43,135 nt of DNA from a virus, in the IMG/VR virus record IMGVR_UViG_3300043466_001332, positions 1-43,135 of that record; one strand, 5' to 3'. This document shows, piece after piece, positions 1 through 43,135 of this stretch (position 1 is its first letter; the number at the start of each line of letters is the position of its first letter). Below the pieces are notes generated by a model. That model did no database searches, had not been told where the DNA came from, and saw nothing but the letters and a program-made list of their open reading frames with translations. A program made the translations under genes and the position numbers.

Positions 1-112
1 CATAGGCCGATGCGGCGGAGAGAATGGCGTCCATCCCCTCCACCTGAGCTTGCGAAAGCGATCCGCCGAACGGCTTCGCTCTCACGCTGGCGAAGAATGC
101 CGCGCGGTTCAT
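1..112 (-). CDS. Endolysin, 5' fragment (duplicate of the gene at 42374-43120)
   Basis: This is the first 37 codons of the endolysin, cut by the window edge. The ATG is at 112-110, preceded by GGAG seven bases upstream. On the circle it is the same DNA as 43009-43120, so it is not a second gene. It shows that the tailspike stop (136) and endolysin start (112) are only 23 bases apart, so lysis genes are read from the tail operon. Confidence 0.9.
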   Translation of the reverse strand, partial: MNRAAFFASVRAKPFGGSLSQAQVEGMDAILSAASAY

Positions 113-127
113 GGTAGGCTCCGATTG
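1..127. repeat. Left copy of 127-bp terminal direct repeat
   Basis: Bases 1-127 are identical to 43009-43135. A perfect 127-base end overlap is what de Bruijn assemblers leave when a circular (or circularly permuted) molecule is assembled with k=127. It is therefore most simply an assembly overlap rather than a biological terminal repeat. It lies in the 5' part of the endolysin gene and its upstream spacer, not between modules. Removing one copy gives a 43,008-bp circle. Confidence 0.95.
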
Positions 128-135
128 TCAGGGGA

Positions 136-2466
136 TTAGGGGCTGCCGTCCACGATCACGGAGACGGTCGTGCTGCCGGAGGCGGTGCCGGCGATCACGT
201 CGGCTTCGACCAACGTGGCGAGCTTGATTTCACGCGCGCCGCTGCCTGCCGTCGAATAGCGCTCGCGGTCGTAGTTCGTCACCAGCTTGTTGTCGGCCCC
301 GAATGTCAGGTCCGGGTAGGAAATGTTCGTGCCGGTGTCGAAGGTATAGGATTGGCCGGTCGGCCACGTCGAACCGTCATTGGTAGATATAGCGACGGTC
401 ATATTAGAGCGCGTGGGATTGGCCGACTTGTTGAACACCAAGGCCAGATTGCCGGCAGGGGTGCGCTTCACGACGGCGCGGCTGTTGGCCGTCGTGAAGG
501 CGCTAAAGCTGGTGGCCGAACCCCACGACGACATGTCGCCAACGGCCGAAATCGCGTACTGAAGCCCAGCCGTCGTGCGCCAGAAAGCGAGCGCCGTGCC
601 GTCCAGTTTCTCGACGACGGTGGCCTCGCCATAGGTGACGTTTGTTCCGGTCGGGAGCGTCCCGACGATGGTAAGCGCCAACGTGTCGGGGTCTATGCGG
701 CAGATGTTCTTGCCGGGCGTAATGCCGGGCTTCGTGGGGATGATCGTCGTAGGCCAGAACTCAAGCGGGATGTACCAGCCGCCGTTGAACGTGAACGGCT
801 TGTGAGGCTCGCCAAGGCCGAGATAGACCGGCGTTCCCACGGTGGGCACATCGGCGGTCGGGTTGGTGACCCGGCAGGCCCATGCTCCTTCATAGCCGTC
901 ATGGACGTTGCCCGATCCGGTCTGTCCAAAGAACACCACGAGATCGCCATTCGGCGCCACGCCCATGTGAGGCACATGCACGCCATCGACAATCTTGTCG
1001 GCCGGCTTGATGAAGGCGAACTGAGTGGCGACTGAATCGCCGGGGTCCATGTAGCCGAGGATGATATAGGAGCCCGGGCCCTCGCCGCTGGCGTGCGTCA
1101 GGACTTGCATCCCCATCCACGCCACGAACAGCCGACCGCCCATCTGCTGAGCCGCCGGGATCATCAGCGAGGCCATCGGCCCCGATGTCGCCGGCACGTC
1201 GTAATCAATGACAGGCGTGCCATAGGCCGGGCGGCTGGTGGCGGTGACCAGCGCATTGTCGGAAAGCGCGCTTTGCGAGACGCGGACATTCTGCCAATAG
1301 GCGCACGGGTTGCGTGCGTTCACCGCGTCGCCGTTCACGATCTGCGTCGTGAGCCCGCTAGGAAGCGTCACAGCCGCCTCACCGATCTTCCGGCCATTGA
1401 TGAACAGAGCGAGGTTGCCGCCCGTGTAGCGCAGCGCCGCCTTGACAGAGCGGTAGCGCAGATAGGGGGAGCCCTGCGTATTCGTCGATGTCTCGGTCAG
1501 GCCGCTCGGGAATGTCGCCGTGCCGCCGCCAACGCGGATGCCGGTGAACAGGTAGTTCTGATAATCGACGCCGATCTCGATGTAATTGTTGAGCGTGCCA
1601 TCCGACCACGTGAACAGGCGCGGGCTGACCGTGCCGGCCGCCGGAGCGATGGCCTGCTCGGCTAGCCACGTCGTGGTGAATTCGAGCGTCCAGTCGCCAG
1701 CTGGAAGCGACGCCGCGCGCGTCATGCTGTCAGCGACGCGGGCGGTCGGGCCGGGAGGCGTGGGAATCTGACCCTTCTGCACCATGGGCCGGGCGATATA
1801 GCGGGTCTTGCCCTCGCCATCGTATGAGGGGCCTCTCGCCGAGTTGGAAGCCGGGATGCAAGCGATATAGGGCGCTGCCGTGGCGGTGCTGGTCGCCGGG
1901 GCGCGAAACCACACCCACCACAAGCCATCCGCGACCGGGATTGAGCCCGTGCCGCTGACCGCGCTGCCGGTCACCGTGAAGGTGTCCGTGTAGGTGTCGT
2001 AATTGACGTAGGCGTTGTTGCCGTGGGTCACATTGGAGAACGCGGCTTGCAGATACCGCCCCGTGCGGGCATCAGCCAGGAAATGGAAAGTGCCCCATTC
2101 GCCCGATGTCCAAGACTGCGTACTCGGCTGCATGAAATGGGCAACGCCGGTCGCGGCGCCGTCGCTGATCAGCCATCCTGTATCGCCGGCAGGGTCGGCA
2201 TCGCTCGCCGTCAACGTCACGTTGGTCTTGGTCGTGGTCGCGGACAGATCAAGCGAGTTGTCCCATAGGTTGGTTGCGGCAGGACCGAGCAAAATGCCAA
2301 GATCCGAGGCTGCTTTCTGCCCGCTGCTGACGCTTCGCAGAAGCCCTTCACGGGTCCACGCCAGCGCGGCAGACGCGCGCGAGAACGTCCAGCCAGCGTA
2401 CCAGGGCGCCTGTTTAGGCCCCGACAGTTTGCCCGACAACGGGCCGGAGAGGCGCCCGCTACTCAC
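136..2466 (-). CDS. Tailspike/receptor-binding protein with lectin-like and sialidase-like beta-propeller domains
   Basis: A protein of 776 aa, last of the tail genes. The start chosen is the GTG at 2466, which overlaps the TGA of the upstream gene (GTGA) and has AAGGG about eight bases upstream; a longer ATG reading from 2538 would overlap that gene by 76 bases. Residues about 258-406 look like a concanavalin/LamG-type sandwich (LALFINGRKIGE, NNYIEIGV). Residues about 416-755 look like a BNR/sialidase propeller, with a good Asp-box (STNDGSTW, about 694-701) and the downstream SYPDL and AREIKLA...EADVIAG pattern seen in this fold. Such proteins bind and often cleave surface glycans at the virion tail tip. 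The actual substrate cannot be read from the sequence; catalytic sialidase activity is unproven and the propeller may only bind. Confidence 0.75.
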   Translation of the reverse strand: MSSGRLSGPLSGKLSGPKQAPWYAGWTFSRASAALAWTREGLLRSVSSGQKAASDLGILLGPAATNLWDNSLDLSATTTKTNVTLTASDADPAGDTGWLISDGAATGVAHFMQPSTQSWTSGEWGTFHFLADARTGRYLQAAFSNVTHGNNAYVNYDTYTDTFTVTGSAVSGTGSIPVADGLWWVWFRAPATSTATAAPYIACIPASNSARGPSYDGEGKTRYIARPMVQKGQIPTPPGPTARVADSMTRAASLPAGDWTLEFTTTWLAEQAIAPAAGTVSPRLFTWSDGTLNNYIEIGVDYQNYLFTGIRVGGGTATFPSGLTETSTNTQGSPYLRYRSVKAALRYTGGNLALFINGRKIGEAAVTLPSGLTTQIVNGDAVNARNPCAYWQNVRVSQSALSDNALVTATSRPAYGTPVIDYDVPATSGPMASLMIPAAQQMGGRLFVAWMGMQVLTHASGEGPGSYIILGYMDPGDSVATQFAFIKPADKIVDGVHVPHMGVAPNGDLVVFFGQTGSGNVHDGYEGAWACRVTNPTADVPTVGTPVYLGLGEPHKPFTFNGGWYIPLEFWPTTIIPTKPGITPGKNICRIDPDTLALTIVGTLPTGTNVTYGEATVVEKLDGTALAFWRTTAGLQYAISAVGDMSSWGSATSFSAFTTANSRAVVKRTPAGNLALVFNKSANPTRSNMTVAISTNDGSTWPTGQSYTFDTGTNISYPDLTFGADNKLVTNYDRERYSTAGSGAREIKLATLVEADVIAGTASGSTTVSVIVDGSP

Positions 2467-2810
2467 AGGCTTACGCCCTTGGCAGTAGCATAGAGCGCTG
2501 AGGGCGTTCCGCCGGAAACGACAGCCTTGATCTCGCACGCCGGCAGATCAAAAGCCCCCGCCCCTGCCGTTGTCAGCGTCACATAAGTGTCGCCGCCCTG
2601 ATCGACATCGAGCCACGTGGTGCCGCCGTCGATGCTGAACTGAAGCTTGACCGTAGCGCCACTGAACGTGCCGCGATCCACGATGAACGCGCCGGAGCCG
2701 CCCGGCCAATCAAACGCGCTTCCGGTTGCGCTGGCGTCAGCCAGCAGCGCAAGAGAGATGTTCGGCAGGAACTTGCCGTTGGCATTTACGGGGGTAGAGG
2801 TCTGGCCCAT
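2463..2810 (-). CDS. Small beta-rich tail-module protein
   Basis: A protein of 115 aa between the esterase-like gene and the tailspike. The start is well supported by AGGAG eight bases before the ATG. The sequence is rich in Gly, Thr and Ala, with a central FSIDGGTTWLDVD stretch resembling one strand-turn of an Asp-box or jelly-roll. No signal peptide or membrane segment is seen. Small proteins of this kind are common beside receptor-binding genes and may be a fibre cap, adaptor or chaperone, but I cannot assign a role. Its stop overlaps the GTG of the tailspike, so the two are probably translated together. Confidence 0.7.
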   Translation of the reverse strand: MGQTSTPVNANGKFLPNISLALLADASATGSAFDWPGGSGAFIVDRGTFSGATVKLQFSIDGGTTWLDVDQGGDTYVTLTTAGAGAFDLPACEIKAVVSGGTPSALYATAKGVSL

Positions 2811-2825
2811 GGCGGGGTCTCCTAC

Positions 2826-3917
2826 TCAGCTCAGGAAATCGTTGAGGATGGCGTCCACCATGGATGTCTGGAAATCATGGGTAGAGCCGGGGAGGACGCG
2901 GAAACGCAGATCACCAAAGCCGTTGGTCGCTGCGTGCTTTTCGAGCGCGGGGCCAAAGCGCGACACCGCTTCACCGCTGAAGCAGGTCGGATCACTCATG
3001 CTGTAGAACAGGTGCGATTTGCGGCCTGTCTCAGCCACGCCCATCACGTACAGGTCGTCATAGTCGGCCGTGCCAACTAGCGCCGGCTCGTACTGCTCGG
3101 CGTCGCCCTCGCGCCCGCTGTAGCCGGGCCGGATGACCTCGCGACGGAACGCCAGCGGCACGCTGCCGGAGACGGGGTAGGATCGCTGAATACGGGTGTC
3201 GAGCGCCGCCGCGACGGTGCTGGTCCAGCCACCCCCGCTCACGCCCGTCATGCCCACGCGATCATAGGACCGGGCAGCGAGCATCCAGTCGAGGCCGCTC
3301 AACACGGGATCGAGGAAGTATTTCAGCCAGTGCCCCGTGGTCGGCCACAGATCGCTGCGCACCGGGAACGCCTCATGCGGATTGCCATTCGGCGTCATCG
3401 GGCCGGCGACCGTCAGGTTGACGTTCTCTCCCGGCCGGTTGCAGTAGATGCGATTTTCGCCCATCAGCGGCATGGACGGCATCAGCAGATCGCAGCCATT
3501 CGTTGCCGCGCGCTTCAGCAGCCAGCGCATACCAGGCGGTTGCCAATGGAAATCCGCCGGATCAGAGCCCCCTGTGTACCCGCTATCGGTCGGGTTAGGC
3601 CACGTGAAACCCTGGTGGTGGCCGCCATGGACAATCATGAGCTTGGTTGCGCCGGGGAACTGCGCATAAAGCATCTTGCTGTAGATCTTGGCCGGCGCGC
3701 TGGGGGTGATGCCCTGCCCTTGTGATAGCGTGACCAGCCAACCGCAATTTGCGGCCGGCGGCGCCCAGAACGTCGTCAGCGCGAAATCGGCGGGTCCGCC
3801 AGCGTCTGCACAAGAATAGCGCGTGACCGGAAGGGGAACGCGGGATGATCCACCCCATATCGTGTTCGTGAGCGTGGCGCGCTTGGCGAGCGCGGCGGCA
3901 GGTGTGGCGACGACCAT
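2826..3917 (-). CDS. Alpha/beta-hydrolase fold esterase in the tail module
   Basis: A protein of 363 aa with features of a serine esterase. It has a nucleophile elbow GVSGGG with Ser227, an oxyanion-type HGGHH at about 97-101, an acid candidate Asp309 (SMSDP) and a histidine candidate His347 (GSTHDF), in the right order for an alpha/beta hydrolase. It starts four bases after the tail fibre gene stop, so it belongs to the tail operon and is likely a virion or tail enzyme that deacylates host surface polysaccharide. That role is inferred from position. The start lacks a clear Shine-Dalgarno site and may depend on coupling. A secreted or cytosolic esterase is the alternative; no signal peptide is visible. 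Confidence 0.75.
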   Translation of the reverse strand: MVVATPAAALAKRATLTNTIWGGSSRVPLPVTRYSCADAGGPADFALTTFWAPPAANCGWLVTLSQGQGITPSAPAKIYSKMLYAQFPGATKLMIVHGGHHQGFTWPNPTDSGYTGGSDPADFHWQPPGMRWLLKRAATNGCDLLMPSMPLMGENRIYCNRPGENVNLTVAGPMTPNGNPHEAFPVRSDLWPTTGHWLKYFLDPVLSGLDWMLAARSYDRVGMTGVSGGGWTSTVAAALDTRIQRSYPVSGSVPLAFRREVIRPGYSGREGDAEQYEPALVGTADYDDLYVMGVAETGRKSHLFYSMSDPTCFSGEAVSRFGPALEKHAATNGFGDLRFRVLPGSTHDFQTSMVDAILNDFLS

Positions 3918-3921
3918 GTGA

Positions 3922-4713
3922 TCAGCCTATGCAGATGACGGAAATGGAGCCGGCGTCGAAGCTGGACGAGCCAGAGCGCAGCACCCGCACCCGCGTGAGC
4001 GTGTCGGAAAGCGTTTTCGTGCCGCCGGACGAGGTGACGTAGCTGGAAAGCGACATGACGCCGCTTTGGCACCACGTATTGCCGGTCAGGTTCACAACCT
4101 CGGCTATGCCCGAGTAGAGATTGCCCGCCGCGCCGCCGGCCGCCAAAAAACCTGCCGTGGAGTTGGCCGAAGAAACAGGATCGGGGGTGCCAACCATGAT
4201 ACGGCTGGCGACGTACCCGGACACTTCAAAGCTGCTAGCCGTACCGAGTTGGATCAGAACGTCTTCCGTCGCGTTCAGGGAAACGCCGGAGAAAACGAAC
4301 TTGATGATCTTTGCCCATGCGGGAATGTCGTTGAAATTGAAGGACGTTCCCGAGGTTGTCGCCTGCGCAGCGTATTGCTTGATGCGGGCTGCGCCTCCGA
4401 GGTTTTCGGCAGCTTGGTCTAGTTCGTCATCTGTGAAAGTCTGCGCCGCGTCTACGCGCACGAAGGTCGCGCCAATCTGCCCGAGATTAGGCGCATCTGA
4501 ATCGGTCGTTGCGTCTCCGAGCCCGGTGATCTTGTTGCCACCCATGGCAAAATCATCAGTCGCAGGCGCGCGGCCATCGCGGCAGAACGTGAGGTTGAGC
4601 GCGGACGTAATGTCGTCAATCGGGGTGTTGTGCGTTGACGCAAGGATGGTCGCCCCGGTTACCGCCGTAGAGCCGGCAGGCTTCGTGTAGTTGCCGTTGC
4701 TATCAAAGGGCAT
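3922..4713 (-). CDS. Tail fibre protein
   Basis: A protein of 263 aa starting at the ATG at 4713 (MPFDSNGNYTKP), with GGGGA about eight bases upstream. An in-frame extension to 4950 is Arg-rich and crosses the opposing promoter region, so it is rejected. The first 100 residues carry the phage fibre signature FAMGGNKITGLGDA followed by APNLGQI. The C-terminal half (from about residue 130) resembles compact fibre-tip domains (IPAWAKIIKFVFSGVSLN, LIQLGTASSFEVSGY). It probably forms trimers on the tail and acts with the downstream esterase and sialidase-like proteins in host attachment. No S74 autoprotease is present in it. Confidence 0.8.
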   Translation of the reverse strand: MPFDSNGNYTKPAGSTAVTGATILASTHNTPIDDITSALNLTFCRDGRAPATDDFAMGGNKITGLGDATTDSDAPNLGQIGATFVRVDAAQTFTDDELDQAAENLGGAARIKQYAAQATTSGTSFNFNDIPAWAKIIKFVFSGVSLNATEDVLIQLGTASSFEVSGYVASRIMVGTPDPVSSANSTAGFLAAGGAAGNLYSGIAEVVNLTGNTWCQSGVMSLSSYVTSSGGTKTLSDTLTRVRVLRSGSSSFDAGSISVICIG

Positions 4714-4742
4714 GGACAATCCCCATCGCGCCGACACCGCAT

Positions 4743-4771
4743 TTGCGGCGTAGCGTTGGTTTCGGTACAAT
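4743..4771 (+). promoter_or_regulatory. Sigma70-type promoter for the lipoprotein cassette
   Basis: TTGCGG (4743-4748), a 17-base spacer and TACAAT (4766-4771) match -35 and -10 boxes on the plus strand. They sit 25 bases upstream of the lipoprotein ATG and antisense to the surrounding late operon. This gives the cassette an expression unit independent of late transcription, as in prophage morons. Not tested by any computation. Confidence 0.55.
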
Positions 4772-4796
4772 CGCCCCTTCACCGAGGGACGAAGAC

Positions 4797-5027
4797 ATGC
4801 GTGTGTTGCTGATCGCGGCGGCAGCGGCTCTATTGGCCGGGTGCGTGACCGCTCAGGATGACGTGTCGCAGGCGCGCTTTGCAGCCGCCTCCGCAGGGTT
4901 ACAGGCCGTGTCGCAGAACTACGCCGTCGCAGCCGCACAAACGACGGCAAACATGAACGCCTATCGTCCCATGCGGTGCTACAGCATCCCGAACGGGGCG
5001 GGCGGCACCATTACGCGGTGCAGTTGA
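4797..5027 (+). CDS. Small lipoprotein, moron-like
   Basis: A protein of 76 aa. The N-terminus is a lipoprotein signal: Met-Arg, a hydrophobic stretch, then the lipobox LLAGC, predicting cleavage before Cys18 and lipidation. The mature part is short, Ala/Gln-rich and ends with two further Cys (MRCYSIP and TRCS) that could form a disulphide. The start at 4797 follows GAGGG and places the signal at the N-terminus; the longer reading from 4743 would bury it. It is encoded on the opposite strand to the flanking late genes and has its own promoter. Plausible roles are superinfection exclusion or an Rz1-like outer-membrane function; neither is shown. Confidence 0.75.
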   Translation: MRVLLIAAAAALLAGCVTAQDDVSQARFAAASAGLQAVSQNYAVAAAQTTANMNAYRPMRCYSIPNGAGGTITRCS

Positions 5028-5224
5028 TGGCGCGCCGCGTTCTGGATCATAATTGGCCGTGGCAAGCCGGAGCGCTTGTCGCGTTTGTGCTCGTCATGGC
5101 GACTATTCGATATATTCTCGTCGGGTTTAACGAGGATTTCGGATATGGCTTTGGACTCGGCTGCGTGCTCGGTCTCGTTATCGCCTTAACATCTGTTGGT
5201 TGGCGACGGGGGGAGATGCGTTAA
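5027..5224 (+). CDS. Small two-helix membrane protein coupled to the lipoprotein
   Basis: A protein of 65 aa whose ATG overlaps the lipoprotein stop (TGATG at 5025-5029), so it is probably translated by reinitiation. It has two predicted membrane helices (about residues 12-33 and 40-59) with a short acidic loop (FNEDFG) between them and Arg-rich ends. The last 47 bases run tail-to-tail into the injection protein gene on the other strand, an unusual coding overlap. It may act together with the lipoprotein. A holin is less likely because a holin-like gene sits next to the endolysin elsewhere. Confidence 0.65.
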   Translation: MARRVLDHNWPWQAGALVAFVLVMATIRYILVGFNEDFGYGFGLGCVLGLVIALTSVGWRRGEMR

Positions 5225-7196
5225 GAAGCGCGCGCGTGACAGCCTGCACGGACTGGCTTGCATTGCCCGACGCTTGCTGCCTTTTCTGAAAATTGATCAG
5301 GGCATCGTAGATTTGCTTAGTGTCGGCGGCCGGCCGCGTCATCAGGTTGGCAATATCCGAATAGATCGCCCCCTGACGGGAATTAATGGCTTCCGGCGAC
5401 TGGTTGGTGATCGCCTGCACCAGCCGCTGAACGGCATTTACGGGCTTGCCCTGGGCCGCCGTACCCAAGATGCCGGGGGCGGTCAGGTCATCAATCATCT
5501 GAGAAGTGGCCTGACGCGCATACGTCTTGCTGTTCTGCGTCACGGCCGCACGAAGGTCGAAGGACGTAGCTACGCGGTCGATTTCGTCAAAAAGCGGCGC
5601 AACCCTCGCATCACCAAGGGCAGCGCTGAGCTTTTCGCGGTTTGCGCGACTTGAAAGATCGCGAAGGGCCTTGATGGCCTCTCGCGCGTCCATATTGCCA
5701 TCCGAAAGCGTGCGCGTGACATTCGCCACGGCATCGTCAATCCGCGAACGCACGCCCTGAGCAACGGCATCTTTTTCGGCCGCCGACATGCCCTGCACTG
5801 CCTCCTCAACCGCATCCCGCGTCATAGACGGGGAAAGCAGTTTGGAGCCCATGTCGACAGCTTGGCTGCGGCGGATGGGGTCGGCGGCTACGTCAAGGGC
5901 AGTGGCATACTCCGGCACTGCTTGACGCATCGCGCCGCGCAGTTCGCGCGAAAGCCCCTGATAGGCTCGCCCGAGCGTGGTTTGCCCTCCCAAGGCGCCA
6001 GCCCCCTCGCCGCTTTCGGCCGCTTGGTTCAGCGCGCGCGTGATGTAATCAAGCTGCCGGACATCAGGGAGCTGTTCAAAAACTACCGACCCGTCGTCAG
6101 CCAGCTTCGCAAGAATCTGCTTGGACGAATTGCCTTCGAGCTGCATCAGCCGGTTGGCGCGAGCCACCACATCGCCCGGAACGCGCGAGCGCACGAGGTT
6201 TTCGATGTTCTGGCCTATAGGAGACGCATAGTCGATGGGCGCGCTATAGGCCGCCTTATAGGCTGCCGCACGAGCGGGGGCGCTTGCCTCTCGAATGGCC
6301 GTGCGCGATGCCGTCACGCCAGCCGGCGAGCCGAGCGCAGCGTCGAGTGCGGTTGTCAAGTCGGTGGCTCCACGGCCGACGCGTGCCTCAATCGCTTCGC
6401 GCGCCGCTGTGGCGCCGGGGCCGCCCTTTTGAATTGCCGTGTCGAGCACCGCGCGCGCATTTGGCCCGGCATCGGCCAACATGGCCTCATTGCCGGCACG
6501 CGCCATATTTGACACACCCTGAGGCCCGAATGAGCCATCGGCGCCAATAGTCGCATTGAGGACGCGGGCCGCTTCGGGCGAGATGCCAGCCTGTTGGGCC
6601 GCCCGGTTCGCACCGAAACGGTCCATCATATTGCGAACGCCGGCCCCCACGCCTTCGGCCACAACCGGGCCGAGAGCGCCCAGCGTTCCGCCCAGCGCCG
6701 CGCCGGTCGCGGACTGCTGAAGATCGCCCGAGCTGCGCACGGCAGCATCAGCGCCACCGAGTGCCGCGCCGCTCAAAGCAGACGCGGCAGAACGCTGGAG
6801 CAGAGGGCCGGCGCCCGCCCCAAACGCCCCAGGCGCCGCCATTACAAGCGGGGCAGTTCCGGCGACCGCTCCGATGACATTGCCCGCCATAGCGGTCTTG
6901 GGATTTTCCCGCGCGATCTGACCCGTTCGCCCCTGCACGAAGCTCAACTCATCCTGATATGGCGTGCCGTTAATCAGAGAGCGAACGCCTGCACCAAGGC
7001 GGTCGGCGCCACCCTTGATGTAAGGGCCAACAACCGGCACGCCTTCAAGGATGCCCCCCAAAAACGCATTCGCGCTTTCATTGAGGCTGGCAGATTTGGG
7101 CTCGTCGAGCTGGAACCCGTCTGGCAGCGACGTGCTGGTGCCGGCGCCTTGATCCAACACGAAGCCGGGGGGCAAACTGCTCACATCGGCACCCAT
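5178..7196 (-). CDS. Large internal virion/DNA injection protein
   Basis: A protein of 672 aa, Ala/Gly-rich and largely helical. The N-terminus has a repeated short motif (LPPGFVLD, LPDGFQLD) followed by a Gly-rich hydrophobic region (GGILEGVPVVGPYIKGGADR; about 110-180 is Ala/Gly-rich). The rest is amphipathic helix. Podoviruses carry two or three such proteins after the tail genes; they leave the virion with the DNA and form a channel across the envelope. The gene overlaps the upstream transglycosylase gene by 16 bases. Function is assigned from composition and gene order, not from a recognisable domain. Confidence 0.65.
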   Translation of the reverse strand: MGADVSSLPPGFVLDQGAGTSTSLPDGFQLDEPKSASLNESANAFLGGILEGVPVVGPYIKGGADRLGAGVRSLINGTPYQDELSFVQGRTGQIARENPKTAMAGNVIGAVAGTAPLVMAAPGAFGAGAGPLLQRSAASALSGAALGGADAAVRSSGDLQQSATGAALGGTLGALGPVVAEGVGAGVRNMMDRFGANRAAQQAGISPEAARVLNATIGADGSFGPQGVSNMARAGNEAMLADAGPNARAVLDTAIQKGGPGATAAREAIEARVGRGATDLTTALDAALGSPAGVTASRTAIREASAPARAAAYKAAYSAPIDYASPIGQNIENLVRSRVPGDVVARANRLMQLEGNSSKQILAKLADDGSVVFEQLPDVRQLDYITRALNQAAESGEGAGALGGQTTLGRAYQGLSRELRGAMRQAVPEYATALDVAADPIRRSQAVDMGSKLLSPSMTRDAVEEAVQGMSAAEKDAVAQGVRSRIDDAVANVTRTLSDGNMDAREAIKALRDLSSRANREKLSAALGDARVAPLFDEIDRVATSFDLRAAVTQNSKTYARQATSQMIDDLTAPGILGTAAQGKPVNAVQRLVQAITNQSPEAINSRQGAIYSDIANLMTRPAADTKQIYDALINFQKRQQASGNASQSVQAVTRALLNASPPVANQQMLRR

Positions 7197-9226
7197 TGAC
7201 CATTACGGAAGATGATCTTTTGACCAGTCTGAGGATTAGTCGCGGTCATACCATCGACGACGGATGGTTGCGGGGCGCCGGCCTGCACGCCTTGCTGCTG
7301 AACAGATTTAAAGCGCGCGAAGGGATCAGGAAGCCCTCGGATCATCTTCGTGGCCTCCTTGGGGTCTATTTCGCCCATGACCACCATGCCAGCGATGTCG
7401 CCCTGAGCCCGCTTGTATTCTGCCAATCCCTGCATCGTCTCAAGGATCATGGCGTTACCTTCGGGCGTGTTAAGCAGCGACGGCAGCGCCTTTTGGAACA
7501 GTGAAACATCGCGATCAGAGGATGCGCCGGTTCCGGGAACGCGCATCCGGGGCACCAAGTACGAAATAATGGCATTAGCGGCCTGCCCCGCATCCGCACC
7601 GTCTGTGAGCTTGATGCCGAACCCGGCCGCTGCGCTGGCAAGTGCCGGGCCAAGGCCAGAGCCAGACTGCTGGAGAAGCCCGCGCAGGCGATCAAGCTGG
7701 TAGATGTCCTGACCAGCCTGCGTGCCTTCATCATACATACTGGCGAAGGTCTTGCCGACTTGCTCGCCTAGCGTCTTTTCCAGCGCGCCCTGCGCTTTCT
7801 GATCGATGTTGACCGACGTAGACGGCCGCCCGGCTTCTTTCAGCGCAATCTGGTAATCCTGGAACGTGCCCGGGAAGCCCTGCGATTTGGCATATTCGTA
7901 TTCGCGCATGTCTCCGGTCGGCTGGGGCATTGGATTGCGGATGCCCTCCACCTCAAGCTGCAACTTTTCTAGCTCCAGCTGCCGCATCGGATCCGCTGCC
8001 TCGGCCGCGCGCTTGGCTTCCATGTCCTGAAGCTGGAAATTGCGCTCGATCAGCGACTGCACTACGCGCTGCCCAGCGGGGGACAGACGGCCGGACTGAA
8101 GCGCCTGAATAAGCTGCCCCTGAGACAGGCCGGCGGCGCCCTGCTGTGCGCCTTGGGGCGCCTGTGGGGCCTGCGCAACCTGCTGAGGGGCCGGAGCCGC
8201 CTGCGGAGGCATAGCGCCGCCCTGTGCCATTCCAGCGCCCTGCGGGGCCGCGCCGGCGCGGCGAGCCAGCGCCATCAGCACCGGGTTTACGTCGTTCGGG
8301 TCTGCGCTTGCGACGCGGACGGGCGCGCCCCCCATCTGCTGAAGCTGAGGAGCGGGGGCATTCTCAGGGGAGAACGGCATCGCCTGCGCCTGAGCGGGGG
8401 CGGCCTGCGTCACATTGAACGGCATGGGCTGGGCTTCGCCGCCCGGCGTCATGCCAAGCAGCGCCATAGCCTTCTGGCGGTGCGGCCCCATCTGGTTGTT
8501 GACTTTATCGGCCACCGTGCCCGGCGCGCCACCCGCCGCCGCGTCGCTGCGGTTATAGCGGCCAACACCGCCGGCATTGATGGCCGAATAGATGTCGAGC
8601 AGGCCCATGCCGGGCTGAACGCCGGTATCGCGAAGATACTTTGCGACAGCGCCATCAGGCCCGAGCTGCGAGCCAACCGGATTGTTCCAGTCCACGCCGT
8701 ACTGCTGCGCCTGCGGCTCTCCGAACTGGATAAGGCCGCGATGCTGCCCCCATTTGGTCGTGGGGCCGGTCTTGGTGGGGTCAAACGTGCCTGCGGTTTC
8801 GTAGGACATCGCCGTTGCAAGATCGACCGGGTCGATTCCAAGGGCTTCCGCAGTCGAGCGGATGCCTCCCACAAGATCGGCCGGCGCGGAGGCGGGGACA
8901 GTAGTGGCGCTGCCAGAAGAGCCCACAGACGGCGCATCAGCCTGTGCGGGGCTAGCGGCGGGCGTAGAGGCGCCTCCAAACGCGCGGGACAGTAGATCGG
9001 CCTCATAGGACCGGTTACCCTGTAGCGCCGTGTCCGCCCGGTTCTCCTTGATGACGCCGCCAAGCGCCTGAAGCACCTGCGCAGCGCCCTGCGTCCAGTG
9101 GCCGATAGGGCGGGCCTGCGCGGCCTGTGCCAGCATCTGCCGGGCAAGCTCGCGCTCTTTCTCGGCCTGATCGTCGGTAAGCGTGACCATGCCACGCTGC
9201 GGGTCAAGGATGCCGGCAAAAGCCAT
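7181..9226 (-). CDS. Virion-associated lytic transglycosylase-like injection protein
   Basis: A protein of 681 aa. Residues about 118-260 look like a lysozyme/transglycosylase fold: an AMSYETAGTFDP stretch with a candidate catalytic Glu143, then GLIQFGEPQAQQYG and the DIYSAINAGG helix. The remainder is Gln/Ala/Pro-rich (about 290-375) with helical segments, as in internal virion proteins. It would cut peptidoglycan locally during DNA entry. The ATG overlaps the stop of the upstream gene by one base (TGATG). It may work with the 672-aa protein immediately downstream as an ejection complex. Confidence 0.75.
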   Translation of the reverse strand: MAFAGILDPQRGMVTLTDDQAEKERELARQMLAQAAQARPIGHWTQGAAQVLQALGGVIKENRADTALQGNRSYEADLLSRAFGGASTPAASPAQADAPSVGSSGSATTVPASAPADLVGGIRSTAEALGIDPVDLATAMSYETAGTFDPTKTGPTTKWGQHRGLIQFGEPQAQQYGVDWNNPVGSQLGPDGAVAKYLRDTGVQPGMGLLDIYSAINAGGVGRYNRSDAAAGGAPGTVADKVNNQMGPHRQKAMALLGMTPGGEAQPMPFNVTQAAPAQAQAMPFSPENAPAPQLQQMGGAPVRVASADPNDVNPVLMALARRAGAAPQGAGMAQGGAMPPQAAPAPQQVAQAPQAPQGAQQGAAGLSQGQLIQALQSGRLSPAGQRVVQSLIERNFQLQDMEAKRAAEAADPMRQLELEKLQLEVEGIRNPMPQPTGDMREYEYAKSQGFPGTFQDYQIALKEAGRPSTSVNIDQKAQGALEKTLGEQVGKTFASMYDEGTQAGQDIYQLDRLRGLLQQSGSGLGPALASAAAGFGIKLTDGADAGQAANAIISYLVPRMRVPGTGASSDRDVSLFQKALPSLLNTPEGNAMILETMQGLAEYKRAQGDIAGMVVMGEIDPKEATKMIRGLPDPFARFKSVQQQGVQAGAPQPSVVDGMTATNPQTGQKIIFRNGQWVPM

Positions 9227-10458
9227 CAGACGGGCTCCACAGCGAGGTCATAACGCACGCGCTTAAACCCATCGGCGCCCATCGTGACGGCCTCGGGGTG
9301 GATGCGCTCGACTTCATCAGCCATGACGCCGATTTGCGCAGTCTCACTACCCTTGTAGCGATAAGCGTAAACTGGCAGGCCATTATCCAGCGTGCCAACG
9401 CGCTGGATGCCTTCCTTTGCCCGGCGGTCGGATAGCAGCCCGATACCCGACGACAACAGGCCGAAAATGCCGCTCATGGCGTTCTGAGAATTGGCGAGCT
9501 GGCTCTGATACTGCTGGTTGACGAGGCCAGTGTAATCAACGCCCTCAACCCCCGTCGTGGGCGTGCTGACAAAGTTGGGCTGCGTCACCTGCGAACCAGA
9601 AAGCAGCGCTGCAATCTCGTTCAGCGGCTGGTTGCGCGCGGCGTATGCCTCGTTCATGTACTGCGAGCGGCCCGCGTTCTGCTGAGTGACAAGGCGCCCC
9701 TGCTCCTGCCCAGCTGCCAGAATAGCGGCCATGCGCGCGTCGTTTTCGGACTGCGAATTGCGGTTCCACTCCGAATCCCACGCGGCCGTGCCGGGGCGAA
9801 TGCCCTGATTGATGAGCGTGTTGCGCAGCGTGTCTTGGTTCTGCGACAGGCTCGGCTGCATGCGCTGCATGAGGGCGTCTTCCACCCGCTGGCGATCCGC
9901 CGAATAATCGGTGTTCGGATCGGCCGCGAGGGGAGGCGCACCGCTGGTGTCCATCTTGGTACCGAGATAGTCGTTCAGCCAGTCGGACTGGTTGTTCGCC
10001 AGCGTGGCAAGGTTGAGCTGTGCGCCCTGCGTCTGCCCCAAGATCGCCTGTTGCTCGGGCGAAAGCGTGGTGGTCGCAGTGTAGGAAGGCGTCATGTTGC
10101 CCTTAACGGCGGACCAGCCTTCCTGAAGCGTCCCGCGCGTCCCGCTCTGCACCTGCCGGGTAGAGGTAGTGCCACCCTCTTTCCACGTCGCGCCGCTCCT
10201 GACGGTCTTGTAAACCGGCTCGCTCGATGCATAAGGCGCGTTGGCCTGATACTGGCCCGTGGCGGCGTTGTAATAGTAGGTCTGCCCATTGGACGAGGGC
10301 GTAAAGTTCTGCCCCGTCTGCGAATAGGTCAGGTTGCCATAGGGCGTCACCTGATTGATCATGTTGAGCTGCTGCTGCGTGATCGCAGTCTCTTGGTTCA
10401 ACTGCGCTTGCGTAGCTGCAGTTTTCGCCGGATCAGGAGCGCTCGGGGTCGAAACCAT
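9226..10458 (-). CDS. Tail/injection protein with C-terminal S74 chaperone-like domain
   Basis: A protein of 410 aa. The N-terminal 330 residues are Gln/Asn-rich with predicted helical parts. The C-terminal 70 residues match the intramolecular chaperone/peptidase S74 pattern: SDRRAKEGIQRVG, then GLPVYAYRYKG, IGVMADEVERIHPEAV. In S74 proteins this domain assists trimer folding and may cut itself off at the Ser of the SD motif, using a nearby Lys. It is found here on an internal-protein-like gene rather than on the fibre. The ATG at 10458 follows the acetyltransferase-like gene stop by two bases. Confidence 0.7.
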   Translation of the reverse strand: MVSTPSAPDPAKTAATQAQLNQETAITQQQLNMINQVTPYGNLTYSQTGQNFTPSSNGQTYYYNAATGQYQANAPYASSEPVYKTVRSGATWKEGGTTSTRQVQSGTRGTLQEGWSAVKGNMTPSYTATTTLSPEQQAILGQTQGAQLNLATLANNQSDWLNDYLGTKMDTSGAPPLAADPNTDYSADRQRVEDALMQRMQPSLSQNQDTLRNTLINQGIRPGTAAWDSEWNRNSQSENDARMAAILAAGQEQGRLVTQQNAGRSQYMNEAYAARNQPLNEIAALLSGSQVTQPNFVSTPTTGVEGVDYTGLVNQQYQSQLANSQNAMSGIFGLLSSGIGLLSDRRAKEGIQRVGTLDNGLPVYAYRYKGSETAQIGVMADEVERIHPEAVTMGADGFKRVRYDLAVEPV

Positions 10459-10460
10459 GA

Positions 10461-10838
10461 TCAGTACCTATATTCGCTCTTGAGTATCCCCACCACGATG
10501 GCATTACGCCCCTCGCCGTAGTGGTCGCGCATCAAGCCTTCGACTTTCCCACCAAGCCGCACCGCATAACGGGCCACCCGTGGGCTTTCGGTCAGAAACG
10601 TCATGCGTCCCTTGCCAAGGGTGCCGTAAACGTGGTGCCCGCACTCTGCCAGAAACTCGCGCGTCCAGCCGGAGCCCACCGCGCTGAGATGCACGTCGTT
10701 GGCTTCGAACACATTGAAGATCACGCCGGCAATGATTTCGCCGTCACGCTCAATCCCGAGGCACTGAAACGGCGGGTAGAACAGAACACCCAGCGCATTG
10801 GCGCAGAATTCCGCCACGCGGCCATCAGAGACGATCAC
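10461..10838 (-). CDS. GNAT-like acetyltransferase family protein
   Basis: A protein of 125 aa. The start chosen is the GTG at 10838, which overlaps the stop of the nozzle-like gene (GTGA); a longer ATG reading (to 11018) would overlap that gene by 184 bases. The pattern ERDGEIIAGVIFNVFEAND, an EFLAECGHHVYGTLG helix, and a GGKVEGLMRDHY C-terminal strand-helix resemble GNAT proteins commonly found between tail genes in podophages. The acetyl-CoA loop is not strict. Its place in a virion operon suggests modification of a structural or host surface component, but no substrate is evident. Confidence 0.6.
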   Translation of the reverse strand: MIVSDGRVAEFCANALGVLFYPPFQCLGIERDGEIIAGVIFNVFEANDVHLSAVGSGWTREFLAECGHHVYGTLGKGRMTFLTESPRVARYAVRLGGKVEGLMRDHYGEGRNAIVVGILKSEYRY

Positions 10839-12664
10839 GAAACCACATCCCCGCCCTGAAGGGTGACTTCCACGCGGATGATCTCGGTATCGAGCGGGCG
10901 AAGATCGCCGCTTGTCACCATTACGCACGGCGCCAGCGCATAGCCGGAGCCCCCGACCGACACCCAATTCGCCGTCACGGTCTTCTGCGACGTTTCGGCC
11001 CACAGCGACGTACCCCACACGCCCGTTCCCCAGACAGCGCCCGCGCCAAAGGCCGGAGCAGACGGGGCGGACGGCAGTTCCTCGGTGAAGTCGTAGAGAA
11101 CCGTGAGTTTCGGCGCGGACAGGTTGGTTTCCCGCCGCGTGATGCGCCCGATATAGGCCAGCTTGCGCGTCGCCGGGCTCTGCACGTCATCGAACAGGGC
11201 AACGCTTACGCCCGTGAACGGCACGCCCTCGTCCGCGCCGGTCACGTTGGCTTCAACAATGCGCCCCTCAGCCGAGCCAAAGAACAGGCGCCCGTCATAG
11301 GTCTCAAAGCACCGCGCATCCCAGCCCGTGTACTCGGCCCATGCCATGGTGCGAACGTTGGCGATAAAGGCTACAGGCGTGTCGTCTTCGGGCGTAGGAG
11401 GCGCGACCAGCGCCATCTGGGCTTCGGGCCATACAATGGCGGTCCAGTCGGCATTGCGCCGCTCTACGGCCGCGATATTCCAGTCTGGCTCGATGGCAAA
11501 GGACACCGCTGCCGGCGCCAAAGTTGCCACAGAGCGCTGCACCGCCTGCGACAGCGGAATGAAGCCGATATCTGTTGCGATGATGAGATCCCCACCGATG
11601 CGCACATAGGCCTGTTTGCCAAGCGGGCGTCCGATTTGGTAAAGGCCCACCTTCGCCCAATTCGCCGCCACGCTGGGGTTATCGCCCTGATAGACGGCAA
11701 CCTCGCCTTCGGCCGACACGAACACGCACTGTTCCGACAGGCCGCCGTCGCCGGATGTGCCCAGCGACCACGAGGCGCCAAAGGTCAGCCCCGCGCCGCC
11801 GATGGCAAACACGCCGCCCATGGGGAACACGACCGCCGCTCCGGTGATCTGATCAATGGGCAGATACCAGACGTTCAGGCTGTTCTTTTCGATGAAGAAC
11901 AGGCGGTTTTTGTAGGACCAGACGAGCGACAGGTCCGCCGTGTCGATGCCTGTGAAGGCTCCGAAAAACGTTGAGTTGACGCCATCCGCCAAAGCAGAGC
12001 CACCCGAGCCATCCGTGATAGTCTCGTTGTTCTGGAATGGGCCGCCCGTGATGGTCCGCAGGTAAAGCGTGCCAGACGTACCGTTGTCGGTGACGCGCAG
12101 GATGGTCGCCGTTGCCCCTGACGTGCCGCCGGTAAGCGTCGCGCCCATGGTGAAATTCGCGGTCTGGGTGTCGAAGTTCAGCTGGTTGATGGGCTGGCTG
12201 GTGATCGGCCACCACGCGCTGCCATCATAAAGCTGCATCGAATCCTCGCCATTGACGCACACCAGATAGGTGCCGCCCGTGGTCTGGAACTGCGCCGCAA
12301 CCCACGCGCCCCCGGTCTGCCCGGTCACGTCAGGAGACGGGCTCACATCAGGGTCAGCGACGGTCGTGATATCGTAGATGTCTTCCTCGGTCGCCGCGAA
12401 GAATTTTTGATTGTTGCCATTGCGATAGCGAAGCAGAGCCGTCACAGCCTGATCGCCGTCGCCAACGAAAGCGTGCTTCTCGGTCCCGCGCCGAAGAATG
12501 GCCGTCTCGGTGCCAGGATAGAAGTTCCGAAGCACGTAAGCAGCGGATGTGCCCTGCTTGGCCGCCGTCGCAAGGTTGCGGTTGGACACCCACCCCGACG
12601 TTGGGGCCGGAAACGTCACCAGACTGGACTGGCGAGGCCGTGAGCCTGCGGCGGGGCGGCGCAT
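10835..12664 (-). CDS. Tail nozzle/DNA stabilisation protein
   Basis: A protein of 609 aa, beta-rich with repeated strand-turn units, placed right after the head-tail connector gene. This is the position and size of podovirus tail nozzle proteins (T7 gp12/P22 gp10 type). The N-terminus (FPAPTSGWVSNRNLA, LRNFYPGTETAILRRGTEKH) has the form often seen in this family. A propeller-like body follows. It would extend the portal channel and attach fibres. The start at 12664 leaves three bases after the upstream stop. Confidence 0.7.
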   Translation of the reverse strand: MRRPAAGSRPRQSSLVTFPAPTSGWVSNRNLATAAKQGTSAAYVLRNFYPGTETAILRRGTEKHAFVGDGDQAVTALLRYRNGNNQKFFAATEEDIYDITTVADPDVSPSPDVTGQTGGAWVAAQFQTTGGTYLVCVNGEDSMQLYDGSAWWPITSQPINQLNFDTQTANFTMGATLTGGTSGATATILRVTDNGTSGTLYLRTITGGPFQNNETITDGSGGSALADGVNSTFFGAFTGIDTADLSLVWSYKNRLFFIEKNSLNVWYLPIDQITGAAVVFPMGGVFAIGGAGLTFGASWSLGTSGDGGLSEQCVFVSAEGEVAVYQGDNPSVAANWAKVGLYQIGRPLGKQAYVRIGGDLIIATDIGFIPLSQAVQRSVATLAPAAVSFAIEPDWNIAAVERRNADWTAIVWPEAQMALVAPPTPEDDTPVAFIANVRTMAWAEYTGWDARCFETYDGRLFFGSAEGRIVEANVTGADEGVPFTGVSVALFDDVQSPATRKLAYIGRITRRETNLSAPKLTVLYDFTEELPSAPSAPAFGAGAVWGTGVWGTSLWAETSQKTVTANWVSVGGSGYALAPCVMVTSGDLRPLDTEIIRVEVTLQGGDVVS

Positions 12665-12667
12665 AGA

Positions 12668-13366
12668 TCAGACGCCCAGCGCGCGCGGGTAGGCGATGGA
12701 CATATTGCCCGGCGCGCGAAGGCGGCCTTCCGCCAACACGCGGGCGCCCTTGTCCCGGCCGGAAATTTCCGCCAGAACCTTCTCATACTCGGCCATTTCC
12801 TCGCCGTAATCGAGCTTCTTCTGCGCCCGCCACTTCCAGATAAGGCCGAGCTTCAGGAGGTCTTCATCAAGCACCATCGTGTCGCTGTCAGAGGTGAACG
12901 CGGCCTTGGCCGTGCCCCCGCTATCGCGCACGATATTCTTGGAAATGTAGTACCAATCCGCGCTGTCACCGGTGGGGATGACGGGCCAGAACTGCATGTC
13001 ACCGTCGAGGATGATCCAGAAGCCCGGCGTGACGGCCGGAGCGCCGATCAGCAGCATGTACCACTGGTTCAGGTCAGAGGCGCGGACGTAGTGCCACGAC
13101 ACCCAATCGGGGCGGAATACCTCGCCACCCGACACCATGCGATCATAGTCGGACGGCAGCGCAAAGCCCTGCGTTGTGCCGTCGCCCGTGTAGGTCTGGA
13201 GCTTGGTGAGCGCGCGCCAGTCGTGAGCGCGCACGAGATCCTGCGCCACATCGTTCGCCAAGTCGCAGATTTCCAGCGAGAATTGATCGGTCTCGCTGAA
13301 AAACGCCGTGGGCTTCTGCCCGATCAGCTTGATTGCGGCCGACTGTGCGGCGGTCAGGAAGCTCAC
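12668..13366 (-). CDS. Head-tail connector/tail adaptor protein
   Basis: A protein of 232 aa with a GTG start that overlaps the previous stop (GTGA at 13366-13363). The helical N-terminus (ICDLANDVAQDLVRAHDWRA) and the following strand region (FALPSDYDRMVSGG) match the pattern of podovirus tail tubular A/gp4-type adaptors that bind the portal. It lies between the HhH protein and the nozzle-like protein, as expected for a connector. No enzymatic motif is visible. Confidence 0.7.
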   Translation of the reverse strand: MSFLTAAQSAAIKLIGQKPTAFFSETDQFSLEICDLANDVAQDLVRAHDWRALTKLQTYTGDGTTQGFALPSDYDRMVSGGEVFRPDWVSWHYVRASDLNQWYMLLIGAPAVTPGFWIILDGDMQFWPVIPTGDSADWYYISKNIVRDSGGTAKAAFTSDSDTMVLDEDLLKLGLIWKWRAQKKLDYGEEMAEYEKVLAEISGRDKGARVLAEGRLRAPGNMSIAYPRALGV

Positions 13367-14049
13367 GCGGCGGCTCCGCTCTCGACTTCATGCGCCATGC
13401 GCACCAGCGTGTCATGGCTCGGGTTGCCGCGCGGGCGCGATCCGGTCTTCGAGGCGATCAGCTCTTTCAGATCGTCATCGCTCATGGCCGCGTAGCCCGT
13501 GGGCTCGGCCTTCTCGCTCTGGACCTGCGCCAGCTGCGCCTTGAGCGCTTCCACTTCAGCGGCGAGGCGGACCGCCGTCGAGGAATCGCGTGCGTTTTCA
13601 AGGAAGGCCTTGGCCTTCTCCTTGATCTCACGGCCGCCCATCCCGAGGTTGGACAAGGCCGTGCCTTCAAGCGACGCAAGCTGCTCGACGGTGTAGATGC
13701 CGAGGGCGTTCAGCGTCTTGCGCTTGGCGCCGTCGAGCCAGCCGAGTTCCGCCAGCGGCATGCCCGAGACGACGGGCGCCAGTCCCTGCTTGAAGCGCTG
13801 ATAGGCGTCGGGGAAGCGGTCGGCATAGGTGATCTTGCGGCCGTTGATCTTGGTGCATTCCGCATGGGCCGGGCGCACCAGCGTGCGCTGGCGATCAGCG
13901 GGGAAACGGATCTCGCACATCTCGACGCTACGATACTGGAGGAAGCCGACGTTGTGCGTGGCGACCTTGTCTTCCTTTTCGTCCACGTAGAAGCGGACGT
14001 TGGGTTCGGTGCCCTTGCTCTTGGGCGCCCCGTAGTTATCGAATTCCAT
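13363..14049 (-). CDS. Conserved phage protein with helix-hairpin-helix segment
   Basis: A protein of 228 aa. The N-terminal 75 residues are polar and beta-like. Residues about 103-152 look like a helix-hairpin-helix pair (LDGAKRKTLNALGIYTVEQL, then LSNLGMGGREIKEKAKAFL). A coiled coil with Glu/Gln follows (about 160-185), then a Ser/Asp tail. It lies just downstream of the terminator that ends the capsid part. A head-completion or DNA-contact role is possible; I do not recognise a named family. Confidence 0.65.
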   Translation of the reverse strand: MEFDNYGAPKSKGTEPNVRFYVDEKEDKVATHNVGFLQYRSVEMCEIRFPADRQRTLVRPAHAECTKINGRKITYADRFPDAYQRFKQGLAPVVSGMPLAELGWLDGAKRKTLNALGIYTVEQLASLEGTALSNLGMGGREIKEKAKAFLENARDSSTAVRLAAEVEALKAQLAQVQSEKAEPTGYAAMSDDDLKELIASKTGSRPRGNPSHDTLVRMAHEVESGAAA

Positions 14050-14069
14050 GAATCAGTTCCTTGTCTGAG

Positions 14070-14100
14070 AAAGGAAAAGGGCGGGACCGAAGCCCCGCCC
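14070..14100 (-). terminator. Rho-independent terminator with UUCG tetraloop
   Basis: Read on the minus strand, a 9-bp stem (GGGCGGG plus G-U and C-G pairs, closed by GUCCCGCCC) carries a UUCG loop and is followed by TTTTCCTTT. It lies in the 59-base gap after the decoration-like gene. It should stop or attenuate transcripts coming from the terminase-capsid genes and so set the ratio of capsid to tail products. Confidence 0.85.
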
Positions 14101-14108
14101 CATAAGGC

Positions 14109-14609
14109 TCACAGGCCGTCCGAAACGAACGGACGGGAAAGCTCGACTTCGGCAAGGCCGGCGGACGGCGTGCCAATGGCGGACGCGCCCTTCATGCCGG
14201 TGATGTAGTCGCCGGAGACGACGGCGTCGTCCACGCTGCCGGCGGTCGAGGTCAGGTAGCAGTTGGCGTTGTCGACGAAGCCCGAGAGGACCTTGGCGAC
14301 GCCCTTGCCGCTGATCTGGTACCAGCCGGAAGTAGAGGCGACAGTCGCGGCCATAGCGGTCGCAACGGGGCCGATGGCGTTGGCGGCTGCCAGCGTGGTC
14401 GAAAAGTCATCGGCGTTGTAGACGACGACCGAACCGACCGCCGTGGAAGCCGCGCCAGCGAGGTAGATGAATTCGCCAGAGCCGTAGGTGGGATCAACGG
14501 CCGTAACGATGGTGCCCAGCGGCGGCGAAGTGAGGTAGTCGTCCGAATCCGAGACGACCTGACCCACCTGCGGGTAGCCGAGGGAGGGCTGCTGAATGAC
14601 GAAAGCCAT
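14109..14609 (-). CDS. Capsid decoration-like protein
   Basis: A protein of 166 aa immediately downstream of the major capsid gene, Ala/Ser/Thr/Val-rich and predicted all-beta (VGSVVVYNADDFSTTLAAAN, GWYQISGKGVAKVL). Size, composition and position fit a head decoration or stabilisation protein. The gene ends just before the strong terminator, so it shares the highest-expressed part of the operon with the capsid gene. Confidence 0.65.
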   Translation of the reverse strand: MAFVIQQPSLGYPQVGQVVSDSDDYLTSPPLGTIVTAVDPTYGSGEFIYLAGAASTAVGSVVVYNADDFSTTLAAANAIGPVATAMAATVASTSGWYQISGKGVAKVLSGFVDNANCYLTSTAGSVDDAVVSGDYITGMKGASAIGTPSAGLAEVELSRPFVSDGL

Positions 14610-14636
14610 GATGATTGCTCCTATCTCTCGCGCCCG

Positions 14637-15644
14637 TCACGAACCGACAAACAGGCGAGCCTGGAAGTTCGGGTTGGTGAGGGTGAGTTCACCCATCCAA
14701 CCGACGAACTGAGCCACGGCGTCCTGATTGATCGGCTTCTGGCCTTCGCCATCGAAGAGCGTGTCAAAGTTGCGGTCCGGGTTGTACCGCATGCGGAACG
14801 ACTCGGTTTCGATGAAGAAGGACGTGTCGTCCGGCATTTGGGTGCCCTTGCCGCCGCCCCACACGATTTCCGCACGGCCGCCGGGGCCGACGTATTCGAT
14901 GGTCTTGAAGCCGAGGCGCCCGACGCTGTTCTCGTCCGTGATGCGCTGGATTGCGGTCAGGGCCGAGCAGTACTCCTCCCAATGCTGGGACGAGGCGAGG
15001 ATCAGGTCCGGGTGACGCGAACCACGGGTAAGCTCGCCCATGACGTTGTCATAGATGCGCTTGGCCGTGCTGGTGTCGAAGGTGGTCCCGATGGTCGGGA
15101 AGTCGGTCGCGATGTCGTAAGCGCCCGTCCGCCAGATGGCATTGGTGTTGCGATCAATGCCGCCGTAGACATTGGTCGGCGTCTCCGGGATGGCGACGTT
15201 GAGGCCGCCAAGCTGCTTGCCGCCGTTGGCCGAGCCGTCCGAGAACAGCGCAACTTCCATACCCTGCGACAGGCCGGACTCGGCAGCGCGGATGTACTCG
15301 CGCATGACCGGCAGGAGCTGGTTGCGGCCTTCGTTGTTCAGGATCTCCTGCATGGTGAGGGAGATCGGAACGGCGCACATCTTGGGGGTGTAGTAGGCGT
15401 CGTTGAACAGCTCGCGCGGCGGGTTGTCGAGAAAGTCGTACCCGTCGTACCACTGGATTTCCGGCAGATCGATCAGAAGCGTCTGGCGGATGCGGGGACC
15501 GGAATAGGTCTCCCAAAGGCCCTTGCGGCGCAGAACGTCGAAAAGGGGGATGGCGTTGGACACGATGTCCTGCCACGCCGACGAACGCTCTTCGAGCGCC
15601 ATCGACAGTACCTGCTGATAGTTCACATTCGTGTTGATGGACAT
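14637..15644 (-). CDS. Major capsid protein
   Basis: A protein of 335 aa after the scaffold gene. The sequence contains features common to HK97-fold capsid proteins of podophages: an N-terminal helix (EERSSAWQDIVSNAIPLFDV), a long central helix (LLPVMREYIRAAESGL), the ELTRGSRHPDLILAS turn and a C-terminal beta part ending in NPNFQARLFVG. The start has GAGGA directly before the ATG. No protease gene was seen nearby, consistent with a scaffold-dependent, unprocessed capsid. Confidence 0.85.
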   Translation of the reverse strand: MSINTNVNYQQVLSMALEERSSAWQDIVSNAIPLFDVLRRKGLWETYSGPRIRQTLLIDLPEIQWYDGYDFLDNPPRELFNDAYYTPKMCAVPISLTMQEILNNEGRNQLLPVMREYIRAAESGLSQGMEVALFSDGSANGGKQLGGLNVAIPETPTNVYGGIDRNTNAIWRTGAYDIATDFPTIGTTFDTSTAKRIYDNVMGELTRGSRHPDLILASSQHWEEYCSALTAIQRITDENSVGRLGFKTIEYVGPGGRAEIVWGGGKGTQMPDDTSFFIETESFRMRYNPDRNFDTLFDGEGQKPINQDAVAQFVGWMGELTLTNPNFQARLFVGS

Positions 15645-15656
15645 TCCTCAGTCCTC

Positions 15657-16850
15657 TCACGAGGCGCGCTGAAAAGCCCTTTCAAGCGCCTCATCAATGG
15701 TGGGTGGCTTTCCCTTCCGTCCCGCCAGTGTCTGGGGGGCTCCTGAAGGCGCGCCGCTGATGGATTTCTGTCCTGCCGGCTTGGGTGCGGGCGGGACGGG
15801 TGCCGATGTGGCGGGATCAACGGCCGGTGAGGCCTGAGGGGGCGCGGCTGGGGCCGATGAGGCCTTGCCGGCGCCAAGTCCGAAACGGTCCATGAAGGCA
15901 TAGGCCGCTTCGAGATTGGGCGCGAAACCATTGTCGATCAGGAAGGCAAGATCGTCCGCCTTCTGCTCGAAATCGGGATGCGCGCTCATGAATTCCTGAA
16001 CATGCGCCTCAAGCTGGCGCTGCATGTCCACCCGAGCAATCTGAGTTTCCAACTCGTGGATACGGGCCTGTGCGGCCTGCACGCGCTGGTCGACGCTCTG
16101 CCCGCTCAGGTGGGCAACAACGTCGTTAATGGTGAGCGGAGAGCCATCCGGCTTCCGGGGGCCGGCCTCGCGCAAGGCCATGTCAATGGCCGCGAGCGGG
16201 TTGGACCGCATTGTGTCTTCGAACTGCTTCAGCGCGCCAAGCGAAGCGCTCAGATCGCGCCCGTTCTGCTTGGCAAGCTCGTCATACTGGCGAAACTTCT
16301 CGTAGCGCTCGGCGCCTTCCTTGTGTTTGACGTAGCCGTCTTCAAGGTTCTTGATGGCCCGGTGGACTTCGGCCTTGACGCTATCGGGCGTCTGCTGCCA
16401 TTCCGCCTTGCCCTGATCATTGAACCGCGCCGGAGGCTCGTAATGCGATGCACGGGCCTCAGACTTCCCAGCCTCCGCAGGCTTCCCCTCCGGCGCGGCT
16501 ACTGCCTGAGCGGGGGCGCCCTCGGCAGTCTTGGGGGCACTCTGGCCCTGTTCCTTCGGCTCGCGAGGCGCGAACCGCCCATCCTCGCCGCGCGACTTGC
16601 CCTCCGGCTCCGGCGCCTTTTCCTTCGGTTCAGCCTTGGCGCGTGGCTCGGGCTCTACCTTGCTCTTGGCCGCCTTCTCTGCCCGGTCGAAAGCCTTGGT
16701 GACAGCATCGTCAATGCTGACCGACTTGGCCTTGGGCTCCGGCGGCTCCTGTGACAGGGGCGTCTGGCGCGGCGTGGGCTCGGGGATATGCACCTGATCG
16801 GTGGCAATCGGCACAGACGATTCCGCGCCGGCCGGGAGGTCGGTTTCCAT
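15657..16850 (-). CDS. Capsid scaffolding protein
   Basis: A protein of 397 aa directly upstream of the capsid gene. It is highly charged and mostly disordered or helical: Lys/Glu/Pro-rich N-terminus, a coiled-coil centre (about 230-290), then a Pro/Ala linker and a short C-terminal helix. That design is typical of scaffolds, which bind capsid protein through a terminal helix. A helix motif of the form IDxAxxxAxxR occurs near the N-terminus (SIDDAVTKAFDRAE) and again at the very C-terminus (TIDEALERAFQRAS). Confidence 0.75.
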   Translation of the reverse strand: METDLPAGAESSVPIATDQVHIPEPTPRQTPLSQEPPEPKAKSVSIDDAVTKAFDRAEKAAKSKVEPEPRAKAEPKEKAPEPEGKSRGEDGRFAPREPKEQGQSAPKTAEGAPAQAVAAPEGKPAEAGKSEARASHYEPPARFNDQGKAEWQQTPDSVKAEVHRAIKNLEDGYVKHKEGAERYEKFRQYDELAKQNGRDLSASLGALKQFEDTMRSNPLAAIDMALREAGPRKPDGSPLTINDVVAHLSGQSVDQRVQAAQARIHELETQIARVDMQRQLEAHVQEFMSAHPDFEQKADDLAFLIDNGFAPNLEAAYAFMDRFGLGAGKASSAPAAPPQASPAVDPATSAPVPPAPKPAGQKSISGAPSGAPQTLAGRKGKPPTIDEALERAFQRAS

Positions 16851-16873
16851 GGTTCACCTTGTCTGAGTAAGGT

Positions 16874-17221
16874 CTAGATGCGCTCGCCGCGCTCGAAGCG
16901 GGCCACAGCCTTTTCGATAGCCGTGTCAATTCCGCCCACATCCGCCTTAGGGGCCGGCGGCGGGCCTTTGGGCACATCGTTGCCCATCTCGACGTAGGAG
17001 CGCCCCTGGGGGTTCCCAGAGGGCTTGTAGGTGGCACGAAGGGCGGACTTGCTGGTGTACACCCGCCCATCCGCAGGGGAGCGCGTGGGCTCCATCGTGT
17101 CGCTGATGATCAGCGGCACAGGAAGATCAGAGCGGGCAACAGGCGCGGCGCGGAAGCACTCTTCCGGCCACGCTTTCAGGTCATGCCATCCCCCGCAGAC
17201 CCGGCACCAACGCTGACGCAT
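16874..17221 (-). CDS. Small conserved phage protein with zinc-ribbon-like N-terminus
   Basis: A protein of 115 aa. The N-terminus has C-x2-C-x2-WH (CRVCGGWH) and a further Cys-plus-Trp region (WPEECF), suggesting a metal-binding knuckle. The middle (SPADGRVYTSKSALRATYK) is a pattern I associate with small structural-module proteins of phages. The C-terminus (IDTAIEKAVARFERG) repeats the helix motif found twice in the scaffold next door, so it may compete for or share a capsid contact. Confidence 0.6.
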   Translation of the reverse strand: MRQRWCRVCGGWHDLKAWPEECFRAAPVARSDLPVPLIISDTMEPTRSPADGRVYTSKSALRATYKPSGNPQGRSYVEMGNDVPKGPPPAPKADVGGIDTAIEKAVARFERGERI

Positions 17222-17222
17222 G

Positions 17223-17432
17223 TCAGGCCTGTAGGGCGGTGACGATGTTCGCGGCAGTGGACGAGCCGGTCAGCGCCGCAATCTCGGTCTTCTCCGAAAC
17301 CGCGTCGTTCACCTCGGCCGCAAAGTTGGTGATCTGGGTGACGGCAATCGCGTTCAGCAGTTCATTGATGAGCTGCGCCTGTTCGGCCGAAAAGCCGACA
17401 GAGGCGAGCTTCTGCACGGTGGAAAGAGCCAT
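17223..17432 (-). CDS. Small head-module protein, unknown
   Basis: A protein of 69 aa between the portal and the zinc-ribbon protein, with AGGAGG eight bases before the ATG, so it is clearly translated. It is helical (EQAQLINELLNAIAVTQI) with an Ala/Thr-rich tail and no Cys. No family is recognised. Position suggests a minor head protein or an assembly helper. Confidence 0.65.
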   Translation of the reverse strand: MALSTVQKLASVGFSAEQAQLINELLNAIAVTQITNFAAEVNDAVSEKTEIAALTGSSTAANIVTALQA

Positions 17433-17434
17433 TG

Positions 17435-19735
17435 TCAGGCCTCCTGTGATTGAGCCTTGGCCGCGTCGGCAACAGCCTGCCGGGTAGCCTGTTCACGCTT
17501 GATTTCGGCGTCCTGCTGCGCGCTCTGCGCCGACAGGGCCGCTTGCTGCTGCTCGGCAACGATGGACATTCCCAGCTTGCGGATCTCAAGCTGGCCCTTC
17601 GCCATCTCCTGCTGATGCTTCTGGTCGTCGCGCTGCATCTGGGCTTGCAGCTCGGCCATTTTGCCCTGCTGCTCCTGCTCACGGCCCATCTGCTCGGCTT
17701 CGATCTTCGCCAGTTCAAGCTGGCCCTTGATCTGCAATTCGCGCTCTTTCAGCTGCATTTCAGCGGCAAGCTTGCGCTCCTCCGCCTGCATGCGCTGCTG
17801 CTCCATGGCCTGTTCGGCTTCCAGCTTCTGCGCTTCCGGGTTGGGCTGGGGCTGCTGGGCCTGCGCCATCATGCTTTCGACGGCTTCTTCCAGCACGCCT
17901 TCAAGCTCACGGCCAACACGGTACGGCGCCATGCCGAACTTGATAAGCTCGCCAACGAACGGCATAAGCTGGGGCTGCTGCTGCACCACCGGGCCGAACT
18001 GCGCCAGCATGCCGCCAAGCGACTGCATGAATTCCGCCCGCGACTGCTTCTCCGCCTGCTCGTCCGGCTGAATGGTCGAATCCGTCTCGATGTCCAGCAC
18101 GAACGGGCGTATGCGCTGATTGCGCAGGAATTTCATGACCTGCTCAACAGTCGGCTGCGCTTTTAGCTTGGCGATCTGCTGTCCGCCCTGCTCGATCTGC
18201 GACTGAGCCTGTTGCAGCATCTGCTGCGCCTGCTCGGGGCTCTGCTGAGCCTGTGCCATCATCTCCGGGTTGGACTGCGCCGCCTGGATTTGCTGCTGGA
18301 TCTGCTGGGCCTGCGCCTCGATCTGCTTTACCTGCTCGGCAATGTCCCGGTCGCTCGGGATTTCCATCTGGCTCATTTCGAGCAGCGTTTCCGCCTCGAA
18401 ATTCTCCGCCATCACCTCAGCTGCAATGCGCACCACGTCGCGCGCGATCCGCACCAGTTCGGCCTGCTTGTCGCGGATGCGCACGGAGCCGTACTGGCTC
18501 TTGAGCTGCTGGGCTGTAGCGGTCTCGTCCTTTTCGGTCGAGCCGCGCATGATGTCCGACAGGCCCATGATCTGGTACACGTCGTCGATCACGGCCTTGC
18601 GAAGCTCGACAAGGCCGGCGACGGTCGTGGCGATCACGTCAATGGGTAGCCAGACGATCTGGTCGCCTGTGCCGCCGAACGCCGCCCAATTGGCGATGGG
18701 CACCATGATCTTCCGGTCGTCGATATTGGTCAGCGCGGTCTCAATCGCGTCGCCAATCTGTCCGCCAGACGGATAAAAGCCCTTAACCCGCAGGGCGTCC
18801 GACAGAGCATGAATGCGCGCCGTGAGCTGGTTAATTTCCTCCAGCTGGTCCTTGTAGAACAGCATGTCCGGCACGGGCAAAAGGCTGCCGCGCTGCGTCG
18901 TGGCGTAGGCTGGCTTGGGGCACGGGAAGAAGCCTTCAAGCTTCAGGTGCGGCTCATCCTCGTCGAGCGTCACATCGACGCCCTCGGTCACCCAAACCAC
19001 CTTGTTTTCGGTCTTGGACCAGATTTCCCAGACCTGCGCCTTAAGCTCGCGCGTCGCCGCCTCATTGCGCACGTCGCGCGTGTCCACGCTCATGGAAGCG
19101 TTGAGGTAGGCATCGCCGGACGTAGGGCGGAAGCGCTCCTTAAGTTCGTATTCCGTCATCCAGCAGCGGCGAGCTACCCAGCCTGCCTCTGCCCACGCCC
19201 GGGCCGGTTCATGCACGAAGTCCCGGCGGTGCACATGCTCGACGCAAATGCGCTCCTTGTCGCCATAGCGGGAGCTTTTAGCCTCCCCCTTGGTCTCATA
19301 GCGCACCCACAAAGCGCCCCGGCCGGTCACGGCGAGGTCATCGCGCACCAGCATCATGCACGAGTTGATGTCGGTCAGGTCGAACGCGACGTTCGTGGCC
19401 CGCTCAAGCATTTCGGATGCCACGCGATAGAGCGGGCGGCGATCCTTGAACTTCGGCACGACCACGGGCACAGGCGGGCGCGAGTAGATCGACGGCGCCA
19501 GCACCTGCACGTTGGCCCAGAATAGCTGGAATTCGCGGCTGCGGTCAGCGCTGGCGAGGCGCTGCAAATCCGCATACTGCTTATCGATATTGTCGCACTT
19601 GTCCTGATAGGTCTTGAAGACCTTCTGCGCCTCGGCAATCTGAGCCAGCCAGCCAGCGGATTCGCCGGTCTGGGGCTCGTATGTCATGGCGTCGCCGGGC
19701 AGCAACTCCTGACCTGGAACGTCTTCGAGAGCCAT
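17435..19735 (-). CDS. Portal protein (P22-like)
   Basis: A protein of 766 aa directly after the large terminase, overlapping it by one base (TGATG). The region to about residue 430 has the portal wing/stem pattern, including NVQVLAPSIYSRPPVPVVVP, and YQIMGLSDIMRGSTEKDETA near the channel helix. The last 300 residues form a long Gln/Glu-rich coiled coil, as in the barrel extension of P22-like portals, somewhat longer than P22 (725 aa). It forms the dodecameric ring for DNA entry and exit. Confidence 0.85.
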   Translation of the reverse strand: MALEDVPGQELLPGDAMTYEPQTGESAGWLAQIAEAQKVFKTYQDKCDNIDKQYADLQRLASADRSREFQLFWANVQVLAPSIYSRPPVPVVVPKFKDRRPLYRVASEMLERATNVAFDLTDINSCMMLVRDDLAVTGRGALWVRYETKGEAKSSRYGDKERICVEHVHRRDFVHEPARAWAEAGWVARRCWMTEYELKERFRPTSGDAYLNASMSVDTRDVRNEAATRELKAQVWEIWSKTENKVVWVTEGVDVTLDEDEPHLKLEGFFPCPKPAYATTQRGSLLPVPDMLFYKDQLEEINQLTARIHALSDALRVKGFYPSGGQIGDAIETALTNIDDRKIMVPIANWAAFGGTGDQIVWLPIDVIATTVAGLVELRKAVIDDVYQIMGLSDIMRGSTEKDETATAQQLKSQYGSVRIRDKQAELVRIARDVVRIAAEVMAENFEAETLLEMSQMEIPSDRDIAEQVKQIEAQAQQIQQQIQAAQSNPEMMAQAQQSPEQAQQMLQQAQSQIEQGGQQIAKLKAQPTVEQVMKFLRNQRIRPFVLDIETDSTIQPDEQAEKQSRAEFMQSLGGMLAQFGPVVQQQPQLMPFVGELIKFGMAPYRVGRELEGVLEEAVESMMAQAQQPQPNPEAQKLEAEQAMEQQRMQAEERKLAAEMQLKERELQIKGQLELAKIEAEQMGREQEQQGKMAELQAQMQRDDQKHQQEMAKGQLEIRKLGMSIVAEQQQAALSAQSAQQDAEIKREQATRQAVADAAKAQSQEA

Positions 19736-21117
19736 CAGACTTTGATCCTGTCAATCTTAGCCTTGGGCATGGCTTCGGGCGGCAGAAAGCGTCCCGGCGG
19801 CGGCATCAGCAGCCTCGGGGCTTCATCAACAATCGGGGCGGTGCGCCAGCTAAGCGCGAGATAGCGGAAAGCGTCCGCAAGGTGCGACGACCAGTCATGC
19901 ACCTCAGACGCCTTGAAAGCCTTCTTGTCGTCGTCCCACTCGCGGCGGTACTGCTCTAGGGCCGATATGCCCTCGTCTTCACAGCGCTGGTGAAACACGC
20001 ATCGTGCGAGCGCCTGACGCGCCGCGTTGATGCCGTCCATCTTGGTCGCGCTGACGCACAGCTGCGGCTTAAGCCCATACTCGCGCATGGTCTCAACGCG
20101 GGTCTTGCCTGAACCCCATTCCTTGACCTTGGCGTCATGCGGCACGAAGTCGATGCCGTCGAGCCAACCGTGTTCCTTGCGGCGCTCTTCAAGGACGCTC
20201 GCGTAATGGTCCAGACCCACACCGGACGCGCTGTAGCAGTCCAGAATGAAGATCTGCGTTCCGACCACCTGAAACCACCAGATGGACGTGTCATCCTTGA
20301 CGCCGATGTCCCACGCCCGATGCACAGGGCGGCCGGGCAATGGCTCTAGATTAGCGTCTATCCGGCCTTCACGCCGAACTGCGGCCATCTCGCGGGCGTA
20401 GAACGCGCCAAGGATCGCAGCGTTGAACGAGCACTCGTATTCCTGTTCGAACTGCGCCCGGCCCATCTCATCGCCATAGATCGCGATGTACTCGGCTAGG
20501 CTGTCTTCCAGCTGCTGCGCTGTAAGCGCGCCCGTCTCATGGATCGACGATAGCTCGGCAAACCAGCGCGGATTGTCGCGCGCCATGTCGTACATGGCCT
20601 TGGCATGGTTGCGACCGCGCGGCGTGGTAATGAAACACGCCCAACCGTCGTTCTCCTCCATCATGGGGCGGATGTAGCCCCAGCTGGACGGGTTGCAGAG
20701 CGCCCATTCGCTGAACACCACGCCAGCGACGCCTGCACCCACTAGGCTGTTATAGCGATCAGATCCGACAACCTGCCACGTCGATCCGTTCTTGAACCGG
20801 ATGAACATCTGCTGTTCATCCTTGCTGGCTCGCAGCGCCTCCGGGAATGCCTCGTCAATGCGGCGCATCCCGGTGTGCGGGTTCACTGCGTTCCAGATGG
20901 CTTTCCGGGCCTGCTCGTATTCGGGCAGGCAATGCCAGTAGGTCGCAACGCGCTTGTGCGCCTCGATTGCCGTGTGGTGCAGGATGACATCATCCTTGCC
21001 CCAGCGGCGATGCGCGATCTCGATAGCCCGCTTCTTGCCTTCGTTCTGTAGGGCGTTCCAGAGCGGGAACTGATAGCGCCTCGGCTGCCAGTTGTTCGGA
21101 AGCTCAACCGCCGGCAA
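19735..21117 (-). CDS. Terminase large subunit
   Basis: A protein of 460 aa that cuts and pumps DNA into the prohead. The ATPase part shows a Walker A-like HRRWGKDD (37-44), Walker B VVFSEW (133-138) and a coupling motif ITTPRGRN (163-170). The nuclease part shows AWDIGVKDD with Asp270 and HLADAFRY with Asp415. The start is a TTG at 21117: an in-frame stop lies just upstream and no ATG exists nearby. It overlaps the small terminase gene by 14 bases. Confidence 0.9.
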   Translation of the reverse strand: MPAVELPNNWQPRRYQFPLWNALQNEGKKRAIEIAHRRWGKDDVILHHTAIEAHKRVATYWHCLPEYEQARKAIWNAVNPHTGMRRIDEAFPEALRASKDEQQMFIRFKNGSTWQVVGSDRYNSLVGAGVAGVVFSEWALCNPSSWGYIRPMMEENDGWACFITTPRGRNHAKAMYDMARDNPRWFAELSSIHETGALTAQQLEDSLAEYIAIYGDEMGRAQFEQEYECSFNAAILGAFYAREMAAVRREGRIDANLEPLPGRPVHRAWDIGVKDDTSIWWFQVVGTQIFILDCYSASGVGLDHYASVLEERRKEHGWLDGIDFVPHDAKVKEWGSGKTRVETMREYGLKPQLCVSATKMDGINAARQALARCVFHQRCEDEGISALEQYRREWDDDKKAFKASEVHDWSSHLADAFRYLALSWRTAPIVDEAPRLLMPPPGRFLPPEAMPKAKIDRIKV

Positions 21118-21382
21118 GGGTGAACTGCCTCACCACGATCTGCAAAGGTCCGCCGTCCTCGCCCTTGTGCTCGACGCTCGCCAGCTTGGCGTGGACGTAA
21201 GGCGCAGCGGCCTTAGCAGCGTCCATGCGCATATCGGCTGGCTTGTTCTCGTCACGCAGAACCGACAGCATGTAATCAAGCGGGGTGAGGCCGGACGCTT
21301 CGATCTCGGCGCGCTTCTCAGCCGTAGCCTTGTTGGGCACCCCAGGCTTGCGCCCCGCGTTTTCCCGCTTGCCGCCGCGCAT
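21104..21382 (-). CDS. Terminase small subunit
   Basis: A protein of 92 aa upstream of and overlapping the large terminase. It begins with the basic RGGKRENAGRKPGVPNKAT often seen in small terminases and other phage DNA-binding proteins, followed by an oligomerising helical part (PADMRMDAAKAAAPYVHAKL) and a short tail. It would recognise the packaging site. The ATG has no clear Shine-Dalgarno site; the upstream leader contains an A8 run on the minus strand. Confidence 0.75.
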   Translation of the reverse strand: MRGGKRENAGRKPGVPNKATAEKRAEIEASGLTPLDYMLSVLRDENKPADMRMDAAKAAAPYVHAKLASVEHKGEDGGPLQIVVRQFTLAGG

Positions 21383-21420
21383 AATCAGAAACCGTTTGAT
21401 TTTTTTTCAGAGAGGCCCGT

Positions 21421-21555
21421 TCAGTACGGGAAGTCGCCACGCAACTTGCGGCGCTCGAATTCGGATATCTTGCGGGACTGGGTCGCGGCATTCGACGCCT
21501 GCGGCACGAGAACGCGACGAATGCGCCCGATCAGGTTGGCAATGAATGCAACCAT
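21421..21555 (-). CDS. Small basic protein, unknown (44 aa)
   Basis: An open reading frame too short for routine listing. ATG at 21555 with GGAG six bases upstream; product begins MVAFIANLIGRIRRVLVPQ and ends in a basic helix (SEFERRKLRGDFPY). The N-terminus could be a short amphipathic or membrane-associated helix. It is on the late strand, upstream of the small terminase, and its ATG lies three bases after the stop of another tiny frame. A good ribosome site is the main support. Confidence 0.5.
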   Translation of the reverse strand: MVAFIANLIGRIRRVLVPQASNAATQSRKISEFERRKLRGDFPY

Positions 21556-21558
21556 CCC

Positions 21559-21645
21559 TCACTCCATAGCAGCGAGACAGGCGATGATGCCCACGATGCA
21601 GAGGGCAAAGGCGGGGGCGTGGTCAAGAGGCATCAGCCGCCCCAT
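21559..21645 (-). CDS. Candidate tiny membrane peptide (28 aa)
   Basis: A 28-codon frame ending just before the 44-aa gene (TGA, three bases, ATG). It carries a single hydrophobic stretch (APAFALCIVGIIACLAAM). No clear Shine-Dalgarno site precedes the ATG at 21645; a second ATG at 21633 is possible. Being the first frame after the divergent control region, it could be a leader or membrane peptide. Support is weak. Confidence 0.3.
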   Translation of the reverse strand: MGRLMPLDHAPAFALCIVGIIACLAAME

Positions 21646-21659
21646 AAAAAGTTGCGCCG

Positions 21660-21702
21660 TGCTACATAAACCGCTTGCATGTCTGTAGCATCATGCTACA
21701 TT
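21660..21702. promoter_or_regulatory. Divergent operator/promoter region with TGTAGCA inverted repeat
   Basis: TGTAGCA-TCA-TGCTACA (21684-21700) is a perfect 7-bp inverted repeat, and an extra half-site TGCTACA lies at 21660-21666. A possible plus-strand promoter, TTGCAT (21675-21680), 16 bases, TACATT (21697-21702), overlaps it, so a bound repressor would block it. The site lies between the late minus-strand operon and the plus-strand operon ending in an HTH gene (22158-22352), whose product is the natural candidate to bind it. Confidence 0.55.
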
Positions 21703-21746
21703 ACATACATGGGCAGCGGCGCTGCGGCGCGACACAGGAGAGCAAA

Positions 21747-21929
21747 ATGGACAAGATCATCACCAAAATCGCTTCTCAGAAGACCGAAGCCCTGATGGAA
21801 ATGGCGGTCATGCTTTACAGCGATATGCGCGACGAAGCCGATATTGTCCTTAACGCAGTTCTTGACGCCCTGATGGCCCGCCTTCCCGAAGCTGAATTCG
21901 TTGACTTCTGCTCGAAGATGGAGGGCTGA
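21747..21929 (+). CDS. Small helical protein, unknown (60 aa)
   Basis: The first gene of a short plus-strand operon; ATG at 21747 with AGGAG upstream. The product is acidic and helical (IVLNAVLDALMARLPEAEFV), with no Cys-rich or membrane region. An upstream in-frame ATG at 21675 would read through the operator, so it is rejected. No family is recognised. Confidence 0.65.
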   Translation: MDKIITKIASQKTEALMEMAVMLYSDMRDEADIVLNAVLDALMARLPEAEFVDFCSKMEG

Positions 21930-21930
21930 A

Positions 21931-22161
21931 ATGACACCAGAAACTCGCAGACAGTACCAAGCCGATTTAGCCCGCGCGCTATACGAGCGCGGCTCGTACG
22001 CCAAACGCGCCGCAGAAAAACGCATTGAATCGCGCGAACATAAGCGCAACAGGAATTGGCTTGCTGCGCTTAAATCTGACGATTGGGCGGCCCAATACCG
22101 TCAAACCAGAGACAAGCACAATGAAGATGCAAAGCGAATAAGGCGGATTCTTTTAGCATGA
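21931..22161 (+). CDS. Small basic helical protein, unknown (76 aa)
   Basis: ATG at 21931 one base after the previous stop, with GGAGG upstream. Very basic and helical (RRQYQADLARALYERGSYAK; KRIESREHKRNRN), so nucleic acid contact is possible, but no known motif is seen. It overlaps the HTH gene by four bases (ATGA), placing it in the same regulated unit. Confidence 0.6.
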   Translation: MTPETRRQYQADLARALYERGSYAKRAAEKRIESREHKRNRNWLAALKSDDWAAQYRQTRDKHNEDAKRIRRILLA

Positions 22162-22352
22162 GCCCCGAAACTTTCAAGGCATGGCGCAACGCCCGCTTCC
22201 GCTCTCAGGCGGCGGCAGGCGAAGCCCTTGGCAAATCCCGGCACTCGATCATGCGCTATGAGCGCGACGGCGTTCCAGCCGATGAAAGCCGGACGCTTGC
22301 CCTTGCTATGCGGGCGATTGCGAATGATCTACCGCCGTGGTCCGCCGCCTAA
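22158..22352 (+). CDS. Small helix-turn-helix regulator (Cro/XRE-like)
   Basis: A protein of 64 aa, coupled by ATGA to the previous gene. The central segment (SQAAAGEALGKSRHSIMRYE) fits the two recognition helices of an XRE/Cro-type fold, followed by VPADESRTLALAMRAIAND. There is no dimerisation or cleavage domain, so it is Cro-sized. It likely autoregulates the operon through the palindrome at 21684-21700 and could control the late operon that diverges from it. Confidence 0.7.
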   Translation: MSPETFKAWRNARFRSQAAAGEALGKSRHSIMRYERDGVPADESRTLALAMRAIANDLPPWSAA

Positions 22353-22540
22353 GCCTGTGACGCCTTCCGTCGCAGCCACCAAGGGCCAGAGGTAGACGCC
22401 TGCGCTTGGATCGTGCGCCTTGACCATGACGCTATGCAATGAGCCCCAGAAGCTCGGAAACGGCGCGCTTGTGAGCCAGCGGGCTAGAGCGGGGTCGCAT
22501 ACCAGAGTGGTTGGCATTGCTGGTCACCGCGTCGATAGGC

Positions 22541-22589
22541 TAGACCGGGCCGGGTCCGCAATGCGGGGCTTAACTTCCCGGCCGGTCTA
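22541..22589. repeat. GC-rich inverted repeat I
   Basis: TAGACCGG (22541-22548), one bulged G, CCGGG (22550-22554) pair with CCCGG (22577-22581) and CCGGTCTA (22582-22589), a 13-bp stem. The loop itself holds a small hairpin, CCGC-AAT-GCGG. No T-run follows on either strand, so it is not a standard terminator. Confidence 0.7.
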
Positions 22590-22593
22590 TCTG

Positions 22594-22631
22594 TACCCGG
22601 CGCGCCTCGTGGAGAGGCGGGGCCGGGGGTA
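22594..22631. repeat. GC-rich inverted repeat II
   Basis: CCCGGC (22596-22601) pairs with GCCGGG (22622-22627), and CGCCTC (22603-22608) with GAGGCG (22614-22619), around a GTGGA loop. It begins four bases after repeat I, so the two stems could stack in RNA or extrude together in DNA. A terminator, structured RNA or replication element are all possible. Confidence 0.65.
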
Positions 22632-22782
22632 ATCGCAAGGGAGCGCGGGGCGGCTTTTTGGACGGCATACCCTAGGAGCGCAACTCCCACCCCATTTCAT
22701 AAAGGCGTCTGGGAAAGGCGGCGCGTTTCGGTTCCACCCTGGCGGGCTTAACGCAGCAACAAATCACCACGTTGACAAAAAC

Positions 22783-23424
22783 CTACCCTAATGCCTCAAC
22801 CGATGCAAGCCGCTTGTCGGCCAATCCATAGAATTTCGCCAGTTCGTTCAGGCATTCTCGCAAAAGCCAGCCGAGGCGGTCCCTCATGATCTTGCTGTCG
22901 TCGCCGTAGTGCTGCGCAACCTGTGCGATGGAGAGGTTATTGCCGAGCACCAGCCGCGTCAGGATTGCCCCGCGCGTGCCAAGAATGTCGTCCACCCTGC
23001 GCAGCTCCTTCATGGCGCGCTGCTGACGATCCGTGATCGGCTCCCGATGCGGCGGGGTGCCGTCAACCGGCTCCTTCATCGGGTTCATCGCCTTGACCGT
23101 GCCAATCTGCGAGTGCTGGTACGAAGCCTGCCACATCTCGGCCGCGACCATCTGGTGATAATCGAGCTGCTTGCGCGAGTACATGACCGCGATAGGGTCG
23201 TGGCGCAGATTGCGGATCACTCGCAGCGTAGACCCATCGCCAGACGGACAGGGAACGCTCGCAGCGGCGGGGATGACCCCTTTGGGTAGATCGGTAGCCT
23301 GACGGTCGAATTCCCGCTCAGCGAGGCTCTTACGGGCTCGGGCGCGGCTACGCTTCACGTCGCGCGGCTCGGCTTTGGACTTGAGGTAGGCGGGCATCTG
23401 CTTGTGGGCCACGTCAGTCTCCAT
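22783..23424 (-). CDS. Putative regulator with C-terminal helix-turn-helix (DUF6456-like)
   Basis: A protein of 213 aa, last gene of the replication operon. The start chosen is the ATG at 23424, 20 bases after the previous stop; it lacks a good Shine-Dalgarno site, and the reading from 23496 would overlap the previous gene. The N-terminus is basic. The C-terminal 70 residues (RAMKELRRVDDILGTRGAIL, NNLSIAQVAQHYGDD, RLGWLLRECLNELAKFYGL) look like a sigma region 4-like HTH, similar to what I recall of DUF6456 proteins. As the last early gene before the late module, it may be a late-gene activator. Confidence 0.55.
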   Translation of the reverse strand: METDVAHKQMPAYLKSKAEPRDVKRSRARARKSLAEREFDRQATDLPKGVIPAAASVPCPSGDGSTLRVIRNLRHDPIAVMYSRKQLDYHQMVAAEMWQASYQHSQIGTVKAMNPMKEPVDGTPPHREPITDRQQRAMKELRRVDDILGTRGAILTRLVLGNNLSIAQVAQHYGDDSKIMRDRLGWLLRECLNELAKFYGLADKRLASVEALG

Positions 23425-23444
23425 GGCAGTGGAGGGAGGGGGCG

Positions 23445-23600
23445 TCAGTCTTCGTAAAGCGCTCGGGCAATCGCTTCCCCAAGCTCGAATGGCCATGACA
23501 GGCCGCTAAAGAACGCTCCGATGCGCCCTTCTGATTTCCGGTGATGGTCGTAGCTGACCTTGAAACCGCCCGCAAAAATGCAGAACGCCAAGAACCCCAT
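23445..23600 (-). CDS. Small membrane-associated protein, unknown (51 aa)
   Basis: Starts at an ATG overlapping the previous stop (TGATG), with GGGGGAG about nine bases upstream. The N-terminus MGFLAFCIFAGGFKVSYD is a hydrophobic segment with a Lys end, followed by a polar part and an acidic end (RALYED). Probably a single-helix membrane peptide. No family is recognised. Confidence 0.55.
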   Translation of the reverse strand: MGFLAFCIFAGGFKVSYDHHRKSEGRIGAFFSGLSWPFELGEAIARALYED

Positions 23601-23809
23601 CACACCATCTCCCCCTTTTCGACCAGCACGCCGCACGGCAGGCGGTCGGCTATCAGCTCGTCATGCGTGGCTGTCTTGCGGATGTCCCGGATGATCCAGC
23701 GGGCGTTGCTGCGCACGAATACCCCACCGATGGCGGGGCGCTCGAAATTGTGCGGCGGGATGATTGCGCCGATGTCTTCGGCTACGATGATCCAGGGGCG
23801 GGAGGTCAT
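23600..23809 (-). CDS. Small protein, unknown (69 aa)
   Basis: Coupled on both sides: ATGA with the gene upstream and TGATG with the gene downstream. The sequence (RPWIIVAEDIGAIIPPHNFE, RPAIGGVFVRSNARWIIRDI) looks like a small alpha/beta domain with a conserved-looking VRSNARW strand. No catalytic motif is apparent. Confidence 0.6.
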   Translation of the reverse strand: MTSRPWIIVAEDIGAIIPPHNFERPAIGGVFVRSNARWIIRDIRKTATHDELIADRLPCGVLVEKGEMV

Positions 23810-24042
23810 GGCAACCGCCCCTGAAATTTAGGCCCATCGATCCGCTCAACGAGCCGGCAGAACCCAATGAACCAATCGGAACGCCATGCGACGCCGTACC
23901 AGAGCTTGACCCTGTGGCTTACGCCGTACGAACCGCGCGGCCCGTTTTTGTCGTGCATTCTGCCGAGAGTAACCATCAATTCCGTCTGATGCGCGGGGAT
24001 GCCCCAAAGGAATTGCAGCGGGTAAAGGATGTGCCTGCTCAC
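23806..24042 (-). CDS. Small protein, unknown (78 aa)
   Basis: Starts with GTG at 24042, which overlaps the stop of the upstream gene (GTGA), and ends in ATGA. Rich in aromatic and basic residues (KLWYGVAWRSDWFIGFCRLV). No known motif. Real status rests on the coupled start and stop and its fit in an otherwise continuous operon. Confidence 0.5.
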   Translation of the reverse strand: MSRHILYPLQFLWGIPAHQTELMVTLGRMHDKNGPRGSYGVSHRVKLWYGVAWRSDWFIGFCRLVERIDGPKFQGRLP

Positions 24043-24662
24043 GCCACGCCTCCCTTGCTCATACCGCCGTGGGGCTGGTCCTTACGGGCGAGCTGCGCCA
24101 TGAGGTCGCCAACGCGGTTCGCTACACGGGCCTTGGCGGCGGGCTCATCGGGGCGCTCGTCGAGAGGCTTGGCGGCGAGTACGCGGTTGAGCCGGGCAAT
24201 CGTGGCGCGGTGTTCCAGCGTCTCGCGATAGGCGATCCGGGCAAGCTCGCCGGCAGAAGGGCAGAACGCCGCGTTGCCCTCGCACTTGCCGGACGTCCAC
24301 TTCTGCGCCGCCTCGCGGATGGCCCAGAACGGCAAGTCATGCATCGCTTGGCAGAACACGCCGTACCGGGTGCGGATGGTGTCGCGGTCGGCTGCCTGCT
24401 GCGTGAACGCCGCGAACAGATCCCGCAAAATTTCGATGATCTGGTTCTGGCTTGCCGGCGCCAAGTCCCGCTCAAGCCATTCGATCCGGGACGCGATAGA
24501 GGCCCGCTGCGTTTCGCTCGGCATCAATCGACGGGGCAAGGTCGGCGCCCCATCCGTCAAACCCACGGCCTTGACCAAGAAGCTCATTTCCGACGTCAAG
24601 CGCAAGGTCAGCGCCGGATCGTGGCCTGCCGGCGGGGTAATTTCCTGAAGGGCTTCGCGCAT
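24039..24662 (-). CDS. Replication-module protein, possibly helicase loader-like
   Basis: A protein of 207 aa next to the initiator gene, the place of lambda P. It is helical; EILRDLFAAF, MHDLPFWAIREAAQKW and FCPSAGELARIAY form a pattern I associate with phage replication neighbours. The loader role is a guess from position. The ATG at 24662 has GAAGG eight bases upstream, but it makes this gene overlap the initiator by 191 bases. An ATG at 24524 (overlap 53 bases) is the conservative alternative. Third-position GC in the overlap (47 of 60 codons) favours the long form. Confidence 0.6.
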   Translation of the reverse strand: MREALQEITPPAGHDPALTLRLTSEMSFLVKAVGLTDGAPTLPRRLMPSETQRASIASRIEWLERDLAPASQNQIIEILRDLFAAFTQQAADRDTIRTRYGVFCQAMHDLPFWAIREAAQKWTSGKCEGNAAFCPSAGELARIAYRETLEHRATIARLNRVLAAKPLDERPDEPAAKARVANRVGDLMAQLARKDQPHGGMSKGGVA

Positions 24663-25365
24663 CGTAAGAGCCTTCGAGTAGCTTGGTGAAAGAGCTGTCC
24701 CGCATGAAAAAATCGAACCCGGCGCGCCAGCCGCTGGCGTTAGCGCCGGTCAGGAACGGCGAGGCGCGGGCGCGGGTCATGGCGCGGCGCCAGTCGGCAA
24801 GTGTTCCGCCGCAATCCTTCAAGCGCTGGCGCGCATGGGCTTTGCGAGACGGCGAAAGCTTGCCGACCTTCGGCCAAATGCCAGCACCAATCTCGTGATA
24901 AATTTCGACCATGGCTTCGGCCACGTCGGGATCGGCCGACGACAAAGCGATAGCTTTGTAATCTTCTTCTGTCTCTGTCTCTGTCTCTGGGGGCGATGCA
25001 TCGGCGTTCTGCAACGTTGCATCGGCGTTGCGTTTTGCCTCCCGGTGCTTCCTGGAACGTTCCGTGCTCGTGTCGCTATCGAATTGCCGCCGCCTCCACG
25101 CACAAACTCCAGAATCGTCCAGCAGGCCAACCGCGCGAAACTCAGCGAAAACCCGTTCAATGACGGCAACGGGCTCACATAGAATGGCGGCCACGCGGCG
25201 GGCTGGCAGCTCAATGCGCCCTCCGTCGTTCAAGGAGGCCGCATTTTCGAGCACAGCATGCCAGCAAGCGATCACAACAGACCGGCTTGTTTCAGCAGAA
25301 AGCGCCACCTCAGCTAGCTTCGCATCGGTCACGGTGCCCTCGTAGGCGCGATACCAGCGGCTCAT
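24472..25365 (-). CDS. Lambda O-like replication initiator
   Basis: A protein of 297 aa; the ATG at 25365 overlaps the previous stop (ATGA), and a GTG at 25374 would add three residues. The N-terminal 95 residues look like a winged helix (GRIELPARRVAAILC, VIERVFAEFRAVGLLDD). A low-complexity linker (about 105-130, ETETETEED) follows, then a conserved C-terminal part (GTLADWRRAMTRARASPFLT, WRAGFDFFMRDSSFTKLLEG). That layout is like lambda O-type initiators. The linker DNA carries repeats that could be the origin. The last 60 residues run out of frame over the next gene and have weak codon bias, so the C-terminus may be a recent extension. Confidence 0.7.
   Translation of the reverse strand: MSRWYRAYEGTVTDAKLAEVALSAETSRSVVIACWHAVLENAASLNDGGRIELPARRVAAILCEPVAVIERVFAEFRAVGLLDDSGVCAWRRRQFDSDTSTERSRKHREAKRNADATLQNADASPPETETETEEDYKAIALSSADPDVAEAMVEIYHEIGAGIWPKVGKLSPSRKAHARQRLKDCGGTLADWRRAMTRARASPFLTGANASGWRAGFDFFMRDSSFTKLLEGSYDARSPSGNYPAGRPRSGADLALDVGNELLGQGRGFDGWGADLAPSIDAERNAAGLYRVPDRMA
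24942..25029. other. Candidate origin of replication inside the initiator gene
   Basis: In order: a perfect inverted repeat ACAAAGC-GATA-GCTTTGT (24942-24959), a pyrimidine tract with TCTCTG-type 6-base repeats (24962-24989), and a 12-base direct repeat TGCATCGGCGTT at 24997-25008 and 25018-25029, 21 bases apart (two helical turns). They fall in the linker region of an O-like initiator, where lambda has its own iterons. Only two repeats are seen, so the call is tentative. Confidence 0.4.
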
Positions 25366-25892
25366 ATCGACCACCCCATTTGCTCAGGAGTGCGATCTCG
25401 CTTTTTGCGGTTGCAAGGAAAGCAGGCCGTGACGAGGTTATTAGGCTCGTGACTACCCCCCACAGACACGGGAATAACGTGATCGCATTCAAGCCTCACA
25501 CCCCGCGCGCCGCAGTAGCGGCACGTGAAATCGTCGCGTTTGAAGATATTCGCCCGAATGGCGGACCACACATTTGCAGCGGGCCTGTTCGAGCAATCTG
25601 AAGCCGGCTGATACCTCCTCCAATTTGTAAACCGGCCATCGACGATCATCCCGCGATCAGTCATTGCAGATACGATGGCATCCACGTTTTCGGGCTCGCA
25701 GCCGAAGAAGCAGGCCATGCCCTCGGCATCGTATCCAGCGATGCTGCCACGATCCTCAGCCTGCGAAGCGCGGTCCATCAGCGACCACACGACCGCAACG
25801 ACGATGCCGGGCGCCACACCGGCCCGCCGGGCAATGCCCAGCCATTTCGGATCGGTTGGTGCGCCATGCCATGAGCGAAACCAGTCGGTCAT
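25362..25892 (-). CDS. Chimera: initiator-type N-terminal domain fused to HNH endonuclease
   Basis: A protein of 176 aa. Residues 1-95 match the N-terminal winged-helix part of phage initiators (DWFRSWHGAPTDPKWLGIAR, then RGSIAGYDAEGMACFFGCEP). From about residue 107 it becomes an HNH nuclease: C124-x2-C127, the DH pair 137-138, an Asn at 151-152, and C157-x2-C160, with VSVGGSHEPNNL between. An initiator would normally continue into a linker and C-terminal domain; here that is supplied by the next gene. It may therefore be a decayed initiator captured by a homing nuclease, or a new regulator. Both ends are ATGA-coupled. Confidence 0.75.
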   Translation of the reverse strand: MTDWFRSWHGAPTDPKWLGIARRAGVAPGIVVAVVWSLMDRASQAEDRGSIAGYDAEGMACFFGCEPENVDAIVSAMTDRGMIVDGRFTNWRRYQPASDCSNRPAANVWSAIRANIFKRDDFTCRYCGARGVRLECDHVIPVSVGGSHEPNNLVTACFPCNRKKRDRTPEQMGWSI

Positions 25893-26374
25893 GACAGCCC
25901 CCGCTCTGCGTCGAGGAACGCGCCTATCACTTCCGCCGCGACTTGCGGGACGAGATACCCGACCGCCTTAAGCAGGATGGTGGGGTCATCCTTGACCACG
26001 CCGAGCATGTGGTTGCAGCCCCGGCAAAGCAGTCCGCGTACCACGCCGGTGGAGTGGTCGTGATCAACGTGGAACACGCCCTTGAACTGCTCGCTCTCCG
26101 GCTTGCTGCATATGGCGCATCGCCCATTCTGCTGGGCCAGCATGCGGTCATATTCCGCGAGGTCGACGCCATACTTGCGCTTGAGATGCCGTTCGCGCGT
26201 CTCTGCCCGCAGGGCGATATACCGCGCCTTCTCATAGTCAGGCTTGGACTTCCTCCAGGCCTTCGCGGCGGCCGTCCGGCATTCCTTGCAACGAGACATG
26301 TGTTGCCCACGGCGGCGGTCTATCCCGAACCGATCAATGGGCCTTTCGACCTGACAGCCAGTACAGGTTTTCAT
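25889..26374 (-). CDS. Recombination endonuclease VII-family protein with methyltransferase-like tail
   Basis: A protein of 161 aa; ATG at 26374 overlaps the methyltransferase stop. N-terminal Cys pairs (C4/C7, C29/C32) form a zinc knuckle. Residues about 62-141 match the endonuclease VII/HNH family: YGVDLAEYDRMLAQQNGRCA, C86-x2-C89, the active cluster HVDHDH (102-107), C117-x2-C120-N. T4 endonuclease VII resolves branched DNA, but small members in phages often act as free-standing homing-type nucleases. The final residues (VPQVAAEVIGAFLD) are closely similar to the C-terminus of the neighbouring DNA methyltransferase, so this gene looks like a chimera. Confidence 0.8.
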   Translation of the reverse strand: MKTCTGCQVERPIDRFGIDRRRGQHMSRCKECRTAAAKAWRKSKPDYEKARYIALRAETRERHLKRKYGVDLAEYDRMLAQQNGRCAICSKPESEQFKGVFHVDHDHSTGVVRGLLCRGCNHMLGVVKDDPTILLKAVGYLVPQVAAEVIGAFLDAERGLS

Positions 26375-27408
26375 GGCTGACAATCCATGTATGCGCCTAT
26401 GATTTCGGCCGCGAGCGCCGGGACGATGGCGTTGCCATAGGCGCGCAGCTTTCCCACTCGAGCGGGAATCCCATGAGCCAGGAGACGAATGCCGGGTTCA
26501 ACGCGCCGGGCCTTTCCATCGGCTCCGACGGCCCATGCGGCATCGCTCCAACCACGGCTATTGCGGCCAAGTCCGGCCCATGGTTGCGGGCCGCTTCCTT
26601 GATCGCGCCTATCGTTGATCGCACGCCCTTGTCTGCCAGCGACGCCGTGGGCGTCGGGTAGAGCGCGACCTGCCGGGGCAACTGATACAGTCGCGTCCGC
26701 GTCGAGCCGTCCGGGTTGACGGCCTGCGTCGCCATACCGGGACTGTCCTTCCAGTCGCGGGAGGATGGCGTCGTCCAGAGCGTCGCGCCGTGCATCTTGC
26801 TTGCTGCCGAGAGTCCAACCGTCACCTTGCGTCCATCGGGCATCTTCCCGGTCGGGCTCATCCCGATCGGCACACCCTTTCCACCGTTCCCGTCGCTCGC
26901 CGCCGGCGTCGGCCACAAACCACAGCCGATCTCGTCTATGGGGCGCATCGACGGCACAAGCCGGGACAACGGCCGCCCCGCAGGCGTAGCCGATGCCTTC
27001 CAGGTCAGAATGCACTCCGTCGAGCCAATCCTTTCCAACCGCTGCCGCAACCTGCTCTCCCATGACGACAGAGGGGAGGGCAGCGCGGATGAGGTCGAAG
27101 AAGACCGGCCAGAGGTGGCGTTCGTCTTTCTGCCCTTCTTGCTTACCGGCGACGGAGAAGGGCTGGCAGGGGCAGGAGCCGGTCCAGAGGGGGCGATCAT
27201 CAGGCCAGCCAGCAAGTCGAGCTGCATAGGACCATCCACCAATGCCTGCGAAGAAGTGGCATTGCGTGTATCCGGCAAGGTCGTCGGGTCGGACATCAAC
27301 AATGCTCCGTTCGTCCACGTCGCCAGGCGCGATGTGGCCCTCTGCGATCAGGTTGCGCAGCCATTGCGCGGCGTAGGGGTCGTTTTCCGAATAATAAGCT
27401 TTAGCCAT
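26371..27408 (-). CDS. DNA cytosine-5 methyltransferase
   Basis: A protein of 345 aa; ATG at 27408 has GGAGG seven bases upstream. Motifs are in order: SAM-binding HFFAGIGGWSYAARLAG (about 51-67), catalytic GSCPCQPFS with Cys81, GEQV (117-120, a variant of the usual ENV), APHRRDRLWFVAD (about 155-167), and a C-terminal RAYGNAIVPALAAEII. Between about 170 and 290 the sequence is Arg/Asp/Gly-rich and poorly conserved-looking, where a target recognition domain should be. That part is also read in another frame by the nested gene. It probably methylates phage DNA to evade restriction; no cognate restriction enzyme is seen. Confidence 0.85.
   Translation of the reverse strand: MAKAYYSENDPYAAQWLRNLIAEGHIAPGDVDERSIVDVRPDDLAGYTQCHFFAGIGGWSYAARLAGWPDDRPLWTGSCPCQPFSVAGKQEGQKDERHLWPVFFDLIRAALPSVVMGEQVAAAVGKDWLDGVHSDLEGIGYACGAAVVPACAVDAPHRRDRLWFVADAGGERRERWKGCADRDEPDREDARWTQGDGWTLGSKQDARRDALDDAILPRLEGQSRYGDAGRQPGRLDADATVSVAPAGRALPDAHGVAGRQGRAINDRRDQGSGPQPWAGLGRNSRGWSDAAWAVGADGKARRVEPGIRLLAHGIPARVGKLRAYGNAIVPALAAEIIGAYMDCQP
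26397..27296 (-). CDS. Nested overlapping gene inside the DNA methyltransferase gene
   Basis: A 299-codon frame entirely inside the methyltransferase gene on the same strand, shifted by one base. It has its own ATG (27296) and GGAG eight bases upstream. Its protein has recurring motifs: LTWKASATPAGR (97-108), LWPTPAASD, LWTTPSSRD and LYPTPTASL (three related copies), and a conserved-looking end LNPAFVSWLMGFPLEW plus TPSSRRSR. I recognise proteins of this type from phages, usually labelled hypothetical or methyltransferase-related; function is unknown. In 26641-26760 it has 35 of 39 codons ending in G/C versus 24 of 40 for the methyltransferase frame, the bias of a real gene. Confidence 0.7.
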   Translation of the reverse strand: MSDPTTLPDTRNATSSQALVDGPMQLDLLAGLMIAPSGPAPAPASPSPSPVSKKGRKTNATSGRSSSTSSALPSPLSSWESRLRQRLERIGSTECILTWKASATPAGRPLSRLVPSMRPIDEIGCGLWPTPAASDGNGGKGVPIGMSPTGKMPDGRKVTVGLSAASKMHGATLWTTPSSRDWKDSPGMATQAVNPDGSTRTRLYQLPRQVALYPTPTASLADKGVRSTIGAIKEAARNHGPDLAAIAVVGAMPHGPSEPMERPGALNPAFVSWLMGFPLEWESCAPMATPSSRRSRPKS

Positions 27409-27835
27409 TTGCTTGCCTCCCTTTCCGCCGCAGGCGAGCATATTGGTTTATGCATTGGCGGCACTGTCGCGCGCCATTATTTGTAATTCGAAGGTTAGAC
27501 CCAGCGAATGGATGGCCATTCTTGCAAGCGATCTTCGCTGCGTTTTCGGCCATTACTGTTGCGCTGCAGCGCATATTCTCTTGATGAGTGACGGCGCGAA
27601 GGTGAATCGGGTTAACGCATCCGCGAACACGGCAGATGTGATCAATCTCCATCCCGTCTGGGATAGGTCCAATGAACGCGCGATAGGAAACCCGATGGGC
27701 CTGCTCAACGCGGGCGCCATTCCAAAGAACGCCATACCCACTTGGTTGAGCAGCGCCAGACCAGTGCCAGCAATCAGTGACCCCATCTCGAAATATCTTC
27801 GTTTCTATGCGATCAAACACCGTCATCCGCGCCAT
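27401..27835 (-). CDS. HNH endonuclease
   Basis: A protein of 144 aa; ATG at 27835 overlaps the previous stop (TGATG); GTG at 27838 and ATG at 27826 are alternatives. It has an HNH core (QAHRVSYRAFIGPIPDGME, IDHICRVRGCVNPIHLRAVT) followed by a C-terminal zinc knuckle (CKNGHPF and CRQC), a design common in free-standing homing endonucleases. It ends inside the start of the methyltransferase gene, whose ATG and ribosome site it contains. Confidence 0.8.
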   Translation of the reverse strand: MARMTVFDRIETKIFRDGVTDCWHWSGAAQPSGYGVLWNGARVEQAHRVSYRAFIGPIPDGMEIDHICRVRGCVNPIHLRAVTHQENMRCSATVMAENAAKIACKNGHPFAGSNLRITNNGARQCRQCINQYARLRRKGRQANG

Positions 27836-28110
27836 CACTCCCCGCCCTCCTCAGCCATGTGCCGGGCGGCAGTGCGGATCTCCGACATGGGAGCTAGCGC
27901 CTCGCCCTGCATGAGAGCCCATATGGCCCGCTTATGGGGTATGAGCGTCAGCAGAAGGTCACGGGTCGCCTTGATAGCGGCGTCCAGTTCCTCGCCTTCA
28001 GAGCGGCGCGTGACGGCCTTCGCCTGATGCAGCCGGGTGCCGGCGCGCATCATCACCAGCGCGTCGAGGCGACCGAGCATCTGTTCCATGGTCATACGGG
28101 GGGCGCTCAT
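27835..28110 (-). CDS. Small helical protein, unknown (91 aa)
   Basis: ATGA-coupled to the AP2-HNH gene upstream and TGATG-coupled to the HNH gene downstream. It is helical (EELDAAIKATRDLLLTLIPH) with a Met-rich N-terminus and an acidic end. No known domain. Wedged between two nuclease genes, it may be an original operon member around which they inserted. Confidence 0.6.
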   Translation of the reverse strand: MSAPRMTMEQMLGRLDALVMMRAGTRLHQAKAVTRRSEGEELDAAIKATRDLLLTLIPHKRAIWALMQGEALAPMSEIRTAARHMAEEGGE

Positions 28111-28643
28111 GGGCGCACCTCAAGCTCAGCGCGGACAGGATGAAAGTCTTTGAACAGGCGACGGCTCGCGGCGACGTACGCTTCATGCGCTTCTTCGGCG
28201 GTCTCGAAATAGCCAAGGAAATGCAGAGTGCCGTTTGCCTTGATTTGTGAACGCCACTTCCGACCTTTTCGGCATGCGTGGAAATACGCGCCCTTGAGAC
28301 CGCTCCGATTATTGCTCTGGACTACCTTGTTCATTTTCTGCTGCGCCGATGTCGCCAGTCGCAGATTGCACAGGCGATTATCGCTTGGATCGCCATTGAT
28401 GTGGTCGATCTCCATGCCGTCAGGGATCGGCCCGTAAGCGTGGATCCACGCCAAACGATGCGCCCCAACTTGTCCGTATCCGCGCAGCCCAATGAGGCGA
28501 TAGCCATTTGCCGGCGACGTGCCAGCAATAGAGCCTCGCTTGACACGCGCGCACGGGCTCCAACGCCAGATAAATTCTCCGGTTTCCGAATTGTAATCGA
28601 GCCAATACCGCACGCGCTCTTGGGGTACGTTGCGAGTAATCAT
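28107..28643 (-). CDS. HNH homing endonuclease with AP2 DNA-binding domain
   Basis: A protein of 178 aa. The HNH part shows His62 (GAHRLAWIHAYGPIPDG), the DH pair 80-81 (MEIDHINGDPSDNR) and Asn93 (LCNLRLAT). Residues about 112-167 are an AP2-type three-strand DNA-binding domain (SGLKGAYFHACRKGRKWRSQ, FLGYFETAEEAHEAY). This is the classic free-standing phage HNH-AP2 homing nuclease. Both ends are ATGA overlaps, showing precise accommodation in the operon between the DnaA-like gene and a small gene. Confidence 0.85.
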   Translation of the reverse strand: MITRNVPQERVRYWLDYNSETGEFIWRWSPCARVKRGSIAGTSPANGYRLIGLRGYGQVGAHRLAWIHAYGPIPDGMEIDHINGDPSDNRLCNLRLATSAQQKMNKVVQSNNRSGLKGAYFHACRKGRKWRSQIKANGTLHFLGYFETAEEAHEAYVAASRRLFKDFHPVRAELEVRP

Positions 28644-29305
28644 TCCGTCACTCCCAGCGCCGCCTTGATGGCCTCAATATCAGCGATCCACGATTCATCG
28701 CCGGCCGCGACAAGAGCCTCCACCTTCTGAAACCCGTGGACGATTGACGAATGGTCCCGGCCACCGAGACGCATGGCGATCTGAGGGAACGAACTCTGCG
28801 TGTGCATCTTCATGACGTACCCCGCGAGATGACGGGCGCGGACGAATGAGGCTCGATTGCAGCGCGAGACGGCTTGGCTGGGCGTAAGGCCCATATATGC
28901 GCTAGCAGCCGCCAGCACTTCCTTGCGCGTGAGCGGACGGGTAATGATGAGCCAGTCACGTTCGGTCGGCAGATGGCAGTCATGAATGGCTTCGCTGACA
29001 TCGACAACAGTTTCCGGGTCGCGGATTGTGCGCTTGCATTTTACCACAACAGGCTCCGGGACGACGATATATTCACGCGAGACAACCGGATTCTGTGGAT
29101 GACGCGGCATGCCAGGATTCAACCGAGCGCGCACATCGGCGTAATGCTTGAGAAGGTCAGTCGGCACATTCTGGTTGTCTTTGTCGACAGCAACGCGGCG
29201 CAGCGGCATGGGGCTAGCAACCTTCGCCATGCGCGCGCGATCATGCGCAGCGGTGCCATAGACGCGGGCGGCGGGAACGTCAGAGGGGTAATCGTTCAGG
29301 TACAT
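28640..29305 (-). CDS. Protein with DnaA domain IV-like DNA-binding domain
   Basis: A protein of 221 aa. The C-terminal 90 residues resemble the origin-binding domain of bacterial DnaA: ARHLAGYVMKMHTQSSFPQI, then the key loop GGRDHSSIVHGFQKVEAL (DnaA has GGRDHTTV). The N-terminal 125 residues do not show an AAA+ ATPase. It could bind DnaA boxes on host or phage DNA, either recruiting the host replication machinery or blocking host initiation. ATG at 29305 has GGAG eight bases upstream. The AP2-HNH gene follows with ATGA. Confidence 0.8.
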   Translation of the reverse strand: MYLNDYPSDVPAARVYGTAAHDRARMAKVASPMPLRRVAVDKDNQNVPTDLLKHYADVRARLNPGMPRHPQNPVVSREYIVVPEPVVVKCKRTIRDPETVVDVSEAIHDCHLPTERDWLIITRPLTRKEVLAAASAYMGLTPSQAVSRCNRASFVRARHLAGYVMKMHTQSSFPQIAMRLGGRDHSSIVHGFQKVEALVAAGDESWIADIEAIKAALGVTE

Positions 29306-29321
29306 GGGGTCACTCCACAGG

Positions 29322-29708
29322 CTAGACGGCGAGGCGCAGGGCGCCCCAGCTCGTCAGCGTCGAAACGATGTCTTCGTGGCAGCGGCAGACAGCGTAGAGG
29401 GCGCCGGCATTGATCACGCGGCGCTGAAACTCGCGCTGTTCCGGCGACTGCCGCCCGGTGCGCGTCTTGAATTCGAGGAAAGCCGCGCGGCCATCCGGCA
29501 GCACCAAGCCGAGGTCAGCGGCGCCGGCTAGCGTGCCAAGCGCCTTGAGCTTTGCCCCGGTGATCGCCGAGCGGGCCTCCCCGTTCGGGATGTGGTAGAA
29601 AATCAGCGAGGGGTGAGCCGCCATGCGGAGCAACTGGATTGCCCCCTTGTGGATCATGTCCTCGGTTTCTTGGCGGGGATCGCGGCGGGTGATGGCGTGA
29701 TGGGTCAT
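29322..29708 (-). CDS. VRR-NUC domain nuclease
   Basis: A protein of 128 aa, start 29708 in an ATGA overlap. It matches the small VRR-NUC type of PD-(D/E)XK nuclease: FYHIPNGEARSAITGAKLKA, GAADLGLVLPDG with the catalytic Asp, AAFLEFKTRTGRQSPEQREF with the ExK pair, and a C-terminal AVCRCHEDIVSTL. Such phage proteins act as junction-resolving or structure-specific nucleases. It sits in the recombination cluster with Rad52-like and SSB genes, consistent with resolving replication intermediates before packaging. Confidence 0.85.
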   Translation of the reverse strand: MTHHAITRRDPRQETEDMIHKGAIQLLRMAAHPSLIFYHIPNGEARSAITGAKLKALGTLAGAADLGLVLPDGRAAFLEFKTRTGRQSPEQREFQRRVINAGALYAVCRCHEDIVSTLTSWGALRLAV

Positions 29709-30076
29709 CTCGGCACCACCGATCCGTCTAGCTTCTTCTTCCACTTGGAATCGCGCGAGCATGCGAAGGTGCTGCGCTTCTTGATGCCGAGGTGCTTCGC
29801 GCGGATGCGGGCCGTACGTGCCTTCTCAGCCACGTCAGCGGCCGTTTTCTCCCGGTGCTTGTCACGTAGCGCGGGGGCAAGGTTTGCCTCTCTGTGCTCT
29901 CCCCCGTTGATCAGGGCGGTCACATGGTCAAGATCCCATGCATCGCCCGGCATGATCTTGCGGCCGGACAGATGGCAGATGCCGCCATGGCGCTCGAATA
30001 CGCGCAGTCGGACCCGTTTCGGGATTGCGGCGTCTGGTGTCGTGCCGATCCATTCGTCGGTGGTGCGGGCCGTCAT
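29705..30076 (-). CDS. HNH endonuclease
   Basis: A protein of 123 aa, ATG 30076 in an ATGA overlap. Core pattern RVRLRVFERHGGICHLSGRK, then DAWDLDHVTALINGGEHREA with the DH pair and NLAPALRDKHREKTA; the tail is Lys/Arg-rich. The GGICHLSGRK zinc part has only one clear Cys, as in several phage HNH proteins. It lies between the recombination genes and the VRR-NUC gene. It could be a homing nuclease or a packaging-associated nuclease. Confidence 0.8.
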   Translation of the reverse strand: MTARTTDEWIGTTPDAAIPKRVRLRVFERHGGICHLSGRKIMPGDAWDLDHVTALINGGEHREANLAPALRDKHREKTAADVAEKARTARIRAKHLGIKKRSTFACSRDSKWKKKLDGSVVPR

Positions 30077-30525
30077 GCCCCGTACCTCATCCATTCGAGG
30101 TACTCGCCATCCAGTGCCCGCCAAGATGCAGACGCACCAATCGTGCCGTCTATGCTGGCCCGGCTCTCCACACCACAGAAGCCCCGCACGAAGTCGGCCG
30201 CATCATCCGCCGACAGGCACGGCGAACCGCGACGGTCAGCTATGAAGGCTTGGAACGACTTTTCTGCGCACCGGATGCCGGCCTGTTGGGCGCTGGACAT
30301 CTGGTCCCAGCGCTTCGATTCCTTGGGCGCTGGCTTGTCCTTTGCCTTCGGATCGAGGCGGGCGAGAGCCACCCAGGTTTCCTCGCCCGGCGACGGCATA
30401 CCAAAGGCGCTCACAAACTTCTGCCCATTCTCGATAGGCATTTCGACGATCACCTGCATGACCTTGCGGCTGCGGACGATCTTCATGTCGGAATAGGTGG
30501 CTTCAAAGATTGCGGGGGCGCTCAT
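30073..30525 (-). CDS. Conserved-looking protein of the recombination module, unknown
   Basis: A protein of 150 aa immediately downstream of the Rad52-like gene (TGATG overlap). It begins with a beta part (FEATYSDMKIVRSRKVMQVI) and ends in an acidic helix (SADDAADFVRGFCGV, EYLEWMRYGA). No nuclease or ATPase motif. Being tied by overlap to Rad52-like and HNH genes, it may assist recombination. Confidence 0.6.
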   Translation of the reverse strand: MSAPAIFEATYSDMKIVRSRKVMQVIVEMPIENGQKFVSAFGMPSPGEETWVALARLDPKAKDKPAPKESKRWDQMSSAQQAGIRCAEKSFQAFIADRRGSPCLSADDAADFVRGFCGVESRASIDGTIGASASWRALDGEYLEWMRYGA

Positions 30526-31220
30526 CACGCAGCCTCCCGCCCGGCGGTCAGTTCCTCACGGCAGCGCGCGCCAACGTCGATCACCTGCTCCTTGAGGGCA
30601 TCCGGCAGGGACTTGAAGGCGCCACGGAAAGCCGCCGTCTTCTTATATTCCTCCAATTCGGCAACCGATTTGCAGCCCTCGATATCGCCAATGAGGCGCA
30701 GGGCGACTTCCTGCGGCGTGTCATTCGGCGGCTCGTCATCCTTCGGCTTAGCAGCGGGGGCGGCGGCAGGCGCAGAAGCCTTGCGGCCTAGCAGTTCGCC
30801 AAGGCGGCGCAGTTCGCCATCGGGGATCTTGTAGGACCGCCCGGCGGCTTCCAGTTCCACCCACGGGCTCGGCAAGTCATAGAGGTAGCGGCCGATGCCC
30901 CAGCGCACGGCAGCGCGCTTGAAAGCGTCAGAAAGCGCGCCCTTTTCCGCCTCTACGTCGGTGTCGCCTGCCCCGTCCGCCTTCCATACCCATTCGTCAC
31001 CAACCTTGATGCCGATGCGACAGACGGTCTTGCCGTTCGCGTGGGGGTAATCGCACTGCCAGCCGGCAGGCCCGCACACAGCGTCAAGGCGCTCCATCAC
31101 GTCGCGGGCGTCGATAAACGCCAGCGCCATGCCGCGCTTCTTGTCGGAGGTTGTGGAGCCAACGCGCCACGACACAGAGGCCGGCGGGAACGGAGAGGCA
31201 AGAGCCTGAAAATCGATCAT
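30525..31220 (-). CDS. Rad52/Rad22-like single-strand annealing protein
   Basis: A protein of 231 aa, ATG 31220 in a TGATG overlap. The N-terminal 120 residues match the Rad52/22 annealing domain: SWRVGSTTSDKKRGMALAFI, DARDVMERLDAVCGPAGWQC, AEKGALSDAFKRAAVRWGIG, RYLYDLPSPWVEL. An Ala/Pro linker and a helical C-terminal part follow. It would anneal complementary strands during phage recombination and concatemer formation, working with the SSB and VRR-NUC genes. Confidence 0.85.
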   Translation of the reverse strand: MIDFQALASPFPPASVSWRVGSTTSDKKRGMALAFIDARDVMERLDAVCGPAGWQCDYPHANGKTVCRIGIKVGDEWVWKADGAGDTDVEAEKGALSDAFKRAAVRWGIGRYLYDLPSPWVELEAAGRSYKIPDGELRRLGELLGRKASAPAAAPAAKPKDDEPPNDTPQEVALRLIGDIEGCKSVAELEEYKKTAAFRGAFKSLPDALKEQVIDVGARCREELTAGREAA

Positions 31221-31714
31221 CACTTCACGCGCACCGTCAAAGACGGCTCCCCGTTGGAAATGTGGATGCCAGGGACTTCGCGGCCGGCGTCGATGGCGGA
31301 TTTAATCGCGGCCATGTCCGGCTTTCGCTCGATCCGCACGAGGTCGTCAGGGAGCACCGCCGCGTCATCCACCACGGCTTTCTGCGAGCCAGCGCGCACT
31401 GAAAGCGTCGCCTCCGGTAGAGTCGCCTTGCTGATGCCGGCGGCATCCATGATGGACATGATCAGGGCGCGCTTAGCTTCGACGCGGCGCTCAATCCGGG
31501 CCTTGCGCTCGCCTATGTCCTTGGCGTACTCGCCAAGCCCACCAGCCTGCGCCTTGCTCTCATTGGCCTGACGCACGAGGATGGACAGCACCTCGTAAAC
31601 GTCGGTCTCGCCTTCGATCACGTCGGCTAGGAATTGCTCGTCTTCGCACAGCTCGGGATAGGCGACCTTAAGCGCCTCCACATGCCGGCGGATGGATGCG
31701 ACATCGATCCTCAT
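31220..31714 (-). CDS. Gp157-like (siphovirus Gp157 family) protein
   Basis: A protein of 164 aa, ATG 31714 in an ATGA overlap. A long coiled-coil N-terminal half (DEQFLADVIEGETDVYEVLS, then IGERKARIERRVEAKRALIM) is followed by a beta part (KATLPEATLSVRAGSQKAVV, DLVRIERKPD). This arrangement is the Gp157 family pattern. The family usually sits beside single-strand annealing or exonuclease genes, as here next to Rad52-like, and is thought to help recombination. The longer reading to 31831 has an Arg/Gly-rich start and is rejected. Confidence 0.75.
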   Translation of the reverse strand: MRIDVASIRRHVEALKVAYPELCEDEQFLADVIEGETDVYEVLSILVRQANESKAQAGGLGEYAKDIGERKARIERRVEAKRALIMSIMDAAGISKATLPEATLSVRAGSQKAVVDDAAVLPDDLVRIERKPDMAAIKSAIDAGREVPGIHISNGEPSLTVRVK

Positions 31715-31998
31715 TCCGCCGCCTCCAGCATGACAGGCGCCGGGACGGCTTCCTCTGGAACAAGCGCCGTCAGAACGTCGATGGCTTCTTGCAGGGCAGC
31801 GCGGGCCGTAGCGGCATCGCGGCGCGCCCAATCCCGATCAGCCATGGGCACCTTCCCGGTGCGCAGGATACGCGATACGTCATTGGCCAGCCGGCGGGCG
31901 CTTGCCGCCGCATAGGTCATCTCCATCAGCGCGAAGCTGGCTTCGGCTTTGGCCGCGTGGCGGTCGATTTGCTCGAATGTGGCGAGTGGGTTATACAT
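31711..31998 (-). CDS. Small helical protein, unknown (95 aa)
   Basis: ATG 31998 with AGGAA upstream. Helical throughout, with an Ala-rich TYAAASARRLANDVSRILRT segment and an acidic tail. The following gene (Gp157-like) starts inside its stop (ATGA). No family is recognised. A 76-base spacer, holding only a weak GCCGAC/GTCGGC stem, separates it from SSB. Confidence 0.6.
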   Translation of the reverse strand: MYNPLATFEQIDRHAAKAEASFALMEMTYAAASARRLANDVSRILRTGKVPMADRDWARRDAATARAALQEAIDVLTALVPEEAVPAPVMLEAAE

Positions 31999-32074
31999 AG
32001 CTCGTTTCCTGAGAGAGCCGACTGTGTGAGCGTGGGGACGCGAGCCGGTCGGCGTTCAGCCCGCCGCCGGGTGG

Positions 32075-32494
32075 TCAGAACGGGATGTCATCATCCAAGC
32101 CGGCATCGGACGGGCGCGAAGGCTCCGCAGCCTCGCCAGACTTCCCGCCATCCAGAATGGTCAGCTCGCCGCGATACGGGCGCAGCACGATCTCGGTGAA
32201 ATACCGCTCGCCGCCGTTCTGGTCCGTGGCCTTGCGGGTTTCGATCTGGCCTTCGATGTAGACCTTCGATCCCTTGCGGAGGTACTGCTCTGCGACCTTG
32301 ATCAGCGGCTCATTGAAAATCGCGACGTTGTGCCAAGACGTGCGCTCCTTGCGCTCTCCGCTGGCTTTTTCCCGCCACGTCTCCGAGGTCGCCACGCTGA
32401 GGTTGCAGACCTTGTTGCCGTTGGCGAAGCTGCGCACCTCTGGATCGCGCCCGAGATTTCCGACGAGAATTGCCTTGTTGACGCTTCCGGCCAT
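32075..32494 (-). CDS. ssb: Single-stranded DNA-binding protein
   Basis: A protein of 139 aa with the bacterial SSB layout. The OB-fold N-terminal 110 residues show NKAILVGNLGRDPEVRSFAN, SWHNVAIFNEPLIKVAEQYL and KGSKVYIEGQIETRK. A short linker leads to the acidic tip DDDIPF that recruits partner proteins. It is a phage-encoded version close in design to the host protein. AGAGG precedes the ATG. Upstream (32518-32540) there is an imperfect GTGAAT/ATTCAC inverted repeat that could be an operator. Confidence 0.95.
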   Translation of the reverse strand: MAGSVNKAILVGNLGRDPEVRSFANGNKVCNLSVATSETWREKASGERKERTSWHNVAIFNEPLIKVAEQYLRKGSKVYIEGQIETRKATDQNGGERYFTEIVLRPYRGELTILDGGKSGEAAEPSRPSDAGLDDDIPF

Positions 32495-32559
32495 TGCCGC
32501 CTCTATTGTTGACGTGGTGAATTTTTAGGGCTATTCACGCGCCCGTGCACCTGCACGAC

Positions 32560-32832
32560 CTACGCGGACATTCCCAAGGCTCGCAGGTACAGTTCCAGCA
32601 CCGCTTCATGTTCGGCGCGGTCTTCAGCGTCCTGCCGGCGGATGCGCAGCACCTCACGCAGGATCTTCACATCAAAGCCGGCGCCCTTGGCTTCGGCGTA
32701 GATGTCGCGCTTGTCCTCGTTCAGCGCCTTGATTTCCTCGTCCATCCGCTCCAAGCGTTCGATGAACGACTTGAGGTGTTCGGCAGCGAAGCCGGCGACG
32801 CTTTCAGTTTCGGGGCTGGTGCGATCAAGCAT
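32560..32832 (-). CDS. GapR-like nucleoid protein (DUF2312)
   Basis: A protein of 90 aa of full family length. It shows the DUF2312/GapR pattern: LKSFIERLERMDEEIKALNE, DKRDIYAEAKGAGFDVKILR, then the basic VLRIRRQDAEDRAEHEAVLE and LYLRALGM. In Caulobacter, GapR coats overtwisted DNA ahead of the replication fork. A phage copy may help its own replication or titrate the host protein. The family is largely alphaproteobacterial, a pointer to host range. AAGGAG lies upstream of the ATG. Confidence 0.9.
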   Translation of the reverse strand: MLDRTSPETESVAGFAAEHLKSFIERLERMDEEIKALNEDKRDIYAEAKGAGFDVKILREVLRIRRQDAEDRAEHEAVLELYLRALGMSA

Positions 32833-32890
32833 CGGGGTTGCACTCCTTGCGGCGTGGGCAGTCGCGGTATTCGGGCGGTGAGAGGGTCAT
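32825..32890 (-). CDS. Tiny coupled reading frame with Cys pair (21 aa)
   Basis: This frame fills the gap between two genes. Its ATG (32890) overlaps the upstream stop (ATGA), GGGAGG lies seven bases before it, and its end overlaps the GapR-like start by eight bases. The product MTLSPPEYRDCPRRKECNPDA carries CPRRKEC. It may be a real micropeptide or just a coupling leader for the GapR-like gene. Confidence 0.45.
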   Translation of the reverse strand: MTLSPPEYRDCPRRKECNPDA

Positions 32891-33174
32891 GGCAGTGACC
32901 TCCCATCGACGCGCTCTCGGATGCCCTGCGCGGAGCAAGATCCCCGCGTGGGGCTGAACTCGTCAAGAACGCATTCGACAAGATGTCGAACGTGCTTAGC
33001 CTTGGTGACGCCTAGGCGCATGAAGGCATCGACTACCGTGAAGCCGTAGTCATGGACACAGACCCGTAAATCGGGGTGGAGACTGTCGATCTTCTCCATT
33101 CGCGCCCGGCGGCGGTCGCCAATAACAGCTTGGAACTCTTGAGGCGAAAGATGCCCGAGCTTGCGGTCGCCCAT
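32887..33174 (-). CDS. Small protein, unknown (95 aa)
   Basis: ATG 33174 in a TGATG overlap with the repressor gene. Polar, with LSPQEFQAVIGDRRRARMEK and an AFMRLGVTKAKHVRHLVECV helix. No enzymatic motif; DNA or protein binding is possible. It is the second gene of the repressor-led operon, where phages often place regulators or host-takeover proteins. Confidence 0.6.
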   Translation of the reverse strand: MGDRKLGHLSPQEFQAVIGDRRRARMEKIDSLHPDLRVCVHDYGFTVVDAFMRLGVTKAKHVRHLVECVLDEFSPTRGSCSAQGIRERVDGRSLP

Positions 33175-33395
33175 CACGCCGCCCCCTGCTCGACAGGGCG
33201 GGGAAGGAAGTCATTCGGCGTCACGGCGCCGTTGGTCGCGGCGCTGATGCGTACAAGCAGCGCCAGCGTTGGGTTTTGCTCGCCGGACATTACGCGATAA
33301 AGCGTCTGCCGGCTGCAAGACGCTTCCCGCGCTATCCGCGTAACCGTCTTGCCAGACTTCTTGGCGTAAGCGATGAGGGGATGTGATTTGCTCAT
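33174..33395 (-). CDS. Cro-like helix-turn-helix repressor
   Basis: A protein of 73 aa, first gene of the leftward early operon. The segment KTVTRIAREASCSRQTLYRV is a clear helix-turn-helix (recognition helix around SRQTLYRVMSGE), followed by a NPTLALLVRISAATNG dimer-type helix. The design is like DicA/Cro proteins. No longer CI-type partner was found. It likely binds the divergent region upstream and controls both operons. Confidence 0.8.
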   Translation of the reverse strand: MSKSHPLIAYAKKSGKTVTRIAREASCSRQTLYRVMSGEQNPTLALLVRISAATNGAVTPNDFLPRPVEQGAA

Positions 33396-33583
33396 AAGGT
33401 AGCTGTAGCGCCGAGCCCGGAGTTCCGCAACAAAAAAATGTCACGAGATGGGTGTCTTTTTCTATTGCGCCCCGTCGCAAGCTGCGTTACACATATCTCC
33501 ATCAGCTGATCGCTGATCGCCCGGCGGGCCACTCCCCCAGACCCCCCCCTCCCGCCGGGCGCCTTTCTTCGATGGAGCGAGAC
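33396..33583. promoter_or_regulatory. Divergent control region between the two early operons
   Basis: This 188-base region separates the repressor gene (minus) from the rightward operon (plus). It contains TGTAGC near 33414, a 10-base palindrome ATCAGCTGAT (33501-33510) with an adjacent GCTGATC repeat, a weak plus-strand promoter candidate (TTGCGC 33465-33470, 17 bases, TACACA 33488-33493), and a hairpin further right. It should be the main operator region; exact promoters are unresolved. Confidence 0.6.
33518..33561 (+). promoter_or_regulatory. Leader hairpin with C-rich loop before the rightward operon
   Basis: A perfect 11-bp inverted repeat, CGCCCGGCGGG (33518-33528) and CCCGCCGGGCG (33551-33561), encloses a 22-base loop that is almost all C. 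It is followed by CCTTTCTTC rather than a T-run, 22 bases before the first ATG. In the mRNA leader it would be a very stable stem, possibly an attenuator, an antiterminator target or a block to ribosome access. Confidence 0.6.
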
Positions 33584-33877
33584 ATGCCCACCTTCGACGC
33601 CAAGGCCCTGAGCACCGAGCTTGCCGCCGACATCGAGGCGCTGCGTCTCAAGCTCCGCACCTTCTCCAGCCGGGTGGCGGTTTCCTGCCCGCAGTTTGAT
33701 GAAGCCGAGTTCGACACCCATTCCGCCGAATGCCTCGACGCCATGCGCGAGGATTTGGTCTCGATCATCACCGACGCGGAAGAAGCGCGCGACGCGGAAG
33801 CCGACCGCCCGCTTGAGCCCGGCGAGACGTTCCGCCGCCGGCCGACGCTGCACCCCTATCCTAACGCGGCGGAGTGA
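33584..33877 (+). CDS. Small helical protein, first gene of rightward operon (97 aa)
   Basis: ATG at 33584 with GGAG seven bases upstream; an ATG at 33572 would lack a ribosome site. Acidic and helical: LSTELAADIEALRLKLRTF, then DAMREDLVSIITDAEEARDA, with a short C-terminal Arg/Pro part. No known family. As the first gene after the divergent control region, it is likely expressed immediately after infection. Confidence 0.65.
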   Translation: MPTFDAKALSTELAADIEALRLKLRTFSSRVAVSCPQFDEAEFDTHSAECLDAMREDLVSIITDAEEARDAEADRPLEPGETFRRRPTLHPYPNAAE

Positions 33878-33880
33878 GCG

Positions 33881-34240
33881 ATGAGCGCAAAGCACACGCC
33901 GGGGCCTTGGACTATCGCGCGAAGCAGCCGTGGCTACCCGTATCAGATCGACGCCCCCAATGGCTCTTGTGGACCCGGAGGAATTCGGTCTGTCACTCGA
34001 TGGGCGGCGATATCGCTGCCAACCTCTGCCGAGGGCGAGGCCAACGCCCGCCTCATAGCGGCGGCGCCTGACATGCTATCGGCGCTGAAAGCCATTGACG
34101 ACTTTTGGACCGACGCCTTCCCGGATGGACCGGACGGCGCCGCTTCGGCTCTTGGTGGGCTTCTCACACTCACAGAAGACACGTTGGCGGTTTGGCGGAA
34201 GATCCGCGCCGCCATCGCCCGTGCCGAGGGCGCCCCATGA
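33881..34240 (+). CDS. Conserved phage protein of the HTPGPW/NARLIAAAPDML type
   Basis: A protein of 119 aa starting at 33881. It begins HTPGPWTIARSS and contains EANARLIAAAPDMLSALKAI, two hallmark stretches I know from many small phage and prophage proteins of unknown function. No catalytic residues are evident. It ends in an ATGA overlap with a one-helix membrane peptide. Confidence 0.75.
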   Translation: MSAKHTPGPWTIARSSRGYPYQIDAPNGSCGPGGIRSVTRWAAISLPTSAEGEANARLIAAAPDMLSALKAIDDFWTDAFPDGPDGAASALGGLLTLTEDTLAVWRKIRAAIARAEGAP

Positions 34241-34356
34241 GCCCCCACCCCGAAAGCACCGATCCCCAATACCTGCGGGTAAAGCGCGTCTGCTGGCTCG
34301 CCCTGCTGATCGCCGTAGCCGCTGCGCTGAACGTTTTCTGGAGCACCCCGAGATGA
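34237..34356 (+). CDS. One-helix membrane peptide (39 aa)
   Basis: ATGA-coupled at both ends. It has a polar start (SPHPESTDPQYLRVKR) and then a single membrane helix (VCWLALLIAVAAALNVFW). Function unknown; one of several similar peptides in this operon. Confidence 0.55.
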   Translation: MSPHPESTDPQYLRVKRVCWLALLIAVAAALNVFWSTPR

Positions 34357-34766
34357 GCGAAGGCATGATGAAAGACGCAATCAATGCCTATTTTCGCCAG
34401 TTCTACCCTGAAGATTTTCAGGATAAATGGGAGGCGTCATGGTGCGGCAATTTCTGCGCCCGGAGATATACTGGTGCGTCAAGCACGATATTCCCGCGCA
34501 TTATTTGCGCCGATGGGTTCACTATCAGCGTGCAGGGGCATTTTGGTGCTTATTCACACCCGCGAGATGACTTCTCCGAGTACGGATACTCGCATGTCGA
34601 GGTTTTGTGCCCTCCCGATTCTGATCTGGGCGAAAAAGGCGAGAGGTGCGGGGACGAGCAATTATACGGATACGTTCCCGTTGACCGCGCCCTTGCCGTC
34701 ATAGCGAAGCATGGCGGCTGGGCCGACGCCTTAATCCCCGCTCGCAAGCAGGAGCCGGGCAAATGA
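34353..34766 (+). CDS. Protein of unknown function (137 aa)
   Basis: Starts at the ATG 34353 in an ATGA overlap; a longer frame to 34095 overlaps two genes and is rejected. It has three Cys, an aromatic/Gly middle (ISVQGHFGAYSHPRDDFSEY, GYSHVEVLCPP) and a helix at the end (DRALAVIAKHGGW). Probably a compact globular domain. Not recognised. Confidence 0.6.
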   Translation: MSEGMMKDAINAYFRQFYPEDFQDKWEASWCGNFCARRYTGASSTIFPRIICADGFTISVQGHFGAYSHPRDDFSEYGYSHVEVLCPPDSDLGEKGERCGDEQLYGYVPVDRALAVIAKHGGWADALIPARKQEPGK

Positions 34767-34921
34767 GCACCCTCTGGCTTGTACTGGCCTTCGCCGCTGG
34801 CGTCGCCTCGCGCGAGATCTTCGCCGGCTTTCCCATGTGGCTCATGTCGCTGTCTTCGGCCCCCGAGCCCGAGCCGGAAGCCTTCCACGACTCCGACGAG
34901 TATCTGGCGGGGAGGGAGTGA
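34763..34921 (+). CDS. Small membrane peptide with acidic tail (52 aa)
   Basis: ATGA start at 34763 and TGATG end at 34921. An N-terminal hydrophobic part (LWLVLAFAAGVASREI) is followed by a Met/Trp-rich segment and a strongly acidic tail (EPEPEAFHDSDEYL). Function unknown. Looks like a one-helix protein with a cytosolic or periplasmic acidic end. Confidence 0.55.
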   Translation: MSTLWLVLAFAAGVASREIFAGFPMWLMSLSSAPEPEPEAFHDSDEYLAGRE

Positions 34922-35406
34922 TGGGCGAGATCAAGATCGAACACAACGGCCACACGATCACCTACTCGGAGAACGAAGACGTTTGGCGCTGCTGGGCGCT
35001 GGAAGCGGAGGCGAAGACCCTTTCTATCCTCAAGACGAAGATCAACAAGATCGACGCGGAGGCGCGGCGGGTCGACGTCAAGGTCTTCGAAATCGACCGG
35101 CTCTCGAAAGAGCAGAAGATCGTCAAGTGCTTGATGGTCGACGCGGATGGGAAATCAGTCTGGATTCTTGAAGAGGGCAAAACGAAATTCCGAGGCGAAG
35201 ACGTCAAAGGTCGTCGGAAAAAGACTCTGGTTACCAGCATCGCTGAAGTAACGCCGGAAAACCGGGCGCTGATCGGCGCCTATCACCAAGCAGTCGCGGA
35301 CGAAGACAAGGCTCGCCGGCGCACCGCCGCCGCGCTGGAAGCCATTCCCCGGCTGACCGTTGATCGCCTCCGCGAGCTTGGCGCGTCACAGGAGCCCCGC
35401 ACATGA
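34921..35406 (+). CDS. Charged helical protein, unknown (161 aa)
   Basis: ATG 34921 overlaps the previous stop. The N-terminus is beta-like (IKIEHNGHTITYSENEDVWR), the centre a coiled coil (LSILKTKINKIDAEARRVDV), and the rest Lys/Arg-rich with EEGKTKFRGEDVKGRRKKTL. No known domain; nucleic acid or protein binding possible. ATGA-coupled to the following gene. Confidence 0.6.
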   Translation: MGEIKIEHNGHTITYSENEDVWRCWALEAEAKTLSILKTKINKIDAEARRVDVKVFEIDRLSKEQKIVKCLMVDADGKSVWILEEGKTKFRGEDVKGRRKKTLVTSIAEVTPENRALIGAYHQAVADEDKARRRTAAALEAIPRLTVDRLRELGASQEPRT

Positions 35407-35822
35407 GCACTCCGCTCCCCCAATGGACCGTCGAGAACAACCAAAATTACACCCCGCCGTGGGTGCTGCGATATGACCCCAGCCCCGGCGGCAAGAAGAA
35501 TGCGGACGGCTCGACAACGTACAGCGTGAACTTCCCGGCGCTTCAGGTGACCGACTGGGTTGGTGACCCTGAGGAATCGCTGGCCGGCGTCGCGCTTGCC
35601 CTCAACCGAGACGCGCTGTTCGGGGAGATGGTGGCTGTGATTGAAGAGGGCCGGCGCGCCATAGGCGATCACTATGCACCCAACGATTGCTATGCAACAG
35701 GGCCGCTGACTGGCGACCCGATCCGCGATCTTGTTGAATGCCCGGCCTGCACATTCATCAACATGTATGACGCCTACAAGTCCCGCGCCGTCCTCGCCAA
35801 GGTACGGGAGGCGGGGAAATGA
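35403..35822 (+). CDS. Protein of unknown function (139 aa)
   Basis: ATGA start. The N-terminal half is Pro/Trp-rich (PLPQWTVENNQNYTPPWVLR) and the C-terminal half helical with two Cys (DLVECPAC) near FINMYDAYKSRAVLAKV. The small CPAC pair could bind metal but lacks a partner pair. Not recognised. Confidence 0.6.
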   Translation: MSTPLPQWTVENNQNYTPPWVLRYDPSPGGKKNADGSTTYSVNFPALQVTDWVGDPEESLAGVALALNRDALFGEMVAVIEEGRRAIGDHYAPNDCYATGPLTGDPIRDLVECPACTFINMYDAYKSRAVLAKVREAGK

Positions 35823-36064
35823 GCGAGATGCACGACATGTCGCTTGGCAAGCTTCTGGCTGCGGCGAAGGAAGATGCCCTCAACGACGCCACGTCCTCTG
35901 TTGAGGCAATCTGGCAGGCCGAGAATGAGCTTCTGCGCCTTGCCAGATCGGCGGGGCACTCGCAGGACGCGGCGATGCACGGATATGCCGCTGCGGCTCT
36001 TGCCGAGGCGCTGCACTGTCTTCGCCAACTGGCGGGCTCGGCAAAACGGGAGGCGTCAAAATGA
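35819..36064 (+). CDS. Small helical protein, unknown (81 aa)
   Basis: ATGA start and ATGA end. Entirely helical and Ala-rich: LGKLLAAAKEDALNDATSSV, then AWLR-free but Leu-rich segment LAEALHCLRQLAGSAK. No hydrophobic membrane segment. Not recognised. Confidence 0.55.
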   Translation: MSEMHDMSLGKLLAAAKEDALNDATSSVEAIWQAENELLRLARSAGHSQDAAMHGYAAAALAEALHCLRQLAGSAKREASK

Positions 36065-36162
36065 CCCGGCTCCAGTACGTCACCAACGTCATCGCGCAGG
36101 CAGTCGGCTGGGCCTTCATCTTCACGGTGATCGGCTTCGCCTGCGTTGCGGGAGGGGCGTGA
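36061..36162 (+). CDS. One-helix membrane peptide (33 aa)
   Basis: ATGA start at 36061. After a polar first eight residues it is a single hydrophobic helix (AQAVGWAFIFTVIGFACVAG). Very short; support comes from coupling and from the row of similar peptides beside it. Confidence 0.5.
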   Translation: MTRLQYVTNVIAQAVGWAFIFTVIGFACVAGGA

Positions 36163-36163
36163 G

Positions 36164-36325
36164 ATGGAGGCGCTTATCCGAACGCTGTTCGTGCTCGCGA
36201 TCTTCTGGATAGCCGCTCGCATAGGCGGACATTTCTTCGGCTGGTCTGGGGCAATGATGCAGGCCGTTTTTGCCGGCATGACAGCGACTTGCGCGCTCTA
36301 CCGAGTGATGAGGCAAGAGCCATGA
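36164..36325 (+). CDS. Small membrane protein with two helices (53 aa)
   Basis: ATG at 36164 with GGGAGGGG upstream, one base after the previous stop, and an ATGA end. Two hydrophobic stretches (LIRTLFVLAIFWIAARIGG, then MMQAVFAGMTATCALY) suggest a helical hairpin. Function unknown. Confidence 0.55.
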   Translation: MEALIRTLFVLAIFWIAARIGGHFFGWSGAMMQAVFAGMTATCALYRVMRQEP

Positions 36326-36447
36326 CCCCTGACGACATCAAGATCCTCATTGCCACGGCAGTTGCCGTCATCGGCCTCATGATTTTTGCCTTCGTGGTCG
36401 GCTGCGTGCTGGCCGGTAGGCTTCCGAAAGGCTCCTCCCATGACTGA
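36322..36447 (+). CDS. One-helix membrane peptide (41 aa)
   Basis: ATGA start. Short polar N-terminus (MTPDDIKI), a strong helix (LIATAVAVIGLMIFAFVVG) with a Cys, and a basic tail. It overlaps the next gene by eight bases. Third membrane peptide in a row. Confidence 0.55.
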   Translation: MTPDDIKILIATAVAVIGLMIFAFVVGCVLAGRLPKGSSHD

Positions 36448-37285
36448 CACAGGCACAGGCGCGGCCGGGCTGGACCCGGATCGCATCGGGCGTGACGTTG
36501 CCATTTCGGTTATCGGCTCGCGAGGGTTTTCCCAAGCCTACGTGGCGCAAGGGCCGTCGTATCTTGCGGTGACGGTCGGCACCAAGGCCGCCCGCGCCAT
36601 GCTCTCCGCCGTCCTGTCAGCCCGGCCCGATGTGGCGGGGGTGGTGAAGAGGCTGCGGGAGCCGGGGCGGCGATACTACGACGGCATAGATTACCAAGAG
36701 GCAGCTAGGCCCAACCGAGACGGTGACGCCGCCGCCGACGCCATCACCGCCCTCGCAGTCCAGTGCGCGGCGCTGCGGGAGGAGCGGGACCGCCTTGCGT
36801 CGGAGAAAACAGTGGTCTGGGGAATACAGAAGATAACCAGTGAATGGCGCGAGGCCGCTGACGAGCGCGCCACAGCCGCCGAAGCCGCGCTTGCCACAGA
36901 GCGCGAGCGCGTCGCGAAAATGACAAGTCTTGTCCGAGCGTATCAGCAATACTTGCGCTCTCGGTTTCCCGACGAAGAAGCGCCCGAGCACATCGGCCCT
37001 GCGGTTCGCGAGGTCGATCCCCTCTACCTCGCCCCACCCTCTCCCTCTGACGCCCGCGCGGCCGCGCTGGAGGAGATGAACCGTGCGTTCGCAAGCCGGC
37101 GCGGACTTAGCCTGTCGTTCGACGGGCGCATTTATGCCGAAGACGACAACCCGGACCTATGGACCGTCTACCAAGAGCGCGGCGGCATCAATGACCGCGA
37201 AGTTCGGGTAGTTGCCAGAGCCAACACGCCGTTGGAGGCCATGGAAGCCGCCATCCGCGCCCTAGGAGGCAAGGACAATGGGTGA
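36440..37285 (+). CDS. Phage early protein with coiled coil, unknown (281 aa)
   Basis: Starts at ATG 36440. The N-terminal third is small globular sequence (DVAISVIGSRGFSQAYVAQG). Then KRLREPGRRYYDGIDYQEAA leads to a coiled coil (ALREERDRLASEKTVVWGIQ to about residue 170) and a C-terminal compact part (DLWTVYQERGGINDREVRVV). It recalls the Ea22/Ead-type accessory proteins of temperate and lytic phages, which are modular and of unknown function. Confidence 0.6.
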   Translation: MTDTGTGAAGLDPDRIGRDVAISVIGSRGFSQAYVAQGPSYLAVTVGTKAARAMLSAVLSARPDVAGVVKRLREPGRRYYDGIDYQEAARPNRDGDAAADAITALAVQCAALREERDRLASEKTVVWGIQKITSEWREAADERATAAEAALATERERVAKMTSLVRAYQQYLRSRFPDEEAPEHIGPAVREVDPLYLAPPSPSDARAAALEEMNRAFASRRGLSLSFDGRIYAEDDNPDLWTVYQERGGINDREVRVVARANTPLEAMEAAIRALGGKDNG

Positions 37286-38051
37286 GGTGAGAAACATCCG
37301 CTTTGTGATATTTGCCAGCTACGGCAACGATAGCTGTGCGCTGATCCAATGGGCGCACGAATGGCAGCTTGAGGGTGTCGCCGTCGTCTATTCCGACACC
37401 GGGTGGGCAACGGCAGACTGGCGCCAGCGTGTCGAAGAAAAGGAGGCGTGGGCACAATCGCTGGGCTTCTGGACCTATCGCACGAACAGCATTGGGTTTG
37501 CCGATCTTGCGCGTGAGAAAAAGGGCTTTCCAACTCAGCGCTATCAGTGGTGCAGCTATCGCCTCAAAATTGAACCGGGCATGCGTTGGCTGGAAGATCA
37601 TGACCCGCACAAGTCTGCTGTGTGCCTGATCGGTGCCAGGCGCGACGAGGCAAATAGCCCCGACGACAGCCGCGCTCAATTCCCCGAATACTTGGTCCGC
37701 AGCGATAATCACGGCGGCCGGTTGATGCTCGCGCCGATGGTGCATTGGGATAGTGAGGCTCGCGACGCCCTGTTGCGCCGCGCGGGCATTGAGCCGCTGC
37801 CGCACCGGTCGCGCGAGTGCAAATGCATCAACAGCAACCGCGAAGACATGCGGCTCTGGACGGAAGACGATGTACTCATAATGGAAGCGTTGGAAAACGA
37901 GATCGGGAAGCCAATCTTTCGGGCAAAGCGGCACATGGGCGCGAAGGGCATCCGGGAGGTTGTCCGCTGGGCAAATAGTGAGCGCGGGAAGTACAGCCCT
38001 GATACAGAGGAAGATTTGCTCGGCTGCTCGACAGGATGGTGCGAGAGATGA
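37278..38051 (+). CDS. PP-loop/PAPS reductase-family protein
   Basis: A protein of 257 aa; AGGAGG lies eight bases before the ATG. It has the PP-loop IFASYGNDSCALIQWA (SxGxDS, where many members have SGGKDS), a VVYSDTGW strand, and QRYQWCSYRLKIEPGMRWLE with a Cys typical of PAPS reductase-type proteins. Later Cys (CKCINSN, GCSTGWC) could hold a metal or FeS cluster. Known members reduce PAPS, modify tRNA, or (DndC) help put sulphur in DNA; phage copies are mostly uncharacterised. The exact reaction here is unknown. Confidence 0.75.
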   Translation: MGEVRNIRFVIFASYGNDSCALIQWAHEWQLEGVAVVYSDTGWATADWRQRVEEKEAWAQSLGFWTYRTNSIGFADLAREKKGFPTQRYQWCSYRLKIEPGMRWLEDHDPHKSAVCLIGARRDEANSPDDSRAQFPEYLVRSDNHGGRLMLAPMVHWDSEARDALLRRAGIEPLPHRSRECKCINSNREDMRLWTEDDVLIMEALENEIGKPIFRAKRHMGAKGIREVVRWANSERGKYSPDTEEDLLGCSTGWCER

Positions 38052-38158
38052 CGTTCAACGTTTGGGACTTCCTACTTATCGCCTTCCTCGTTGCATCCCT
38101 GACCGCGATGGTTGTTTTGCGCCGCGCCGCCCTCAAAGGAGGCCCCAATGATCGATGA
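38048..38158 (+). CDS. One-helix membrane peptide (36 aa)
   Basis: ATGA start. A single helix (FLLIAFLVASLTAMVVL) is followed by a basic end. Its last codons contain the AAAGGAGG ribosome site and the ATG of the next gene, so the two overlap by 11 bases. Confidence 0.5.
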   Translation: MTFNVWDFLLIAFLVASLTAMVVLRRAALKGGPNDR

Positions 38159-38573
38159 CGCGACCCGCGCCAAGGTGCGCGAGGCGATGGCGAGGGCGAT
38201 CAGCGGGGCGCCTTTTCCGAGCCATGCGTCGATGCGCAAAGCAGACGCCGCCCTTACCGCCGCGCTCCCTCTGATCGAGGAGGCGTGCAGGCCGGCAGGA
38301 TCGTTCAACGTGAACGAATACGTGCTTGTTCGGCTGACTGAACACGGGCGGGAAATTATCCGCAAGGACGATGCCAAGTGGGGCGAGCTTTATCCTAGCC
38401 TTCGCGGCCGCTCGACGCTGCCGAAAGAGGACGCGGACGGCTGGTCTAAGTGGCAGTTGTGGCACCTGATGCAAACGTTCGGGCCGCACGTGGCGAACGG
38501 GGTGCAGAACCCCTTTGAAACGACCATCAGGCTCCCCGCCCCTCCCTCCCTCTCCGCTACGGAGGGGGTGTGA
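38148..38573 (+). CDS. Protein of unknown function (141 aa)
   Basis: ATG 38148 after AAAGGAGG. N-terminal helix (DDATRAKVREAMARAISGAP) with a common phage look, ALPLIEEA helix, then LVRLTEHGREIIRKDDAKWG and KWQLWHLMQTFGPHVANGVQ. No catalytic motif. Ends in a TGATG overlap with the HNH gene. Confidence 0.6.
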   Translation: MIDDATRAKVREAMARAISGAPFPSHASMRKADAALTAALPLIEEACRPAGSFNVNEYVLVRLTEHGREIIRKDDAKWGELYPSLRGRSTLPKEDADGWSKWQLWHLMQTFGPHVANGVQNPFETTIRLPAPPSLSATEGV

Positions 38574-38932
38574 TGCCGATATCGGCTGAGAAGATGAAGC
38601 GATACCCCGGCGGCTCGATCCGGTCGCCTGTGTGGCTGGCCTTCCGCGCCTCGCTTCTGGAACGCGCCGGCAACCGCTGCGAAGGCACGCCCCAGAACCC
38701 GGAATGCCGGGCCGTCAATGGCGAGCCGCATCCGCGCACGGGCGGGCGCGTGGTGCTCACCATCGCGCATATGGATTGGGACGAGACGCACGCCGATCCC
38801 GAGCGGTGCCGCGCGCTATGCCAGCGGTGCCACAACATGTGGGACGCGCCGCGCCGGGCGGTCAATGCCAGCAAGACGCGGCATCGGAAAGCCGGCCAAG
38901 ACGATCTGTTCGTGGAGGACCCCACCCCATGA
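38573..38932 (+). CDS. HNH endonuclease
   Basis: A protein of 119 aa; ATG 38573 in a TGATG overlap. It has an HNH pattern: WLAFRASLLERAGNRCEG, VLTIAHMDWDETHADPERCR, ALCQRCHNMWDAPRRAVNAS, with two Cys pairs around the catalytic His. This family often sits in early operons as a free nuclease. It is the only free-standing HNH protein on the plus strand. Confidence 0.8.
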   Translation: MPISAEKMKRYPGGSIRSPVWLAFRASLLERAGNRCEGTPQNPECRAVNGEPHPRTGGRVVLTIAHMDWDETHADPERCRALCQRCHNMWDAPRRAVNASKTRHRKAGQDDLFVEDPTP

Positions 38933-39222
38933 CCGGCAAGCACAGCATGGACGAGGCGGCCGAGACGGTCACGGGCGTGGCGCTGCTGTTCAAGGACGGC
39001 AGCATGATCGCCCTGCCGAGGCCGTACCGGCATCACCACCTGTTCGCCACCATGTCGCTTCTGCGCATCAACCCCGGCCAGCGCGGCGAGGAGCAAGGCT
39101 TCACCACCTCACACGGTCGCTTCGTCGGGCGCGAGGATGGCCTGCGGATCGTGAAGGAGGCCGGCCAGACCTTCGAGAAGCACGGGAACGCGGAGCAGCT
39201 CTATTCGGAGGATCTGTGGTGA
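38929..39222 (+). CDS. Small conserved-looking protein, unknown (97 aa)
   Basis: ATGA start at 38929. A globular sequence with KHSMDEAAETVTGVALLFKD, ALPRPYRHHHLFATMSLLRI, then QGFTTSHGRFVGREDGLRIV and an EDLW end. The HHH/GRFVGR pattern is one I associate with small phage proteins of unknown function. GGAGG near its 3' end serves the next gene. Confidence 0.6.
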   Translation: MTGKHSMDEAAETVTGVALLFKDGSMIALPRPYRHHHLFATMSLLRINPGQRGEEQGFTTSHGRFVGREDGLRIVKEAGQTFEKHGNAEQLYSEDLW

Positions 39223-40415
39223 CGACAGCACTTCGACTGCCTTCCGAAGTCGCGGCAAAGCTGCGATGCTTCGAGCGGCACAAATCAGACACAGCGCCGT
39301 TCACGGACCGTTCCGGGCGAGCGGCTTACCGATTGGGTGATGGCATGGCCGACAGGCCGATCTTGTTCAGCGCGCCCATGGTGCGCGCTCTCCTCGCCGG
39401 CACGAAGACGCAGACGCGGCGGGTGATCAAGCAGCAGCCGCCCAAGGAGTGCGGTATCAACTACATGCTCGGCAATGAAAGCTGGCTTCCGGTTGAGCAG
39501 CGTACGCCAGTCCGCAGAATATTCGAGGCTTGGGGCGGCGGTCTATATGATCGGAAGCCTCAGGAGCATATGTGCGGGCTGTTCGAGATCGTCCCGCGCA
39601 TCCAGCCCGGCGACCGGCTTGACCCGGCGATGGAGATACCCGGATACCCTGATTACTGCGTCGGCATCAGCGGGATTGTCTATTCGCGCAAAGGGGGCGA
39701 ATGGAGCCGCCTCATACCGTCGCCGACAAGCCGCGGATACCCCGCAATCACGCTTTGCAGCGCCGGTAATCGACGCACGACAAACGCGCATACGCTCACT
39801 TGCGAGGCTTTTCACGGCCCCCGGCCCAGCAAGGCGCATCAGGCCCGTCATATCGATGGAGACCGGAAGAACGGATGCGCCGCCAATCTATGTTGGGGCA
39901 CCCAATCCGACAATTGGCGCGACCGGAAAGCCCACGGCAACGGATGCGAGGGTGAGAAGCACCACGCTGCCAAGTTCACCGACGCGGAGCGCGAGCACCT
40001 GAAATGGGGCTATGAGCGTGGGCTCTATTCTCAGCGCCATGCTGCCAGAATCCTCGGCGTTCGGCAGTCCTCGATTCAGCAGATTTGCGCGACCGGGCGC
40101 CCGGATCTAGTCGAGCAGGATGCGCCTGATCAGTCGAGCATGCGCCTGACGCTGATCGTCACCGACGTGCGGGTGCAGCGGTTGCAGGAGATCAGCGAGG
40201 AAGATGCGGTTGCGGAGGGGGTCGAGCACGACACGGATGGTTGGCAGGACTACCTGATGCCCGCGACACAATGCTGCGTCTCCGCGCGCGACAGCTACCG
40301 CACGCTCTGGGACGCCATCAACGGCCCCGGCTCGTGGGAGGCCAACCCGTGGGTTGCCGCCTACACCTTCACCGTCCACCAGCAGAACATCGACTCCCAG
40401 GAGCCCGCGCGATGA
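39219..40415 (+). CDS. ASCH-like phage protein interrupted in frame by an HNH homing endonuclease
   Basis: A 398-aa open frame; the GTG at 39219 overlaps the previous stop (GTGA) with GGAGG upstream, though ATG 39345 (residue 43) is possible. Residues 43-133 are the start of a common phage protein (RPILFSAPMVRALLAGTKTQ, VPRIQPGDRL) and 308-385 its end (RLTLIVTDVRVQRLQEISEE, ARDSYRTLWDAINGPGSWEA). Between them (about 135-295) sits a whole NUMOD4/HNH endonuclease: MEIPGYPDYCVGISG, AHQARHIDGDRKNGCAANL, CWGTQSDNWRDRKAHG, plus a DNA-binding tail with YSQRHAARILGVRQSSI. The host segment normally there is missing, so the ASCH-like function is probably lost. Confidence 0.75.
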   Translation: MTTALRLPSEVAAKLRCFERHKSDTAPFTDRSGRAAYRLGDGMADRPILFSAPMVRALLAGTKTQTRRVIKQQPPKECGINYMLGNESWLPVEQRTPVRRIFEAWGGGLYDRKPQEHMCGLFEIVPRIQPGDRLDPAMEIPGYPDYCVGISGIVYSRKGGEWSRLIPSPTSRGYPAITLCSAGNRRTTNAHTLTCEAFHGPRPSKAHQARHIDGDRKNGCAANLCWGTQSDNWRDRKAHGNGCEGEKHHAAKFTDAEREHLKWGYERGLYSQRHAARILGVRQSSIQQICATGRPDLVEQDAPDQSSMRLTLIVTDVRVQRLQEISEEDAVAEGVEHDTDGWQDYLMPATQCCVSARDSYRTLWDAINGPGSWEANPWVAAYTFTVHQQNIDSQEPAR

Positions 40416-40726
40416 CCGATCTGGTGCAGCGGCTGCGGCAGGAATCAAGCGTGCTGATTTCGGCTTACGAGACCCACACGCGCGATCTGGTGCGCGAAGC
40501 CGCCGACGAAATCGAGCGGCTGACCAAGAAGGCGCAGGGGCTGGCGCTAGACTGCCTCGCGCTCAATGACGAGTGCTCGGCATCCATGGTCACAATTGCA
40601 GAGGAGCGCTCCCGCGCCGACCGCGCAGAGGCGGAGGTGGAGAGACTGAGAGCGGCGCTGGCGAGATGCGAGGCCATCAACGTTGGGATAGGCCCCCACC
40701 CGCAGCGAACAGGAGACGAGAAATGA
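40412..40726 (+). CDS. Coiled-coil protein, unknown (104 aa)
   Basis: ATGA start and ATGA end. Mostly a coiled coil (LVREAADEIERLTKKAQGLA, EERSRADRAEAEVERLRAAL), with a Gly/Pro tail. Such small coiled-coil proteins are common in early operons. Function unknown. Confidence 0.6.
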   Translation: MTDLVQRLRQESSVLISAYETHTRDLVREAADEIERLTKKAQGLALDCLALNDECSASMVTIAEERSRADRAEAEVERLRAALARCEAINVGIGPHPQRTGDEK

Positions 40727-40959
40727 CGGGTAAGGTGAGGCTGACGGTGCAGCGCCGCAGTGTTTTGGAGCATATTGTTGCCGAGAATGATGCGGGGCGC
40801 CCGGCCTGCTATGAACTTAGCCGAGGGCTTGGCAATTCGACGCCGTGGACATGGCTTTCTAGGGCCGGGCTTATAGACTCGCGAGCGCCTTTTTCCTTCA
40901 CCTTCCATACTGTCTACGCCACGGAATCAGGCCGCGCCGCCCTTGGCGAGAAGGAGTGA
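40723..40959 (+). CDS. Small winged-helix-like protein (78 aa)
   Basis: ATGA start. VRLTVQRRSVLEHIVAENDA, ELSRGLGNSTPWTWLSRAGL and a beta end (FSFTFHTVYATESGRAALGE) look like a small winged-helix domain of the phage type where a helix-turn-helix leads into a two-stranded wing. It may bind DNA and regulate transcription; no direct proof. Confidence 0.6.
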   Translation: MTGKVRLTVQRRSVLEHIVAENDAGRPACYELSRGLGNSTPWTWLSRAGLIDSRAPFSFTFHTVYATESGRAALGEKE

Positions 40960-40963
40960 GGGG

Positions 40964-41188
40964 ATGAGACTGCGCGCGATGACGGAGCCTCCGCCTGCAA
41001 AAAGATCAGCGTTTTACCGCGCGATCAAATGGCAAAATCGGGCTGATGAAATGCATCATATGCTAATAGGCGCGTCGTCCGGCACGCCGCAGTATGCCTT
41101 TGTGAATTGCCAGAACGCCGCAGCAAAGGCGAGCCGCAAAGCCCGCGCCGCCCTGTTCGACGTTATCGGCGCCACCCCGGAGACCTGA
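40964..41188 (+). CDS. Small basic protein, unknown (74 aa)
   Basis: ATG 40964 with AAGGAG eight bases upstream. Basic and helical (KRSAFYRAIKWQNRADEMHH, AAAKASRKARAALFDVIG). No family recognised. Confidence 0.55.
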   Translation: MRLRAMTEPPPAKRSAFYRAIKWQNRADEMHHMLIGASSGTPQYAFVNCQNAAAKASRKARAALFDVIGATPET

Positions 41189-41190
41189 CC

Positions 41191-41367
41191 ATGCAGCCGA
41201 CCACCCACGGCGTCCTGCCCCTCTGCACAGCAATACGCGACGCCAGCCGGGCGCTGTCGGATGCAGAGTGGGCGAACGACGAGCGCGCGGCTAGTGTGGC
41301 GCGCCTGACGCTGGAAAGCCTGAAGCGAGCCAAGGAGCGCGGCGAGGAATGGGCCGTGCCGTTCTAG
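41191..41367 (+). CDS. Small helical protein, unknown (58 aa)
   Basis: ATG 41191 two bases after the previous stop; last gene of the rightward operon. Helical: LCTAIRDASRALSDAEWAND, ASVARLTLESLKRAKERGE. Ends WAVPF. It faces the minus-strand lysis operon, separated by the terminator at 41382-41415. Confidence 0.55.
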   Translation: MQPTTHGVLPLCTAIRDASRALSDAEWANDERAASVARLTLESLKRAKERGEEWAVPF

Positions 41368-41381
41368 GAGGCCCCAGAACG

Positions 41382-41415
41382 AAAAAGCCCCGCGCGCCCT
41401 TTGGGACGGCGGGGC
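41382..41415 (-). terminator. Rho-independent terminator of the lysis operon
   Basis: On the minus strand, GCCCCGC, a 15-base loop and GCGGGGC form a perfect 7-bp stem (41387-41415) followed directly by TTTTT. It lies 95 bases beyond the last lysis-operon gene, between convergent operons. On the plus strand the stem has no T-run, so termination of the rightward operon here is less certain. Confidence 0.85.
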
Positions 41416-41509
41416 AAGTCTTGGGGTCAATTCGAGCGCGCCCGGACGAGGCGCACACCGCAGAATGCCGGGATCGGTCCCGGCGGCCATCCGCGCGGTC
41501 GCGCGAATC

Positions 41510-41710
41510 TCAGATGCCTTGGCGTTCCAACTCGTGCAGGAAATGCACAGGTCCGGCCGGCTGCGCGGCATCCCGCAATCGGCGCACCTCGCGCAGGATG
41601 AAGCGGGCGCGCTCCTCCCACTGGTCAGGCGTGCCGATGCCATCCCATCCGGGGCCGGAGATGATCAGCAGACCGGTAGGCGCGTCATAGGCGGCGCGTT
41701 CGTTCGGCAT
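41510..41710 (-). CDS. Small protein, unknown, end of lysis operon (66 aa)
   Basis: ATG 41710 one base after the previous stop. Begins MPNERAAYDAPTGLLIISGP, then a Trp/Glu-Arg helix (WEERARFILREVRRLRDAA). The longer reading from 41782 overlaps the neighbour and is rejected. No clear family; possibly a late regulatory or lysis accessory protein. Confidence 0.5.
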   Translation of the reverse strand: MPNERAAYDAPTGLLIISGPGWDGIGTPDQWEERARFILREVRRLRDAAQPAGPVHFLHELERQGI

Positions 41711-41711
41711 G

Positions 41712-41996
41712 TCATTGCTTAAGGATGTGCGTGCGAATGCCGGTCCAGAGGGCAAGCAGGAAGCCCCCGGTGACCACGGCAATGACCGCGTAGCCGATCT
41801 TGGCTGCCACGCCGTCTACCGCCTTGCGCAAACGGCGCAGGAAACGGAAATCCTCGCGGGCTTCGGCCCGGTCTTCCTTGTCCTCTAGGGACAGGCCGGC
41901 ATCGTCCAAGGCCCGCTTGGCGGCCCGTAACATGCGCGCCTCAAGCTCCTCCGGCGATATCGAAATGATGACGCTTTCGGTGATGTCATTCTGCAT
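41712..41996 (-). CDS. Small protein with C-terminal membrane helix (94 aa)
   Basis: Between the holin-like gene and the last gene. The N-terminal 65 residues are charged and helical (PEELEARMLRAAKRALDDAG, EAREDFRFLRRLRKAVDGVA), then one membrane helix (IGYAVIAVVTGGFLLALW). It could be an antiholin, a second holin or a spanin-like component; only position and topology support this. Confidence 0.6.
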   Translation of the reverse strand: MQNDITESVIISISPEELEARMLRAAKRALDDAGLSLEDKEDRAEAREDFRFLRRLRKAVDGVAAKIGYAVIAVVTGGFLLALWTGIRTHILKQ

Positions 41997-42002
41997 CGGC
42001 CG

Positions 42003-42377
42003 TCAGCCCTTCGCAGCAGCGCGAGCGCGAAGGGTGGAGACGATCCGGTACAGCACCGGGCCGATGGCGATCACGGCGCCGGACAGGATGGCCCAATCTT
42101 CCGCCCGCACCCAGCCCTTGGCGACCACGAAGCCACCGAGGAACACCAGCCCCTGACGCGCGATCTGCGGCCACAGGCTTTCCATGGCCTGCGGCTTCGG
42201 CATGGCATCGCGGACGGCATCCGCGACCGCAACCACGTCCTGGTTGCGCAGCCCGTTGGCGGGGCTCTGGGCGGCCTTGGCGACGGCCTCGGTGACCACG
42301 CGGTCCAAGGACAGCTTGCCGCCGGTGGCGCCGCTGAGGGCGCCAGTGATGGCCCCTATGATGTTGATCGGGATCAT
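42003..42377 (-). CDS. Holin-like protein
   Basis: A protein of 124 aa directly downstream of the endolysin (ATGA overlap). The N-terminus is amphipathic (MIPINIIGAITGALSGATGG), the middle polar, and the C-terminus has two hydrophobic segments (ARQGLVFLGGFVVAKGW and WAILSGAVIAIGPVLYRIV) and a basic tail. Topology and location are those of a phage holin that times lysis. Confidence 0.7.
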   Translation of the reverse strand: MIPINIIGAITGALSGATGGKLSLDRVVTEAVAKAAQSPANGLRNQDVVAVADAVRDAMPKPQAMESLWPQIARQGLVFLGGFVVAKGWVRAEDWAILSGAVIAIGPVLYRIVSTLRARAAAKG

Positions 42378-43120
42378 TTGGCGGCTCCTTTGAAAAGCGC
42401 GGAGATGGCTGAAAAGACGGCAGCCCAGAACGAGACAGCCGGAGCGGTGTCATTGTCTTGCACAGGGGCCGGTTCGTAAGGCGCAACGGGCGTTGTCTCG
42501 CGCGGGTGATCGGCAACGCCATCCCATCCGGCGGCGTTGAGCGCGGCGAGGAAGCTGGCGTGATAGCCGGCGATGGTGCTGGCCTTGTCGGTGCCGTTGA
42601 TGATGCGGCGCGCCTGCACCGGGTCATCCTTGGAGGCGCTGAAATAGTCCGCCAGCTTCTTGCCGGTGAACCAGCCCTCCTCCATGCCGGCGAACATAAT
42701 TCGGGCGGCATTCTCGGGCGTCATGGCGAGGTCGGGCGATGCCACGAGGTCAGCGCCGATTTCCTTGCCGGCGCGCTCATAATTGACGCGCCACGTCAGC
42801 TGCACGTAGCCCCGCCCGCAATAGCGCGGCCCGTCGCCCGGAACTGTGTTCCCCATCTTCCGGGCAAGCTCGGGGCGCTCGCCCTTCACGTCGTACATGC
42901 GCGTGAAATAGGCCGTGCCGCCATATTCCTTGATCGGCTGCATTGTGCGCGCCGTCTCGTGGTAGGCGGTTGCCAGCGCATAGGCGAGGTGACGAACGTC
43001 CTTGACGCCATAGGCCGATGCGGCGGAGAGAATGGCGTCCATCCCCTCCACCTGAGCTTGCGAAAGCGATCCGCCGAACGGCTTCGCTCTCACGCTGGCG
43101 AAGAATGCCGCGCGGTTCAT
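42374..43120 (-). CDS. Endolysin, GH19 chitinase/lysozyme-like, with C-terminal hydrophobic tail
   Basis: A protein of 248 aa that would cut peptidoglycan at the end of infection. The GH19-type pattern is AYALATAYHETARTMQPIKE with catalytic candidates Glu55 and Glu65, then RYCGRGYVQLTWRVNYERAG and a C-terminal helix (YHASFLAALNAAGWDGV). Residues about 200-223 form a Pro-rich linker and 226-243 a hydrophobic stretch (SFWAAVFSAISALFKGAAK) that could anchor it in the membrane. The gene start is repeated at the left end of the window. GGAG lies seven bases upstream of the ATG. Confidence 0.85.
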   Translation of the reverse strand: MNRAAFFASVRAKPFGGSLSQAQVEGMDAILSAASAYGVKDVRHLAYALATAYHETARTMQPIKEYGGTAYFTRMYDVKGERPELARKMGNTVPGDGPRYCGRGYVQLTWRVNYERAGKEIGADLVASPDLAMTPENAARIMFAGMEEGWFTGKKLADYFSASKDDPVQARRIINGTDKASTIAGYHASFLAALNAAGWDGVADHPRETTPVAPYEPAPVQDNDTAPAVSFWAAVFSAISALFKGAAK

Positions 43121-43135
43121 GGTAGGCTCCGATTG
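43009..43135. repeat. Right copy of 127-bp terminal direct repeat
   Basis: Identical to bases 1-127. Joining the two copies restores an unbroken endolysin gene and the 23-base spacer to the tailspike gene. Confidence 0.95.

Follow-up and report, generated by a model that had tools for sequence, protein, structure and literature searches.

In the original paper on the C5-cytosine DNA methyltransferase M.EcoHK31I, the gene of the small subunit is reportedly located inside the gene of the large subunit, in another frame. The enzyme is comprised of two polypeptides, of which the large subunit has motifs I-VIII and X and the small subunit motif IX; it recognises YGGCCR (Lee, Kam & Shaw 1995, as cited in PMC3404938), and its predicted target-recognition domain (TRD) is assigned to the large subunit in the part of PMC3404938 dealing with this enzyme. 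It is referred to as naturally split in a passage of PMC3439449. Another two-polypeptide C5 enzyme, M.AquI (CYCGRG), has a small subunit with motifs IX and X and a distal variable region, according to PMC3404938.

In the current analysis we have studied a viral DNA of 43,135 nucleotides (IMG/VR record IMGVR_UViG_3300043466_001332, referred to here as the window), in which a gene encoding a C5 methyltransferase (M) holds a second, nested frame (N). The arrangement is like that of M.EcoHK31I in having motifs I-VIII and X in M and motif IX in N, a likeness drawn from the published layout, and also, if the nesting there is as it is said to be, in having a small-subunit gene in another frame of the large-subunit gene. 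It is unlike M.EcoHK31I in that selection and model confidence here point to the nested protein as the probable place of the recognition region, and in that the system of the window is phage-borne, with no restriction enzyme seen nearby. With M.AquI it shares a C5 enzyme split over two polypeptides with motif IX in the smaller one; unlike the simple front/back split of M.AquI, motif X remains here in M (found in 42 of 45 M proteins) and not in N (3 of 91).

The nested layout is of a known kind that, as far as we have found, has so far been described for one bacterial enzyme. No paper on nested methyltransferase genes of phages was found in the open-access literature. The PHROG families phrog_1008 and phrog_363 are the families of N and M respectively; both are labelled 'DNA methyltransferase', and the labels are silent on nesting or two subunits. 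The 'Mte8-like' gene inside the 'C-specific methylase' gene of K1ind2 and gp63 of Paenibacillus phage Lily ('g62 internal gene') have the same +1 nesting and are annotated singly, without function or family. Judged from the sequences, three aspects appear to be new: the arrangement is obligatory across a broad phage family, in every relative examined; the VIII-IX region is selected in the nested frame, whereas the literature predicted the TRD in the large subunit; and the motifs of M have the order II-III-I-IV.

Position and surroundings of the two frames

The features of the locus are collected in Table 1. The whole of N is held in the +1 frame of M, whose own start is the ATG at 27441 or the next in-frame ATG, at 27408. 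The sequence 5' of the N start reads CGGAGCATTGTTG-ATG.

Table 1. Features of the nested methyltransferase locus in the window
Feature	Position	Strand	Remarks
N, nested gene, 299 aa/codons	26397..27296	(-)	ATG at 27296, stop at 26397; phrog_1008 E 3e-32; dN/dS (see text)
N ribosome-binding site GGAG	27305..27308	(-)	overlaps M codons; family consensus cGgagcATtgnnGATG
N start ATG	27294..27296	(-)	Asp codon GAT + G of following M codon; +1 stop depletion starts here
N residues 1-70, leader	27087..27296	(-)	segments B0-B2; shares its DNA with M motifs I and IV; AF2 confidence low
N residues 71-118, helix and beta-hairpin (predicted)	26943..27086	(-)	AF2; N ratios 0.18-0.36 (B3-B4)
N residues 119-263, W/Y-x-TP modules and RDWKDSPGM stretch, proposed target-recognition region	26508..26942	(-)	strong constraint in N frame, M frame nearly neutral
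N residues 264-283 GALNPAFVSWLMGFPLEWES, motif IX-like	26448..26507	(-)	hhalign and PSSM; just before and over start of M motif X region
M, C5-cytosine DNA methyltransferase, proposed large subunit	26371..27441	(-)	PF00145 E 4e-17; phrog_363 E 4e-82; AF2 match to M.HhaI, Z 16.1
M motif I (HFFAGIGG)	27235..27258	(-)	after motif II-III block
M motif IV, catalytic Cys (PCQPFS)	27154..27171	(-)	
M residues 189-284 (344-aa numbering), predicted disordered spacer instead of folded recognition domain	26554..26841	(-)	AF2 pLDDT; segment C2 without constraint in M frame
M motif X (KLRAYGNAIVPALA)	26410..26451	(-)	

An earlier note, made from the letters of this DNA, had described a 299-codon frame inside the methyltransferase gene, on the same strand and shifted by one, with its own ATG and GGAG site. 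The coordinates are confirmed exactly and both signals are present, as are the organised motifs listed there, namely LTWK (residue 97), WPTP/WTTP/YPTP (128, 174, 213) and LNPAFVSWLMGFP (266). Its hand count of G/C-ending codons in 26641-26760, 35 of 39 in N against 24 of 40 in M, is exact. Over the whole ORF the GC3 is 0.77 in the N frame versus 0.64 in the M frame; the values are 0.84 and 0.61 for N residues 115-225, and 0.67 in both frames alike for N residues 1-70.

M scores 63 bits against PF00145, the curated cut-off of which is 22. No family above cut-off has been assigned to N in Pfam, NCBIfam or PADLOC, PF00145 has no match at E 0.1 to N or to any of 96 relatives of N, and a PDB sequence search with the N profile gave no match. 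An identity of N as a wax-ester synthase was rejected, the match (E 0.04) being far under the cut-off of that family.

Phage replication genes are among the neighbours of N and M in the window, and the methyltransferase is surrounded (25362-28643) by three genes for HNH endonucleases and one for endonuclease VII. A phage protein with the DnaA C-terminal DNA-binding domain (PF08299, E 1.5e-14) and no PHROG match is encoded at 28640-29305. No restriction enzyme was recognised among the scanned neighbours in the window, or among the 25 Pfam families listed for the neighbours of cellular N-M loci, in which a ResIII helicase domain occurs once. N6/N4 methyltransferase domains are found in 8 of 76 neighbour proteins of the cellular loci, among those listed.

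Coding evidence and selection in the nested frame

Stop codons were counted in 79 unique M genes fetched through M motifs alone, with the expectation taken from shuffling of synonymous codons. Between motifs I and X, 11 stops were counted in the +1 frame, where 229 are expected, and 815 in the +2 frame, where 794 are expected; the region is fully open in the +1 frame of 72 of the 79 genes and in the +2 frame of none. For the gene of the window alone the shuffling gives P = 0.04 for openness of the +1 frame, so the case for N rests on the family.

The depletion of stops sets in at a conserved SD-ATG. With codons numbered from motif I, the +1 stops upstream of codon -10 are at or above expectation (320 against 253), and after it they are nearly absent (9 against 275). 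An ATG with an open frame is present at the N start in 139 of 147 loci, 124 of which have a site like the Shine-Dalgarno sequence. The Asp codon that gives the AT of this ATG is GAT in 87% of the cases versus 40% elsewhere in the same genes, a bias for which the P value is indicative only, as the loci are related.

A 316-codon LAGLIDADG intein is found in the PCQ catalytic motif, between C and Q, of an M homologue (L085:1284-3848 (+)). Such an intein can splice solely in the M frame, and N is open throughout it, with no stops in the +1 frame where 3.1 are expected (P = 0.006).

Selection was followed in 51 disjoint, frame-neutral blastn pairs of 72-98.5% identity. When mismatches at position 3 of M codons are divided by those at position 1, the M-only 5' part has a ratio of 3.8 and the catalytic motifs one of 2.1; for the middle the ratio is 0.41, and for the end 0.79. 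The slow position in mid-gene is M3, which is position 2 of the N codons. In an overlap-aware dN/dS, in which each change is counted by its effect in both frames, the catalytic motifs give 0.42 for N and 0.06 for M, and the middle gives 0.10 (0.06-0.15) for N and 0.44 (0.27-0.63) for M, the aligned middle pieces being its better conserved parts, the SS counts small and the pairs disjoint and not phylogenetically independent.

A finer map reveals that N is unconstrained from its start until about 50 codons before motif VIII, that the next 50 codons are constrained in both frames, and that from there N is constrained and M neutral; motifs IX and X are constrained in both frames and the tail of N is free. 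Over residues 1-70 of N (segments B0-B2) the N frame is kept open, but its amino acids are under little constraint, if any. The middle of M (segment C2) has no constraint (NN/SN 2.85, NS/SS 1.16), and the N frame is tightest at this place, with 0.05-0.11.

By these sequence criteria N is a genuine nested protein-coding gene, as had been proposed in the earlier note, and the proposal is borne out by the purifying selection, the stop depletion and the conserved start. The comparison of dN/dS in both frames suggested there places N under purifying selection, with the mid-gene value of 0.10 (0.06-0.15).

Division of the motifs and occurrence of the pair

The region 27235-27405 of M and its counterparts in relatives contain a block, AYYSENDPYAAQWLRNLI..DVDERSI, which aligns to motifs II-III of ordinary enzymes yet precedes motif I; motifs IV-VIII are alignable to ordinary C5 enzymes. 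An AF2 model of M from 45 sequences is mostly confident for residues 1-176 and the C-terminus and matches the large domain of M.HhaI over 174 residues by VIA-align, the structural alignment beginning at M.HhaI residue 34. The middle of the model, about residues 189-284, has pLDDT values mostly of 32-43, and those of residues 200-284 are all below 50.

Motif IX was sought with a profile built from 23 ordinary C5 enzymes, and was found in just 1 of 45 M proteins. Of 91 N proteins, 74 have their best site at LNPxxxxWLMGxP, and 39 of the 91 exceed the 95% level of shuffled sequences; the N of the window scores 7.8 bits. Comparison of N with ordinary C5 enzymes by hhalign gave a single alignment, N 261-287, which is exactly motif IX (E 0.034, probability 1.5%). 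The match of N to motif IX is specific in location and weak in score. By profiles and structure model, M keeps motifs I-VIII and X and is without a folded recognition domain or motif IX; the latter is in N, along with the VIII-IX sequence. As far as the motifs can be read, the two proteins together have every member of the C5 set, each a single time.

The number of W-x-TP units per N protein ranges from 0 to 8, with a median spacing of 37 residues. Carriers of the DWKD module, in loci partly chosen for it, share 69% identity in the module and 42% in their catalytic parts, and this suggests that the recognition modules of N may be exchangeable. At L051:2829-3890 the DWKD module is in the M frame and N reads another sequence there, as if paired indels had swapped the frames.

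For N, AF2 gave a poor model from 91 sequences (pLDDT 61, pTM 0.30). Its better parts are a helix at 75-90, strands at 96-103 and 109-116, and helices at 268-288; the helix and hairpin of 75-116 coincide with the onset of constraint in N and the helices of 268-288 with motif IX. A Foldseek search with the N model gave no match below E 0.001, the best being cyanase at E 0.34, and because the model is poor this negative result says little.

A tblastn search with N identified 192 phage records, including epsilon15, K1ind2, BcepC6B and phages of Rhodobacter, Klebsiella, Edwardsiella and Paenibacillus. Profile searches in all frames of IMG/VR, GTDB-genome and phage loci gave 207 placements of N, duplicates included, each in the +1 frame of an M homologue and none stand-alone; the one remaining profile match is a chimeric reading inside the M of L051. 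N is also present in all the 89 loci that were retrieved through M rather than N. The partners of N comprise differing M types: besides that of the window there are canonical ones, which occur in phages of low GC such as Lily (43% GC) and Lc-Nu (45%) and likewise have N in the +1 frame.

No stand-alone gene for N was found in viral, cellular, phage and plasmid collections, among the tblastn hits opened, though distant stand-alone relatives could escape two of the profile scans, which used the single peptide pattern DWKD[ST]PG. Methyltransferases of the same subfamily without N, sought as controls, were not found either. Their place was taken by the M-only 5' part and by ordinary bacterial C5 enzymes retrieved with PF00145; the latter lack N, and their +1 frame has 5-40 stops. 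It had earlier been proposed to look for homologues outside methyltransferase genes. None were found, all 207 placements being nested; this outcome suggests that N and M form one unit, and N as a gene is not refuted by it.

Annotation of these loci is uneven (L003, L005, L007, L339, L341): epsilon15 has M only, W5_chr3 N only, K1ind2 and Lily both, and Riah neither.

The proposed enzyme and its alternatives

Taking sequence, models and the analogy with M.EcoHK31I together, we propose, with a probability of roughly 0.78, that N and M, whose genes overlie each other, belong to a single C5-cytosine DNA methyltransferase as its small and large subunits respectively. M as the large subunit would supply the catalytic, AdoMet-binding domain with motifs I-VIII and X. 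N would be translated from its own SD-ATG within the M gene, its first 70 or so residues being an unconstrained leader, and would supply the small domain, comprising motif IX and the VIII-IX sequence, where ordinary C5 enzymes hold the target-recognition domain. The rest of N would fold on M as the missing small domain and complete the DNA-binding cleft, and the two would associate into an active enzyme that recognises its target through N and methylates it, in the way association has been reported for the naturally split M.EcoHK31I.

N could instead be a second subunit that gives only motif IX and contacts, with the TRD in the middle of M, as predicted for M.EcoHK31I. The assignment to the large subunit in the M.EcoHK31I part of PMC3404938 and the openness of the middle of M in every locus agree with this, but we hold it to be unlikely, given that this stretch of M is unconstrained and disordered in AF2, at the place where the N frame is tightest. 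It is still less likely that N acts apart from the methyltransferase, in a role such as anti-restriction or anti-defence, and is merely overprinted on its gene: although its strong constraint, its separate start and the lack of a Pfam or PADLOC family would suit such a role, N was never met without M, the sample covering M types that differ considerably, it holds the very motif absent from M, and an independent function should have stand-alone copies.

We see a slim chance that ribosomes translating M shift into the N frame, so that a fused M-N protein is made and no separate N. Strong selection on N does start only about 50 codons before motif VIII, and a product of the form M(I-VIII)-N(VIII-IX)-M(X) would resemble the canonical enzyme; against it, N is stop-free from the conserved SD-ATG upstream of motif I, over some 60-70 unconstrained codons that frameshifting would not need, and is open even across the 316-codon intein. 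The reading of N as a by-product, whose conservation and openness follow from the M protein sequence and high GC, has some appeal for residues 1-70, which look so in amino-acid terms, and for the window alone with its P = 0.04. It is refuted, barring systematic error, by the position ratio (0.41 in mid-gene against 3.8 in the M-only part), by the +1 stops, which are depleted while the +2 stops are at expectation, and by the low-GC phages (43-45%) that keep N open, and we regard its chance as negligible.

The proposal of two subunits also bears on the functions considered in the earlier note. A 'methyltransferase subunit' fits, motif IX being in N and absent from M, while an 'anti-restriction partner' as a separate activity finds no support. 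To leave the function as unknown is too weak a statement, because a two-subunit C5 enzyme with the same motif division, M.EcoHK31I, is described in the part of PMC3404938 devoted to it. To judge from its context, the enzyme of this phage is probably an orphan; since no restriction enzyme was recognised among the scanned neighbours, its likely use is to mark the DNA of the phage and so protect it from restriction by the host.

If the two-subunit proposal is true, the annotation of many C5 methyltransferases of phages covers half of an enzyme. Entries in databases may show M, N, both or neither, and cloning of an annotated gene with the other frame altered, as by codon optimisation, would therefore give a dead enzyme. 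With a deep and obligatory overlap on one strand, and with constraint that passes from one frame to the other along the gene, the pair would be a good test bed for the evolution of overlapping genes. The split of M.EcoHK31I would become testable on hundreds of natural variants, including the question of which subunit reads the DNA. In a broader reading, for which we consider the odds to be even, a large phage-wide class of C5 enzymes has its recognition subunit overprinted on the catalytic subunit; units of about 37 residues with W-x-TP would be gained, lost and exchanged in the nested frame, the catalytic frame beneath would be tolerated as a disordered neutral linker, and enzymes of the window's type would have the motif order II-III-I-IV. 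If this is so, target specificity in these phages evolves in a frame that gene callers often miss.
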